47,454 bases of DNA, taken from a virus. Positions within the stretch are counted from its first letter, which is position 1. Each line of letters starts with the position of its first letter. Below are positions 1-47,454 of this stretch, one piece after another. A program made the translations under genes and the position numbers. The stretch lies in IMG/VR virus record IMGVR_UViG_3300025010_000095, positions 1 to 47,454 of that record. One strand, given 5' to 3'. Under the pieces are notes generated by a model. That model was not told where the DNA came from. It saw only the letters and a list, made by a program, of their open reading frames with translations, and did no database searches.

Positions 1-95
1 GTGGACAGAAAGTCCATGTGCTCAGTGAGGAGCGCAGGAACCATTTTACCAAGTACTTCTGGTTTGATAATATCAGCAATTTTAGTGACAGCCAT
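1..95 (-). CDS. Major capsid protein, N-terminal part (cut by window edge)
   Basis: Begins with ATG at 95 behind an AGGAGA site and reads MAVTKIADIIKPEVLGKMVP for its first 20 residues, then runs off the left edge after 31 codons and two bases. This opening resembles capsid proteins of the N4-gp56 type, which form the HK97-fold shell. It directly follows the scaffold gene, as capsid genes usually do. The fragment at 47074-47454 is very probably the other end of the same gene on a permuted genome. The frames do not join directly: the left end leaves two bases of a codon and the right edge starts a fresh codon, so missing sequence of length 1 mod 3 must lie between them. Family assignment rests on the N terminus and context only. 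Confidence 0.75.
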   Translation of the reverse strand, partial: MAVTKIADIIKPEVLGKMVPALLTEHMDFLS

Positions 96-97
96 TT

Positions 98-1000
98 CTA
101 TCTCCTATTCATTTTGTCGTTAATCAGCTTGTTAAACAGTTTAGGGTTGGACTTCTCAAGAGCTACAATCTCGTTACTCTTCAAAGACATAAGTTCATCA
201 AAAGACTTAGGAACCTTCCCGGCAGCAGCTGTAGCAGTAGTACCACCTATGTTCTGCTTCTTAGCTTCTTCCTTCTTGTCCTTACTTTCCTTTGCTTCCT
301 TACCCATGTTCTGAACGATATATTGATGTGCCCACTCTACACCAGCAACTGCTCCCTGCCTATCAATAAGCTCTACAAACTTCTTACCAAGTACAGGGTT
401 CTTATCCAATTCAGTGCGAAGCCACTCACCACCAGCTTTCCACACATCATCTGGAATGTTCAGTTGTTTTTGATAGAAGTTAGCAGCATCTTCTATTTCC
501 TTCAGTCTACCTTGGGACTTTGATTCTTCCTTTGACTTAACCTCTTGTTCTTCCAACCACTTCTTCTTTGTTTCTTCATTCTTATCTACTGCATCCAGCA
601 GCTTAACAATCTTACGTTGAACTTCAGCAGCAGCAAGAGCCTTACCTTCCAGCCTAAGCTCCTCTACTTGATCATACATAGAAGCTATATCAGCTTCAAT
701 ACGTTCCATGTCCAGATCATAGTAGGGTTTCTGTGCCAGCTCCTTCTGTTTCTGCTCAGCTTCAAACTTCTGTTTCAGATCATTAAGTTCTTCTTCTGCT
801 TTCTTAGAACGGTCAATGAGTTCTCTGATACGTTCGTTGGCAGTCTTCTTATGCTCATCCTCTTCAACTACTTCTTCCTCAGAAGATTCTTCTTCGACTG
901 CCTCTTCTTCCATTACTTCAGTTTCCTCAACGACCTCTTCCTGTTCCGCAACAGGAACCTCCTCGCTAACGGTTGCGACTTCAAATTCTTCGATTTGCAT
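98..1000 (-). CDS. Capsid scaffolding protein
   Basis: A 300-residue protein with a very acidic Glu/Val-rich first 50 residues, then long charged helices typical of a coiled coil (about residues 50-165), and a lysine-rich C terminus ending in NKMNRR-like basic residues. Acidic, helical, low-complexity proteins encoded immediately before the major capsid gene are characteristic of phage scaffolds, which guide procapsid assembly and bind the coat through a basic C-terminal segment. The gene ends three bases before the capsid start, suggesting coupled translation. Identification is by composition and position rather than a specific motif. Confidence 0.8.
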   Translation of the reverse strand: MQIEEFEVATVSEEVPVAEQEEVVEETEVMEEEAVEEESSEEEVVEEDEHKKTANERIRELIDRSKKAEEELNDLKQKFEAEQKQKELAQKPYYDLDMERIEADIASMYDQVEELRLEGKALAAAEVQRKIVKLLDAVDKNEETKKKWLEEQEVKSKEESKSQGRLKEIEDAANFYQKQLNIPDDVWKAGGEWLRTELDKNPVLGKKFVELIDRQGAVAGVEWAHQYIVQNMGKEAKESKDKKEEAKKQNIGGTTATAAAGKVPKSFDELMSLKSNEIVALEKSNPKLFNKLINDKMNRR

Positions 1001-1041
1001 ATAAACCTTTCTGCCCTGACGTTAGGCAAGCCCGAGTTGTG

Positions 1042-1314
1042 TTACCTTTTAAACAAATTAAGTATAGACCACTTAGGTTTTGTTACAGGTTCTTGATAGT
1101 TCACTATCTTCTCAATCATATCTGGCAATGTCTTTTTAAGAATAAATCTAAGTTGTTTGGCTTTCATTATCCTTTCTGGCTCAAGGTAAGGGTCATACTT
1201 CAACTGCTCCCTTATAGTAGCCTTAGCTATTTGCCGCAGTTCCTCTGCCATAAGGCGAGTGCCTGGGTGCCGAATCCAATCTTTAAGAACCTTCTTCTTA
1301 TCTTCAGGGGACAT
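1042..1314 (-). CDS. Small basic late protein, function unknown
   Basis: Ninety residues, basic, predicted mostly helical, with no motif I recognise. It starts at ATG 1314, overlapping the stop of the 118-residue gene upstream, and is followed by the scaffold gene after a 41-nt gap. Its position between portal and scaffold suggests a head or head-vertex role, which is inference from context. Confidence 0.7.
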   Translation of the reverse strand: MSPEDKKKVLKDWIRHPGTRLMAEELRQIAKATIREQLKYDPYLEPERIMKAKQLRFILKKTLPDMIEKIVNYQEPVTKPKWSILNLFKR

Positions 1315-1670
1315 TACTGCTCCTCAAAGAAATAAGAAGTAGGAGTTGCGGAGCTAGCATGTGTGAAAGTCATGTGCGCAATACCAGGATAAATACCAAA
1401 AGTATATTCTGTATCAGCAGCAAGGGCTTTTGGTGTACCTACTGCTGTCATATTCAAAAATACGGAAGCAGCCTCAGAAGGAGTAACCTTAATTGCAGAG
1501 AAACCACTTACATTCAGATGAACAGAAGACTTAGTACTTTCCCTAGTCTCGAAAGACTTTGGAGAAAACAATTGCATAAAACCACCATTGTTACCTGGGG
1601 GTATAATCCCAGCACCCAATGTTACCAGAAGACCTACTGCTACAAAGCCACCTATAAAATACCTTTTCAC
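1314..1670 (-). CDS. Virion-cluster protein with N-terminal signal or membrane anchor
   Basis: 118 residues. The N terminus (MKRYFIGGFVAVGLLVTLGA) has two basic residues followed by about 17 hydrophobic residues, as in a Sec signal or membrane anchor. The remainder (about 45-118) is Ser/Thr/Ala-rich and beta-looking, with a GIYPGIAHMTF segment. The start overlaps the portal stop (ATGA), so the two are translationally coupled and the start is secure. Small beta-rich proteins encoded next to the portal are common in podoviruses but their function is unclear to me. The hydrophobic leader is unusual for a protein in a head-assembly cluster. Confidence 0.7.
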   Translation of the reverse strand: MKRYFIGGFVAVGLLVTLGAGIIPPGNNGGFMQLFSPKSFETRESTKSSVHLNVSGFSAIKVTPSEAASVFLNMTAVGTPKALAADTEYTFGIYPGIAHMTFTHASSATPTSYFFEEQ

Positions 1671-3652
1671 TGTTGCCCCCCGTTAGACATACCTTGGGCC
1701 GCTGCGCCCTGAGTCATATCCTGTATTGGATTCTCTGCTGTCTGTAACGCCTGTTGTCCATTGTGTACTTGCTCATTTAGCATTGCATCATCTACTGTAG
1801 TCTTTACTTCTACCTGTCCTTCTTGATACTTCTTAATCAAATCAGCAATAAGTTCAGGAGGCATCTCAGCCCATGTAGCCTTCAGATCAAGTTTGTATTC
1901 CACTTGAGGTGGAACGGGAGCAGGAGGTTGTTTACTGATGAATTGATCTGGCATATAACCAGCAACCGTAAGTAGCTGATTAAAGATCATTACATTGTCC
2001 AGCGGAATGTTAAGCATCCTACCAGTCTGAACAATCTGCATCAGGTTATTGACTTTCTGTGTACGAGGAGCAGAACCAAGACCTGCATTAACCTGTACGT
2101 TTACATCAAAGTCAAATACTGATATATCTATTCCGAGCTTGCCATCTACTAGTGTCTCAGGAGGATTCATTCCCGCTTGCTTACCAGCAATCCTCAGTAT
2201 GTTTTCATCAGACTCATAAGCAAACTCAAGCTGAGCAATAAGCCACATAAGCGGCTTCATGAATGTTTGGTTACGAACCATCAACTGAACAGAGAGTTTA
2301 TCTTGTGAACTTTGCAGAGCAAGCTGTGTTGCTCCAAGAGTCTTATCTGTTCCTTTTGGCACTACAGAACGACTACCCATCCCTACGGGGATAAGTTCAT
2401 TCATATCCGCAGTGAGCGGGTCAGTTGCTCTAAGGTTTTCCAGCAGACCAAAGTTCTGTGTTATTGCTTCGACCTCTCCTTGACGAGCATGAAAAGCACG
2501 AGCATTGAGAATATCGTCAATATATACGTCACTGTCTGGTTCTATCCTCCACTTACCTTGAACAGCAAGTTTAGCAGCATCGTTGAGATTATTCCTATGA
2601 TCTATCCACTCATCTTCAATAGAGGCGATAGTCTCAGGAAGTCCTCGTCCAATTGTTTCCCACAGTTTCAACTTAGTGCAACCAAGAACTATTGGGAGCC
2701 TATTAACTGGACGACCACCAAAGAATACATCATTTACTTTAATCTGTTTGGAGAGTTCTAGCTTACCTTCAATACTGAAAGTAACATACCACTGACAATC
2801 TTTCTTTTCAAAGAAGTACCAAATCTCTACGCGGTTGTACTCGTCCATATCTACAGTATCAGGATTAGTTACTGTAGTGGAAACGTCCATGTAGTTTCTG
2901 GTAGTAGGCCCAGCACTTGCGTACTTCTCTATCTCTTCCCGCTTAATCTTCTTGAAGAACCCAGCTTCAGACAGTTTTATTACTTGGTCAACTGTCTTAG
3001 GAATCTTAACCAGAGCAACTTGCCCTAAGTTAATATCCATGTATGGGATTTTGAAATCCCAAAGAAGCTGCTCCCCAGGTTTAAGCTGGTCTATCCACCA
3101 CGTATCGTGAACTACAACTTCATTTGTTACGTCCTGCTTATAGAAGCGAAGATCGTCTGTTTCAACACCAGCTTTATATGTAACTTCATCTATCTGCTGC
3201 CCACTTAGAAGATCAACATAGATTGTTTCTTTATTGTCATATGCTTCTTTCTTCCAAGTAATAAGTGCAGCTTCAAGACCATCAGCAAATGCAGCTGTCA
3301 GAGAAGATGTATGCCATGTGAAGAATGGGAACGTATGCTCTGCTCTATAGTGAAATACTTTCGTGAGCCACTGTGCGAACTGTTCCTGCATTGGGTCATC
3401 CACAGATTTAGCTGTGTAAGACAGTGCTTCAGGGTCGCCATGATAATCTAGAAGCGCACGTTCAACTGCAATATCAACAACTGAGGTGGATTTAGTAGAT
3501 GGAAGTGCTGAAAGACCACGGAGAGTACGCTCGTCTTTATCAGCAAGTTCCATCCGATACCTTCGGCGATTATCATTTAGTATATCCTTTAGCCCTGCGT
3601 CGAACCAAGAATAAAACTGTGACTCAAAATCATTTGCTTTCTTCAAGCTCAT
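1667..3652 (-). CDS. Portal protein
   Basis: 661 residues, directly after the large terminase. The size, the helix-rich C-terminal third and the Gln/Asn/Gly-rich tail (about residues 600-661) fit podoviral portals, the dodecameric ring through which DNA enters and leaves the capsid. No short diagnostic motif exists for this family, so the call rests on length, gene order (TerL, portal, scaffold, capsid) and overall character. The P22/N4-like portal group seems closest, but this is not certain. The start is ATG at 3652, eight bases after the TerL stop. Confidence 0.85.
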   Translation of the reverse strand: MSLKKANDFESQFYSWFDAGLKDILNDNRRRYRMELADKDERTLRGLSALPSTKSTSVVDIAVERALLDYHGDPEALSYTAKSVDDPMQEQFAQWLTKVFHYRAEHTFPFFTWHTSSLTAAFADGLEAALITWKKEAYDNKETIYVDLLSGQQIDEVTYKAGVETDDLRFYKQDVTNEVVVHDTWWIDQLKPGEQLLWDFKIPYMDINLGQVALVKIPKTVDQVIKLSEAGFFKKIKREEIEKYASAGPTTRNYMDVSTTVTNPDTVDMDEYNRVEIWYFFEKKDCQWYVTFSIEGKLELSKQIKVNDVFFGGRPVNRLPIVLGCTKLKLWETIGRGLPETIASIEDEWIDHRNNLNDAAKLAVQGKWRIEPDSDVYIDDILNARAFHARQGEVEAITQNFGLLENLRATDPLTADMNELIPVGMGSRSVVPKGTDKTLGATQLALQSSQDKLSVQLMVRNQTFMKPLMWLIAQLEFAYESDENILRIAGKQAGMNPPETLVDGKLGIDISVFDFDVNVQVNAGLGSAPRTQKVNNLMQIVQTGRMLNIPLDNVMIFNQLLTVAGYMPDQFISKQPPAPVPPQVEYKLDLKATWAEMPPELIADLIKKYQEGQVEVKTTVDDAMLNEQVHNGQQALQTAENPIQDMTQGAAAQGMSNGGQQ

Positions 3653-3659
3653 TCTATCC

Positions 3660-5195
3660 TCACCTCAAGAAGACACTAGAAAAATCAATACGACTAGCGT
3701 CCTTCCTTCGTTGTTTTCTAAATAGAGAGTCATTAGCGAGATAAGACATAGCAAGAGCATCCGCTTCATCAGGTGAATGTCCAACCAGTTTCTTTATCTC
3801 AGACTTCTTTACAATCTTATTCTTGTTCTCAGGGTCATAGCCTATGGCATTAAGCTGGTTGATTAATTCCCTGTCTTCTGGTATGGAAATTACTCTTTGT
3901 TCAAACTGTTCACGTAGTCTCCAATACATTTCCGACCTAGTGTTATAATACCTATCAGAGTCTTTGGCTTTTCCTCTACTATCCGCAGCACGAACATTGT
4001 AGCCCATCCTACGAAGTCTATCATAAACACCACGACCGATGCCAATAATATCCACGTAACCAACAGCAGCGTCGAACTTATCAAGCTGTTCACCTACCCA
4101 ATCTGCTACCTGCATTGTATCCTTGCAGTTGTTATAAACAATATCTACTATTGTTCCACCCTTACGAATACAGACAACAGACTTATCTCCACCACCACCT
4201 ACGTCTATACCAGCAATTACTGGGTCTGAATTATCATCTTCAAATTCCCTATTGACTGCGTCTTCTATCCAATCAGAAGGGATAAGAGTTGATTCATCTG
4301 TAAGCGGTGGAAGACCAAGAACCCTAATGCGATAGGTATTAGAATCCTTCCCATACTTCGCAAGGTTTTCAATATGAGTAGGTTCAATTAATTCTGACTC
4401 TTCTGAGTTCCAACGAAAACTTACCCACTTATCTTTTTCTTCGTAATGACTTCTAACAGCAAAGCCTGTTGAACGAGTGGGGTTAAAGATGAGGAGTACC
4501 AAGTTAAGACGCCCGGTGAGCGTCCCCTCAACCGGTTTCCATACTGCCTCCGGTATAGAAGATGCTTCATCAAGGACAAATAGCTGGTGGTCTTCATGTC
4601 GTCCCGCAAGGGTTTCTCCTTGTTCTTCAGGAGAGGCTTTAGCATTGATAGTACAAGCACGAGCAAACCATTGTTGCCCCTTAAAGGGCTTGGCAAAGAT
4701 CAATTCACTCTGCCATTCAAATAGATTCTGTAGTTCCGTAAGACTAAGGGGGTTAGTTGGGTCTAGCTTCCTACTCAACCTCATTATCTTAGAACATTCT
4801 GACCAGAGAACGTCCTTTAACTGCTTCTGTGTGTTCGCAGTACAGAGTAGTTTAGGAGTATCGAAGCACATCAGGAAGTGAAATATCAACAATGCTGCGG
4901 AGAAGTCCTTACCTGTACCTGTGCCTGACATAATAGACATGCCAATCTTCTTGGATAACTTCTGTTCCGCCTCGGTAAGTTTCAAACCATCTGCTGCTTT
5001 CAACTTCGCTGAAATTAAGTTGCCCCATTCGATAAGAGCCTTTTCTTGTTGAGTAGATAAGCCGGTTTCTGTAGTCTTACAACGACTCTTATCTAAAATA
5101 TTATTAGCAAATATATCCTTAACCCAATCCAACGGATGTGTTTGCCAATGGCGAATCTGCTTGGTAGCTATCTCTAGTTGTTTCTTATCCAGCAT
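3660..5195 (-). CDS. terL: Terminase large subunit
   Basis: 511 residues with the two-domain TerL plan. The ATPase domain has a Walker A-type loop SGTGTGKD (about residues 90-97) and a Walker B/catalytic pair LFVLDEASS (Asp209-Glu210). The RNase H-like nuclease domain begins at AGIDVGGGGDKS (Asp331), with later acidic residues around GYVDIIGIG and HSPDEADA. It pumps DNA into the prohead through the portal encoded next and cuts the concatemer. The Lys of Walker A is followed by Asp rather than Thr/Ser, a mild departure. Its start overlaps the preceding small gene by 11 nt. Confidence 0.95.
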   Translation of the reverse strand: MLDKKQLEIATKQIRHWQTHPLDWVKDIFANNILDKSRCKTTETGLSTQQEKALIEWGNLISAKLKAADGLKLTEAEQKLSKKIGMSIMSGTGTGKDFSAALLIFHFLMCFDTPKLLCTANTQKQLKDVLWSECSKIMRLSRKLDPTNPLSLTELQNLFEWQSELIFAKPFKGQQWFARACTINAKASPEEQGETLAGRHEDHQLFVLDEASSIPEAVWKPVEGTLTGRLNLVLLIFNPTRSTGFAVRSHYEEKDKWVSFRWNSEESELIEPTHIENLAKYGKDSNTYRIRVLGLPPLTDESTLIPSDWIEDAVNREFEDDNSDPVIAGIDVGGGGDKSVVCIRKGGTIVDIVYNNCKDTMQVADWVGEQLDKFDAAVGYVDIIGIGRGVYDRLRRMGYNVRAADSRGKAKDSDRYYNTRSEMYWRLREQFEQRVISIPEDRELINQLNAIGYDPENKNKIVKKSEIKKLVGHSPDEADALAMSYLANDSLFRKQRRKDASRIDFSSVFLR

Positions 5196-5445
5196 CCCTA
5201 GCTTCTCTCAGTAGAGTATACAGTTCATTTAGCTTTGTATATATCTCTACGTGCAGTGGGTTATTCATATCAAAGGAAGTACTAAGATTAGCACAAGGTT
5301 GTTTGAATAGTTTATCTTCTGCTTCAACAACTTCCTCCTCTACAAACAAAATAGAAGGAAGTGCTTGATAGGGGTTCTCTATTACAACTCGGACTGCTCG
5401 TTGCCACTTCTTACCTGATATATTATTCTCTTTGTAGTTAGGCAC
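5185..5445 (-). CDS. Small protein upstream of terminase
   Basis: 86 residues starting at GTG 5445 behind a GGAG site and overlapping the terL start by 11 nt. Acidic middle, C-terminal helix. No recognised motif. Tight coupling with terL suggests a packaging-related or regulatory role, but there is no direct evidence; small terminase is an alternative, although the HTH protein at 9251-9667 is a better candidate. Confidence 0.65.
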   Translation of the reverse strand: MPNYKENNISGKKWQRAVRVVIENPYQALPSILFVEEEVVEAEDKLFKQPCANLSTSFDMNNPLHVEIYTKLNELYTLLREARDAG

Positions 5446-5453
5446 ACTAACTC

Positions 5454-6086
5454 CTATTCCGCATAATATGGTATCTTACGAGTATCGCCACCAATGTTCA
5501 CAACCAAATAACCAGCAACTTGTGTAGGAACATCCCCATTAGAGCCTGCATTAGCAGAAGCGGTCGTAGCCGTTCCAGGCAACTTTAATGTTCCAGCTGT
5601 TATGACAATATCTCCTGTTATTTGCAACTTACCTGTACCAGCGTCTGTAGTTGTGCCAATAAGGACATTACCTGTAGAAGTCACAATAACACTTGCTGCT
5701 GCGGTTATGTTTGCACTATTATAAGAAATTCCAAAAGTATTAGTACTTGTAGTACCTATATAAAAACTGGTAGTTTCATTCTTAAACCTTATAGCAGTGT
5801 TAGCATCTGTGCCTCCACCGCGCATAACAGATAGTACAGTAGCCTCTGTAGGATTATTAGCTAAAACAGTACTTGCATTATCATCTACTGTTCCAATGAT
5901 AATCTTCCCACCCTCTAATACAATATTCCCTGTAGATAAAGTTAAATCTCCACTAGAATCCTTAACAGGAATTTCATTTGCCCCTGCTGTCTGAGAAGCA
6001 TGAAACCCATCTACTGTATCCGCCGCTATCTGCTCTGCGGCAGGACTTACAGAATTTACTGTAGGTATAATTTTAATTCCAGCCAT
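5454..6086 (-). CDS. Fibre-like beta-repeat structural protein
   Basis: 210 residues, rich in Thr, Ala, Gly, Ile and Val. It has the segment TVDGFHASQTAGANEIPV (about 24-41), commonly seen near the N termini or shafts of phage fibres, followed by short beta repeats (TLSTGNIVLEGGKIIIG, TSTGNVLIGTTTDAGTGKL). This pattern fits a trimeric beta-helical shaft. It lies immediately after the tailspike gene, so it may be an accessory fibre or a receptor-binding shaft. No intramolecular chaperone or catalytic domain is evident. Confidence 0.75.
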   Translation of the reverse strand: MAGIKIIPTVNSVSPAAEQIAADTVDGFHASQTAGANEIPVKDSSGDLTLSTGNIVLEGGKIIIGTVDDNASTVLANNPTEATVLSVMRGGGTDANTAIRFKNETTSFYIGTTSTNTFGISYNSANITAAASVIVTSTGNVLIGTTTDAGTGKLQITGDIVITAGTLKLPGTATTASANAGSNGDVPTQVAGYLVVNIGGDTRKIPYYAE

Positions 6087-6135
6087 TTAATTTCCTCTTG
6101 CGTTCGAAGAAGGCAATGTTCGCGGGGTTGGTACA

Positions 6136-8976
6136 TTAATTAATCCGATAAGTGAAGGTATAAAAAACATCAGTAGCGTCTACCGTTGAAGACCCCCAAT
6201 AGACGCTAAAAAACATTTCATCAGTTGCCGCGTCTCCACGCACCAGCCCCACGTTAGCAGCAGCCAGCGCACCGTTACTAGAAACAGTCCCTGCACCCTC
6301 GCTATTGTTTGCAAGATTAGATGCTACTGGCAGTGTCAGCCGCCAAGTTGTATTAGTTGCTGTTGTGGTAGGGTTGATATTTACAGAACCGGACACGGTT
6401 ACTGTGCTGCCAACACGTAAATATTGAGCACTGGCTGGGATGGGCGTTGCATCAAGATTACCTACAGAGGTGGCTGTAGGTGTAAAGTTACCGCTGGATA
6501 TAACCGGCAAAGATTCAAATTTATCTCTAACTGAGTTTTGCGTAGGGGGTAGCAATGAACCATTCCACGTAGAAGTATTGTACGCGGTGTCATCACCGGT
6601 ATTGCTGGCTGTCCACAACTCAGTGATCGTCTTAGTTGTTACTCCATCAGAAATACCGCCGCCTATTGTTACCGTTCCATCCTGCCCTATAATCAACCTG
6701 TCAGCCTGTGTCGTGCCATCATTCGCTGTAGACTGAAAAACGGCTTCGCCGCCGTACCCTGTTGCAGTATGATCCTGTGTTGCCCTAATGATAAGCCGTG
6801 CAGACGGAATGGAATTGAATGTTGCCGCACTGCTATCGTCGGCAGCATACGCACCCCGCCCTGACATTACGTATAGAATGTCACCATTTTTAGTTCGTCT
6901 CGGAGCTGACGAAGTGCCTCTAGCAGTCCTTCCAGACCATGCAGCACTATAATTAGCGGAGTTTGTATGAGCACCTGTGTAAGCCGTCATGAACACAGAA
7001 GCTGGCGCACCATCTGTAGTTTGGTCTTGTTGTATCTGGTAGAAATATGTGGTGTCGGTAGTGCCAAAACTAAATTTTTTATTGGTGTCGTCTATTTTAT
7101 AATAAGTTCCCTCGGACGGAAGTCCACTTACACTCAGTGTCTCAATTTTGTCGTAAACCGCATTTTTGCTTGGAGCAGAAACATCCCCGTTCCACCCCGC
7201 CCCATAGGTTTCATCATCGGTTGGAAGTGTGGTAGGAAGAGTTATCAGCCTATCGGCTCCGAACTGTCGCGCCCACACCCTATACTGTTTTGTCAAATCG
7301 GTAGCCGTATAAACAATATCCTCAGTATCTGTTATTTTACTGCCTACAGCAGAAACCGGATATATAGCGGTTGATAACCATTCCCCGGTACTGGCGGACG
7401 CGCCCGACACTGTAATCTCGCTTAACCTACCATCAAGCATCCCCGCATTGAAACCTACTGACCAACTTTCAAAGGCGGTGCCTGTGAGGTCATTAAAATA
7501 GATGTTGGGCATTTCTGGCGCAAATATCCAACCATTCACCCCGTTTGCTGACTTGTACCAAAGGCCGTCTTGGTTAGCGCGGTCGGCGGTAAATAAAGAA
7601 GTAAATAAGTAGTAAACACCGTCAATCAAGAAAGGAACTGCATCATCCACGTCTCTGTTGGCAGGTGCTCCATTTGTCCCGTGTCCAAACATAGGATTGT
7701 TGGCAGTAGCTTTTGTCCAGGTAAGGGGAAAGCCACCGCTTGTTGCTGTAGCATAGCCATAAACTCGCTTACGTTCCCCACCAGACAACACGCCAGATGG
7801 AACACTTGTACCTTTGTAGTAGCCTCGCCACGAACCATCGGCCATCAGAATAGGTCTAAAAGAAGTTGCCTTTAGCCCGTCCCAATCAGTAATAGTTCCA
7901 GTTGGGGAGAGAATGGCATTACCGCTGTTGAGCTTGGTAAAAGTTGTAGGCGTAGAGGTTGGAGCACTTGCGACCCCGGTTGCTGCGGGATTGTTCGGAT
8001 AATCTACATCGCCAACGCCTGAATAAAACAGGTAAATAGTGGTTCCAACAACCTGTATTTCAGGGGCATACACACCAACATCGTCAAACTTACCACTTGC
8101 CCCTTTGGTCAGGACTGCGGTGCTCGTCTCCGTCCACGGGCCGTCAGGAGTGGGGGCAGACCAATGGCATACTTCAGTGTCAATTACCTCTTCAATAGAG
8201 GTGTCCCGAGTCATATATTTGTGATAAGTCGTGCCTATCTTTATAGTTGCCGAAGCGTCTCGGTAATGCTTGCTTGCTGCTGAAAAATATACGTTGTTGT
8301 CGGCATATAGCCATTTGTAGTATTTGCTAGTTGAGTCCACTTTAAACTTATTGGCATACCCCGCCGCCACCCCATCCACCGTAGCCCTGCCCCCACCTGC
8401 GGAGGTGTACTCGTTAAAACTTGTTATATCTTTATAATAAGAAGAGTAATCAGAAGACTGTGGACTTACTGCACCAGTACGACTATTAAAGGAGCTTACA
8501 CCCCCACCAGAAGGAATAGTTACCGTTGTCTTCCCAGCTACGTCCGTAACAGTTACCCCCGCACCAGTAAAATTCAATGTATCTCTAGTAGTTACGTCCA
8601 ACCCTTCATCTTGAATACTGTGGCCAGACCCACCACCTATAGCAACCCCATTATAAGTTGGCCCTGCTCCGAATTTAAGCAGCGTAGTGCGGTTAGGAAA
8701 CAAAGCCTCTTTCCCTGCAAGGGCTGTATCAAGACCTGTAATAGCACTTGTCGGGTGTGCTGTCGCTGTCGTCCGTCCAGAAAGATTATTATGAGGAATA
8801 TTCCCTAAAGGGAGCTTCTTTGTAACGCCATCTTGAATAACTATAACAGTGTCAGATGCCCCACCTGTCGTTGCGGATGGTAGAGCGGAGCCTTTAATCC
8901 CTTCTGTTGCAAAACAGATAGAAGATAGAGTTGCTATCCCTAACATTATCGTACAAATAAACTTATTAGGTTTCAA
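6136..8976 (-). CDS. Tailspike with GH43-like beta-propeller domain and signal-like N terminus
   Basis: 946 residues starting at TTG 8976. Residues 1-23 resemble a Sec signal (Lys-containing start, hydrophobic core, then CFATEG). Residues about 24-190 are a fibre-type shaft with phrases such as HNNLSGRTTATAHPTSAI and SSFNSRTGAVSP. Residues about 210-550 carry repeated blade phrases (YAPEIQVVGTTIYLFYSG, TSFRPILMADGSWRGYYKG, DDAVPFLIDGVYYLFTS) typical of five-bladed beta-propeller glycosidases of the GH43/GH32/GH130 type. The C-terminal third is a fibre-like beta domain. Likely role: host polysaccharide recognition and cleavage at the particle surface. Catalytic acids cannot be assigned reliably by eye. 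It is by far the longest gene of the left cluster. Confidence 0.8.
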   Translation of the reverse strand: MKPNKFICTIMLGIATLSSICFATEGIKGSALPSATTGGASDTVIVIQDGVTKKLPLGNIPHNNLSGRTTATAHPTSAITGLDTALAGKEALFPNRTTLLKFGAGPTYNGVAIGGGSGHSIQDEGLDVTTRDTLNFTGAGVTVTDVAGKTTVTIPSGGGVSSFNSRTGAVSPQSSDYSSYYKDITSFNEYTSAGGGRATVDGVAAGYANKFKVDSTSKYYKWLYADNNVYFSAASKHYRDASATIKIGTTYHKYMTRDTSIEEVIDTEVCHWSAPTPDGPWTETSTAVLTKGASGKFDDVGVYAPEIQVVGTTIYLFYSGVGDVDYPNNPAATGVASAPTSTPTTFTKLNSGNAILSPTGTITDWDGLKATSFRPILMADGSWRGYYKGTSVPSGVLSGGERKRVYGYATATSGGFPLTWTKATANNPMFGHGTNGAPANRDVDDAVPFLIDGVYYLFTSLFTADRANQDGLWYKSANGVNGWIFAPEMPNIYFNDLTGTAFESWSVGFNAGMLDGRLSEITVSGASASTGEWLSTAIYPVSAVGSKITDTEDIVYTATDLTKQYRVWARQFGADRLITLPTTLPTDDETYGAGWNGDVSAPSKNAVYDKIETLSVSGLPSEGTYYKIDDTNKKFSFGTTDTTYFYQIQQDQTTDGAPASVFMTAYTGAHTNSANYSAAWSGRTARGTSSAPRRTKNGDILYVMSGRGAYAADDSSAATFNSIPSARLIIRATQDHTATGYGGEAVFQSTANDGTTQADRLIIGQDGTVTIGGGISDGVTTKTITELWTASNTGDDTAYNTSTWNGSLLPPTQNSVRDKFESLPVISSGNFTPTATSVGNLDATPIPASAQYLRVGSTVTVSGSVNINPTTTATNTTWRLTLPVASNLANNSEGAGTVSSNGALAAANVGLVRGDAATDEMFFSVYWGSSTVDATDVFYTFTYRIN

Positions 8977-9139
8977 TTATTATCTCCAATCCATCTTCCG
9001 TAAGAATCTTCACTCCATCTTCAGTCATAAGTACTTTCACAGTGTATCTATCATCAGAAACGTATCTATGGGTAGCGGTCTTAGAACCCCGTTTCCTTGA
9101 ATATTTGAAGGATTTATTGTTCCCTATCTTTATAAACAC
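8966..9139 (-). CDS. 57-residue protein before the tailspike
   Basis: Starts at GTG 9139 with a GAGGA site upstream and ends inside the tailspike start (11-nt overlap). Basic N-terminal half (KRGSKTATHRYVS), then VKVLMTEDGVKILTEDGLEI with a TEDG repeat. No family recognised; translational coupling to the tailspike supports it being a real gene. Confidence 0.6.
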   Translation of the reverse strand: MFIKIGNNKSFKYSRKRGSKTATHRYVSDDRYTVKVLMTEDGVKILTEDGLEIIIET

Positions 9140-9250
9140 GCTTTGAGTTCCTCAAATCGTAGTTATCTCCCTAATATCCCTAGGAAAATAGTTCTTTTAA
9201 AATTACACGGGTTAAGGAGGTACTAAACACCCCAACACCCCACCCCTTCA

Positions 9251-9667
9251 TTAGCTACCCCCGGTCTCTCTTTCAAGAGATGAGTCTACCCCTTCACTTT
9301 CCATTCCATGTTTATTCTTACAAGCCTGTTCCACAATATGAAATAGAATCTGTTGATTACTTGTTGATTGGCCGGATAATAGTCTTTGCTTATCTATGAG
9401 CAATGACAACATACCAGCTAATTGATATGGGGATACTTTATCAAGGTCTATCTCATGAAATCTAGCTACTAGCTTAGATATAACCTTAGTTAGATGTGCT
9501 GGAAGGTCTCTGTTGAATGCCTCAAGGCTTTTAGATTCACTGTCTGATAGCTTTAAAACAGTATTAACAGTGTTAGGATTGCAATCTACTATCTTAGCTA
9601 TTTCCCTTTGGGATAAGCCTTTACCTTTAAGTATCTTTATCTTTTCTTTATCAACTATCTTTGGCAT
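9251..9667 (-). CDS. HTH protein, probable terminase small subunit
   Basis: 138 residues. Residues 1-40 form a helix-turn-helix of the KGLSQREIAKIVDCNPNTVN type. A central helical region follows, with the phrase SPYQLAGMLSLLIDKQRLLSGQST (about 80-103) that I associate with phage small-terminase/HTH proteins. It is the first gene of the leftward late unit, just after a consensus promoter (9711-9739), and lies upstream of TerL though separated by tail genes. A transcriptional regulator acting on the palindromes of the control region is the main alternative. Confidence 0.65.
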   Translation of the reverse strand: MPKIVDKEKIKILKGKGLSQREIAKIVDCNPNTVNTVLKLSDSESKSLEAFNRDLPAHLTKVISKLVARFHEIDLDKVSPYQLAGMLSLLIDKQRLLSGQSTSNQQILFHIVEQACKNKHGMESEGVDSSLERETGGS

Positions 9668-9710
9668 AAGACCTTTGTTTATTCAGTACAGCAATCACTT
9701 CCATACTAAT

Positions 9711-9739
9711 ATTATACCATATATTTTAATGAATGTCAA
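9711..9739 (-). promoter_or_regulatory. Leftward sigma70 promoter for the late unit
   Basis: Read on the minus strand: TTGACA (9739-9734), a 17-nt spacer, then TATAAT (9716-9711). Both hexamers are perfect consensus. It points at the HTH gene starting 44 nt downstream and so at the whole leftward structural unit. Confidence 0.85.
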
Positions 9740-9755
9740 GATATTGACGCTATTT

Positions 9756-9777
9756 GACATTTAGAAACCTAAATGTC
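9756..9777. repeat. Palindrome copy 1 (TTTAG-4-CTAAA family)
   Basis: Perfect 9-bp inverted repeat GACATTTAG / CTAAATGTC around AAAC. It lies 17 bp upstream of the -35 box of the leftward promoter, an operator-like position. Longest-armed member of the nine-copy family. Confidence 0.8.
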
Positions 9778-9779
9778 CA

Positions 9780-9800
9780 GACGGATGTGCAACATCTGTC
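9780..9800. repeat. 21-nt hairpin repeat, copy A
   Basis: Arms GACGGATGT and ACATCTGTC around GCA, paired except for a G-U at the fourth position. One of four dispersed copies of this hairpin; it starts two bases after palindrome copy 1. Confidence 0.65.
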
Positions 9801-9867
9801 GTGGGGAGGGGGTAAAACGGCCAATATGGGGGAGGGGCAATTCTTTTCCCTTGCAGAAGAACTTCCG

Positions 9868-9888
9868 CACGGATGCTTTGCATCTGTG
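9868..9888. repeat. 21-nt hairpin repeat, copy B
   Basis: Arms CACGGATGC and GCATCTGTG around TTT with the same fourth-position G-U as copy A. Located in the intergenic control region. Confidence 0.65.
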
Positions 9889-9899
9889 GTCCAGAAGAA

Positions 9900-10200
9900 A
9901 TGCTTGTTAATTCTTTCAGAAGAAATTGTTTAGATTCTCATTAGATTCTACTTGACTTTCTAAAGAAAGTCTGTTATTATATAAGATTCTTATATTCTTT
10001 TATATAGTCTTTATTATATTATAAAAATATATCCCTTGGGGGGATATATTTTATATATAAGATTCTTATATATTTTCTTTATATATGTTTCTTATATATT
10101 CTTTATATAGGTTTTATATATGTTTCTTTTATATAGTTTTATATCTTATATATTTTATATCTATATCTTATATAATATATAGATAGAAGATAAGACCGGG
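9900..10200. other. AT-rich divergent control region, candidate replication origin
   Basis: No gene is visible between the start of the leftward HTH gene (9667) and 10373. From about 9905 the sequence becomes extremely AT-rich with iterated TTCTTATATAT and TTTATATAG phrases up to about 10190. Embedded is a 12-bp perfect stem (10024-10035 with 10041-10052, loop TTGGG) flanked by A and T runs. An easily melted repeat tract between divergent promoters is a typical origin setting, but no initiator boxes are identified, so the origin role is inference. Confidence 0.45.
10024..10052. repeat. Strong AT-flanked stem-loop in the control region
   Basis: Arms AAAATATATCCC and GGGATATATTTT pair perfectly over 12 bp with a 5-nt loop. 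The A/T flanks would let it act as a terminator in either direction, insulating the divergent transcription units, or as an origin structure. Confidence 0.6.
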
Positions 10201-10216
10201 CTTGTCCGGGCGCGTC

Positions 10217-10232
10217 GTTTAGTTTTCTAAAC
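10217..10232. repeat. Palindrome copy 2 (TTTAG-4-CTAAA family)
   Basis: GTTTAG / CTAAAC around TTTT. Located 50 bp upstream of the -35 box of the first rightward promoter. Confidence 0.8.
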
Positions 10233-10236
10233 ACAG

Positions 10237-10263
10237 AACGTTTGCGTAGCAAATGTTTTTATT
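10237..10263 (+). terminator. Hairpin plus T-run upstream of the early promoter
   Basis: Stem AACGTTTGC / GCAAATGTT (one G-U) with a 3-nt loop GTA, followed by TTTTATTT. It has the form of an intrinsic terminator on the plus strand and may block transcripts entering from the AT-rich tract. Confidence 0.5.
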
Positions 10264-10281
10264 TATCGGTAATCTTTTATC

Positions 10282-10310
10282 TGGACATATCTATTTTCTT
10301 CTGATACAAT
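10282..10310 (+). promoter_or_regulatory. First rightward early promoter
   Basis: TGGACA, 17-nt spacer, TACAAT: one mismatch to consensus in each sigma70 hexamer. Positioned about 60 nt before the first rightward gene at 10373. Confidence 0.6.
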
Positions 10311-10372
10311 CAAGGCGTAGACAACGGCAGCACAAAGCGAAGACAATCAAAAACATTTGTTTAGGAGGTAAC

Positions 10373-10468
10373 ATGCTAGAATCCATTAAGAATTGTGAAT
10401 CTTGTTATTACTTGATTTATTGGCTTGTTGTGTTCCTGGTTCTTTATCTGATACATAGACGCAAATGA
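10373..10468 (+). CDS. 31-residue membrane miniprotein
   Basis: Starts at ATG behind a consensus AGGAGGT. Two Cys residues near the N terminus, then one hydrophobic segment of about 16 residues (LIYWLVVFLVLYLI) and a basic end HRRK. Probably a single-span inner-membrane peptide. First gene after the early promoter, so perhaps a host-takeover or superinfection factor; function unknown. Confidence 0.55.
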   Translation: MLESIKNCESCYYLIYWLVVFLVLYLIHRRK

Positions 10469-10482
10469 AAGGAGACTAGGGC

Positions 10483-10569
10483 ATGATACTCATGATTTTA
10501 GGCACTGTCGTCGTATTGTTTGTTGTATACATTTCAACTATCGGAATGAACTCAAGAGGAGGGTACTAG
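10483..10569 (+). CDS. 28-residue membrane miniprotein
   Basis: ATG preceded by GGAG. Almost wholly hydrophobic over residues 1-18 (MILMILGTVVVLFVVYI), ending in a polar Gly-rich tail. Second of a pair of tiny early membrane peptides; its stop is two bases before the next start. Function unknown. Confidence 0.5.
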   Translation: MILMILGTVVVLFVVYISTIGMNSRGGY

Positions 10570-10571
10570 TT

Positions 10572-10757
10572 ATGAACTATTTTGGAGAAATAACAAAACG
10601 GTATGGCGATTTAGAGTTCGATTGTGCTGTTTGTGGACATGAGTTTAAAGTAAACGAGATTTATGTTAGTAGCGCAAATCTTGATCCGCTTTGTTTGCCT
10701 TGTGCTGAGAAACAAACACTAGAACTCTTAAAAGATATTAGAAACGGGGGGAAATAA
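10572..10757 (+). CDS. Small Cys-pair (zinc-ribbon-like) early protein
   Basis: 61 residues with CAVCGH near residue 18 and CLPC near residue 41, consistent with one four-Cys zinc site. Preceded by GAGGAGGG. Member of a run of very small early zinc-binding proteins; partner and role unknown. Confidence 0.65.
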   Translation: MNYFGEITKRYGDLEFDCAVCGHEFKVNEIYVSSANLDPLCLPCAEKQTLELLKDIRNGGK

Positions 10758-10759
10758 TC

Positions 10760-10906
10760 ATGGTTATAGTATGTGAGTGCAAACAAGACAAGTTTCATGT
10801 TGAGCTGGACTTGGCAAAGAATGAGCTAATATTTTGGTGTGTAGCCTGTGGTGAAAAGTACCATTCTGAAATGCTTCTTACTGTCTCTAAGGTATCGAGT
10901 GAATGA
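10760..10906 (+). CDS. Small Cys-rich early protein
   Basis: 48 residues starting at ATG 10760, with CECK near the N terminus and CVACG near residue 27, suggesting a single zinc knuckle. Strong GGGGGGA site upstream. Ends just before the promoter at 10926. Function unknown. Confidence 0.6.
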   Translation: MVIVCECKQDKFHVELDLAKNELIFWCVACGEKYHSEMLLTVSKVSSE

Positions 10907-10925
10907 AACTCGTAAAACTTTCTGT

Positions 10926-10954
10926 TTGACATTCAAATTACGTTGTGTTATAAT
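10926..10954 (+). promoter_or_regulatory. Perfect-consensus rightward promoter
   Basis: TTGACA (10926-10931), 17-nt spacer, TATAAT (10949-10954): exact sigma70 consensus. Transcription should start near 10961 and give a leader of about 140 nt before the gene at 11104. Confidence 0.9.
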
Positions 10955-10987
10955 TGTTCCATAATAGTAATTTGGGAACAAAACCAG

Positions 10988-11007
10988 GTATTTAGTTTTC
11001 TAAATAC
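10988..11007. repeat. Palindrome copy 3 (TTTAG-4-CTAAA family)
   Basis: Eight-bp arms GTATTTAG / CTAAATAC around TTTT. Lies about 27 nt downstream of the expected start of transcription from the consensus promoter, so it would be part of the leader RNA or a roadblock operator. Confidence 0.8.
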
Positions 11008-11075
11008 TTCTTAGAAGTAATTCTAAATGCACCTTGCTAGCTAGTCTAGCAAATACGCGCCTCCGGCAAAGGCGC
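11005..11075 (+). promoter_or_regulatory. Structured leader of the 310-residue early gene
   Basis: Three further hairpins follow palindrome copy 3: ACTTCT/AGAAGT (11006-11018), TTGCTAG/CTAGCAA (11034-11052) and GCGCCT/AGGCGC (11057-11075). With the palindrome, four stems occupy most of the leader before an AGGTT-type ribosome site. This suggests mRNA stabilisation or translational control; no known riboswitch class is recognised. Confidence 0.5.
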
Positions 11076-11103
11076 AATATAAATACCGGAGAAAGGTTAT
11101 ATC

Positions 11104-12036
11104 ATGGGAAAACTTCAAGAGCAAGTAAAGGCAGTGGGGCAAATTGGCAAGGGCGCGAACGTAAAAGAGATGCTTCTGCTAGCGAACGTGATGGACAAGC
11201 GCAAGGGCGAAATCTATGCAGACGTTGCTGCTGTTCTGCATAAAGAGTGGCCTTATACCATTGCGGAGAAGGAAGGGAAACTGACTTTCCTGTATCCGGA
11301 TAACTTCCCTGGCATTACGGGCTATTTCTCTGCACTTTTTGAAGTATGGCCCCAAACTGAAATCATTGTTGAGGGTGGCACTAAGAAAGTAGATACCGCT
11401 TTTTCTTCTGTCGCAACAATGAAGAAAGAGGGGAAACTTTCTGAAGAACAAGTAACGGCCTATGATGCTATCAATCGTTTCTCTAATTGGTATGCCGGTT
11501 TTAAGATGCAAACTTTACGGGAACACAAGAATGAAGAATTCCAGGCGGAAGTTGAAGCTAAGAAATCCGAATTGCTTGCGACAATTCCCAAGAAGGAGCG
11601 AACCGACGAGAAACTTGCCGGTATCGAACGCGCGGCAACAAAAGCTATTCGTGCCGCACATGCAAAAGCACCTAATCCCCGGCTTTTCGATATGAAAGGT
11701 AATGTCAATGAAAAACAGCTTAAATCGCTGAAATCCGAGCAGAAAGCAGCGGCCTTTGTTCAGCTTGCTAAAACGGACGGCGATACAATCATAGAAGCAT
11801 TGAAAGCTGCTGGTCGTCCTGTTGTTCCTGCAAAGAGTATTTCTGAACTACGCGCCTCTACTCTCATTGAACAGCTTGCACAACGCGTGACAAGCGGCGA
11901 TTTTACGAATATTGGCAAGGCGAAAGAGCATATTGATGCTCTTAAAAAGTTGCTCGTCGCCAATGGTGTCGCTGCTGGTGAAAAGGTAACTAAGCCGTCA
12001 GTTAAAATTACTACCAAGGGCCGTAAAGCTGCTTAA
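11104..12036 (+). CDS. Highly expressed-looking early protein, function unknown
   Basis: 310 residues, Lys/Ala-rich, mostly helical, with a basic C-terminal tail ending TTKGRKAA. It stands alone in its own unit: perfect promoter, long structured leader and a terminator at 12064-12098. It also looks more GC-rich than its neighbours. Nothing in the sequence resembles a known enzyme. Residues about 45-100 (KEWPYTIAEKEGKLTFLYPDNF) look like a folded alpha/beta domain. The basic tail allows nucleic-acid binding. Candidates are a host-takeover protein or a nucleoid/DNA-coating protein. Confidence 0.8.
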   Translation: MGKLQEQVKAVGQIGKGANVKEMLLLANVMDKRKGEIYADVAAVLHKEWPYTIAEKEGKLTFLYPDNFPGITGYFSALFEVWPQTEIIVEGGTKKVDTAFSSVATMKKEGKLSEEQVTAYDAINRFSNWYAGFKMQTLREHKNEEFQAEVEAKKSELLATIPKKERTDEKLAGIERAATKAIRAAHAKAPNPRLFDMKGNVNEKQLKSLKSEQKAAAFVQLAKTDGDTIIEALKAAGRPVVPAKSISELRASTLIEQLAQRVTSGDFTNIGKAKEHIDALKKLLVANGVAAGEKVTKPSVKITTKGRKAA

Positions 12037-12063
12037 TAACATTTCCATTCTGGAAACGTTTGG

Positions 12064-12098
12064 AAGGCTCGTGATTTTTCACGGGCCTTTCATCTTTT
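12064..12098 (+). terminator. Intrinsic terminator after the 310-residue gene
   Basis: Stem AAGGCTCGTG / CACGGGCCTT (one G-U) with a 6-nt loop, then TTCATCTTTT. Positioned 28 nt after the stop, ending the strong early unit. The 181 bases that follow (12099-12279) hold no convincing gene, only a short TCCCT/AGGGA palindrome near 12210. Confidence 0.75.
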
Positions 12099-12279
12099 CT
12101 GCAATTGCCTTTTCAAGTCATGGGAACCAAGATGACTATTTCAGTCCGATAAGAAGCTCAAATTTGACCTATAAGCCGTTTTGATATGCAAAGGTATATC
12201 CTAGTATTCCCTAAAGGGAGAAAACAGCTTGTAGGGGCAATTTGAGGCTTTAAAGGGTATATTTAGAAAGGAGGGTATA

Positions 12280-12438
12280 TTGTATTTATCAAGTTTGGAT
12301 AGAGTAGAGTTCCATTGGTATATTTTCGCAACTCAAAAGCGATATAATACCCTTGACTGCGATATTGGTTATTATTATTTACAGAAGGGGAATGCTTTAG
12401 TCGCTGACTGCTTTAGTTATGCTTATTTAGATTTCTAA
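12280..12438 (+). CDS. Possible 52-residue aromatic-rich protein
   Basis: Starts at TTG 12280 behind a good AAGGAGGG site and reads 52 residues rich in Tyr, Phe and Leu. Its TAA stop lies inside palindrome copy 4. Not recognised; amino-acid composition is protein-like but a chance frame cannot be excluded. Confidence 0.45.
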   Translation: MYLSSLDRVEFHWYIFATQKRYNTLDCDIGYYYLQKGNALVADCFSYAYLDF

Positions 12439-12440
12439 AT
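12425..12440. repeat. Palindrome copy 4 (TTTAG-4-CTAAA family)
   Basis: ATTTAG / CTAAAT around ATTT (TTTAGA/TCTAAA with a TT centre). Overlaps the end of the preceding short frame and precedes the run of small genes at 12581-13755. Confidence 0.8.
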
Positions 12441-12580
12441 GCACATTCTAGACAGTAAACGTAAAACAAAAGGAAGGCAAATTATGTGTAATTACACTGG
12501 CGCAGTAAGAGAGGTTTTATATTTCAATGCAACCTGCTATGCAAGTAGCAGAGTGGTTAATCAAAAGGAGGTATCATCGC

Positions 12581-12757
12581 ATGAATCCCACCAACACCAA
12601 ACTCGTCATTCAAATGTCACCTGCTTTCAAAACCCACCGAAGAAATCTCATCGAAGAATCCCATCTCAATTATCTTCTCCGCCAGGAGGAGTCCTGCCAA
12701 GTGGAATATGACGAGATATTAACCGAACAAGAGAAAGAATTTTGTGGAATCATTTGA
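12581..12757 (+). CDS. Small charged early protein
   Basis: 58 residues from ATG 12581, which has a consensus AAAGGAGG at good spacing. Basic N-terminal part and acidic C-terminal part (VEYDEILTEQEKEF). An in-frame ATG at 12527 would add 18 residues but has a poorer ribosome site. Unknown function. Confidence 0.55.
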   Translation: MNPTNTKLVIQMSPAFKTHRRNLIEESHLNYLLRQEESCQVEYDEILTEQEKEFCGII

Positions 12758-12814
12758 CTTGCGTCAAACGATCGGTAAACCAAACAACTAATTACAATTA
12801 GGGGGTTTATGTAA

Positions 12815-12943
12815 ATGCTCGAAATTATCAGAGAGGGATTATTCTGCCCTCAACATGGAATTTTAACTAATCTTCCAAAGATATTGCCTTTTGTTTCTGC
12901 GACCTTAGTGTATGTTGTGTATTACTTTAAGCGGGGTGCCTGA
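12815..12943 (+). CDS. Possible 42-residue single-span membrane protein
   Basis: ATG 12815 follows AGGGGG at an 8-nt spacing. Residues about 20-38 form a hydrophobic segment (ILPFVSATLVYVVYYF) with a basic end KRGA. Function unknown. Confidence 0.45.
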   Translation: MLEIIREGLFCPQHGILTNLPKILPFVSATLVYVVYYFKRGA

Positions 12944-12974
12944 TGCTCCACATCCGACAGGAGGAAGCATACTG

Positions 12975-13166
12975 ATGGGTTGCTTACATTGGGCTGTATA
13001 TCCCGCTCCACTAAAGCACCGTACACATAGCTGTTGTGACTGTGTGCATGGTTCTTTAGTATGGGATAGGCCATTTGAAGAAAAGTTCAGGAATGGTATA
13101 TGTTCACACTGTCATTCAAAGTCGGAGAACCCAATAAAGGGATGTTTCTTTGAGCCAAAGGAGTAA
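12975..13166 (+). CDS. Small Cys-rich (zinc-binding) protein
   Basis: 63 residues from ATG 12975, preceded by AGGAGG. Cys pairs SCCDC and ICSHC plus His residues, then an ending GCFFEPKE. It resembles the next gene in layout (Cys-rich, WC/GC-aromatic ending near the C terminus), so the two may be diverged duplicates. Confidence 0.6.
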   Translation: MGCLHWAVYPAPLKHRTHSCCDCVHGSLVWDRPFEEKFRNGICSHCHSKSENPIKGCFFEPKE

Positions 13167-13173
13167 ACATATT

Positions 13174-13368
13174 ATGGCATGTGTAGATTATGGTAAACCA
13201 GGACATACAGAGCATAGTTGTGCTTACTGTGTTAATGGGTACATTATGGGTGGCACACTAGCCTGTCAATCCTGTGCTGATTGGAACACAAAACATCCAC
13301 AAAATCTAAAGTGGTGTCAATTTGAGACGTCAGATGCTTTGCATCCGACTAGACGAACAGATACTTAG
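13174..13368 (+). CDS. Small Cys-rich (zinc-binding) protein, possible paralogue
   Basis: 64 residues from ATG 13174 behind AAAGGAG. Contains CAYC and CQSC pairs and a late WCQFET, similar to GCFFEP in the preceding gene. Its last residues are encoded by a copy of the 21-nt hairpin repeat (13329-13349), implying the repeat invaded or extended the C terminus. Confidence 0.6.
   Translation: MACVDYGKPGHTEHSCAYCVNGYIMGGTLACQSCADWNTKHPQNLKWCQFETSDALHPTRRTDT
13329..13349. repeat. 21-nt hairpin repeat, copy C (inverted)
   Basis: Arms GTCAGATGC and GCATCCGAC around TTT: the same element as copies A, B and D in reverse orientation. It lies inside the coding end of a Cys-rich protein. Confidence 0.65.
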
Positions 13369-13389
13369 GTATCTGTTATGGGGGGTAGT

Positions 13390-13593
13390 ATGAAAATTAC
13401 AACAACGTTAGATCAAGCAACATTCAGACCATTTGCTATAACTATAGATTTCAAATATGAGGAAGAGGCACTTTGTTTCATGGAGGCTTTGGAAGCTGCT
13501 GTAAGAAATGGTGTATGTGATGAGATAGTTGAAGGGTTAATTAAAGCCGTTGCTAAAGGACTTCAACCCCTGAACGTATCCACAATTATTTAA
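13390..13593 (+). CDS. Small acidic helical protein
   Basis: 67 residues from ATG 13390, which has GGGGGG at good spacing; an ATG at 13378 would add four residues. Sequence (EEEALCFMEALEAAVRNG, then EIVEGLIKAVAKGL) is amphipathic helical. Not recognised. Confidence 0.55.
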   Translation: MKITTTLDQATFRPFAITIDFKYEEEALCFMEALEAAVRNGVCDEIVEGLIKAVAKGLQPLNVSTII

Positions 13594-13614
13594 TTAAGCT
13601 GAAAGGAGGATACG

Positions 13615-13755
13615 TTGTTGTGTAAGCCAAACACAATTTGTTCCTGTCTCGTACCTTGCAGTCGCTGTAAGTGTATAATTGAGACAGACGAGAAGGGAAG
13701 AATTATTCCGCAGAAGAAGATCAAATTTAAAGCACCAATCAACATCACTATTTAG
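13615..13755 (+). CDS. 46-residue Cys-rich protein
   Basis: TTG start at 13615 or 13618 behind AAAGGAGG. Seven Cys in the first 22 residues (LCKPNTICSCLVPCSRCKC), then a basic tail KKIKFKAP. Probably a compact zinc-binding peptide. Its TAG stop is supplied by palindrome copy 5. Confidence 0.55.
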   Translation: MLCKPNTICSCLVPCSRCKCIIETDEKGRIIPQKKIKFKAPINITI

Positions 13756-13764
13756 AAATCTAAA
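13751..13764. repeat. Palindrome copy 5 (TTTAG-4-CTAAA family)
   Basis: TTTAG / CTAAA around AAAT. The TAG stop of the preceding gene is inside the left arm, and the ribosome site of the radical SAM gene begins five bases after the right arm. Confidence 0.8.
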
Positions 13765-13778
13765 CACTAGGAGGCCGC

Positions 13779-14753
13779 ATGGCAGTAGTATTAAATTTAG
13801 AAGTGCCAACAGGTAATATACTTGTGGTACAAACTCAACAAGGAATGCTTGAGTGTCTTTCTCTTTCAGATTATGGCGCTGATGTTAATCTAAATCAGGA
13901 TAAACCTGTTCAAGATGCAACATCGCTACTACCTTTATCTGAAAAATGGGTTATCACAATTTCAACTCAATACGGTTGTTCTATGGGGTGTACTTTTTGC
14001 GATGTTCCAAAAGTAGGGCCAGGTAAAAACGCTGACTGCGCCGATCTACTGAGACAAGTTTATGCAGGTCTTGCACTACATCCTGAGATAGCTGCTACTA
14101 AGCGCCTTAATGTGCATTTTGCACGTATGGGGGAGCCTACTTGGAATCCTGCGGTTCTTGAGTGTACGAGAAAGCTCAAGAGGGAAGTGCGGCCCTATAT
14201 TGGGCGTTCTTTAGTACATCCAGTAGTTTCTACCATGATGCCTAGACGCAATTCTAATCTAGCACACTTTCTTGCTGAGTGGATGGAAATCAAAAACTAC
14301 GATTATCGTGGGGATGCTGGACTACAACTCTCCATCAATTCTACCAGTGAGAGTGAACGTGAAGGAATGTTTTCTGGGAATGCACACACGCTAGAGGATA
14401 TCTCTGTCCTTGCAGCAAACTTGGATTTTCCCAAAGGACGTAAAATCACATTAAACTTTGCTGTTGCTGGCTATGAGATTGATGCTCAAAAACTCCGTAA
14501 ACTGTTTGACCCTCGTAAGTTTATATGTAAGCTAACACCTATGCACAAAACAGCAGTTGCAATAGAAAATGGTATAGAAACAATAGGTGACTATACTACA
14601 CCATACCCATACAAGCACCACGCAAAAGCATTACAAGAAGTAGGCTTTGATGTCTTAACCTTCATTGCCAGCCATGCTGAAGATGCTGGTAGGATAACTT
14701 GTGGGAATGCAATATTATCAGGAACAATGCCGCACAGTTATATTCAAAGATAG
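13779..14753 (+). CDS. RlmN-like radical SAM enzyme
   Basis: 324 residues. Cys67-SMG-Cys71-TF-Cys74 is the CxxxCxxC site for the 4Fe-4S cluster that cleaves S-adenosylmethionine. ARMGEPTWNP matches the GEP motif, and GRITCGNA near residue 311 sits where RlmN/Cfr carry their catalytic C-terminal Cys (xACGQL). The family methylates C2 of adenosine in rRNA/tRNA, but this protein lacks the usual N-terminal RNA-binding domain and is short, so the substrate may differ. It follows palindrome copy 5 and begins a block with the amidoligase, glutamine amidotransferase and ATP-grasp genes, so a role in that modification pathway is equally plausible. Confidence 0.8.
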   Translation: MAVVLNLEVPTGNILVVQTQQGMLECLSLSDYGADVNLNQDKPVQDATSLLPLSEKWVITISTQYGCSMGCTFCDVPKVGPGKNADCADLLRQVYAGLALHPEIAATKRLNVHFARMGEPTWNPAVLECTRKLKREVRPYIGRSLVHPVVSTMMPRRNSNLAHFLAEWMEIKNYDYRGDAGLQLSINSTSESEREGMFSGNAHTLEDISVLAANLDFPKGRKITLNFAVAGYEIDAQKLRKLFDPRKFICKLTPMHKTAVAIENGIETIGDYTTPYPYKHHAKALQEVGFDVLTFIASHAEDAGRITCGNAILSGTMPHSYIQR

Positions 14754-14762
14754 GGGGTTGCT

Positions 14763-14927
14763 ATGTGTTTTGAGGAAAGAGTATTAAGGGGAGTATCAAT
14801 TCACACATACACACACATGCTTACCAGAGACTCCCAGGCAGCTTGTCTGCCGGTGAGGCAGAAACAATTACGTGTACCTATGGCCGAGAGAATCAATGCG
14901 AATGTAATTAAACTTAAGCGTCACTAG
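14763..14927 (+). CDS. Small basic protein between radical SAM and amidoligase
   Basis: 54 residues from ATG 14763 (AGGGGG site, 5-nt spacing). Strongly basic (VRQKQLRV, NVIKLKRH) with two Cys. If the cassette modifies a peptide, this is one of two short candidates (with 17582-17725) for the substrate, but there is no direct sign of a leader/core organisation. Confidence 0.5.
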   Translation: MCFEERVLRGVSIHTYTHMLTRDSQAACLPVRQKQLRVPMAERINANVIKLKRH

Positions 14928-14997
14928 GCGTTTCCGACTGAAAGGAGAAGCCTGGACGTTTACTACGAGTAATAACAAATGACGAGGAGGAAATGGC

Positions 14998-16377
14998 ATG
15001 CTGTGTCAATTTTGTGGTCGTAATGAAGGTAAAATCATAGAGCATCTTCCGAAGAATCAGAAAGCCTGTATCTGTTCTGTCTGTATCAACAATGCTTTTA
15101 TCTGTGGTAGTTGTAAAACCGTAGGAATTAATGGTATTTACCATGCTCAAGTGGGAAATATGTACTGTGCTTCCTGTGCTACTGGAATCTGTCATTATTG
15201 TGGCGCGGGTGGAGTAGAACTAAAAGACAATGCTTGTCCGTCATGTCTTATAACACTCAAGCCCTGTAATTCTTGTGGTAAACTACACAAGACGTTAGAG
15301 AAAACTCCCATTGGGGATGTTTGTATGGCATGCGTTAAGCAAAATGAGTTCTATTTCTGTTCTCATTGTGAGGCGTGGCATACAAGGAAGAACTACCTAA
15401 CAACCAAGAGTGCCTGTAAGACCTGCGCTGCTGATATGAAACGGTGTTATCATTGTGGTAACTTGGTTTTTACTAGTACGTTGCAGGAGATTTATCCCGG
15501 CAAGTTTATTTGCAAAAGACATCTAACTACTGGATATTGCGACTGTTGTGGAGAATCTGAGGCGCTAGTCAATTATACGTTTCCCTCACATTCTCAAGCA
15601 GCAGACGCTCATATTCATCTGTGTGGTACGTGTCTGTTTGAAGAAAAGTTTGGTACAATAAAACGCTATCACTACAAGCCTGAAGGCAAGTTCAAACCGT
15701 CTTTCGTTGAAGGACAGACTTATTTCGGCGTGGAGAATGAAGTTAATTTTGAAGAAGGAACAATAGCAAAACTCCGTGTCTGTAAGGAATTGCAGAAACA
15801 AGACCCGGAAGAAGATTATTATTATATGAAGAAGGATGCTTCCGTTCACCACGGCTTTGAGATTGTTACACACCCATTTACGTTTGAGTATTTCAAAGAA
15901 AGTTTCCCGCTCAATAACATATTCAATGTATCAGAAAAGTATGTGTATTCTGATGAATGTGGTATGCACGTACACATAAGCAAAGATGCCTTCAGCAACG
16001 CACAACTGTTCAAGTTCATGCAGTTTCTTGAACAAAACCAGGACTTTGCAACAGTCATAGCGGAGCGGCATCCCAACGATTATTGTTCTGCTGTAAAGAA
16101 AGATGGGATGATTCTTAAAGCAATAGAGAAATCAGGTGGAGACAGGGGGCAGGTAAATCTACAGCCGGAGCATACTGTGGAAGTCCGTATGTTTCAAGGA
16201 GCAATAACGGCTGCTCAATTCTCCAAGAACGTGGAGTTTGTTCATGCTCTGTATAAGTTCTGCAAAGTAAGTTCCATTACTAACCTGACAGTGCCGAAGT
16301 TTGTGGAGTTTGTGCAGAAAGAACCAGTGTATTACAACAATCTTATCACGTTCTTGAAACAGAAAAACTATATTTAG
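14998..16377 (+). CDS. Zinc-ribbon array fused to amidoligase domain
   Basis: 459 residues. Residues 1-225 hold about 30 Cys in CxxC pairs plus His, a long array of small zinc ribbons. Residues about 240-430 match the glutamine-synthetase-like amidoligase family (PF12224 type): FGVENEV (Glu246, Glu248), CGMHVHIS (His324, His326), then Arg383, VNLQPEHTVEVRMFQG (Asn387, Glu395, Arg397), the expected metal/ATP-binding and catalytic positions. Such enzymes join an amine to a carboxylate using ATP. With the GATase II and ATP-grasp genes next door it likely makes a gamma- or side-chain amide on a peptide, cell-wall or small-molecule substrate in the cytoplasm. The stop lies in palindrome copy 6. 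Confidence 0.85.
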   Translation: MLCQFCGRNEGKIIEHLPKNQKACICSVCINNAFICGSCKTVGINGIYHAQVGNMYCASCATGICHYCGAGGVELKDNACPSCLITLKPCNSCGKLHKTLEKTPIGDVCMACVKQNEFYFCSHCEAWHTRKNYLTTKSACKTCAADMKRCYHCGNLVFTSTLQEIYPGKFICKRHLTTGYCDCCGESEALVNYTFPSHSQAADAHIHLCGTCLFEEKFGTIKRYHYKPEGKFKPSFVEGQTYFGVENEVNFEEGTIAKLRVCKELQKQDPEEDYYYMKKDASVHHGFEIVTHPFTFEYFKESFPLNNIFNVSEKYVYSDECGMHVHISKDAFSNAQLFKFMQFLEQNQDFATVIAERHPNDYCSAVKKDGMILKAIEKSGGDRGQVNLQPEHTVEVRMFQGAITAAQFSKNVEFVHALYKFCKVSSITNLTVPKFVEFVQKEPVYYNNLITFLKQKNYI

Positions 16378-16386
16378 ATTTCTAAA
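16373..16386. repeat. Palindrome copy 6 (TTTAG-4-CTAAA family)
   Basis: TTTAG / CTAAA around ATTT. Supplies the TAG stop of the amidoligase gene and sits 25 bases before the glutamine amidotransferase start. Confidence 0.8.
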
Positions 16387-16410
16387 CAACAAACGATGAG
16401 GAGGTAGTAG

Positions 16411-17562
16411 ATGTGCGTAGCAATAGCAAAACCAGTAGGAAAAGTTATAGATAAAGAAACATTACAACAGTGTTTTACACAAAATCCAGACGGATGTGGG
16501 TTTGCTTACATCAATAGTGCCGGTGAACTACGCATACATAAGAGCATGGAGTTCGATGCTTTCTATGCAGAGTTCGAGCCAGTGCAGCTTGAGCATCCTG
16601 ACAGTCCTATGCTGATTCACTTCCGCATCAAGACGCATGGAACCAAGGACTTGTTCAACTGTCACCCATTTAAAGTGGATGAGAACATTGCTTTCATTCA
16701 TAACGGTGTTATATCAAAGATAGATGATTGTCCTGACAAGATCAAGTCAGATACACAGATGTTCAACGAACTGGTGTTGCAGAAACTACCGGATGGTTGG
16801 ACAGGCAATGAGGCAATCAAGCTGATGATTGAGGAGTACATTGGGTTCTCTAAACTTGCGGTGCTGGATAAGCGAAGCAGAGAAATCACACTCTTTAATG
16901 AAACAAAGGGTAGCTGGAAGGAGGGTATCTGGTACTCAAATCTTCTGTGGGAACCTCGTAAAAGTCATTATGATTCAGGCTATTACAAGACCTACACACA
17001 TACAGATCGCTGTCTTCAATGTGATAATTGGATTCGTAATAATGTGTATGCTAATGTTAATAATGTAAACTTCTGTTCTGCGAACTGTAAGGATATTTAC
17101 AAGAGCAAGTGGGTGAATAGTTATAAGAAACATCCTTGTGATTACTGTGGTAAGGACAATACGCATATTACGTTGTATCGTGATAAGGTAGAGTTCCATT
17201 ATTGTTCACAGTATTGTAAGGAGAAACACTTGGAGGCAGATGCTAACTCTTTTGAATGTTTGCATTGTGGTAATGATTTGACAGGTCATGTACTTGGTAA
17301 TTTCTGCAATGCTTTCTGTCGTTCACAGTACGATACAAAGCAGATAGAGTACAAGCCTACGCTTCTGACAGTGGAGTGTAAATGGTGTAATGAGTGGTGT
17401 GCTGAAGTAGAGATGGTGGAGGTAGTGGAAGAACACTATACGCACACAATCTGCATTGATTGCTTGGAGTATGCTGTTGCTCATGATGTTGTCGTGGAGA
17501 CAGAGGAAATTAAATCAACGATTGAATCTGTCAGAGCTAAGATAAATAAACAGGCTTGTTGA
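16411..17562 (+). CDS. Class II glutamine amidotransferase fused to zinc ribbons
   Basis: 383 residues. The N terminus MCVAIAKP exposes Cys2 after Met removal, the nucleophile of class II (Ntn-type) glutamine amidotransferases. HFRIKTHGTKDLFNCHPF and FIHNGVI (about 70-100) match the glutamine-binding Arg-x-x-THG and HNG motifs. Residues about 200-360 add several CxxC/CxxxC zinc motifs (CLQC, FCSANC, CDYCG, CLHCGN, CKWC) like those in the preceding amidoligase. It would release ammonia from glutamine for the amidoligase or ATP-grasp partner. The shared zinc-ribbon extension in both enzymes suggests a common docking partner or physical association. Confidence 0.85.
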   Translation: MCVAIAKPVGKVIDKETLQQCFTQNPDGCGFAYINSAGELRIHKSMEFDAFYAEFEPVQLEHPDSPMLIHFRIKTHGTKDLFNCHPFKVDENIAFIHNGVISKIDDCPDKIKSDTQMFNELVLQKLPDGWTGNEAIKLMIEEYIGFSKLAVLDKRSREITLFNETKGSWKEGIWYSNLLWEPRKSHYDSGYYKTYTHTDRCLQCDNWIRNNVYANVNNVNFCSANCKDIYKSKWVNSYKKHPCDYCGKDNTHITLYRDKVEFHYCSQYCKEKHLEADANSFECLHCGNDLTGHVLGNFCNAFCRSQYDTKQIEYKPTLLTVECKWCNEWCAEVEMVEVVEEHYTHTICIDCLEYAVAHDVVVETEEIKSTIESVRAKINKQAC

Positions 17563-17581
17563 GTCCGGTACAGGAGGTGGT

Positions 17582-17725
17582 ATGAAAGTTGAGTTGAGCG
17601 AAGCCCAAGCGGATTTTCTAAGAGATGTTCTCCTACCGCTGTGGTGGAAAGCACCGACAGATAGTGTGGAAGAGATTATTCTGGATGATATTCTTGAACA
17701 ACTGAGAGGAGAATTGACCGAATGA
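17582..17725 (+). CDS. 47-residue acidic protein in the amidoligase cassette
   Basis: ATG 17582 behind CAGGAGGTGG; its stop overlaps the ATP-grasp start (ATGA), so the pair is translationally coupled. Sequence is acidic and helical (SVEEIILDDILEQLRGELTE) with PLWWK in the middle. It could be a carrier, a regulatory subunit or the substrate of the neighbouring ligases; nothing in it decides this. Confidence 0.6.
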   Translation: MKVELSEAQADFLRDVLLPLWWKAPTDSVEEIILDDILEQLRGELTE

Positions 17726-18558
17726 AAATCCGATTATGGCCGTATAAATTTCACAGTGAAGGTGCGAAGAATCTCCAACTTGCTCTGCAAGGTGTAGGGG
17801 TGGACTGCTTACGTGTCCGTACAGATGGTAGATATAAACCAAGAGCAGATCATCTGATAATTAACTGGGGCAGCAGTACTGGTTGGCCTTGGAGATTCCC
17901 TGATTGTGGTGAACTGGGACTTAATGAACCCTGTTCAGTAAGGACGGCAGCAAATAAGCTGGAAACGTTTAGGGCCTCTCTTATCGAGGGCGGGGGTGCT
18001 ACTATGTTATCTGCCGAGGGAGATTTATTTAATGTCCCTGCCTGGACAGTTGACAAGCGTATGGCTACCCATTGGGTTGCTACTGGAAAAAAAGTTTACT
18101 GTAGAAAACAGTTGACAGGACACTCTGGTTCTGGTATAGTTGTTGCCTCCTCTATCGAGGAGCTGGTAGACGCACCTCTCTACACCGTAGGAATAGAAGT
18201 GAAAGGCGAATATAGGGTTCACGTATTTCGTAATCCCCAAGGTGATTACAAAGTGGTGGATGTTCAGAAGAAACGAAGGAGGGATGAAGCACTTGAGAAC
18301 GAGAGTCTTAACATGGATGTTCGCAATCTTGCGGGTGGTTGGGTCTTTGCACGCAATCAAGTTGCGTTGGGTGAACCTGCTCTTGAGCAAGCAAGGGCGG
18401 CTGTCGAGGCGCTTGGTCTGGACTTCGGAGCAGTTGATCTTGTCCTTGAGAAAAGAACCGAACGGCCAGTGGTGCTGGAAGTAAATAGCGCCCCTGGAAT
18501 ATCCAGCCCAACAACTCTTGCTGCATACGTGGAGGCAATTAAATGTTACTTAATATAA
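17722..18558 (+). CDS. ATP-grasp ligase
   Basis: 278 residues. Central VYCRKQLTGHSGSGIVVASS (about 115-134) is the Lys- and Gly-rich ATP-binding part. EVKGEYRVHVF (about 155-165) and FGAVDLVLEKRTERPVVLEVNSAPG (about 232-256) carry the acidic and Asn metal ligands (VDLV... LEVNSAPG) typical of the fold, closest in style to RimK/D-Ala-ligase-like carboxylate-amine ligases. It would form an acyl-phosphate and then an amide or peptide bond. The N terminus (about 1-95) is a substrate domain with INWGSST. It belongs to the same run as the amidoligase and GATase II genes. Confidence 0.85.
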   Translation: MKIRLWPYKFHSEGAKNLQLALQGVGVDCLRVRTDGRYKPRADHLIINWGSSTGWPWRFPDCGELGLNEPCSVRTAANKLETFRASLIEGGGATMLSAEGDLFNVPAWTVDKRMATHWVATGKKVYCRKQLTGHSGSGIVVASSIEELVDAPLYTVGIEVKGEYRVHVFRNPQGDYKVVDVQKKRRRDEALENESLNMDVRNLAGGWVFARNQVALGEPALEQARAAVEALGLDFGAVDLVLEKRTERPVVLEVNSAPGISSPTTLAAYVEAIKCYLI

Positions 18559-18749
18559 AGGGCAGAATAAAAAAGTATGATTCTGAGTATGCTCATTTAT
18601 CTTTCTATGATGATAGATTTGGATGGGATGGTTGTAAGTATTTGACAAGTAAACACTTTCCAGATGAAGTTTGGGCAAAGATACAGGCTGGTAAAATATT
18701 TATAGCTGAACAGACCGTTCTGTTTGGATTTAGGGAGGAACAATGCTAA
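18543..18749 (+). CDS. 68-residue protein after the ATP-grasp gene
   Basis: ATG 18543 lies within the end of the ATP-grasp gene (16-nt overlap) and the stop overlaps the next start, so it is part of the same translational chain. Beta-rich (HLSFYDDRFGWDG) with one late Cys. Not recognised. Confidence 0.6.
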   Translation: MLLNIKGRIKKYDSEYAHLSFYDDRFGWDGCKYLTSKHFPDEVWAKIQAGKIFIAEQTVLFGFREEQC

Positions 18750-18934
18750 GACCTGGACTTCATTGTCGCGCTTGCGACTCACCGTTGGATGGGATAGGTG
18801 ACCCGGAACTATGTAATGCTTGTATGGCAGTCGTCTTTGACTACAACCGTTCCTTGTTGGAAGATGAAGACATGGACTTAACGGAACTTCTTGACATAGA
18901 GAACTTACTTGGGGAGAAATACAATGAGCTTTAA
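18743..18934 (+). CDS. Small zinc-ribbon protein
   Basis: 63 residues, CRAC and CNAC pairs 15 residues apart (one zinc site), then a very acidic tail (LLEDEDMDLTELLDIENL). Preceded by AGGGAGGA. Small acidic-tailed ribbons often act as adaptor or anti-host factors, but no target is visible here. Confidence 0.65.
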   Translation: MLRPGLHCRACDSPLDGIGDPELCNACMAVVFDYNRSLLEDEDMDLTELLDIENLLGEKYNEL

Positions 18935-19412
18935 AGTTTGGGATACAGTTACTGTTGTTGGGAATACTAGCGGTCATAGATTTCAAAATGGGGATAAGGT
19001 TACTATTGTGGAATTGTGTCCTGGTGATACCTTACTCTGCACTAATGGCTCTCGTAGATTCTATGTAAGTAAACGTGATGTAGCAAATAAACCACTAGAA
19101 CCCCTCGCCGAGGCGACGTGTTGCGGAAGAGAGATGATAAAGATCGGTGAAGCAAAAGAATATGAGATTGTCCCTCTCTTCGAATGCTCTGTCTGTATGG
19201 ATATAATGTTATCTAACGGAGAGAAGTTGGTGAACAAGGTATCTGAACCTGTTTATAATTATCCAGTAGAAGAAGAAGATGAGTTGGTTATGGTTACAAG
19301 TTCTTTGTTAGATGAGGCTATGGTGCAGCCAACATCAACAATCGCTAATACATATGAGGAGTATATTAATATGAGGACTGCTCGTGTCACTTCCACTCGA
19401 CCAAGAAGTTAG
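18924..19412 (+). CDS. Protein with SH3/KOW-like N terminus and Cys pairs
   Basis: 162 residues from ATG 18924 (GGGGAGA site); an upstream in-frame start at 18909 is less well placed. Residues 1-45 (FKVWDTVTVVGNTSGHRFQNGDKVTIVEL) look like a small beta barrel. Then CCGRE and CSVCMD form a likely zinc site. The end overlaps the primase start by 29 nt. Function unknown. Confidence 0.6.
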   Translation: MSFKVWDTVTVVGNTSGHRFQNGDKVTIVELCPGDTLLCTNGSRRFYVSKRDVANKPLEPLAEATCCGREMIKIGEAKEYEIVPLFECSVCMDIMLSNGEKLVNKVSEPVYNYPVEEEDELVMVTSSLLDEAMVQPTSTIANTYEEYINMRTARVTSTRPRS

Positions 19413-20193
19413 GTACTCTCACGGCATAGACTGCCTAAAGTACGGCGCGTCTACGCCTGATGAGCGAGATAGGTTATACGTAAAGCGTACTCGCAAAGGA
19501 ACTTTATACAACTGTTTTAATTGCGGTTACTCCGCTTTTAAACCCTTTAAAGGAGCGGCCTCACTAGAGGAAACAAAGGAGAGATTATATGAACGATTTA
19601 TGGAAAGAAGCAAGAATAGCAATGGTAGTACTATTTTGCATCTGCCTTATGACTACAGCAGTAACATTCCTAGTGCCGGTAGCATCTGGCTTGGCAGATA
19701 TAACATTACAGAAGATGAAATCAGGAAGTATCGTTTCGGATATTCAGAGAAACTGAATAGATTAATCCTACCATTATACAATCAGGAGGGTGAACTTGTT
19801 TTCTGGCAAGGTCGTAACTTGGGTAAGGCAACACGGGATAATCCTAAGTACTTGAATGTACGAAGCAGTAAAGATTGTGCCGTTGTCTTACACGGAGAGG
19901 GGGCTGATGGAAATAAAGTCGCTATCGTAGAGGGGATTTTGGATGCGATAAAAGTAGGGCGGCAGATACACGCAATTCCCTTACTCGGCTCACACCTTTC
20001 CACAAAAGTCTTGCAAAAAGCAGGGCAGTATGATACAATATTTATGTTCCTTGATTATGATAAACGCATGTCCAGTATCAAGTTCTGTAACAAGATCAAA
20101 CTGTTCACAGGAAAGAAGTGCAAGTCAATCATAACGGAGTTAGACCCGAAGGAACTTACCTATGAAGAAATCCAGGCAGCAATTGGAATCTGA
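19384..20193 (+). CDS. TOPRIM primase
   Basis: 269 residues, GTG start. Residues about 15-50 hold an incomplete zinc-binding region (CLKYGAS, then CFNCGYSA). RLILPLYNQEGELVFWQGRN leads into the TOPRIM domain with VAIVEGILDAIKV (catalytic Glu) and IFMFLDYDKR (Asp-x-Asp). The layout is that of T7-type primases without the fused helicase; the helicase is a separate gene at 21056. It should synthesise primers for the PolA-type polymerase encoded downstream. Confidence 0.85.
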   Translation: MSLPLDQEVRYSHGIDCLKYGASTPDERDRLYVKRTRKGTLYNCFNCGYSAFKPFKGAASLEETKERLYERFMERSKNSNGSTILHLPYDYSSNIPSAGSIWLGRYNITEDEIRKYRFGYSEKLNRLILPLYNQEGELVFWQGRNLGKATRDNPKYLNVRSSKDCAVVLHGEGADGNKVAIVEGILDAIKVGRQIHAIPLLGSHLSTKVLQKAGQYDTIFMFLDYDKRMSSIKFCNKIKLFTGKKCKSIITELDPKELTYEEIQAAIGI

Positions 20194-20287
20194 ATTAAGA
20201 GTCTTCTATACCACCAACTACTCATTTTCTGAAGAAGAAATAGAGTATATAATTACAACAACATTGGAGGCTGTTTATGGAGCTTAA
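20162..20287 (+). CDS. 41-residue protein overlapping the primase end
   Basis: ATG 20162 inside the primase 3' end (AAGGA upstream), reading MKKSRQQLESELRVFYTTNY and an acidic helix, and ending inside the next gene's start. Overlaps at both ends suggest translational coupling. Not recognised. Confidence 0.5.
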   Translation: MKKSRQQLESELRVFYTTNYSFSEEEIEYIITTTLEAVYGA

Positions 20288-20570
20288 AGGAACAAAGCAA
20301 GTAGTTATACGGGTTGATTATAATGATGTAGAAAAACTGATTAACAAGTACTACTTCAATGGTACAAATGAGTTTAGTATTGTTGCTTCTCAGGAGATGA
20401 GTAATGATTCGCAATTTGAGGTAGATGTGGATGGTGTATTGACTGAATATGATTTGGACTGCCTCTCGAATAAAGACCAAGACTATGGTGCAACTTACAA
20501 TTATCTAAATGATTTAGCAAACAAAGGTATAATTGAAATGGGCACGTATATAATTAATATTTGCTGGTAG
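20277..20570 (+). CDS. 97-residue protein, unknown
   Basis: ATG 20277 behind TTGGAGG. Acidic and beta-rich (VVIRVDYNDVEKLINKYY, SQFEVDVDGVLTEYDLD). The sequence pattern is that of a small folded phage protein but no family is recognised. Lies between primase and helicase genes. Confidence 0.6.
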   Translation: MELKGTKQVVIRVDYNDVEKLINKYYFNGTNEFSIVASQEMSNDSQFEVDVDGVLTEYDLDCLSNKDQDYGATYNYLNDLANKGIIEMGTYIINICW

Positions 20571-20585
20571 TGAAAGGAAAGAGAC

Positions 20586-20780
20586 TTGGGAAGTGACTCT
20601 CTAAAACCAACACGCTGTTATATCTGTGAGAAGGAGTCTTGCAAAGGTGATTGTAAGAAGTGTCCAAAGAGATTAGCAGGAGAATGTAAGGAGTTCTATA
20701 TCTATCATACGTACAGAGACAGTAAGAGAAACATTGTTTGGTATGCCGTGTGCTCATCTTGTGATTCGCCACTGAGATGA
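20586..20780 (+). CDS. Cys-rich small protein
   Basis: 64 residues from TTG 20586 (AAAGGAAAG site). CYICEKESCKGDCKKCPKR and CSSC provide enough Cys for two zinc or one iron-sulfur site. Its stop overlaps the next small frame (ATGA). Confidence 0.55.
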   Translation: MGSDSLKPTRCYICEKESCKGDCKKCPKRLAGECKEFYIYHTYRDSKRNIVWYAVCSSCDSPLR

Positions 20781-20887
20781 AGCAGTCTGTGCCTCTTGCG
20801 ATGCACCGCCAAGTAGAGGCAGTGTGTAGAGAATGCGATAAGCCATTTAGATTTCTAAATAAGGAGAGAGTAGATGAAAGTCTATGA
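20777..20887 (+). CDS. Possible 36-residue protein running through palindrome copy 7
   Basis: Starts in the ATGA overlap with the previous gene and contains CRECD. The palindrome encodes its FRFLN segment, and the stop overlaps the next gene's beginning. Reality is uncertain because of its size, but coupling at both ends supports it. Confidence 0.35.
   Translation: MKQSVPLAMHRQVEAVCRECDKPFRFLNKERVDESL
20845..20860. repeat. Palindrome copy 7 (TTTAG-4-CTAAA family)
   Basis: ATTTAG / CTAAAT around ATTT, immediately followed by the AAGGAGAGAG ribosome site of the gene at 20874. Confidence 0.8.
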
Positions 20888-21050
20888 AATAAAACGTGCG
20901 GCGCAGGAACTAATGAAGGCTTTTAATACGTGCTGTTTAGAATTTGATTTAGCAGAAGATGGTGTTGTTTATATGACTATTGAAGGTATTGGCAAATTCA
21001 CATTCTGGAACGATGGTCAGTATAATTTCACAGCCAAAGAAAAGGCTTGA
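20874..21050 (+). CDS. 58-residue protein upstream of helicase
   Basis: ATG 20874 behind AAGGAGAGAG. N-terminal helix (YEIKRAAQELMKAFNTCC), then a beta strand pattern (DGVVYMTIEGIGKFTFW). Ends just before the helicase start. Not recognised. Confidence 0.6.
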   Translation: MKVYEIKRAAQELMKAFNTCCLEFDLAEDGVVYMTIEGIGKFTFWNDGQYNFTAKEKA

Positions 21051-21055
21051 CATTT

Positions 21056-22288
21056 ATGACTGAGCTGTGTATTATAAAGATTATTATATCTAATAAAGAA
21101 CTATATAATAAATATATAAAATATATTAGTAATAATAATATATCTAAAGAATCTCTATTTATTATAAACAATATAGGAGAATATTATAGAACCATAGAAA
21201 CCCATGAATACATTTCTCTGGACGAGTTACGATTGTGGTTCTTCCACAACAACCCTAACATCAAGGACGCTGACCTCTTCAATTCTCTGTTCGATAGGCT
21301 AGAGAAGCTAGATGTTTCTGAGACGATAGCGCACACTGTCGTTAAGAACCTGATAGAGAAGGAGTACAGCAACAAGATAGTTAATGCTCTGCTTCCTGTC
21401 CTTGAAGATTCTGCTTTTGATATTATCAAGGATGTTAAGAAACTGATAGAGGAATACGAGGAAGTCTGTCAGTTGAAACAGGATGAAGATAATCCTTTCG
21501 TGGAGGATGATCTTGAGAGTTTGTTAGAAGAGAACGTCACTGGTGAAGGCATCAACTGGCGCTTGAATTGTCTGAACAAAGACATTGGGCCATTACGCGG
21601 TGGTGCTGCTATACACATCTTCGCTAGACCAGAGACAGGAAAGACAACTTTATTATCATCAGAAGAAACACACTTTGCTTCCCAACTGAAAGAAGATGAG
21701 TGTATCATCCATTTTAACAATGAGGAGAAAGGTGGGAAGATTAAGCTGCGTAATTACCAGTCTTGTCTGAACGCAGCAACAAGTAGTATTGTCTCCAACG
21801 TAGAGAAAGCAAAGGAGTTATTTAAGGAACGTGGTGGAGACAAGATAAAAATCTATGATGATGCCTCCATATCTATCTCTGCTATTAAAAAGGCATTGAA
21901 GAAGCACAAGCCTCGGATTGTTATCATAGATCAAGGAGACAAGGTATCCTTTCCTAAAGACGGCGACCATAGTAACGCAGACAGACTACAGAAACTATAT
22001 CAGATTTATCGTGAGCTTGGTAAGGAACACAAGTGTGATATAATTACTGTGGGACAAGCATCTGGTGAAGCTGAAGGTAAAAAGTGGCTGTCAATGGATA
22101 TGATGAACAATAGTAAAACTGGAAAACCTGGGGAACTCGACGTTATAATTGGTATAGGTTGCTCATTCGCAGAGGGTGACGAGGAACTCCGCTTCATTCA
22201 TCTGTGTAAGAACAAACTAACAGGCACACATGGAAAGCATACGGTTCTGATCGACCCTCAAAAGGGGCGCTATAAAGATGTGGGATAA
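21056..22288 (+). CDS. Replicative DNA helicase, DnaB-like
   Basis: 410 residues. The first 140 are helical, in the position of the primase-interaction domain. The RecA-type core starts at about 175 with ARPETGKTTLL (Walker A), RIVIIDQGDK (Walker B) and later KCDIITVGQASGEAEG and FIHLCKNKLTG. It would unwind DNA at the phage fork together with the primase and PolA genes flanking it. TTG at 21047 is an alternative start adding three residues. The opening 120 bases are much more AT-rich than the rest, with ATA-type codons. Confidence 0.85.
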   Translation: MTELCIIKIIISNKELYNKYIKYISNNNISKESLFIINNIGEYYRTIETHEYISLDELRLWFFHNNPNIKDADLFNSLFDRLEKLDVSETIAHTVVKNLIEKEYSNKIVNALLPVLEDSAFDIIKDVKKLIEEYEEVCQLKQDEDNPFVEDDLESLLEENVTGEGINWRLNCLNKDIGPLRGGAAIHIFARPETGKTTLLSSEETHFASQLKEDECIIHFNNEEKGGKIKLRNYQSCLNAATSSIVSNVEKAKELFKERGGDKIKIYDDASISISAIKKALKKHKPRIVIIDQGDKVSFPKDGDHSNADRLQKLYQIYRELGKEHKCDIITVGQASGEAEGKKWLSMDMMNNSKTGKPGELDVIIGIGCSFAEGDEELRFIHLCKNKLTGTHGKHTVLIDPQKGRYKDVG

Positions 22289-22297
22289 GGAGGATTG

Positions 22298-22591
22298 ATG
22301 CGAAAGCTAACTGTTAAATACACATACGATGGGCCAGATATTTATATACACATAGCAGAACAGACACATAGAGAAGCTGATTTTACACCACATGGCTGTC
22401 GCTTTAAAGCCAGTAATGGTTGGAAACTTGAATCTTGTGCCTGTCCAGAACTATTAACATATGACAAACAACTATATGTTCGTGGAGAGGAACCACATAG
22501 AGATACTAATAGTTGTTATGTAGGTGATCCTAAACATATCTTTGAAATTAACCAAGCAGTTAGGGAGTACAATGAAAAATACGGGAGGTGA
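22298..22591 (+). CDS. 97-residue protein upstream of polymerase
   Basis: ATG 22298 behind AAGGAGG. Contains spaced Cys and His (CACPELL, HREAD, SCYVGDPKH) but no clear motif. Ends three bases before the unusual ACG start of the polymerase. Unknown. Confidence 0.6.
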   Translation: MRKLTVKYTYDGPDIYIHIAEQTHREADFTPHGCRFKASNGWKLESCACPELLTYDKQLYVRGEEPHRDTNSCYVGDPKHIFEINQAVREYNEKYGR

Positions 22592-22594
22592 CTA

Positions 22595-23773
22595 ACGTCA
22601 GTAATATCGTTTGATTGGGAGGTCACGAAGCTGCCCAACTCATTCCCCTGGTGCAGCAATGCTTACGCAGTATGTCTTGGAATTGCGAGGGAAGATGGGA
22701 CAACTAGGACTTGGTTGCTGAATCATCCAGAATGTAAGCAGTCTCATGCACAAAGTATCTCGGAGATAAAGTATGAACTTGATTGTGCTACTCGTATTGT
22801 TGCTCATAATATTAAATTCGATCTTCTTTGGCTACTGCATTATGGTATTAATATCTCTAGATACAAAGTCTTTTGCACACAAGTTGCGGAATATCTCTTA
22901 CGAGGACAACAAGGGGGAAGGGGGGAATTAACTCTTGAACAACTCAGTAAAGATTATGGTATCTCAGACAAGATAGATAAAGTCAAAGTATTTTGGGAGA
23001 GTGGTTATGAAACTGATGAAATCCCTGCGGATATTCTTCTGCCTTATTGTGAACAGGATTGTATTAACGCTCTTGTATTATATCAGCAGCAATGCAACAA
23101 GCTTGTCTCGCAGAACTTGGTGGCACTTTCAACACTACAGTTCGAATTATGCAAAGTACTTGCAACAATTGAATACAATGGAATGAAGGTTGATAGAACT
23201 CTAGCGGAAAGCTATGGAGAAGAGTATGGGCGAAAACTTAGTAATATCGACAGAGAAATACACGAGCTGCTCGGAACTGAAATCGGAATTGATACGAATA
23301 GCCTTAACCTTAACAGCAAAGACCAGCTCTCGGCAATCCTATATGGTGGATATATACGAGAGGAAGGACAAGAACTGGTTGAGAAACCACGTAAGGATGG
23401 TTCTATCCGTTCCTACTTTCGGAAGTGTGTATCTAATGTGCGAATCGAAGGATTGGGCTTTCGGCCATCTGCTGAAACTTCCAAAGAAGGTGTGTACTCC
23501 ACAGACGCGGAAGCCCTTAAAAGCCTTAAATGTACGACCCCTGCTCAGAAGCGCATCTTAGAACTGTTCCAAGAGAAAGCTAAACTATCCAAGTTGAAGT
23601 CAACTTACTTCGATGGGATAGTAGAAAGGCTATGTCCAGATGATACTGTTCATCCCTCCATGAATAATTGCATAACGAGAACAGGTAGGTTGAGTAGTTC
23701 CAACCCCAATGGAACTAATATGCCTAGAGGGAATACAGGGCCGGTCAAAAGAATATTTATTAGCAGATACTAG
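22595..23773 (+). CDS. DNA polymerase I family, N-terminal half (exonuclease plus thumb)
   Basis: 392 residues if it starts at ACG 22595, six bases after GGGAGG. The frame has no ATG, GTG or TTG before the ExoI motif ISFDWEVTKLP, so a start at TTG 22715 would delete it. ExoII is IVAHNIKFDLLWL and ExoIII is YCEQDCINALVLY, the proofreading 3'-5' exonuclease. The thumb follows up to ITRTGRLSSSNPNGTNMPRG and GPVKRIFISRY, where the frame stops just before palm motif A. The rest is encoded from 24003 after an inserted small gene. The two halves presumably assemble into one polymerase. Confidence 0.85.
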   Translation, partial: TSVISFDWEVTKLPNSFPWCSNAYAVCLGIAREDGTTRTWLLNHPECKQSHAQSISEIKYELDCATRIVAHNIKFDLLWLLHYGINISRYKVFCTQVAEYLLRGQQGGRGELTLEQLSKDYGISDKIDKVKVFWESGYETDEIPADILLPYCEQDCINALVLYQQQCNKLVSQNLVALSTLQFELCKVLATIEYNGMKVDRTLAESYGEEYGRKLSNIDREIHELLGTEIGIDTNSLNLNSKDQLSAILYGGYIREEGQELVEKPRKDGSIRSYFRKCVSNVRIEGLGFRPSAETSKEGVYSTDAEALKSLKCTTPAQKRILELFQEKAKLSKLKSTYFDGIVERLCPDDTVHPSMNNCITRTGRLSSSNPNGTNMPRGNTGPVKRIFISRY

Positions 23774-23782
23774 GAGAACACT

Positions 23783-24001
23783 ATGACATATGGCGATCTT
23801 AGGAGAGCATTGGTACAGATGGATATAGAGAAGGTATTGCATCTTCCAGTTATTTTTGTATGTTCCTCATCTGGAACAACTTACGAGGTTAGTAGCGCCT
23901 TCATAAGAAAATTGACAGACGAGCACGTTAATAGTGGGTGTTATTGCGGCCCGGTGGAGGATATGAAAGCTGGTGATAAGTTTATAGAATTGTGTAGTTA
24001 A
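23783..24001 (+). CDS. Small protein inserted between the polymerase halves
   Basis: 72 residues with its own TAGGAGA site, MTYGDLRRALVQMDIEK then VIFVCSSSGTTYEVSS and CYCGP. The MTY-x-DLxxAL opening is common in small free-standing phage proteins, so this looks like a normal gene rather than intron filler. It is placed exactly where the polymerase frame is broken; its stop and the next ATG are one base apart. Confidence 0.65.
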   Translation: MTYGDLRRALVQMDIEKVLHLPVIFVCSSSGTTYEVSSAFIRKLTDEHVNSGCYCGPVEDMKAGDKFIELCS

Positions 24002-24002
24002 T

Positions 24003-25505
24003 ATGCCGATAGTATCTTGCGATGCTTCTCAGCTCGAGATACGTGTAGCGGCTCTCCTCTCACAAGATGAAGCTATGCTGCAAGAAATTTGGAATGGAGT
24101 AGATGCACATGCAATGAACTGTACTGAGGTTATGGAACTTCCTCTGACTGATGATAACAGGACAGCAGCGAAAGTAACTTCGTTCAGAGCCTTGTATGGT
24201 GGGACTCCCTATGCTTTCTACATGGACAGTAAGATGCCTAACTTCTCACTCAAGAAGTGGGAAAAGATTATGGATAATTATTATGCTAAGTACAAAGGGT
24301 TAGGGAAATGGCAGAAAAATAACTATAAGGAGGTGCAGAGGTCAGGTGAATTAAAAAGTCCAGTCACAGGGCGAATATGGCGCTTTAAACAGTATAAAAC
24401 GAGAGATGGAATGCAGTACAAATGGGCTGAGGTTTGTAATTATCCCGTTAGTAATAGCGGCCTTGTGTGGTAACACACATTGAATAATCTCTTTAATTCA
24501 GGGGAAGTCCTAATAGGATAATCCTGAGCCAAGCTAATTTTCATTGACAAGCGCGTGTCTTTCATGTTATAATATTAGTTAGGAGGTAGCTATGAATTAC
24601 TTGCGCATGTCTAAGGCAGAGGAAGATGCACTCATTGTAGAATTTAATGGTAATACCGGCACGCGTGCTCTGTGCAAGAAGTATAAACGTAGTCTCGATA
24701 TTATCCGGAGAATCTGGCTCACTAAATACACAGAAGAGGATATAAAACTGCGTGGTAGTAGGTTATGTGCATATCATAAAGTCGGTAGTAAGAATCCTAT
24801 GTACGGTAAACGCGGAGCAGAGCATCCAAATGCTATAGAAACGAGCTATTGCAATGGTTATATTCATGTTTTTGCTCCGCACTGGTACACAGGTGCTATT
24901 GATGGTGGCCGCGTATATGAACATATACTTGTTTATTGCGCAGTTAATTCTCTAACTGAGTTACCACCTAGGCATGTTGTTCACCATAAAGATGGTAATA
25001 AAATAAACAACTGTCCTACTAATCTACAGTTAATGACTATAAGTGAGCACATGAAATTGCATAATCTGCTTAGAAGATTAGAAGGTGCAACGACTATCTC
25101 GCAAGAGAGTACACCTCAAGAGAGTGTGGAAATAGGAGACACCCCACTTGTGGGTGATGATATAGTCTGGCCTCTATGGTAACATAGAGAGAGTCTACGG
25201 AATCGGTAGATTCGTAACACAAGCGTCAGGGAACCTCATTTGACTTTATTGCATTGTGGATGGCTCTTTGTCAACAAGATTTCCTCAAGTATCCAGATAT
25301 AAAATTTATAATAATGGTTCACGATGAACTTGTTTTCGATTGTCCTGAAAAATATGTTGACTTTGTAGCAGAAACATTATATACTAGAGTAGTAGGGTTG
25401 AGTACATCTATTGAACAGTTCTTTGGTTATCCCTGTAACGTACCGTTTAGTGGTGAAGTGAAGGTCGGTGAGTCTTGGGGAAAACTAGAGAAATATAAAC
25501 TGTGA
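24003..25505 (+). CDS. DNA polymerase I family, C-terminal half (palm and fingers), interrupted by a group I intron
   Basis: Exon 1 (24003-24448) holds motif A SCDASQLEIRVAALLS and motif B NRTAAKVTSFRALYGG. Exon 2 (25226-25505) holds motif C IIMVHDELVFDCP and ends EKYKL. Joining at these positions restores NYPVQGTSFDFIALW, the expected PolA sequence, and 446 plus 280 nt gives an in-frame 242 codons. Without splicing, translation would stop at 24473, before motif C, and no active polymerase could form. The start ATG has only a weak ribosome site and probably depends on coupling with the 72-residue gene. Confidence 0.85.
24544..24573 (+). promoter_or_regulatory. Promoter inside the group I intron
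   Basis: TTGACA (24544-24549), 18-nt spacer, TATAAT (24568-24573), followed by TTAGGAGG before the HNH start. It gives the intron endonuclease its own expression, independent of polymerase transcription. Confidence 0.7.
24592..25182 (+). CDS. Intron-encoded HNH homing endonuclease
   Basis: 196 residues. The N terminus (about 1-45) is an HTH-like segment (NTGTRALCKKYKRSLDIIRRIW), then HNH_3-type sequence: RVYEHILVYCAVNS, HVVHHKDGNKINN and LQLMTISEHMKLH (His-His, Asn, His). The last 30 residues are dictated by the intron core and are unlikely to be conserved as protein. It would cut intronless polymerase genes to spread the intron. Confidence 0.85.
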   Translation: MNYLRMSKAEEDALIVEFNGNTGTRALCKKYKRSLDIIRRIWLTKYTEEDIKLRGSRLCAYHKVGSKNPMYGKRGAEHPNAIETSYCNGYIHVFAPHWYTGAIDGGRVYEHILVYCAVNSLTELPPRHVVHHKDGNKINNCPTNLQLMTISEHMKLHNLLRRLEGATTISQESTPQESVEIGDTPLVGDDIVWPLW

Positions 25506-25513
25506 GGGAGCTA

Positions 25514-25651
25514 ATGGCTGGCGAGAATAACCCAAATTTATGTAGCAAATGTGTTTGGAAAGCTGCGCCCAATCATGGTTGGTGTTATTGGTGGTATACA
25601 GAGCCGACAGAACACTGTGGTTGGGAAGATATAAACCCAAACAGAAGGTAA
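25514..25651 (+). CDS. 45-residue Cys/Trp-rich protein
   Basis: ATG 25514 behind GAGGGAG, eight bases after the polymerase stop. CSKC early, then C-Y-W-W-Y and HCGW: four Cys and seven aromatic residues suggest a small zinc site. Not recognised. Confidence 0.5.
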   Translation: MAGENNPNLCSKCVWKAAPNHGWCYWWYTEPTEHCGWEDINPNRR

Positions 25652-25660
25652 CTTACACTA

Positions 25661-25681
25661 GGCGGATGCGAAGCATCTGAC
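25661..25681. repeat. 21-nt hairpin repeat, copy D
   Basis: Arms GGCGGATGC and GCATCTGAC around GAA, with the shared fourth-position G-U. Intergenic; its right arm ends just before the GGGAGA ribosome site of the next gene. Confidence 0.65.
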
Positions 25682-25692
25682 GGGAGATATAT

Positions 25693-25875
25693 TTGAAAAC
25701 ATTTGTCAGTATCTATAGGGATAAAGATGGTTCCGCATTTGTTGGCGAGCCCATTTCGGTTGGTAGTATAGAGGAACTACTGGAGGCAGAGAAAGTTGTA
25801 CTATATGAGATTCCTTCACTTGTTTCTATAGACGTATGTGAGATTCATAAGACAGTTACCAAGGAGGAAGAGTAA
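25693..25875 (+). CDS. 60-residue protein
   Basis: TTG start (CGGGAGA site). Sequence KTFVSIYRDKDGSAFVGEPI then an acidic helix; ends overlapping the next ATG by one base. A small alpha/beta fold of unknown function. Confidence 0.55.
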   Translation: MKTFVSIYRDKDGSAFVGEPISVGSIEELLEAEKVVLYEIPSLVSIDVCEIHKTVTKEEE

Positions 25876-26030
25876 TGCCCCGATTCAAGGCCATAATTGA
25901 TTTCTCCGCAGATGTTCCTGATGAACAGCAGATGGACTACTGCGAGACTGCTATTACGGAGGGAGCAGCAGCAATATATGGTACAGCAACAATCATCTCT
26001 ATAGATGAAATTGAGGACTTGAATGCCTGA
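25875..26030 (+). CDS. 51-residue acidic protein
   Basis: ATG 25875 behind AAGGAGGAAG. FKAIIDFSADVPDEQQMDYCE then AAAIYGTATIISIDEIED. Starts at the previous stop and overlaps the next start, so it is part of a coupled chain. Unknown. Confidence 0.55.
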   Translation: MPRFKAIIDFSADVPDEQQMDYCETAITEGAAAIYGTATIISIDEIEDLNA

Positions 26031-26193
26031 CCCATATGAACCAACTACATATTCGCTAAAGCGAAGGCTCGTTGAGCTGGAAGATACTGTGACAGACTTA
26101 CAAAAGAAACTACAAGCCATATCTGACGATCTATTCAGAGGGCATACAATAACAAAGGAGACAACATTTGACAGCAACAGTTTCGAAGATTGA
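26023..26193 (+). CDS. 56-residue coiled-coil protein
   Basis: ATG 26023 overlapping the previous stop. The middle (LKRRLVELEDTVTDLQKKLQAISDDL) is a clear heptad coiled coil. Overlaps the SSB-like gene start by 26 nt. Function unknown. Confidence 0.5.
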   Translation: MPDPYEPTTYSLKRRLVELEDTVTDLQKKLQAISDDLFRGHTITKETTFDSNSFED

Positions 26194-26695
26194 ATATAAC
26201 GTACAGATGGGTTCATATAAAGTAACTAAACTTACTCTTGATGTAAAGGGTGAAGAGAAATCCTATAACATCTTTACTAACGCACCTGTTCATAAGACGA
26301 TACAGAATGAATTGAAGGTGGGAGATTTCATTGAAGTCACAATGGTTAAGAATGGAAAGTATTGGAATATTGGGGAAATTAAAAAGCAAGTATCTGCTCC
26401 TTCTTCCCAACGGGAAAGTAGAACTGTACAATTACAAGAACCAACTAACAAAGACCTTTCTATTGCACGAGCAGTCTGTATCAAAGCAGCAGTAGAGACG
26501 TTTGCTGCGCTAGTTGCTAATGGTGCCGTGAAGAAGACAATTAAACCAGATGCCGCTGCCGCCGAGATTCTTATGTTGTGTAAGAGCTTTGAAGGATACC
26601 TCACGTTGTCAGAAGATTTGGATGCTCTTACTGCGGATAGTTCCTCTATCAGTGGGGAGGGTGGTGAGTTCGAGGAACGACCCTTCCCTGCATAA
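26168..26695 (+). CDS. OB-fold single-stranded DNA-binding protein candidate
   Basis: 175 residues from TTG 26168 (AAAGGAG site). Residues about 1-75 (VSKIEYNVQMGSYKVTKLTL, KVGDFIEVTMVKNGKYWNI) have the five-strand pattern of an OB fold. A helical middle follows (about 98-145), and the C terminus is acidic and ends EFEERPFPA, reminiscent of the acidic Pro-Phe tips by which SSB proteins recruit partners. Located after helicase and polymerase genes, a sensible place for a replication SSB. Not proved by a specific motif. Confidence 0.6.
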   Translation: MTATVSKIEYNVQMGSYKVTKLTLDVKGEEKSYNIFTNAPVHKTIQNELKVGDFIEVTMVKNGKYWNIGEIKKQVSAPSSQRESRTVQLQEPTNKDLSIARAVCIKAAVETFAALVANGAVKKTIKPDAAAAEILMLCKSFEGYLTLSEDLDALTADSSSISGEGGEFEERPFPA

Positions 26696-26703
26696 TTAAA
26701 ACG

Positions 26704-26782
26704 TGATCTTGGCGTGGAGAGGGAATACTTTGGGGCACGAGAGTGAAGACCGGCGATGAGCGGTGGGGCCGCTCCAAGATCA
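26704..26782 (+). ncRNA. Compact structured intergenic element
   Basis: A 9-bp closing stem TGATCTTGG / CCAAGATCA (26704-26712 with 26774-26782) encloses a GC-richer segment with an internal hairpin GAGCGG/CCGCTC around TGGGG. It follows the SSB-like stop and abuts palindrome copy 8. The shape fits a small RNA, a riboswitch-like leader or an RNA processing signal. No known class is recognised. Confidence 0.45.
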
Positions 26783-26796
26783 TTTAGATTTCTAAA
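26783..26796. repeat. Palindrome copy 8 (TTTAG-4-CTAAA family)
   Basis: TTTAG / CTAAA around ATTT, directly after the structured element and before the CGGAGG ribosome site of the gene at 26807. Confidence 0.8.
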
Positions 26797-26806
26797 CGGA
26801 GGTTTT

Positions 26807-26989
26807 ATGTCTGTGCTATTTGGTAAAGAGAAGGATGATGTTTACTGCTTAGACTTCAACAGCGATGGTACTATTGACTTCTCTACATGCTCTTATCAGA
26901 TTAGTTCTTGGGGTTGTGGCTCCTTAAATAGAGAAGAAACCAAGAAGCTATATGAAGCAATGCAATCTTACTTTGAGAAGGAGAAGTAA
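26807..26989 (+). CDS. 60-residue protein
   Basis: ATG 26807 behind CGGAGG; a longer frame from 26756 would run through the palindrome and structured element and is rejected. FGKEKDDVYCLDFNSDGTID then a C-terminal helix. Two separate Cys. Not recognised. Confidence 0.6.
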   Translation: MSVLFGKEKDDVYCLDFNSDGTIDFSTCSYQISSWGCGSLNREETKKLYEAMQSYFEKEK

Positions 26990-27163
26990 TTGCCGATATA
27001 TAAATTCAAATGCGAAGAGTGTGGGATTACAGAGGAAATACTTTGTCATCATTCTTTAAAGTCAGCATTCCGCTGTAACAAATGTGAAGGAAAACTTGTG
27101 GAAGTAGTTACGTCTCCTGATTTTATTATACGAGGATTTAAGGCCAAGAATAATTATGAGTGA
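26990..27163 (+). CDS. FmdB-like zinc-ribbon protein
   Basis: 57 residues from TTG 26990 (AAGGAGAAG site), opening MPIYKFKCEECG with a second pair CNKC, and ending with a FIIRGF segment. This is the pattern of the FmdB/CxxC_CxxC small regulatory family (PIYxYxCxxCG ... CPxCG ... GSGFY). These proteins are thought to be regulatory or adaptor ribbons; the phage role is unknown. Confidence 0.65.
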   Translation: MPIYKFKCEECGITEEILCHHSLKSAFRCNKCEGKLVEVVTSPDFIIRGFKAKNNYE

Positions 27164-27284
27164 GGAACGCCCGAACCGCGATAGCGGTTATTGTCCTTGT
27201 GAACAATGTCAGTTTAATTACAGGAATAGATGTACGAATCCTACGTTTGAATCGGAAGAAACTATCCCATGTTTCGGAGAATGA
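27156..27284 (+). CDS. 42-residue Cys-rich protein
   Basis: ATG 27156 overlaps the end of the FmdB-like gene. Five Cys arranged CPCEQC, RC and CFGE resemble a small iron-sulfur or zinc peptide; ends three bases upstream of the RecB-like start (stop 27282-27284, start 27286). Such Cys-rich miniproteins next to RecB/Cas4-like nucleases could relate to cluster assembly, but that is speculation. Confidence 0.5.
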   Translation: MSEERPNRDSGYCPCEQCQFNYRNRCTNPTFESEETIPCFGE

Positions 27285-27285
27285 T

Positions 27286-28157
27286 TTGCAAATAACTAAT
27301 AACTATAATCTGCCTGAATCAATTTACAAAGCATTAGCAACAGACTCCTATAAGAAAGGAGACGGAGACTATTCAGTAACCGAAATTTTACAGCCACCAC
27401 AACTATGCCAACTGAAGCGTAGACATTCTGAGGAGTTATCAGAAGAAGCTATGGACAGATGTTGGAGTTTGTTTGGAAGTGCTGTTCACCACAGGCTAGT
27501 CCATCTGGAAGTTTATCAGAAGAGAGGCTTTATGTTGAATGCTTAGATAGAAAGATAGGAGGTCAGGTAGACTGCTATCATAATGGAGTGATCGAAGATT
27601 TCAAAGTGACCTCAGCGTGGACGTTAGTATACGGTAGTCGAGTTAAAGAGTGGGAGGAACAGCTAAATCTTTATGCCTACATATTCCGTCAGAACGGTTA
27701 TACTGTAGACAAACTACAGATCATAGCTATCCTCAGAGATTGGGATAAGAACCGCGCTCTTGCAGATGGTAAATACCCACAGACACCTATACAAGTTATT
27801 CCTCTGACATTGTGGACAGAGGGGGAACAACTACAGTTTCTACATAGGAAGATGTTAGTTCATATCGGAGCGGAAGATATACCTGATGAAGACTTGTCTA
27901 TTGGTTTTAGATGTATGCCAGATGAAATGTGGGAACAGCCAAACAAGTGGGCAGTTATGAAAGAAGGACGGAAGTCAGCAGTACGAGTCTTCGATACAGA
28001 AGAGGACGCTTGGCAGCATATGAATGAAGCTAAATATGAAGATGCTCGTTATATGTCTGTAGTCAAACGGCCGGGTAAGAGGACGAGATGTTCAGATTTT
28101 TGTTCCGTGCGAGATTATTGTCAACAGTATAAAGATTATTTGAAAGGAAATAGCTAA
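27286..28157 (+). CDS. RecB/Cas4-like PD-(D/E)XK nuclease, in two frames
   Basis: N-terminal part from TTG 27286 (CGGAGA site) reads MQITNNYNLPESIYKAL to LFGSAVHHRL, then is stopped at 27546. The C-terminal part is in the -1 frame through to 28157 and carries the nuclease core GGQVDCYHNGVIEDFKVTSAW (Asp, then Glu-Asp-Phe-Lys), EWEEQLNLYAYIF and late Cys residues (CSDFCSVRDYC). Both halves belong to one domain: the switch must occur near 27490-27515, between HHRL and SPSGSLSEERLYVE. No X-XXY-YYZ slippery heptamer is seen there, so a sequencing error or a real inactivating frameshift is more likely than programmed frameshifting. If intact it would be a DNA exonuclease for replication or recombination. 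Confidence 0.7.
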
Positions 28158-28357
28158 TGTGCAAATCAACTACAGATACCTCTACATTTAATTGTAAGTG
28201 TCTTGAGGATGAATTAAACATGATTTCTATACCAGTTAGTGACTATGAATTTCTTCAAGCGTCCACTAAAACACTTCATTGGCTTATTGCTTGTGGTGTG
28301 GATAATTGGGAAGGTTATCAAAACGCTATGTTGTCTATAGGTGGGGAGGCAGCATAG
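28157..28357 (+). CDS. 66-residue protein
   Basis: ATG overlaps the nuclease stop. Early Cys (CKST, FNCKCL), then a helical SDYEFLQASTKTLHWLIACGV. Its 3' end contains the GGGGAGG that serves the next gene. Unknown. Confidence 0.55.
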   Translation: MCKSTTDTSTFNCKCLEDELNMISIPVSDYEFLQASTKTLHWLIACGVDNWEGYQNAMLSIGGEAA

Positions 28358-28770
28358 AAAAAGCTGATTTTTATAAAGTCCTCTCTGCGATACGTAGATG
28401 TTTCTCTCGCAGTAAAACTCACAGAGAAGTATTGAATATGGCGAAGACAGATGAACTAGGCCCAAAGGGAGGTAAACGATATAGATGTTGTATCTGTGGA
28501 GAATCCTTCGGAATAAAGGAAGTACACGTTGACCATATAGATTGTGTTATTCCTTTAGATAAGACAGCAGAAAGTATGACGTGGGATGAAATTATCAAAC
28601 GCATCTTCTGTGACATTACTAACTTACAGACGATTTGTATTAGGTGCCATTCTACGAAAAGTAAACTAGAAGGTAAGGGGAGGAGAAACATACGTACATC
28701 TGTACAAAATGTAAAGAAAGTAAAACCGAAGAAGAAATGTCTAAAGACAGAACTAGAAGAACTGGTTTAA
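28354..28770 (+). CDS. HNH endonuclease with probable ATA start
   Basis: About 138 residues: EKADFYKVLSAIRRCFSRS, then GPKGGKRYRCCICGESF, VHVDHIDCVIPL and LQTICIRCHSTKSK, a complete phage HNH domain (CxxC, DH, CxxCH). No ATG/GTG/TTG lies near the conserved N terminus except 28306, far inside the previous gene and without a ribosome site. ATA at 28354 follows GGGGAGG by four bases and overlaps the previous stop. An internal ATG at 28438 would remove the conserved IRRxFxRS helix. The 3' end overlaps the endonuclease VII gene by 79 nt. Confidence 0.65.
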   Translation: MEKADFYKVLSAIRRCFSRSKTHREVLNMAKTDELGPKGGKRYRCCICGESFGIKEVHVDHIDCVIPLDKTAESMTWDEIIKRIFCDITNLQTICIRCHSTKSKLEGKGRRNIRTSVQNVKKVKPKKKCLKTELEELV

Positions 28771-29147
28771 GTAGTTGGTGTAAATCTTGTAGAACTGTCT
28801 CAACTAGAGGTTGGACAAATAAAAACACACAAAGACTTAAATCTTATAGAGCACTGAAATATGAGCAGAATTATGATTATATGAAAGCTAGGGACTACTC
28901 ACTAAAACAGCGGTATGGTATTGATCTTAATGGTTATGATCTTTTGCTAAGATCACAAAATTATTGTTGTGCTATTTGCGGAAGAGATGGCCGTGAAATG
29001 ACTTACCTGTTACATGTAGATCATAATCATATTAGTGGGAAAGTTAGAGGGCTGCTATGTGCTCCGTGTAATGTTTTTCTTGGACATCTAAAAGATGATG
29101 CTACTAAAATAGAGAGGGCTATTAAGTACCTAATAGAACAGGAGTAG
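28692..29147 (+). CDS. Endonuclease VII-like recombination nuclease with probable ACG start
   Basis: About 151 residues. The core has CAICGRDG, LLHVDHNHISGKVRGLLCAPCNVFLGHL, the His-Me finger of the T4 endonuclease VII (gp49) family, which resolves branched DNA before packaging. The family N terminus carries a first Cys pair: here YICTKCKESK, then SSWCKSC. That pair lies upstream of ATG 28737 and is reached only from ACG 28692, which follows GGAGGAG by six bases. Starting at 28737 would lose half of a zinc site. Confidence 0.75.
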   Translation, partial: TYICTKCKESKTEEEMSKDRTRRTGLSSWCKSCRTVSTRGWTNKNTQRLKSYRALKYEQNYDYMKARDYSLKQRYGIDLNGYDLLLRSQNYCCAICGRDGREMTYLLHVDHNHISGKVRGLLCAPCNVFLGHLKDDATKIERAIKYLIEQE

Positions 29148-29156
29148 GGGGAACTA

Positions 29157-29381
29157 ATCGGACGACCTCGCGGAAGCAAAAACAAATCACTGACACAAGT
29201 GGCACAGATTGTGGCGCTGGCAAGAAACCTAAGAGACGCAGAAAGACAGATGAATAGTGATTGGTGTGACAGTGCAGTTAAGTGCAAGGAGGGATATAGG
29301 AAAGTATCTGAGATAAAGAAAGTGTTATATACTTTGCTAGATGAAATGGACGGCACTAAAGCGCCTGATAGGGAGGACTAA
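29157..29381 (+). CDS. 74-residue protein with probable ATC start
   Basis: Opens GRPRGSKNKS, an AT-hook-like N terminus that in other phage proteins directly follows the initiator Met. The codon in that place is ATC (29157), after GGGGGA. A GTG at 29199 would remove the motif. The rest is helical with a basic segment (KEGYRKVSEIKK) and acidic end. DNA-binding accessory protein is a guess from the N terminus. Confidence 0.55.
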   Translation: MGRPRGSKNKSLTQVAQIVALARNLRDAERQMNSDWCDSAVKCKEGYRKVSEIKKVLYTLLDEMDGTKAPDRED

Positions 29382-29384
29382 CCT

Positions 29385-30158
29385 ACGAAAATCTTATGCA
29401 TACCTGATACTCACATCAAGCCAGGGCAAGACCTACGGCGGTTTAGAGCATTAGGTAATTATATATGTGAAGAGAAACCTGATGTTATTGTTTCAATGGG
29501 AGACTTCCTATCTCTGAATAGTATCTCACATTGGGATTCCAGTAAGAAACTTATGATGGAAGGAAGGCGCTATAAGGAAGAGATTGATACAGGCAATCTA
29601 GCACTGAACATGCTAGAGAAACCTATTAAAGAACTACAAGAACAGCAGAAGAATCATAAAGTAAAGCAATATAAACCTAAGAAGGTATTTATTCTTGGTA
29701 ATCACTGTGCTTGGGTTGATAAGTATGTCGAACAGAATCCCCAATTAGAGGGCCATATTGACCTTGTAGAGGACTTAAAGATACACAAGAGGGGTTGGGA
29801 TGTTATACCGTACAAAGGTTACTATGAGTGCAATAATATATTGTTTACTCATGTTCCTATCGCCGCTAATCAGCAGCCGGTATCAGGTAAGTATGCTCTC
29901 CACTCTGCTCTTGCTTTGTCTGCTAAGTCCGTTGTATTTGCTCATACTCATAGGTTGGAGCAAACGAACTTCAAGAGACATGGGACAGATGAACTCATAC
30001 AAGGATTGACTGTTGGCTGCTTCTTTGAGGGAGAAGATGAATATGCAGAAGGTGGTGCTAATCACTACTGGCGTGGTATCTGCATGTTAAACATCTGGCG
30101 ACAAGGTAGGTTTGATCTAACAACTATATCTTTGGAGAACTTAATAGATGGACTATAA
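29385..30158 (+). CDS. Calcineurin-like metallophosphoesterase with probable ACG start
   Basis: 257 residues from ACG 29385, eight bases after GGGAGG; TKILCIPDTHIKPG is the canonical first strand and metal site, and there is no ATG, GTG or TTG in this frame before MGDF at 29496. Metal motifs in order: PDTH (Asp-x-His), MGDF, GNHC, FTHVPI and FAHTHR. Two metal ions would hydrolyse phosphodiesters or nucleotides. Phage homologues often sit near nucleotide-metabolism or recombination genes, as here. Substrate unknown. Confidence 0.8.
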   Translation, partial: TKILCIPDTHIKPGQDLRRFRALGNYICEEKPDVIVSMGDFLSLNSISHWDSSKKLMMEGRRYKEEIDTGNLALNMLEKPIKELQEQQKNHKVKQYKPKKVFILGNHCAWVDKYVEQNPQLEGHIDLVEDLKIHKRGWDVIPYKGYYECNNILFTHVPIAANQQPVSGKYALHSALALSAKSVVFAHTHRLEQTNFKRHGTDELIQGLTVGCFFEGEDEYAEGGANHYWRGICMLNIWRQGRFDLTTISLENLIDGL

Positions 30159-30348
30159 AGTAGGAGATAGAGTCAAAGTAATTGCTAACTACGACCAGCA
30201 TGGTGTTCCTATAGGAACATACGGAACTATTAGACAAATACTTCCTGAAACAGCACGCTTTCCCATCTCCCTGAGGGGTATAAGTAGCCATTTTAAGGAA
30301 GATGAAATACGTTGGGCATTGAGAGGAGAAGAGAATCTTGCAATCTAA
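30148..30348 (+). CDS. Small SH3-like barrel protein
   Basis: 66 residues from ATG 30148, overlapping the phosphoesterase end. YKVGDRVKVIANYDQHGVPI then GTYGTIRQI is a KOW/SH3-like small barrel pattern. Overlaps the next TTG start. Function unknown. Confidence 0.55.
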   Translation: MDYKVGDRVKVIANYDQHGVPIGTYGTIRQILPETARFPISLRGISSHFKEDEIRWALRGEENLAI

Positions 30349-30499
30349 AGCAGAAGATTTGGCTAATAAACACTGGTCATACGTGGCAGCTTTGCTGACA
30401 GCGCATCAACATCAACCGGAACTTATTGAAATCATTGGCTTCCACTATCGCAGCAGCTTCGTGCATGGATATAAACACGGGGTGGAATCGTGCAATTAA
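30338..30499 (+). CDS. 53-residue His-rich protein
   Basis: TTG 30338 (GAGGAGAAG site), overlapping the previous gene. KAEDLANKHWSYVAALLTAH then HQHQPELIEIIGFHYRSSF: many His and aromatic residues, helical. Common as an unnamed small gene in phage nucleotide-metabolism clusters; not otherwise recognised. Confidence 0.55.
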   Translation: MQSKAEDLANKHWSYVAALLTAHQHQPELIEIIGFHYRSSFVHGYKHGVESCN

Positions 30500-30657
30500 A
30501 AGAGGGCTGGTTCGAGAGACAGGCAGACGCTGCAACTAAGAAGGTTGCATCATGGCCCACTTGGTATAGAGAACGTATGGATCTTTGGTTAAAGATAATA
30601 CAAGCTGAGGATGAAACTATACCAAGACAGGATAGAAATAAATATGGCAACTACTAG
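30490..30657 (+). CDS. 55-residue helical protein
   Basis: GTG 30490 within the end of the previous gene. KEGWFERQADAATKKVASWP then YRERMDLWLKIIQAEDE; strongly helical and rich in Trp. Followed by MazG after an AGGAGG site. Unknown. Confidence 0.55.
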   Translation: MQLKEGWFERQADAATKKVASWPTWYRERMDLWLKIIQAEDETIPRQDRNKYGNY

Positions 30658-30665
30658 GAGGTATT

Positions 30666-30992
30666 ATGGATGTTAATTCATATCAGGATTTCACGAAGAC
30701 AACTGCAATTTACCCGCCTGAGAGGGCAATGGATTATCTAGTAGCAGGTCTATGTTCAGAAGCAGGGGAAGTAGCCGGTAAGTATAAGAAGATTATTAGA
30801 GACAAAGGTGGAATCATAGACGTACAAGATTCCTATGAACTTATCTCTGAACTAGGAGATATATTGTGGTATGTCGCTAGGATTGCAGATACGGTAGGTT
30901 GGGATATGGCAGACGTAATAGATGTGAACGCCAGTAAGCTGACTGATAGACAAGAGAGGGATGTTATAGGCGGGAGTGGTGATGGTAGGTGA
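30666..30992 (+). CDS. mazG: MazG-like nucleotide pyrophosphohydrolase
   Basis: 108 residues from ATG 30666 (TAGGAGG site). CSEAGEVAGKYKKIIRD and ELISELGDILWYVARIAD give the ExxE...ExxD metal site of all-alpha NTP pyrophosphatases. It would hydrolyse (d)NTPs or alarmone-type nucleotides to monophosphates, protecting the dNTP pool or blunting host ppGpp signalling. It lies among RNR and phosphoesterase genes, a nucleotide-metabolism block. Confidence 0.85.
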   Translation: MDVNSYQDFTKTTAIYPPERAMDYLVAGLCSEAGEVAGKYKKIIRDKGGIIDVQDSYELISELGDILWYVARIADTVGWDMADVIDVNASKLTDRQERDVIGGSGDGR

Positions 30993-31146
30993 GTATATCA
31001 AGGATAGATATGAACCTTTGGAAGCACTGGAAAAGATAGCGGAGCATCTCACTATTGATGATGTAATTGATATTATTACTGAATATGAGTTGCTACATAT
31101 CTTTGAGGAGGACATAGACTTTCCCGGCGAATCGGAAAGCGATTAG
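30982..31146 (+). CDS. 54-residue acidic protein
   Basis: ATG 30982 (CGGGAG site) inside the mazG end. GEYIKDRYEPLEALEKIAEH then an acidic helix and DFPGESESD. Small acidic proteins in this place are not recognised to family level. Confidence 0.55.
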   Translation: MVGEYIKDRYEPLEALEKIAEHLTIDDVIDIITEYELLHIFEEDIDFPGESESD

Positions 31147-31156
31147 ACAGAGGAGG

Positions 31157-31585
31157 ATGAAGATCAGTACGAATTTAAATTCTAAACGAAAACAGAAATC
31201 ATATAAAGACTTTACTCCAGAAGAGCGAGCCAAAGCAATTGAAAAAGTTCGTAAGTATTACTACAATAATAAAGAAAAGTGTGCTGAACGAAGAAAGGAG
31301 TGGTATGAAAGAACCAGAGATGTGAGAAACAATAAACAAAGAGTTAAAAATAATGAACGTAAACAACAAGCCGTAGAATATAAAGGGGGTGTTTGTTTTA
31401 AGTGCGGTTTATCTTATCCTCCCGCTGTATTCGAGTTTCATCATACTGACCCTTCCAATAAGGATAAAGATTTAACTAGATATAAACAATTAAAATGGGA
31501 TAGAATGCAAATAGAATTAGACAAATGTATTTTGCTATGTGCTAACTGTCATAGGCTAACACATCATGGAGGGGAAGATTGGTAA
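31157..31585 (+). CDS. Free-standing HNH endonuclease upstream of RNR
   Basis: 142 residues. Basic helical N terminus (about 1-75; YYYNNKEKCAERRKEWYERT), then CFKCGLSYPPAVFEFHHTD and KCILLCANCHRLTHHG, an HNH zinc finger nuclease. It overlaps the RNR start by 7 nt and probably homes to a gene in this neighbourhood. Confidence 0.8.
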   Translation: MKISTNLNSKRKQKSYKDFTPEERAKAIEKVRKYYYNNKEKCAERRKEWYERTRDVRNNKQRVKNNERKQQAVEYKGGVCFKCGLSYPPAVFEFHHTDPSNKDKDLTRYKQLKWDRMQIELDKCILLCANCHRLTHHGGEDW

Positions 31586-33246
31586 AAGATAGATTTAAAA
31601 CTCCCTTTGCCAGAGATATTTTTTACCAAAAATATGCTCAAGGTTCAAATGATACTTGGGACAATCTCTGCGAAAGATTAGTAAATGATGTTTGTGGAAA
31701 TCGCAGTTGTAGTTATGGTAAGCTAACCGCAGATATTATGTCTAAAGACGATCAGAAGCAATTGGTTGAATATCTTAAAGATATGAAAGTGATTTTCGGA
31801 GGACGCTACTTATACTATGCAGGTAGACCGGCATCCTTCTGGAATAACTGTTTCTGTTTGAAGGCAGAGGAGGATACACGTGAAGAGTGGGCAGCAGTTG
31901 CTCAACGATCTACATCGGCTCTTATGTCAGGCGGAGGAATCGGAGTTGACTACAGTGTATTACGTCCCTCGGGCCGCACACTATCTCGTACTGGTGGAAT
32001 CTCCTCTGGGCCAGTTCCTCTTATGCACATTGTCAATGAAATCGGGCGCAACGTTATGCAGGGAGGAAGTAGACGGAGCGCAATATTTGCAAGTCTCAAC
32101 TGGCAGCATGAGGATATTAGGGAGTTTATAGCTGCTAAAGACTGGTCAGAAGAAATGAAACAACTAAAGGCAATGGATTTTAATTTCCCCTTGCCTTTGG
32201 ATATGACAAATATCTCTGTAAATTTTGATACAGACTTTATAAACTTAGTAAATTGTCAAGATCGTTCTCGTGAGTTTGTTGTTCCACAACCTTGGCACGA
32301 TGTAGTTACTCAGATGTGTAAGACCGGCGAACCTGGAATGTGTTTCAATTTCTATGAGAATGAAAAGGAGGTATTGCGAAATGCTTGCACTGAGTTTACT
32401 TCTGAGGACGATAGCGATGTCTGCAATCTCGGTAGCATTAATCTTGGTAATATCTCCTCAGTTGATGAACTCAAGGACGTTGTTAATCTTGCTAGTAAGT
32501 TCCTTGTTTGCGGCACTATGCGAGGAGAAGTGCCTTACGCTAAGGTCAAAGAGGTCAGAGATAGAAACCGTAAGATAGGTCTTGGTCTTATGGGAATCCA
32601 TGAGTGGTTACTTAAACGAAACTACCAGTACGAAGTGAATGATGAACTTCGGACGTGGTTGGAGGTATATAAGAGTGAATCCGAAAGAGCTGCAAATGAA
32701 CATTGTGACAGATTCTATCTCTCACATCCGAAGAAATATAGAGCTATTGCGCCAGCAGGGACTCTCAGCATACTCAGTTCCACTTCATCGGGTATTGAAC
32801 CGCTGTTTGCAGTTGCTTACAAAAGGAGGTATCTCGTAGATGGAACAAAGTGGAAGTATCAATATGTCGTGGACTCTACAGCCAAACGACTCATTGAAGA
32901 GTACGGAATTTCTAGTGAAAAAATTGAAACGTCCTATTCTCTCGCTGCATCACCAGAGCGAAGAATCCAATTCCAGAGTGGAGTGCAAGATTACGTTGAC
33001 ATGGGTATCAGTTCCACTATCAATCTACCGGAGTGGGGAAGTGAGCTGAATAATGAAGACACTGTTAGAGTACTTAGTGATACTATCCTGCGTTATGCTC
33101 CTCGGTTGCGTGGAATCACTTGCTTTCCATCTGGTAGCAGGGGGTTTCAGCCATTGACGGAAGTACCTTATGAAGAAGCAGTACAGAATGCTGGAATCGT
33201 ATTTGCTGAAGAGAATACTTGCTCAGGCTCAGTTTGTAGTATGTAA
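31579..33246 (+). CDS. nrdJ: Class II (B12-dependent) ribonucleotide reductase
   Basis: 555 residues from TTG 31579 (GGAGGGGAAG site). Motifs: FWNNCFCL (first redox Cys), ALMSGGGIGVDYSVLRP (substrate loop), MQGGSRRSA, NACTEF (radical-site Cys in the NxCxE loop), VCNLGSINLG (second redox Cys), APAGTLSIL, and a C-terminal CSGSVC thioredoxin-interacting pair. No NrdB or NrdD/NrdG partner is encoded, and the NCF-style opening fits class II enzymes that use adenosylcobalamin and need no oxygen. Makes deoxynucleotides for replication. Confidence 0.85.
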   Translation: MVKDRFKTPFARDIFYQKYAQGSNDTWDNLCERLVNDVCGNRSCSYGKLTADIMSKDDQKQLVEYLKDMKVIFGGRYLYYAGRPASFWNNCFCLKAEEDTREEWAAVAQRSTSALMSGGGIGVDYSVLRPSGRTLSRTGGISSGPVPLMHIVNEIGRNVMQGGSRRSAIFASLNWQHEDIREFIAAKDWSEEMKQLKAMDFNFPLPLDMTNISVNFDTDFINLVNCQDRSREFVVPQPWHDVVTQMCKTGEPGMCFNFYENEKEVLRNACTEFTSEDDSDVCNLGSINLGNISSVDELKDVVNLASKFLVCGTMRGEVPYAKVKEVRDRNRKIGLGLMGIHEWLLKRNYQYEVNDELRTWLEVYKSESERAANEHCDRFYLSHPKKYRAIAPAGTLSILSSTSSGIEPLFAVAYKRRYLVDGTKWKYQYVVDSTAKRLIEEYGISSEKIETSYSLAASPERRIQFQSGVQDYVDMGISSTINLPEWGSELNNEDTVRVLSDTILRYAPRLRGITCFPSGSRGFQPLTEVPYEEAVQNAGIVFAEENTCSGSVCSM

Positions 33247-33268
33247 ATAATTAAATAAAGGAGTAGGG

Positions 33269-33712
33269 ATGTTATCCGAAACAAGCAAAGATATAGTTGG
33301 GCAAGAGGGACGTTATGCTATTACTTTAGATGGACGTGTATACTCCCATTCTAGAGTAGACTATACGGGGAGACTTTTTAAGGGACGCTGGTTAAGACCA
33401 CAGACAGATAAGTATGGCTATTTAAAAGTAAGTTTAAGTAGGGGTTCCCGAGCATTAGGTCAAGATTATAAAATGATACATAGATTAGTTGCTGAGGCGT
33501 TTATTCCAAATCCAGATAATTTACCTTGCATAAATCATAAAGATGGAAACAAGATAAACAATCTTGTAGATAATCTTGAGTGGGTTTCTTGGAAAGATAA
33601 TACAGTACATGCTTGGAAAATGGGATTATGTAAACCTTACGATAGAGCAGGAGATTACAATAGGGAGGGTATTATCGCTTCTAATAAGAGGAGAAGGAAG
33701 CATGGAATTTGA
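33269..33712 (+). CDS. NUMOD4/HNH homing endonuclease downstream of RNR
   Basis: 147 residues from ATG 33269 (AAAGGAG). GRYAITLDGRVYSHSR is a NUMOD4-type DNA-recognition start; IHRLVAEAFIPNP, CINHKDGNKINN and LEWVSWKDNTVHAW are HNH_3 motifs. With 31157-31585 it brackets the intact RNR gene, a typical placement of homing nucleases beside conserved targets. Confidence 0.85.
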   Translation: MLSETSKDIVGQEGRYAITLDGRVYSHSRVDYTGRLFKGRWLRPQTDKYGYLKVSLSRGSRALGQDYKMIHRLVAEAFIPNPDNLPCINHKDGNKINNLVDNLEWVSWKDNTVHAWKMGLCKPYDRAGDYNREGIIASNKRRRKHGI

Positions 33713-33833
33713 AGATTGGTACATACTATACAAAGAGTATTTAGAAGGTATGAACGTAGCTGTTCCGAACAAAGCATTTTGCAGGGAGATATATGATAAA
33801 CATAGACAAGCAGAGATTGATAAAACAGATTAA
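33702..33833 (+). CDS. 43-residue protein before endolysin
   Basis: ATG 33702 (GAGGAGAAGGAA site), overlapping both the HNH end and the endolysin start. EFEDWYILYKEYLEGMNVAVPN then helical. Unknown; its coupling with the lysis gene suggests a regulatory or lysis-timing role. Confidence 0.5.
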   Translation: MEFEDWYILYKEYLEGMNVAVPNKAFCREIYDKHRQAEIDKTD

Positions 33834-34269
33834 GGAAGATGAAGGTTTTATATCCAAAGCAAAGTGGGATATAAAGCAATGGTCTTATGGGTACGGGCAG
33901 CGTGCTCCTGGTAAGGGAGCAACAATCACAAGAGAGGAAGCTGATAAGAGTATCCTGCCTAAGATAGAAGAATGTATTACAGACTTTGAACAGATATTCA
34001 AAGGTCATGAAACTAAATTCCAAGGAGAGGAAGGAGCAGTAAGAGCAGAAGCATTTTGCAATATGATCTATAACATGGGGCCGGGAGTAAAAGGCAAACC
34101 CAAACTAGGAGGCTTACAGAGCTTTCAGAATACGTTAGGACATATCTTTGATTACGATGTAGTTGATTGGGCTAGAGTAGGCTATAATCTAACTATGTCT
34201 AAGTGGTACTCGCAGGTACAAGGAAGAGCTAAACGAATAGTAAAGGAGATTACGTTGGGAAGAAAATGA
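33793..34269 (+). CDS. Endolysin, GH24 lysozyme
   Basis: 158 residues. LIKQIKEDEGFISKAKWDIKQWSYGYGQ is the catalytic region: Glu17 and Asp26 have the T4-lysozyme spacing, while the usual Thr is replaced by Ser31. NMIYNMGPG and a C-terminal RAKRIVKEI helix match the fold. Cleaves peptidoglycan at the end of infection. No signal peptide, so it needs a holin: candidates are the next gene or 34844-35062. Unusually it ends the early-strand unit instead of lying with the late genes. Confidence 0.85.
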   Translation: MINIDKQRLIKQIKEDEGFISKAKWDIKQWSYGYGQRAPGKGATITREEADKSILPKIEECITDFEQIFKGHETKFQGEEGAVRAEAFCNMIYNMGPGVKGKPKLGGLQSFQNTLGHIFDYDVVDWARVGYNLTMSKWYSQVQGRAKRIVKEITLGRK

Positions 34270-34289
34270 TTTTCCCAAAGGAGAAAAGC

Positions 34290-34442
34290 ATGGGCGTAAA
34301 TAAGAATGATCTTCTGACTACACTTCTGGGACTTGCTACAGGTGCTGCGCTTGGATATGCAGGATACAAAACAGGAAACCCTGAGCTATACGTGGCAGGT
34401 CTTACCGCCGCAACTCAGGGATATTATACTAACAAGAAATAG
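34290..34442 (+). CDS. Small Gly-rich membrane protein, holin candidate
   Basis: 50 residues from ATG 34290 (AAAGGAG site). LLTTLLGLATGAALGYAGYK is a glycine-zipper-like hydrophobic helix and VAGLTAATQGYY a second weaker one, ending in KK. Position directly after the endolysin suggests lysis; size is small for a holin. Confidence 0.5.
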   Translation: MGVNKNDLLTTLLGLATGAALGYAGYKTGNPELYVAGLTAATQGYYTNKK

Positions 34443-34444
34443 TA

Positions 34445-34458
34445 TTTAGTTTTCTAAA
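34445..34458. repeat. Palindrome copy 9 (TTTAG-4-CTAAA family)
   Basis: TTTAG / CTAAA around TTTT, two bases after the last rightward gene and seven before the terminator stem. It closes the series of nine. Confidence 0.8.
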
Positions 34459-34464
34459 CACAAG

Positions 34465-34498
34465 AAAGGCGGTTGGGTTAATTCCCTTCCGCCTTTTT
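34465..34498. terminator. Bidirectional terminator between convergent units
   Basis: Stem AAAGGCGG / CCGCCTTT with an inner GGG/CCC pairing and T-runs on both strands. Lies exactly between the last rightward gene and the last leftward gene. Confidence 0.85.
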
Positions 34499-34500
34499 GT

Positions 34501-34842
34501 TTATCTACTCAACTTTTCTCCTCCGAAGAGGTATGTGAACCAGAACCAATACTTAGAACGTAACCACCTTCCTTCTGATCTTAGAATATCTTGCAGTACT
34601 TGCGAGGCTTGCCAATTAGTTACTGGCGTATCATCATCCCAAAGAGCTGTCTTACATAGCTGATCGTGAACTAACCAGCTTGCACTCATTATATCAGTTG
34701 CACCAGTGGCACCATCATAAATCCCTGCCTTAACAGTTACGTACTTATTATATCTTTCAGAATAGTAAGTAGTATCTTCCAGCAGTTCATAATGTTTATC
34801 ATCAATAACACTTATCTTCGTAGCTATGCGCGACATAAGCAC
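34501..34842 (-). CDS. DUF1353-like protein
   Basis: 113 residues. YELLEDTTYYSERYNKYVTVKAGIYDGATG, then ASWLVHDQLC matches the DUF1353 pattern (strand, VPxGxxxDxAS, helix with HD), a family usually found in phage lysis/tail regions. Last gene of the leftward unit. Biochemical role not known. Confidence 0.65.
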   Translation of the reverse strand: MLMSRIATKISVIDDKHYELLEDTTYYSERYNKYVTVKAGIYDGATGATDIMSASWLVHDQLCKTALWDDDTPVTNWQASQVLQDILRSEGRWLRSKYWFWFTYLFGGEKLSR

Positions 34843-34843
34843 C

Positions 34844-35062
34844 TCAGAACAATAGCTTTACAGCCTCTATCAAACCTATCTCATGAATAATATAGAACCC
34901 AAAACCACCAGCAGTAAGCCACTTAATTGCGGATATTTCCTTTGTGACTTTATCAAGGGACGTGCTTATATTCGTTGTAACACTTTCCACAACCCGCACC
35001 TTATCCTCTAATGTAGTAATCCTCTGAACGTGGTCTATGACCAGTTCTTCGCTGTGCTCCAT
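34844..35062 (-). CDS. Coiled-coil plus transmembrane protein, holin-like
   Basis: 72 residues: a heptad region (about 10-45; ITTLEDKVRVVESVTTNIST) followed by one C-terminal hydrophobic helix (WLTAGGFGFYIIHEIGLIEA). This layout resembles XhlA-type haemolysin/holin accessory proteins. Its start overlaps the giant gene's stop by one base. Role in lysis is inferred. Confidence 0.6.
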   Translation of the reverse strand: MEHSEELVIDHVQRITTLEDKVRVVESVTTNISTSLDKVTKEISAIKWLTAGGFGFYIIHEIGLIEAVKLLF

Positions 35063-38000
35063 TACTCACCCCCTGAGATATAGTCATATGTTTTGATGCT
35101 GGATTTATATCTCCTATCCACACGGGGCCTACGTAGCTGCTTAGTGGCTTTGATGGGGAGATTGTACTTTCTTATCTGTTCCTTGAGCTGATAGAACTCT
35201 TTATTAAATTCAGGAGTCCAACCTTGCTTTCCTCGTTTCACTCTCTCCTTTAAATTATTAATTCTATCTTCATACGTTTTCTGCATAGTAAGTACACTAT
35301 CTCTAATGTCTTGTTCTCTTGCTACTCTTTGTGGATTAGCTCCAAGAACTGCTTTAGTAAGAGCTTCGCCAGTAGACATTTTAAGAGGTTCACCAGCAGT
35401 ACCTTCTACTATACCACCAGAAGCAGTAGTAACTCCCTCTGTATTCTGACGATAGGCATTAACAAAGTTTGCAGCCCCCTGTGGGAGCAAGGGGAAGTTC
35501 TCCACGCCCCTAAGTGTATCTCCTCTACCAAAAGCATCAATAGAACGTCCTGCACGAACAACAGAAGCTCCAACTACACCACCCATAGCCTTACCTATAT
35601 CACCAGAAGCAACTACTTCTGAGATAATAGGAAGAGAAGGTGCAACAGACCGGCTAATATTAATATCAAACAGAGCGGCAGGGATTCCATTCAGCACCAA
35701 ATCTTCTATAAAGCCATTGGCATCTTCCATCCCATAATCTCTAACACGTTCTTTAATAGCATTTCGTAAAGCTAACTTAGGACTCTTCCCTGCAAACCTC
35801 TCAAGGAACTTATCCATTTCATTTACAAATGGAAGTCCCATTGTTCCACCAAGAGCACCGAGCACAACCATACTGCGTATTACTGGTTTAAACTCCTGAT
35901 GTCGGATAGCTTTATCAAACAACCAACTGATATAACTATGACCATACCTACCAAATGTATAAGCTGTCTTACCTACTTCTCCTGTCTTTCTTACTATACC
36001 AGGATAGTTATGTGTACTAGCATCTATATTGACATTCAGAGAGAAGTCCTTTGCTTTAGCAAACGCTTCCTCATAAGTCATTCCATTTTCCATGAAGTTC
36101 TTGAAAGCAGCAGCAAAGTTAGCCTCCCTGTTCAGAGCAGTCTCAACAAAGGAGAAGGGTTTCATACCTAGCTCAGTTGCTCTAGTTAATCCTCTTATAT
36201 GAGCACCCTTACCAAGACCAGATACTTCCCTAACTGTCTGTGCTTCTGCGGCACCAGTTCTATCAAACGCCTCTAGTGCTTGCTTCATAATAGGAGTATG
36301 AACTTCTTTACCAGTACCCCTAACATCATGATATTTCTGTCTGAGTATTTCTCCCTGTGCTTTCTTAATTTCTACTAGAGCATTCTTTCCTTTGATACCA
36401 CTCTTCTCAAACAAAGAAGCAAGTTCAGGAGCAGCCCACACATAGTTCTGCGTGTAGTTAATCATAGGAGCAATAGCACGATAAGCCAACTGAGTCAGAA
36501 CAAGGTTCTGTCTAACCAACGCACCAGCTTTCACCATGCTGGAATTAGAGTTAGCCAGAGAATCCTGAATAAACTCATTCATCAAATAATGCTCACTGGT
36601 AGGAGCATCTTTAAATAACTTGGCTACATCCATAGCATAGCGAGACTTAGAGTGGAACCCTGCCATGTTCTTAGCATAGTTAAGAGCAAGACCCACAGGG
36701 TCAGTAATATCATAACCTTCAATCAAATGATCTTGTCTAGCTATCTTGTGTCTACCATAACCACGAGACAACTGCCTCTTCAATAGTACCTTATCTATAG
36801 AAGATTTAATTCCATTGAAGTCTCCGGCTTTGATCTTACCAGAACGAGCAGCCTCAGCAAGCACGTTGTTTAGTTCTGCCTGTTTAGCAGACATAGAGCC
36901 AGTGTACTTCCAGACTTCTTCATCTACCCTATTCTTGTTTGACTCTATCTTTATTTCATAGTGCTTACCTTCTTCTAATTTCTCCACACCCTCTAAGGCT
37001 TTAATACGATTATAGTTTTCAGGGAAACCAAACTCTTCGTGAGCAGGATTCTTACTGAGCTTCTTTACTAGACGTTTAGCAGTAAGAGTATTGAAAGAAG
37101 GACGCATATAGATTTCACGACCACGAGTACCATCTGCTTCTAACTCATACACTACAACCCTAAAGTCTCCATCAGGTCTAACGTGTGGAATATACTCAGG
37201 ATTAAGCTGGTAGTTAGGCATTACTTCTTCTTCAATGTAACGCTTAACTTCATTGACCGTATCCAAAGCATCAAGAGCTTCACGATCAACTAACTTCCCA
37301 TAATCATTTGCAAAAGAAGAAATCTCTTCACTTGTTAAACCTTCGTCAAACCATTCCTTTAGAGAATTGTACCACGGCTTTTCATTATAAGCATGAAGGG
37401 CCGTATCAACAGTCTGCCTGAAATCCTCCATAGCAGTATTAAAGATCAAGTCCCTGATGGACTTATAGGCATCGGCTACTTTCTCAGATACAGGTCTGCC
37501 TAGCGGGTTACGTTCAGATAACAAATCTTCTTTCTCAAAGAACCTTTTATCCAACTCACCTTTCTTTAGGACTTGTCTGAGTTCTGCTTTCTCCGCAGCA
37601 GACATATTATTCTGCAACTCACGCATTCTCTTAGCGTCTACAGTATTATACAGGTCAGACGTTATAGCATTGCGACTTTCTTCCCAAGTACGATACTTCT
37701 CATACGCTTTAGAGAATGAAGGATATTTACCAGAGGCAGCAATCCTTTGCGGCAAACTAATAAAGTTAGTTATTCTATCTTGCCATGTAGGTGGAACAAT
37801 ATCAGAAGCAAGATCATAAGTTGCTTTTACTGCGCGACCTATTTCTTTAGGATGAAGTCCTGCATATAAATCAACAGGCCCACTATGTCTATACAATGTG
37901 TCTACAGAGTGAGCTTCCATCTCACTCATATCTCGACTTAATTCAACTTTAGATTTCTCTTGTAGGAAATGATGAATCTCATGCACGAGAGTTCTATTAA

Positions 38001-39804
38001 AATCTTTACGTGAAACTAGATCATCAAATCTATTGAGGATGATTCTATTCTCAGACGGTAGAGCTAATCCTAACGTGCCTGGATTTCTTTTAGATGCCTC
38101 TTTGTTAATTACAACTTCAACATCTCCCATTTCAGGAAACTCATCAAAGAGTCTATCGTGCGTAATAAGATCACGGAGTTTGACTTGAATACGTCTAACA
38201 GGTTGCTTTGATACAACTCCTAGCTTATTAAACTTCTCAGTAATAAGTTCCTTGTTAGTCACAAGCGCCCGATGATCTACAAATCTGTTTGCAAAAGTAA
38301 GATCACCTTCTTTAGAAACACCCTCTACAGCTTCCAAATTTGACTCAGGAGACGTTTTCTCTATAGGGTTAATACTATCCCCTACCTTCTCAAGATTAAA
38401 AGCCCTAGTTCCATTTTGAGCAGCAACTTCTTTTGCTAATTGTTTAGCTTCAACTTCGCTTTTAGCACGAATAGGAACACTTAACTTTTCACCAGACTCT
38501 TTGTTATAAACCTCCACTGTGTGGGTTGGCTCCTTTGAGCCAGTAGCTATCTCATTAGCCTTAGCGACTACCTCAGTAGGTTCCCCCTCAGCACTCCACT
38601 GTAGATTCTTATTTGCAGATTCCTCTACTATTCGAGCAGGTTCAGTAACAACTTCTCCTTGTTTCGTTACTGCTGCGGTGGCCCTTTCGCCAGGAGGCAC
38701 GGACTCCCTTTCAGGGAACCCAAGCCAACGAGATTCAGCATCACCACCCATACGAAGTTCTTTTTTCACTGCTTCTATCGGGCGATCAATACCCGCCTTA
38801 CGAATAACATAAGCAACACCATTGGGGTTAGACTTACCATCAGGATAGAATACTTGATGTTCTCTAGGATTCAGTTCGCCAGTTTTACCCATCTCTTGTA
38901 CTTCAGAGACAGTTCCTTTTACTACGGGCTTCTTCTCAGGAGCAACCGTCATAGAATCTCTGGCAGTAATAACAGTATCACCAGCAAGGTTCTCATGATT
39001 AGCCCAACCAGAAGGCTGTTCCTTCGCCTCGGCGATTTGAGCAGCAAGATCATTTGATGCCACTTCTATATCTGCTCTCTTCTGCGTGTATCTCTCAGGC
39101 TCAGGCAGCATAAGAGGCTGTTGCGGCATATCATTTACTACAGGTTCCTGATTAAACCTATTAGGTTTAGGAGGAGTCTGAACAGGAGTATCCCCTACAG
39201 GCACAGCACCTTCTACAGACCTAGCCATTCTTATTTCTTCTGGAATAACAGGTCTATTAGCAACAGGTACTTTACCTTCTGTACCTATAGCGAAAGGAAT
39301 AAGCTCGTTAGCAATCCCTCTTGCAAGGTCTAAGGGATTAACACCACGAGCTTCTTGCCTACGCTCAATATCAGCCTGAGAAGATTCATGTAGTTTCTCA
39401 AAAGGATAAGATACTACTTTCTGAACACCCTTACCTACTGCTGTTTGTGGGGTATAGGTCATTCTTTCATTTATATCCTGAATAGACTGAGAGGCATTGT
39501 TAATAGCATCATCAAAAGAACCACCACGAATAAGTGTGTCTGCTCCAACAGCAAGCGCACCTAGACCACTACCTGCTTGTTTAACAGGAGTAGCTAGAAG
39601 ATCACCAACAGTGCGCGCTTCATCTACAGCAGTATCAAGAACCTTAGCAGCCCCCTTCTTGATCTTATCAAACGTAGAAGGTGGTTCAGGAGGAACAATA
39701 GAGTTAGGTTTATGAGAAGACAACATCTCCACCTTCTCACCCACATCAAAGAACTTTCCTGATTTAGCTTGTGGTTGTTTTTCATCTACATCAAAGAAAG
39801 GCAT
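35062..39804 (-). CDS. Giant internal virion (ejection) protein with HExxH metalloprotease-like domain
   Basis: 1580 residues. Residues 1-300 are low-complexity and Pro/Glu-rich. About 480-660 form a folded domain with LVHEIHHFLQEKSKVELSRDMSEMEAHSVD, where His608-Glu-x-x-His612 and a downstream Glu could bind zinc as in gluzincin-type peptidases found in large polyvalent phage proteins. The rest (about 680-1580) is mostly helical with hydrophobic stretches near ALGGTMGLPFV. Size, position near the end of the late unit and composition fit the internal proteins that podoviruses inject to form a DNA conduit through the envelope. Confidence 0.75.
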   Translation of the reverse strand: MPFFDVDEKQPQAKSGKFFDVGEKVEMLSSHKPNSIVPPEPPSTFDKIKKGAAKVLDTAVDEARTVGDLLATPVKQAGSGLGALAVGADTLIRGGSFDDAINNASQSIQDINERMTYTPQTAVGKGVQKVVSYPFEKLHESSQADIERRQEARGVNPLDLARGIANELIPFAIGTEGKVPVANRPVIPEEIRMARSVEGAVPVGDTPVQTPPKPNRFNQEPVVNDMPQQPLMLPEPERYTQKRADIEVASNDLAAQIAEAKEQPSGWANHENLAGDTVITARDSMTVAPEKKPVVKGTVSEVQEMGKTGELNPREHQVFYPDGKSNPNGVAYVIRKAGIDRPIEAVKKELRMGGDAESRWLGFPERESVPPGERATAAVTKQGEVVTEPARIVEESANKNLQWSAEGEPTEVVAKANEIATGSKEPTHTVEVYNKESGEKLSVPIRAKSEVEAKQLAKEVAAQNGTRAFNLEKVGDSINPIEKTSPESNLEAVEGVSKEGDLTFANRFVDHRALVTNKELITEKFNKLGVVSKQPVRRIQVKLRDLITHDRLFDEFPEMGDVEVVINKEASKRNPGTLGLALPSENRIILNRFDDLVSRKDFNRTLVHEIHHFLQEKSKVELSRDMSEMEAHSVDTLYRHSGPVDLYAGLHPKEIGRAVKATYDLASDIVPPTWQDRITNFISLPQRIAASGKYPSFSKAYEKYRTWEESRNAITSDLYNTVDAKRMRELQNNMSAAEKAELRQVLKKGELDKRFFEKEDLLSERNPLGRPVSEKVADAYKSIRDLIFNTAMEDFRQTVDTALHAYNEKPWYNSLKEWFDEGLTSEEISSFANDYGKLVDREALDALDTVNEVKRYIEEEVMPNYQLNPEYIPHVRPDGDFRVVVYELEADGTRGREIYMRPSFNTLTAKRLVKKLSKNPAHEEFGFPENYNRIKALEGVEKLEEGKHYEIKIESNKNRVDEEVWKYTGSMSAKQAELNNVLAEAARSGKIKAGDFNGIKSSIDKVLLKRQLSRGYGRHKIARQDHLIEGYDITDPVGLALNYAKNMAGFHSKSRYAMDVAKLFKDAPTSEHYLMNEFIQDSLANSNSSMVKAGALVRQNLVLTQLAYRAIAPMINYTQNYVWAAPELASLFEKSGIKGKNALVEIKKAQGEILRQKYHDVRGTGKEVHTPIMKQALEAFDRTGAAEAQTVREVSGLGKGAHIRGLTRATELGMKPFSFVETALNREANFAAAFKNFMENGMTYEEAFAKAKDFSLNVNIDASTHNYPGIVRKTGEVGKTAYTFGRYGHSYISWLFDKAIRHQEFKPVIRSMVVLGALGGTMGLPFVNEMDKFLERFAGKSPKLALRNAIKERVRDYGMEDANGFIEDLVLNGIPAALFDINISRSVAPSLPIISEVVASGDIGKAMGGVVGASVVRAGRSIDAFGRGDTLRGVENFPLLPQGAANFVNAYRQNTEGVTTASGGIVEGTAGEPLKMSTGEALTKAVLGANPQRVAREQDIRDSVLTMQKTYEDRINNLKERVKRGKQGWTPEFNKEFYQLKEQIRKYNLPIKATKQLRRPRVDRRYKSSIKTYDYISGGE

Positions 39805-41010
39805 CTACGGCCTCCAATAGCGTTTACCTTGCGGAGCAGTTGGATTAAAGAAAGCATCTGTATTAAAATCGTAGTTATATCCAACTGGAACTTGCTTAAC
39901 TTTATACTTCCGTCTGCCATAATCATTAGCTTTACTTATCTTCTTAGCTTCTGCTTTAGCTATATTATCTCTAGCTCTAACTACATCCTTCTCCGTCACA
40001 GCACCGTCGCTAGTCTTAATAGCTTCGGCTGTATCCAACAGATTGGTTGTTAAATCAGAGAGTAAGCTGTCAGCAGCATCATACTCAGCACGAAGTTTAT
40101 AGAGCAGATCATCTTCTTTATTATCTTTACTATGCTTCAGTTGTTCCCTGGCAATAGCATGTCCCTCTCGTTTTAGCTGAGCGTCCTCTGGATTGTATTC
40201 AGTATTAGTAAGATTAGTAACTGCCCCACGATTAGTTACAAACCGCTGGCCCTTCTCAACTACTGGCCCATTATTTAGTGCATAATCTTCTACAGAACCG
40301 CCTTTATCAAAAGAGTCAGACGTAACTTCAGAAGCTCTGTTAATAAGTGGGCTGGCTTTACTTGGGTCTACAGGGTACTTAGCTAGAACATCAAAAGAGT
40401 TAGCCAAATCCTCAGAAGGACTTTGTACAGTCTGCCTAGCATTAGTAGCCATACCGCCATAGAGATTTCTTAGGTTTGATTGTTCGTAGGGTACTGCTAT
40501 TTCTTTAGTGACATTATCGTTCAACTTATCAAACCCACTATACTTAGTATATTGTGGATACTTAGCAAAGAAACCAGCGGCAGTTGGAACAAGCCCTGCT
40601 TTCTCAGAAGACTGTTGATATTCTTGTATATCTGGATACGCTTGCTCAAGCAAAGCAGCATTATCATAAACTAACTTATCATCTCTATACTGTTTGAGAG
40701 CATTCTTTTCCACTGTATCGTAATGTGTATTCAAAGCAATATTACTAGAAGCATCAAGAGGTAAGTCTTTAGCGTAATCTCTAATAATATTATTTCTATT
40801 TACATACCCCTGCATAGGGGAAGTAGTCTGAGGTAGGCCAGATAAGGAACCCCCCATACCACCAGCTTCCCCACCGCGAGTAAGGTCGTAGATAGTTTCC
40901 TGACCAGTAAACTGCGGGGGATTGTTAGAAGCATATTTATTAATAAGATTATTGGCAGCTTCATCTTGAGCAATAGAGCGCCTATATCTTATAAGATCAA
41001 GTATATCCAT
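39805..41010 (-). CDS. Internal/ejection protein candidate
   Basis: 401 residues from ATG 41010, which has AGGAGA and overlaps the preceding stop region; an upstream in-frame start at 41037 would overlap the previous gene by 26 nt. Polar and helical throughout (QDEAANNLINKYASNNPPQF, AEYDAADSLLSDL). Located between two other internal-protein candidates. No enzymatic motif. Confidence 0.65.
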   Translation of the reverse strand: MDILDLIRYRRSIAQDEAANNLINKYASNNPPQFTGQETIYDLTRGGEAGGMGGSLSGLPQTTSPMQGYVNRNNIIRDYAKDLPLDASSNIALNTHYDTVEKNALKQYRDDKLVYDNAALLEQAYPDIQEYQQSSEKAGLVPTAAGFFAKYPQYTKYSGFDKLNDNVTKEIAVPYEQSNLRNLYGGMATNARQTVQSPSEDLANSFDVLAKYPVDPSKASPLINRASEVTSDSFDKGGSVEDYALNNGPVVEKGQRFVTNRGAVTNLTNTEYNPEDAQLKREGHAIAREQLKHSKDNKEDDLLYKLRAEYDAADSLLSDLTTNLLDTAEAIKTSDGAVTEKDVVRARDNIAKAEAKKISKANDYGRRKYKVKQVPVGYNYDFNTDAFFNPTAPQGKRYWRP

Positions 41011-41011
41011 G

Positions 41012-41314
41012 TTATCTCCTATACTGCATATACACACTAGAGTAAGGATTTTGCGGCTGTGGTTGTGGATAATTAGGTAATGGGGCGAGTTGATTCTTAG
41101 AAAGCTGCTGTTGATTCAAAGCATTAAGTTGTGAAACTCCCTGCATTGTAGTTCCCATATCTGCTTTATTCATACCATTATTCAACATGTTACTAATACC
41201 AGTACCCACAGAAGAAGCCCCACTCCCGTCTGCAACCATTGAACCAACATCCTTAGCAGCACTACCTATCCCACTCATTGCACCTTTTAACCAACTAAGT
41301 ATTGCTCCCCACAT
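41012..41314 (-). CDS. Small internal-protein candidate
   Basis: 100 residues: an amphipathic N-terminal helix WGAILSWLKGAMSGIGSAAK, a Ser/Gly/Ala region and a Gln/Pro/Asn-rich tail. The membrane-active-looking start fits a small ejection protein. Confidence 0.65.
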   Translation of the reverse strand: MWGAILSWLKGAMSGIGSAAKDVGSMVADGSGASSVGTGISNMLNNGMNKADMGTTMQGVSQLNALNQQQLSKNQLAPLPNYPQPQPQNPYSSVYMQYRR

Positions 41315-41326
41315 ATTTATATCTCC

Positions 41327-41887
41327 TTAGATTGAGAAGTTCCAACCAGAACCAGAACCAGAACTCATAGCCCCACCAGTTCCGTTCCACAATCCAGCAA
41401 GATACTCAGCAGGTCTCCACTTAGATTGATATACTTTATCTGCTTCCGAAGCATTCATCATATTTGCAGCACCAAGCTCTTGTGATTGTAAGCCATAGCG
41501 TGCTTGGGTAGCTTGTCCACCAGCAGCAGTATATTGTGGTGCATATCTCTCAGTAAGATCATTCTGAGCACGAACAGCAAGACCACTAGACCAGATACCT
41601 CGCTTAGCTAGATCAGCATCCAGTCTCTCACTATCGATAGCTTTAGCTCTGTCTATACCAGCAGTATATCCAGACAGAACATCATCCTGCAATCTGTTGT
41701 AGTCACCCCCAGTAAGAGTCTGTGGTGCTACGGCGGTATAACCCTCATAAGGACTAACAGCCCCCTTATAGGGGATACCTTGACTAGACCCAGCGATAGC
41801 ATCCATACCCCAATTAAAAATGTTCGCTCTTTCGGGGCCGGTCAGAGGTCTGCTTGAACTTGATTGATTATTGCTACCACCACCCAT
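41327..41887 (-). CDS. Internal/ejection protein candidate, Gly/Ser/Ala-rich
   Basis: 186 residues: GGGSNNQSSSSRPLTG start, then RLDADLAKRGIWSSGLAVRA and an Ala/Gln-rich helix. This opening and the RGxxSSGLA phrase are common in podoviral proteins encoded before the large internal protein. Role by position. Confidence 0.65.
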   Translation of the reverse strand: MGGGSNNQSSSSRPLTGPERANIFNWGMDAIAGSSQGIPYKGAVSPYEGYTAVAPQTLTGGDYNRLQDDVLSGYTAGIDRAKAIDSERLDADLAKRGIWSSGLAVRAQNDLTERYAPQYTAAGGQATQARYGLQSQELGAANMMNASEADKVYQSKWRPAEYLAGLWNGTGGAMSSGSGSGWNFSI

Positions 41888-41889
41888 AA

Positions 41890-42882
41890 TTATACTCCTT
41901 CCAGTTTATTCCCACCAACCCAACCTTTAAGTAGTCCCTCGTCAGCAATAAGAGCTGCCATGAGATTATCTATATAGCCCAACTTGGTATATTGATAAGG
42001 CCCACAAGGGCCTATGTTAAGTAAATCTATTGTTGTCTTATCAGGACAAACTACAAGGATAGTATGCAGTCCATCTAGGTTGAAGTTAAGTAAGTACTGG
42101 TGATTGTTAAGGCCGGGAATAAACTCACCAGACTCAACAGAACAAAGAGCAGTCTGTACTAACTCAGATAGAAATATTCTATCTGCTTGATTATACTCAC
42201 CAATGTTAAATGCCACTCTTATCTTGAATGTGTGTCCCACATCCTTTAGCTTCTTAAACTCGTTTATAACAGTAGGTATCTCATCCAAACTAAAGACGGT
42301 AGCTACTATTATTGAAACCTTAAAGCCAAGAGCTTTAATGTTATCTAAGGCTTTAAGTTTGTTTTCATAATCAGGTGTATCTTTTGTATTCAACGAGAAC
42401 ATCCAAGGCAAAACACCTGGAATATCTATTGAAGTATATTTAAGAGTTTCCTTTAGAAACTCCGTATCTTGAAACAGAAGACCGTTGGTTATCAATCCTG
42501 CCGGTACAGCAGATAAAATATCAAAGAACTTGGAGTGGTAGGTAGGTTCCCCGCCTGTAAAAATATATCTATTGATGTTTGTAGGGGCAGAGAAGGCTAG
42601 TCCTCTTATCTCTTCAACACTAAGCTCCGTACCCAAGTCTTTATTGTAGCATGCTTTGCAGGTAGTGTTGCATCTTGTAGTAATAGGGATACTAAGATAG
42701 TTTCCCATAATGTTGTTATAAGACAAACCACTTACCCAATTATAGAAATCCGCGCTACGTTCAATAGGCACCTTCTCTTCAGAACAGCAATGCTTATGTA
42801 GATATACGCCAGTAGAATCTTGTGAGATTCCTGCGGGTATTTTCTTATAACAGGTACTGCATATAGCAAAAGTATTATTCAC
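41890..42882 (-). CDS. Radical SAM enzyme within the virion gene cluster
   Basis: 330 residues from GTG 42882 (GAAAGG site); TTG 42912 is an alternative. N terminus has a small zinc-binding module (CSTC ... HKHCC, about 8-33). The core has Cys71-NTT-Cys75-KA-Cys78, YIFTGGEPT (110-114 region), GLITNGLLF and FSLNTKDTPD, a classic radical SAM barrel. Late Cys residues (VVCPDK, GPCGPY) could bind an auxiliary cluster or take part in catalysis. No family beyond the superfamily is recognised. Placed between an acetyltransferase-like gene and ejection proteins, it may modify a virion protein or make a metabolite late in infection. Confidence 0.8.
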   Translation of the reverse strand: MNNTFAICSTCYKKIPAGISQDSTGVYLHKHCCSEEKVPIERSADFYNWVSGLSYNNIMGNYLSIPITTRCNTTCKACYNKDLGTELSVEEIRGLAFSAPTNINRYIFTGGEPTYHSKFFDILSAVPAGLITNGLLFQDTEFLKETLKYTSIDIPGVLPWMFSLNTKDTPDYENKLKALDNIKALGFKVSIIVATVFSLDEIPTVINEFKKLKDVGHTFKIRVAFNIGEYNQADRIFLSELVQTALCSVESGEFIPGLNNHQYLLNFNLDGLHTILVVCPDKTTIDLLNIGPCGPYQYTKLGYIDNLMAALIADEGLLKGWVGGNKLEGV

Positions 42883-43294
42883 AAGAACCTTTCTGGTTTG
42901 GATAATACACAAGGTCTTGTCCCTTGTGATACCATAGAACTCCTTGACAACCTACAGCCCTACGCCTTATCTCTTTGATAAAATCCATCAGACCTTTACG
43001 ACCAGATTTATTACCATGCTCAACAACCCACATAACAGTACCATCAAATAGATGCTGCGGTTCTATTCCATCTTTCAGCAACTCAATATCTTCAGGCATT
43101 ATCTTAGCGTAACAGAGGAAGTGATTAATCTTCCCGGCTTCGTCTCTTGAAATAATATACTGATTGGCTACTATAGCTAAAAGAATATTTCTCTGGCAAT
43201 CCCCTGTGATAGTTTCATATACACCACCACAGTCTTGAAGGAATGTAGAGATTTCATCTAACAGCTCATTGGCTAATTGAAATGAAGGATACAT
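42875..43294 (-). CDS. GNAT-like protein in the virion gene cluster
   Basis: 139 residues: an N-terminal helix pair, ISRDEAGKINHFLCYAKI (strand), GTVMWVVEHGNKSGRKGLMDFIKEIRRRA (the strand-turn-helix resembling an acetyl-CoA loop) and a final strand GVLWYHKG. Small acetyltransferase-like proteins are frequent in this position of podoviral late clusters. It overlaps both neighbours, so it is coupled to the radical SAM gene. Catalysis is not demonstrated. Confidence 0.55.
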   Translation of the reverse strand: MYPSFQLANELLDEISTFLQDCGGVYETITGDCQRNILLAIVANQYIISRDEAGKINHFLCYAKIMPEDIELLKDGIEPQHLFDGTVMWVVEHGNKSGRKGLMDFIKEIRRRAVGCQGVLWYHKGQDLVYYPNQKGSCE

Positions 43295-43794
43295 TTGGAA
43301 AGTCCTGCGCCTGTACGAGATTCAAGCACATGGCCTATCTCGTAGAAATGTTTATCAGAAGCAAATGGAGAAACTGGATAAGCCTCAGAGAGAGCTTGTC
43401 CTGAAACATAAGAAGCACCATCTGCTGTTAGAAAACCTCTAGCTATATCTCCTCTTGTAGTATTACCTACGAAGTAAACATCAGCAATACCTGAGATTAT
43501 AACCCATACTTCTAAACCATCAGCAACATTATCCTCATAGATAATGCCAATTGGGTTAGGTGCGTCCACTACAATCTTCTGAACTGAGTCTTGAACGGTA
43601 GTGCCAACAGTAACAACAGTACCTTTGACAGAGAAACCGCCGGTACTATTGATCATACGAACAGCATACCCACCCTCGGGAGTAATTTTGAATTTTACTC
43701 CTTGTGGGTGAGCATCAGCATCTACTAATTCTCTAACCTGCCGATCAAGCAGTAAGTCTGGAAATATACCTAGCTTCCTACTCAATTTGACCAA
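43273..43794 (-). CDS. Virion-associated protein of podoviral late cluster
   Basis: 173 residues, beta-rich: AVRMINSTGGFSVKGTVV, GLEVWVIISGIADVYFV and a conserved ending EIGHVLESRTGAGLSKCILHFN. Proteins with this VWVxxSGxAxV ... GHVLE ... LHFN pattern recur after the stabilisation protein in podovirus genomes; function unknown, probably structural. Confidence 0.65.
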   Translation of the reverse strand: MVKLSRKLGIFPDLLLDRQVRELVDADAHPQGVKFKITPEGGYAVRMINSTGGFSVKGTVVTVGTTVQDSVQKIVVDAPNPIGIIYEDNVADGLEVWVIISGIADVYFVGNTTRGDIARGFLTADGASYVSGQALSEAYPVSPFASDKHFYEIGHVLESRTGAGLSKCILHFN

Positions 43795-45274
43795 CCTCTC
43801 TAAGTCTTACTTTAAGTTCCTTGATTGTAAAAGGCTTAGTTGTATTTATGGTAACTTCAAAGCTAATTGTTTTGCCTCTTGCATTATCCAAGAAGAAAGA
43901 AGTTTCTCCACCACCAAGAGAGGAGTTGTTTAGAATAGTACTTCCAAAAGCATTCCCATCCAGATAGTATTTTATAGTTACACCAGAAGGAATAGCAGTA
44001 TGGCTATTGATTACAAACTCTCTGAATAGTTTATCCTTAGTGGACCCAAAGTCTTCATGCTTAGTTTGTATCACAGAGGCAAGGGCTGTAGTTCTATCTG
44101 TAACTCTATAACCATTGCGGTGTATCTTAGCAGTCTCTGTCCTAAATAACATATCCACATCTTTACCATCTATAGGTACTACTTGGTCTGCGTGGAAGTC
44201 CATCTTACCTATTGCACTGTTATTTAGATCAAGCCACAATCCCTTATAGGTGTACGCTTTAGGATAATAGAAGAGTATTAAGTTTCGTTTTTGTAAGTAC
44301 ACACCTCTAATCCTAGAGGCAAGATTAGTTAGGTTGTAGTTCAACATATTGTTAAAATATGTGAATTGTTCGGAGAACAACGGCTGAATACCATTCAGAG
44401 TAATCTGATAAATACAAGACATGCCATATGCAAATACAGTACTTCCTACGAGAACAGCACTATCCTCACCTATCTGGATATTGTCAGCAATTTTTACGAA
44501 CGTAATATCTGTGTAGTCTGTACCATACATAGCATAGGCAGAGGTAAGACCGAGAACAATTGCCCCACCTTGCACTGGAAAGAAGTCTATGATCTTATCG
44601 CGGTTAGGTAGATAGATAAGATTTAGGGCATCCCACGTAGCAGCATCTCCATTGTTAGAGAATACTAGAGCCCCCGTTGAGGTCACTCCCCACAAACGGT
44701 TAGCATATTCACGGAGACGATCTAAAGTATTGTTACTGGAACCATTAGTAATAACTACATAATCTGTTAAGTTAAGAACACCAGCACCACCATTACAAGC
44801 ATACAACTTATCTAAGAATCTAACAGCGTGTGCATTTTGATACCAAGCAGTTGCTCCGGGTGGGGCAGGAGTTACAGCATGGCCCGTAAAAGAGACGCTG
44901 GTTACTGCCGCGTTTGTAATTGGACTATAGTTACCTGTGTAAACATAGCCGCTTACAGCAGCGGCACTACCGTATGGTGTATAGAGATCATATGTTCCAG
45001 AAGTAGTCTTATTAAGTATAAACCCACCATTGATGGTAACATCAGTACCATCTACTGCAACTATATCAGTCTGAAAAAACTCAGTAATCCAACCTTCGGG
45101 AGAGATAAGACAGTTATCCAACTTAATAAGCTGATTATTCTTAATCTTCTCTGGCAGTTCAGAAAGATTCTCACCACCAGTAAAATCCCTTTGTCTAAAC
45201 ACTTGCCACATATCGTTAGTATCCTTCTGCCCACAACCTGCTAACAGGATTAGAAGCAAGAGTAAATATCTCAT
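43778..45274 (-). CDS. Packaged-DNA stabilisation/head completion protein with lipoprotein-like leader
   Basis: 498 residues. From Met22 the sequence MWQVFRQRDFTGGENLSELP followed by repeated beta strands resembles P22 gp10-type tail-hub proteins that plug the portal. Residues 1-21, MRYLLLLLILLAGCGQKD, form a textbook lipoprotein signal with lipobox LAGC (Cys14). The ATG overlaps the upstream stop (ATGA), which supports this start. An internal start at 45211 with a weaker AAGGA would yield a leaderless protein. Both forms could be made. Confidence 0.75.
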   Translation of the reverse strand: MRYLLLLLILLAGCGQKDTNDMWQVFRQRDFTGGENLSELPEKIKNNQLIKLDNCLISPEGWITEFFQTDIVAVDGTDVTINGGFILNKTTSGTYDLYTPYGSAAAVSGYVYTGNYSPITNAAVTSVSFTGHAVTPAPPGATAWYQNAHAVRFLDKLYACNGGAGVLNLTDYVVITNGSSNNTLDRLREYANRLWGVTSTGALVFSNNGDAATWDALNLIYLPNRDKIIDFFPVQGGAIVLGLTSAYAMYGTDYTDITFVKIADNIQIGEDSAVLVGSTVFAYGMSCIYQITLNGIQPLFSEQFTYFNNMLNYNLTNLASRIRGVYLQKRNLILFYYPKAYTYKGLWLDLNNSAIGKMDFHADQVVPIDGKDVDMLFRTETAKIHRNGYRVTDRTTALASVIQTKHEDFGSTKDKLFREFVINSHTAIPSGVTIKYYLDGNAFGSTILNNSSLGGGETSFFLDNARGKTISFEVTINTTKPFTIKELKVRLREVGQIE

Positions 45275-45879
45275 TGTCTGCGCCGTACATATCCATGAGA
45301 AGAGTACTTAGGAACGGGTTGGTTCCTGTTGTAGTTCTTTTTCAATGCTTTAATATCATCATCATACAATTGTTTATACAAAGTAGTCTGACTAATATCT
45401 ACACCCCCACTATCTTTGATGGTAGGAGTAGATTGATAGTATCTATACAGAACACCATCTACCAGCGCATTGATAAACTCATTTGGAAATAGTGTAGTAT
45501 CTCCTTGAGCATATGTCGGCAGAGCAGCTTTATACTTTAGTGTAGCAGTTCCAGAGGTAGTAGTAAGGTCTATACCTACATCTGTCTGTACTCCAAACTG
45601 ATGCCATGCCTCAATGTCCGTAAGGACAGATGTTCGATCATAGAAGAATGTATCACCAACAGCAAGGTTGATAAACTCCTTATAATCCTCTGGAAGAGTT
45701 AGCTCACCATCTGTAATAGTAAGCTCAGCGTATTTTATCAGGAAGTCCCAATCACGCATATCCGCAATAGACTTCATTACTTGATTCATCCATACAAGAA
45801 GACGCTGCCTGTCTGAATGAGTAACATCATCAAGCAAAGTTTGAACTTGGTTTAGTATATCATTAACTTGCAGCGCCAT
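45271..45879 (-). CDS. Head-tail adaptor, paralogue 2
   Basis: 202 residues from ATG 45879 (GGAG site), overlapping the end of the upstream paralogue. VNDILNQVQTLLDDVTHSDRQRLLVWMNQVMKSIA and WDFLIKYAELTITDGELTLPEDYKEF correspond line by line to the neighbouring 213-residue protein. Such helical-bundle proteins form the ring beneath the portal (P22 gp4/T7 gp11 functional class). Confidence 0.75.
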   Translation of the reverse strand: MALQVNDILNQVQTLLDDVTHSDRQRLLVWMNQVMKSIADMRDWDFLIKYAELTITDGELTLPEDYKEFINLAVGDTFFYDRTSVLTDIEAWHQFGVQTDVGIDLTTTSGTATLKYKAALPTYAQGDTTLFPNEFINALVDGVLYRYYQSTPTIKDSGGVDISQTTLYKQLYDDDIKALKKNYNRNQPVPKYSSHGYVRRRQ

Positions 45880-46504
45880 TAGCACTTGCTCCTATAGCGT
45901 CAATGTAACGTCTATGCTTCCTTAACAAATCTTTATTCCGCACTTCACTTACAAGAAGGTTTTTAACTAGATCAGTATTCAGAGGAATGTCTACCTTACC
46001 AGCAATTCGTTCGTCGGCATCATACTCATAATAAATATCAAGTAGACCGCGCTGAAACAATGGACTAAACTTTTGAGTAAATAAAGTTGAGCTAGTGCCA
46101 TCAGCATAAGCCGGTACTTCTTGAATGTACCTAAGACTAACAGTAGAAGCAGCAGTTCCTGGTACGAAGGTAAGAGTACTTCCTATGATAGTGTATCCTA
46201 TAGGAGTAGTACCACCACCAGACCAGAGATAACCATCTTTATCCACTACTTCATCATCTGTAGTAAGCGTAAGTGTACCAGCTACAATACTATCCACTTC
46301 TCTAAAATCAGCAGGAAGAGTAATAGCATTTGTAGTTACAGAGATAGAAGCAGTCTTCAACAGACAATTCCAGGGGAATGCTATTGCAGTACGTTGAAAA
46401 ATGTTATTCAACCAAGTCAACATCCTAGCACGTAGCGCGGCGGAATTATCTGATATTAGAGTTTGAACATCATCTAATATTCCTTTGGTTGTCACATAAC
46501 TCAT
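45863..46504 (-). CDS. Head-tail adaptor, paralogue 1
   Basis: 213 residues: GILDDVQTLISDNSAALRARMLTWLNNIFQ and WNCLLKTASISVTTNAITLPADFREVDSI, same plan as the next gene, so a tandem duplication. Probably one of two stacked adaptor rings between portal and tail hub. Start overlaps the C2H2 gene stop. Confidence 0.75.
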   Translation of the reverse strand: MSYVTTKGILDDVQTLISDNSAALRARMLTWLNNIFQRTAIAFPWNCLLKTASISVTTNAITLPADFREVDSIVAGTLTLTTDDEVVDKDGYLWSGGGTTPIGYTIIGSTLTFVPGTAASTVSLRYIQEVPAYADGTSSTLFTQKFSPLFQRGLLDIYYEYDADERIAGKVDIPLNTDLVKNLLVSEVRNKDLLRKHRRYIDAIGASANGAAS

Positions 46505-46689
46505 TTCGGATGTTTCCTTTTCATATGAATATCATATGCGCTGAGATTCTGAAAGGTTCTATCGCAGAATGCACACCACGGTTTACGTTCTTCAGGACGC
46601 TTGACATAGGCTGATTTTGGTGCAGGGGAGGCCGAAGCCTCCGCCTGTTCCAACCTACGTCTCGCTCGTTCAAATCCAGCAAGACCCAT
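46501..46689 (-). CDS. C2H2 zinc-finger protein in the head gene cluster
   Basis: 62 residues. Basic, Ala-rich N-terminal half (FERARRRLEQAEASASP), then a single classical finger CAFC-x12-H-x4-H with eukaryotic-style spacing and the usual Phe and Leu core positions. Lies between a head protein and the adaptors, coupled to the adaptor start. May bind DNA or a capsid partner. Confidence 0.75.
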   Translation of the reverse strand: MGLAGFERARRRLEQAEASASPAPKSAYVKRPEERKPWCAFCDRTFQNLSAYDIHMKRKHPK

Positions 46690-46694
46690 TTAGT

Positions 46695-47006
46695 TTACCC
46701 CGCGATAACAACAAGCCGGAAGTTAAGAGTTGCAGCCGGGTCAACTGCGGTATCCGTGTCAGTAGCAATCGGCAGGATAGCGACAGTATTAGCAGCCTTA
46801 ACACGAGCATTACCAATAGCAAGAGTAGCAGCGTCAGTACAGTAGAAAGCTATTACCATATCATTAGCACCGATACCAGCAATAGTTACATCCTGCTCAG
46901 CCATTGCGTCAGTGCCTTTGGGAACTGCCGTGAAGTCAATAGTCCCTTCAAAGATGTGAATGGGAGTCCCAAGCGAAAGGGATTTCGTTTTAGCAATTGC
47001 AGCCAT
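46695..47006 (-). CDS. Head protein, possible capsid decoration
   Basis: 103 residues, Ala/Thr/Ile-rich and beta-looking (VTIAGIGANDMVIAFYCTDA, LNFRLVVIAG). First gene after the capsid gene; small beta proteins here are often decoration or head-fibre proteins. Position-based call. Confidence 0.6.
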   Translation of the reverse strand: MAAIAKTKSLSLGTPIHIFEGTIDFTAVPKGTDAMAEQDVTIAGIGANDMVIAFYCTDAATLAIGNARVKAANTVAILPIATDTDTAVDPAATLNFRLVVIAG

Positions 47007-47043
47007 TTATTTTCTCCTAATTAAATTGTTGTTGACAGTCGGT

Positions 47044-47062
47044 GGGGGAGTCTTGCTCCCCC
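47044..47062. terminator. GC stem-loop after the capsid gene
   Basis: GGGGGAG / CTCCCCC with a 5-nt loop, 12 nt beyond the capsid stop on the minus strand. No T-run follows, so it is more likely a partial terminator or mRNA 3'-end stabiliser that raises capsid protein over downstream genes. Confidence 0.55.
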
Positions 47063-47073
47063 TCTGACGTTAG

Positions 47074-47454
47074 TTAGTTCGTTACCAGACCAACAATAGG
47101 GATGAACTTGTCGCTGGTAGCAATCTTCTCCCAAGAACCAGCAGTTGCAAGAACGGCATTGGTCGGGTTCTCAGTCGTTACTTTCCACTTGCACAGTTTG
47201 AGGTGGGGAACGAAGTGGACGGTGGAAGCGATTACATCTTCCTGCGCCAGAATATCACGATCAGTTTCAGTCGTGAGGGACTGTTGCATACCAAGATACA
47301 TACAATCTTTCTTAGCAAAGTACGTTACGTAGCGGTTCTTACTGGTATCCTGTGCAATATAGGAAGCAGTCGTAGAACCATTAGTAGAAGCAGGAACATC
47401 ATCAGTGATGATAACGCGCATACCCATATAGGTAGGAGCGTCTTTAAGGCTCTT
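47074..47454 (-). CDS. Major capsid protein, C-terminal part (cut by window edge)
   Basis: 126 residues open to the right edge, starting KSLKDAPTYMGMRVIITDDV; then YVTYFAKKDCMYLG and TVHFVPHLKLCKWK. The YMGMRVIITDDVP phrase followed by a strand with YxTY(L/F)F is typical of the C-terminal third of N4-gp56-type capsid proteins. The gene is followed by a strong stem-loop and small head genes. It is probably the other end of the gene beginning at 95. Confidence 0.75.
   Translation of the reverse strand, partial: KSLKDAPTYMGMRVIITDDVPASTNGSTTASYIAQDTSKNRYVTYFAKKDCMYLGMQQSLTTETDRDILAQEDVIASTVHFVPHLKLCKWKVTTENPTNAVLATAGSWEKIATSDKFIPIVGLVTN

Follow-up and report, generated by a model that had tools for sequence, protein, structure and literature searches.

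The window analyzed here, i.e., the whole 47,454-nucleotide stretch of IMG/VR virus record IMGVR_UViG_3300025010_000095, an uncultured phage, carries a run of six open reading frames (ORFs) on one strand, each of which is preceded by a purine-rich, Shine-Dalgarno-like stretch:

13779-14753, plus strand: RlmN-fold radical SAM gene (rSAM), assigned by Radical_SAM and partial RlmN profile matches and by fold
14763-14927, plus strand: 54-aa ORF preceding AL, with a homologous frame in the sister phage
14998-16377, plus strand: amidoligase (AL) with seven tandem zinc ribbons (aa 3-212) and a GS-fold domain (aa ~240-459), assigned by PF12224 and fold
16411-17562, plus strand: class II glutamine amidotransferase (GATase) with a Cys2 nucleophile and a C-terminal zinc-ribbon array (aa 201-351), assigned by GATase_6 and a GlmS profile match
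17582-17725, plus strand: 47-aa ORF with a 4-base overlap with the AG start, absent from the sister phage
17722-18558, plus strand: RimK-like ATP-grasp ligase (AG), assigned by phrog_2599 and RimK structures

An earlier note on this DNA had described four enzymes in a row on one strand together with two coupled miniproteins. The positions of all six ORFs were confirmed, and all four enzymes look catalytically intact. The AL, GATase, and AG genes are close or overlapping and constitute an early module immediately upstream of the primase and helicase genes. The triad is kept in a sister phage (L050) with an identity of ~89% over the AL-GATase stretch, in which the rSAM site is empty. Only one of the two miniproteins is conserved: the 54-aa ORF has a homologous frame in the sister phage (from 732) and is possibly a regulator or an accessory, whereas the ORF at 17582 has no counterpart there, AG following GATase after a 32-base gap. 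The proposal that the latter encodes a conserved substrate is hence rejected.

The amidoligase-GATase-ATP-grasp triad

The AL matched Amidoligase_2 (PF12224) with an E value of 5.4e-9 and 36.7 bits, i.e., above the curated cut-off of 22. Solved structures gave no match when searched with the AL sequence, and the relation of model residues 237-459 to glutamate-cysteine ligase (GCL), YbdK, and glutamine synthetase (Z ~11) was seen by fold comparison only. The catalytic set G244, E246, E248, D280, S282, E288, H324, H326, R357, N387, E395, and R397 is kept in the triad relatives, and the invariance of GxExE, DxS, E288, HxH, and ExR indicates that the acidic metal/ATP residues of the GS fold are intact. 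The GATase scored slightly under the cut-off of Pfam GATase_6 (1.1e-5), and its profile matched GlmS at 5e-9; the invariant residues C2, R72, T75-H76-G77, N98-G99, and D114 provide the class II motifs, namely, the N-terminal Cys, RxxTHG, NG, and D. The AG belongs to phrog_2599 of PHROGs (4.8e-74), and its closest solved relatives are RimK and alpha-L-glutamate ligases (RimK structures at 6e-8 to 1.7e-7, with a profile built from 7 sequences). Residues R128, E163, R165, H167, Q182, K184, D239, E253, and N255 are kept in 81 aligned sequences, and the Mg-binding residues of RimK-like ATP-grasp enzymes (D239, E253, and N255) are thus retained.

Since single-sequence scans with AL, GATase, and AG of the window yielded the sister phage as the sole match, alignments were needed. 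Among 80 IMG/VR contigs with this type of AG, the succession AL-GATase-AG was found in 37 (including the sister phage), all with the same three subfamilies as the window and 36 of them with the same order on one strand; the reading frames of these loci mostly overlap or abut. Another 27 of the 80 contigs showed the published phiEco32/LUZ24 arrangement. AL, GATase, and AG, all with intact active sites, are a genuine unit, as the earlier note had supposed, which is documented by these 37 contigs. Viewed from the pair, GATase directly follows AL in 78 of 80 viral loci, the remaining two being one locus with GATase upstream and one that is just 599 bases long. AG is present in just 3 of 80 AL-GATase loci; AL and GATase must therefore be useful alone. 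Amidoligase/GATase modules are widespread metabolic cassettes in phages, and at least 560 viral stretches were matched in the module scan. Relatives of AL were also seen on plasmids, where the genomic context was uninformative.

The zinc ribbons of AL and GATase are beyond chance. AL has 13 CxxC motifs (shuffle mean 2.2), a number reached by none of 5,000 shuffles, and GATase has 5 (shuffle mean 1.3), with 32 of 5,000 shuffles being as high. The arrays reported previously are thus real, but their description as unusual for either fold did not hold, because ribbons are common in this enzyme pair (N-terminal on AL in 63/87 and C-terminal on GATase in 69/82). Zinc fusions are usual for AL and GATase of this phage family and were rejected as a special feature. 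The seven consecutive ribbons of the window AL represent the upper end of the range, and AL has only 2 CxxC motifs in 28 of the 37 triad contigs, compared with 13 in the window. When 36 triad ALs were aligned, at least 95% of them retained the last ribbon (C181/C184/C209/C212). The ribbon numbers of AL and GATase tend to climb jointly (Fisher P = 0.002 for 45 dereplicated pairs, uncorrected for phylogeny), which agrees with the prediction of docking; the ribbons probably keep AL and GATase in contact or serve in acceptor binding.

The radical SAM gene as a passenger

The product of rSAM matched the Radical_SAM profile (3.4e-5) and part of RlmN (5.8e-9), with no score near the cut-off of the RlmN model. 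Its predicted structure (pLDDT 90.7) is most similar to RlmN (5hr6; Z 23.7 versus 14.4 for the next family), and it shares with the 23S rRNA methyltransferases RlmN and Cfr the fold, the CxxxCxxC motif (invariant, at positions 67, 71, and 74), the GEP motif, and the C-terminal Cys-Gly. The model alignment starts at residue 80; in comparison with RlmN, rSAM thus lacks the N-terminal domain. Of the features expected for RlmN/Cfr, fold and cluster motif are present, but the pair of catalytic cysteines is not: C308, the equivalent of C355 in RlmN, is kept, and T60 takes the position of C118 (Escherichia coli numbering). Of 50 relatives from phages, 49 have Thr at this position, and Cys never occurs there in the cellular clade. 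The designation "RlmN-like" is accordingly appropriate for the fold and inappropriate for the catalytic Cys118, the absence of which makes ordinary A2503 methylation by an RlmN unlikely. Crystal structures described for RlmN C118A include RNA-crosslinked forms. The conserved RlmN-fold family without one of the two essential cysteines of RlmN is a lead in its own right.

That rSAM, AL, GATase, and AG operate in one four-enzyme pathway, with the radical SAM enzyme as an extra step, was the proposal of the earlier note and would fit the adjoining position of the genes on one strand. It is contradicted by the empty rSAM site of the triad-bearing sister phage and by surveys in which rSAM was never found: near any of the 37 triad cassettes, on any of 48 contigs carrying the amidoligase cassette (0/48), or in the flanking regions of 80 AG loci. 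Conversely, GATase_6 and phrog_2599 were found in none of 48 other rSAM-bearing phage contigs (0/48), and no conserved neighbor of rSAM was found across phages. A search for the gene on plasmids gave no match. Two rSAM contigs (G007 and G009) have an amidoligase at a distance of ~3 kb, which is of a different type, unpaired, and without GATase or AG. A neighborhood survey for co-occurrence had been suggested beforehand, with a radical SAM gene that never accompanies the others as the refuting outcome, and the present result comes close to it. A common pathway of all four enzymes is therefore highly improbable, and by these comparisons, rSAM is independent cargo, recently gained or lost, outside the module.

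Relation to known phage modules and possible function

The modules of phiEco32, LUZ24, tf, and PaP3 comprise an Amidoligase_2, a class II GATase with a C-terminal zinc ribbon, one or more small ORFs, and a RimK-like ATP-grasp enzyme, and in phiEco32, LUZ24, and tf, the three enzyme genes are located upstream of primase/helicase in the same order as in the window. The phiEco32/LUZ24 type has been described as a putative peptidoglycan modification module (PMC11945000), and function proposals for related modules are also given in PMC10580990 and PMC11318856. The window, in which AL, a class II GATase, and a RimK-like AG likewise precede primase/helicase, represents a compact form that lacks two enzymes of the phiEco32 type, the COOH-NH2 ligase and the gamma-glutamyl cyclotransferase (GGCT). 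A PF14395 profile that was positive in phiEco32, tf, K4, and KIT05 had no match in the window, as was the case with Pfam, and GGCT (PF06094) was absent from the record, with positive control genomes. The phiEco32 pathway can thus not run unchanged. Moreover, AL, with its seven N-terminal ribbons, and GATase belong to another subfamily than those of LUZ24 and phiEco32, and tblastn searches with either returned neither phage's record, whereas the ATP-grasp sequence did retrieve LUZ24/phiEco32-type phages. The AL and GATase subfamily of the window, with GATase directly after AL, is found in mycobacteriophage Marvin (gp105-106), the Methylophilales phages MEP401 and MEP402, and podovirus MW202733. 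N-terminal CxxC ribbons are present on AL of Marvin and MW202733, and a C-terminal cysteine cluster is present on the GATase of Marvin, but all these pairs have fewer ribbons than the window, and an adjoining ATP-grasp gene was not found.

The natural reading, anticipated in the earlier note and in line with a unit of three enzymes with intact active sites, is an ammonia-fed amidating or ligating complex. GATase would free ammonia from glutamine, leaving glutamate, the GS-fold AL would activate a carboxylate with ATP and join it to this ammonia (or another amine), and the RimK-like AG would extend that carboxylate, or one linked to it, by an amino acid that is probably glutamate, while the N-terminal ribbons of AL and the C-terminal ones of GATase would hold the enzymes together or bind the acceptor. 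Our preferred interpretation, which we regard as evenly balanced between right and wrong, is that the triad is an amide/peptide ligase of early infection acting on a glutamate-type cytosolic carboxylate, with rSAM as a passenger. The likeliest acceptor would be a cytosolic peptide precursor of the cell wall; the altered wall might block competing phages or host countermeasures, a step that has been proposed in print for phiEco32/LUZ24-type modules. The cell wall had been one option among several in the earlier note and is for such cassettes an already published proposal. The likely endolysin of the window is a lysozyme-type glycosidase (PF00959, 4.8e-4, slightly under the cut-off) and hence gives no hint of changed wall peptides.

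ATP-grasp and GS-fold ligases are typical of nonribosomal amide metabolites, and their pairing in the triad could accordingly point to a free small peptide or amide, comparable to glutathione or to peptides made without an NRPS, that serves as a phage signal, antitoxin, or toxin. The title of Iyer et al. (2009), as cited in PMC10580990 and PMC11318856, speaks for the same association. This less probable alternative would fit the association of GGCT, an enzyme handling gamma-glutamyl amides, with the phiEco32 type and the secondary-metabolite role suggested for Marvin, as cited in PMC10580990. However, inspection by eye of the recurring neighbors of the AL-GATase pair in 84 loci revealed no gene recognizable as one for a transporter, a carrier protein, or resistance, and the conservation of the zinc ribbons points to a macromolecule as the partner. 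RimK adds glutamate residues to ribosomal protein S6, and in analogy, glutamates might be added to and amidated on a host or phage protein, e.g., a ribosomal or RNA polymerase subunit. The kinship of AG to RimK and alpha-L-glutamate ligases, the PHROGs name of its family (ribosomal protein S6 glutaminyl transferase), and the early gene position, which suits host takeover, argue for such a modification. Nevertheless, the RimK match is remote (E value of 1e-7 with the 7-sequence profile), the PHROG name is homology based, and a RimK-like partner is absent from most AL-GATase pairs, so that we regard protein modification as rather unlikely.

Apart from the wall precursor reading favored here, it is conceivable, if rather unlikely, that the compact and widespread triad is functionally distinct from the phiEco32 type and that a ribbon-docked AL-glutaminase channels ammonia into an amide modification that is new to the hosts and has a target other than peptidoglycan. 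Setting AG as an add-on and rSAM as a passenger apart from the AL-GATase core defines a minimal set for expression and assay, which makes the long-standing question of the target of these modules directly testable.

The amidoligase-GATase-ATP-grasp triad

The six reading frames described in the earlier note are present on the plus strand, each preceded by a plausible ribosome site, and family searches assigned the four enzymes as listed.

13779-14753, plus strand, radical SAM gene (Radical_SAM/RlmN-like)
14763-14927, plus strand, miniprotein
14998-16377, plus strand, amidoligase (Amidoligase_2)
16411-17562, plus strand, class II glutamine amidotransferase (GATase)
17582-17725, plus strand, miniprotein
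17722-18558, plus strand, RimK-like ATP-grasp ligase

The observation of the note, including genes and enzyme identities, is thus confirmed, but its grouping of four enzymes is corrected to a triad of amidoligase, GATase, and ATP-grasp ligase with the radical SAM gene as a passenger outside the module. The sister phage IMGVR_UViG_3300025012_000148 aligns to the window at approximately 89% across the amidoligase and GATase genes (protein identities of 92% for the amidoligase, 98% for the GATase, and 67% for the ATP-grasp ligase), and its sequence passes from window position 13764 straight to approximately 14769, skipping the entire radical SAM gene, of which no copy was found elsewhere in that record. 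In 48 other viral contigs with the radical SAM gene, GATase_6 or phrog_2599 was never encountered (0/48), and two of the contigs have an amidoligase, which is of a different, unpaired type. Co-occurrence was also not seen in the reverse direction, i.e., in 48 contigs selected because they contain the amidoligase cassette (0/48; 37 with ATP-grasp and 11 with amidoligase-GATase only, several of them short) or in the flanks of 80 ATP-grasp loci. The phage radical SAM gene has no conserved neighbor except a nicotinate phosphoribosyltransferase gene (5/48 loci).

The unit comprises three genes. Scanning of IMG/VR with a profile of the window's amidoligase subfamily placed a GATase gene directly downstream of the amidoligase in 78 of the 80 loci examined, the exceptions being one locus with the GATase upstream and one of only 599 bases. 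Since an ATP-grasp gene was rare near these pairs (3/80) and is found in two cassette types, the amidoligase and GATase form the core and the ATP-grasp ligase is an add-on joined to two different amidoligase cassettes. Of 80 loci identified with the ATP-grasp profile, this amidoligase and GATase lay alongside in 37, 36 of them in the order amidoligase-GATase-ATP-grasp on one strand with mostly overlapping or abutting frames, and 27 had the phiEco32/LUZ24 set with a COOH-NH2 ligase (PF14395) instead. In the window, an ATP-grasp ligase of the phiEco32/LUZ24 subfamily is paired with an amidoligase and a GATase of the Marvin/MEP401/MW202733 subfamily. No description of this well-populated arrangement was found in the literature searched. 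A further surveyed cassette (locus L118), in which two GATases flank the amidoligase and an ATP-grasp and a COOH-NH2 ligase are also present, is possibly an intermediate between the two architectures.

Predicted function and zinc ribbons

Judged from their residues, the active sites of all three enzymes appear intact: G244-x-E246-x-E248, D280-x-S282, E288, H324-x-H326, R357, N387, and E395-x-R397 in the amidoligase; Cys2, R72, T75-H76-G77, N98-G99, and D114 in the GATase; and R128, E163, R165, H167, Q182, K184, D239, E253, and N255 in the ATP-grasp ligase. The amidoligase structure model is confident over most of residues 240 to 459 (loop 362 to 382 has low confidence) and matches plant glutamate-cysteine ligase, YbdK, and glutamine synthetases (Z of approximately 11, 175 to 214 residues, rmsd of 3.5 to 4.0). 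The first matches of the ATP-grasp profile were RimK structures, and the GATase profile matched GlmS. From these family signatures we infer that the GATase would hydrolyze glutamine and hand ammonia to the amidoligase for amidation of an ATP-activated carboxylate, and that the RimK-like ligase would add an amino acid, by analogy glutamate.

The phiEco32/LUZ24 module has been proposed to alter peptidoglycan side chains, excluding competing phages or preparing lysis (PMC11945000; PMC10580990; PMC11318856; the latter two cite Iyer et al. 2009). With moderate confidence, such an alteration is the most likely reading for the triad as well, peptidoglycan being its putative substrate. Searches of the window for a COOH-NH2 ligase and a gamma-glutamyl cyclotransferase found neither, and the product should therefore be simpler than that of phiEco32. 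The module would work like that of phiEco32/LUZ24, yet it lacks two features of this type and is therefore classified as a compact variant rather than a member.

The amidoligase carries seven tandem zinc ribbons, far above chance, and the GATase four or five at its C terminus. Such extra ribbons, regarded as unusual in the earlier note, proved to be family features: two or more CxxC pairs precede the catalytic domain in 63/87 amidoligases and occur C-terminally in 69/82 GATases, and C-terminal cysteine pairs are likewise found in the GATases of phiEco32, LUZ24, K4, and Marvin. Across an alignment of 36 triad amidoligases, at least 95% retain the ribbon adjoining the catalytic domain. In 45 dereplicated pairs, many ribbons in the amidoligase went along with many in the GATase (22/32 versus 2/13, Fisher P = 0.002; Spearman 0.32, P = 0.03). 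This joint rise fits docking of the two proteins but is only suggestive, since shared ancestry is uncorrected. The most extreme zinc array of the survey belongs to an amidoligase reading frame at 7461-8714 of locus L103, where 27 CxxC pairs precede the catalytic domain.

The radical SAM protein

The structure model of the radical SAM protein (pLDDT 90.7, pTM 0.90) matches Escherichia coli RlmN with a Z of 23.7 over 262 residues (rmsd of 2.8; next family, 14.4). The alignment begins at RlmN residue 80, and the protein therefore lacks the RlmN N-terminal domain. The FeS cysteines 67, 71, and 74 are kept in 50/50 sequences and C308 (in ITCGN), the equivalent of Cys355, in 47/50, but the position of Cys118 is occupied by Thr60 (Thr in 49/50). 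In established RlmN chemistry, release of the methylated RNA should stop without Cys118; because this residue is lost, substrate or release step must presumably differ from those of RlmN. Cys118 is also missing from a cellular sister clade (SNCGQ; loci L189 to L214) of archaea and diverse bacteria, including Thermoplasmata, Krumholzibacteriota, and Bacteroidales; this clade and that of the phages (ITCGN) make up an RlmN-fold family without the residue. Neighbors in the cellular clade are an FAD pyridine-nucleotide oxidoreductase (21/26 loci) and an isochorismatase-family hydrolase (13/26 loci).

Other features of the window

The 47,454-base virus contig has an early module on the plus strand (primase/helicase, DNA polymerase A, and ribonucleotide reductase) and a terminase/portal module on the minus strand, an arrangement that is general among LUZ24-like phages (PMC3890496). 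The following features were also recorded, the endonucleases and the split polymerase by eye.

12912-13166 and 13150-13368, small cysteine-rich reading frames immediately upstream of the cassette (e.g., CCDCVHGS..CSHCHSKSENP)
24592-25182, 28306-28770, 28737-29147, 31157-31585, and 33269-33712, HNH-like homing endonucleases dispersed in the early module
23773/24003 and 24473, DNA polymerase A gene split over separate reading frames
41890-42912, minus strand, second radical SAM gene within the structural module (Radical_SAM, 6.8e-10)

The second radical SAM gene encodes an N-terminal HMPTM-type zinc ribbon (PF23545, 4e-6, slightly under the cutoff), and tblastn against 50,697 phage records returned no relative. 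The homing endonucleases and the split polymerase gene suggest intron or intein-like interruptions. By their sequences, the small upstream proteins resemble rubredoxins or stand-alone zinc ribbons, and a counterpart of the first (12912-13166) is present in the sister phage.
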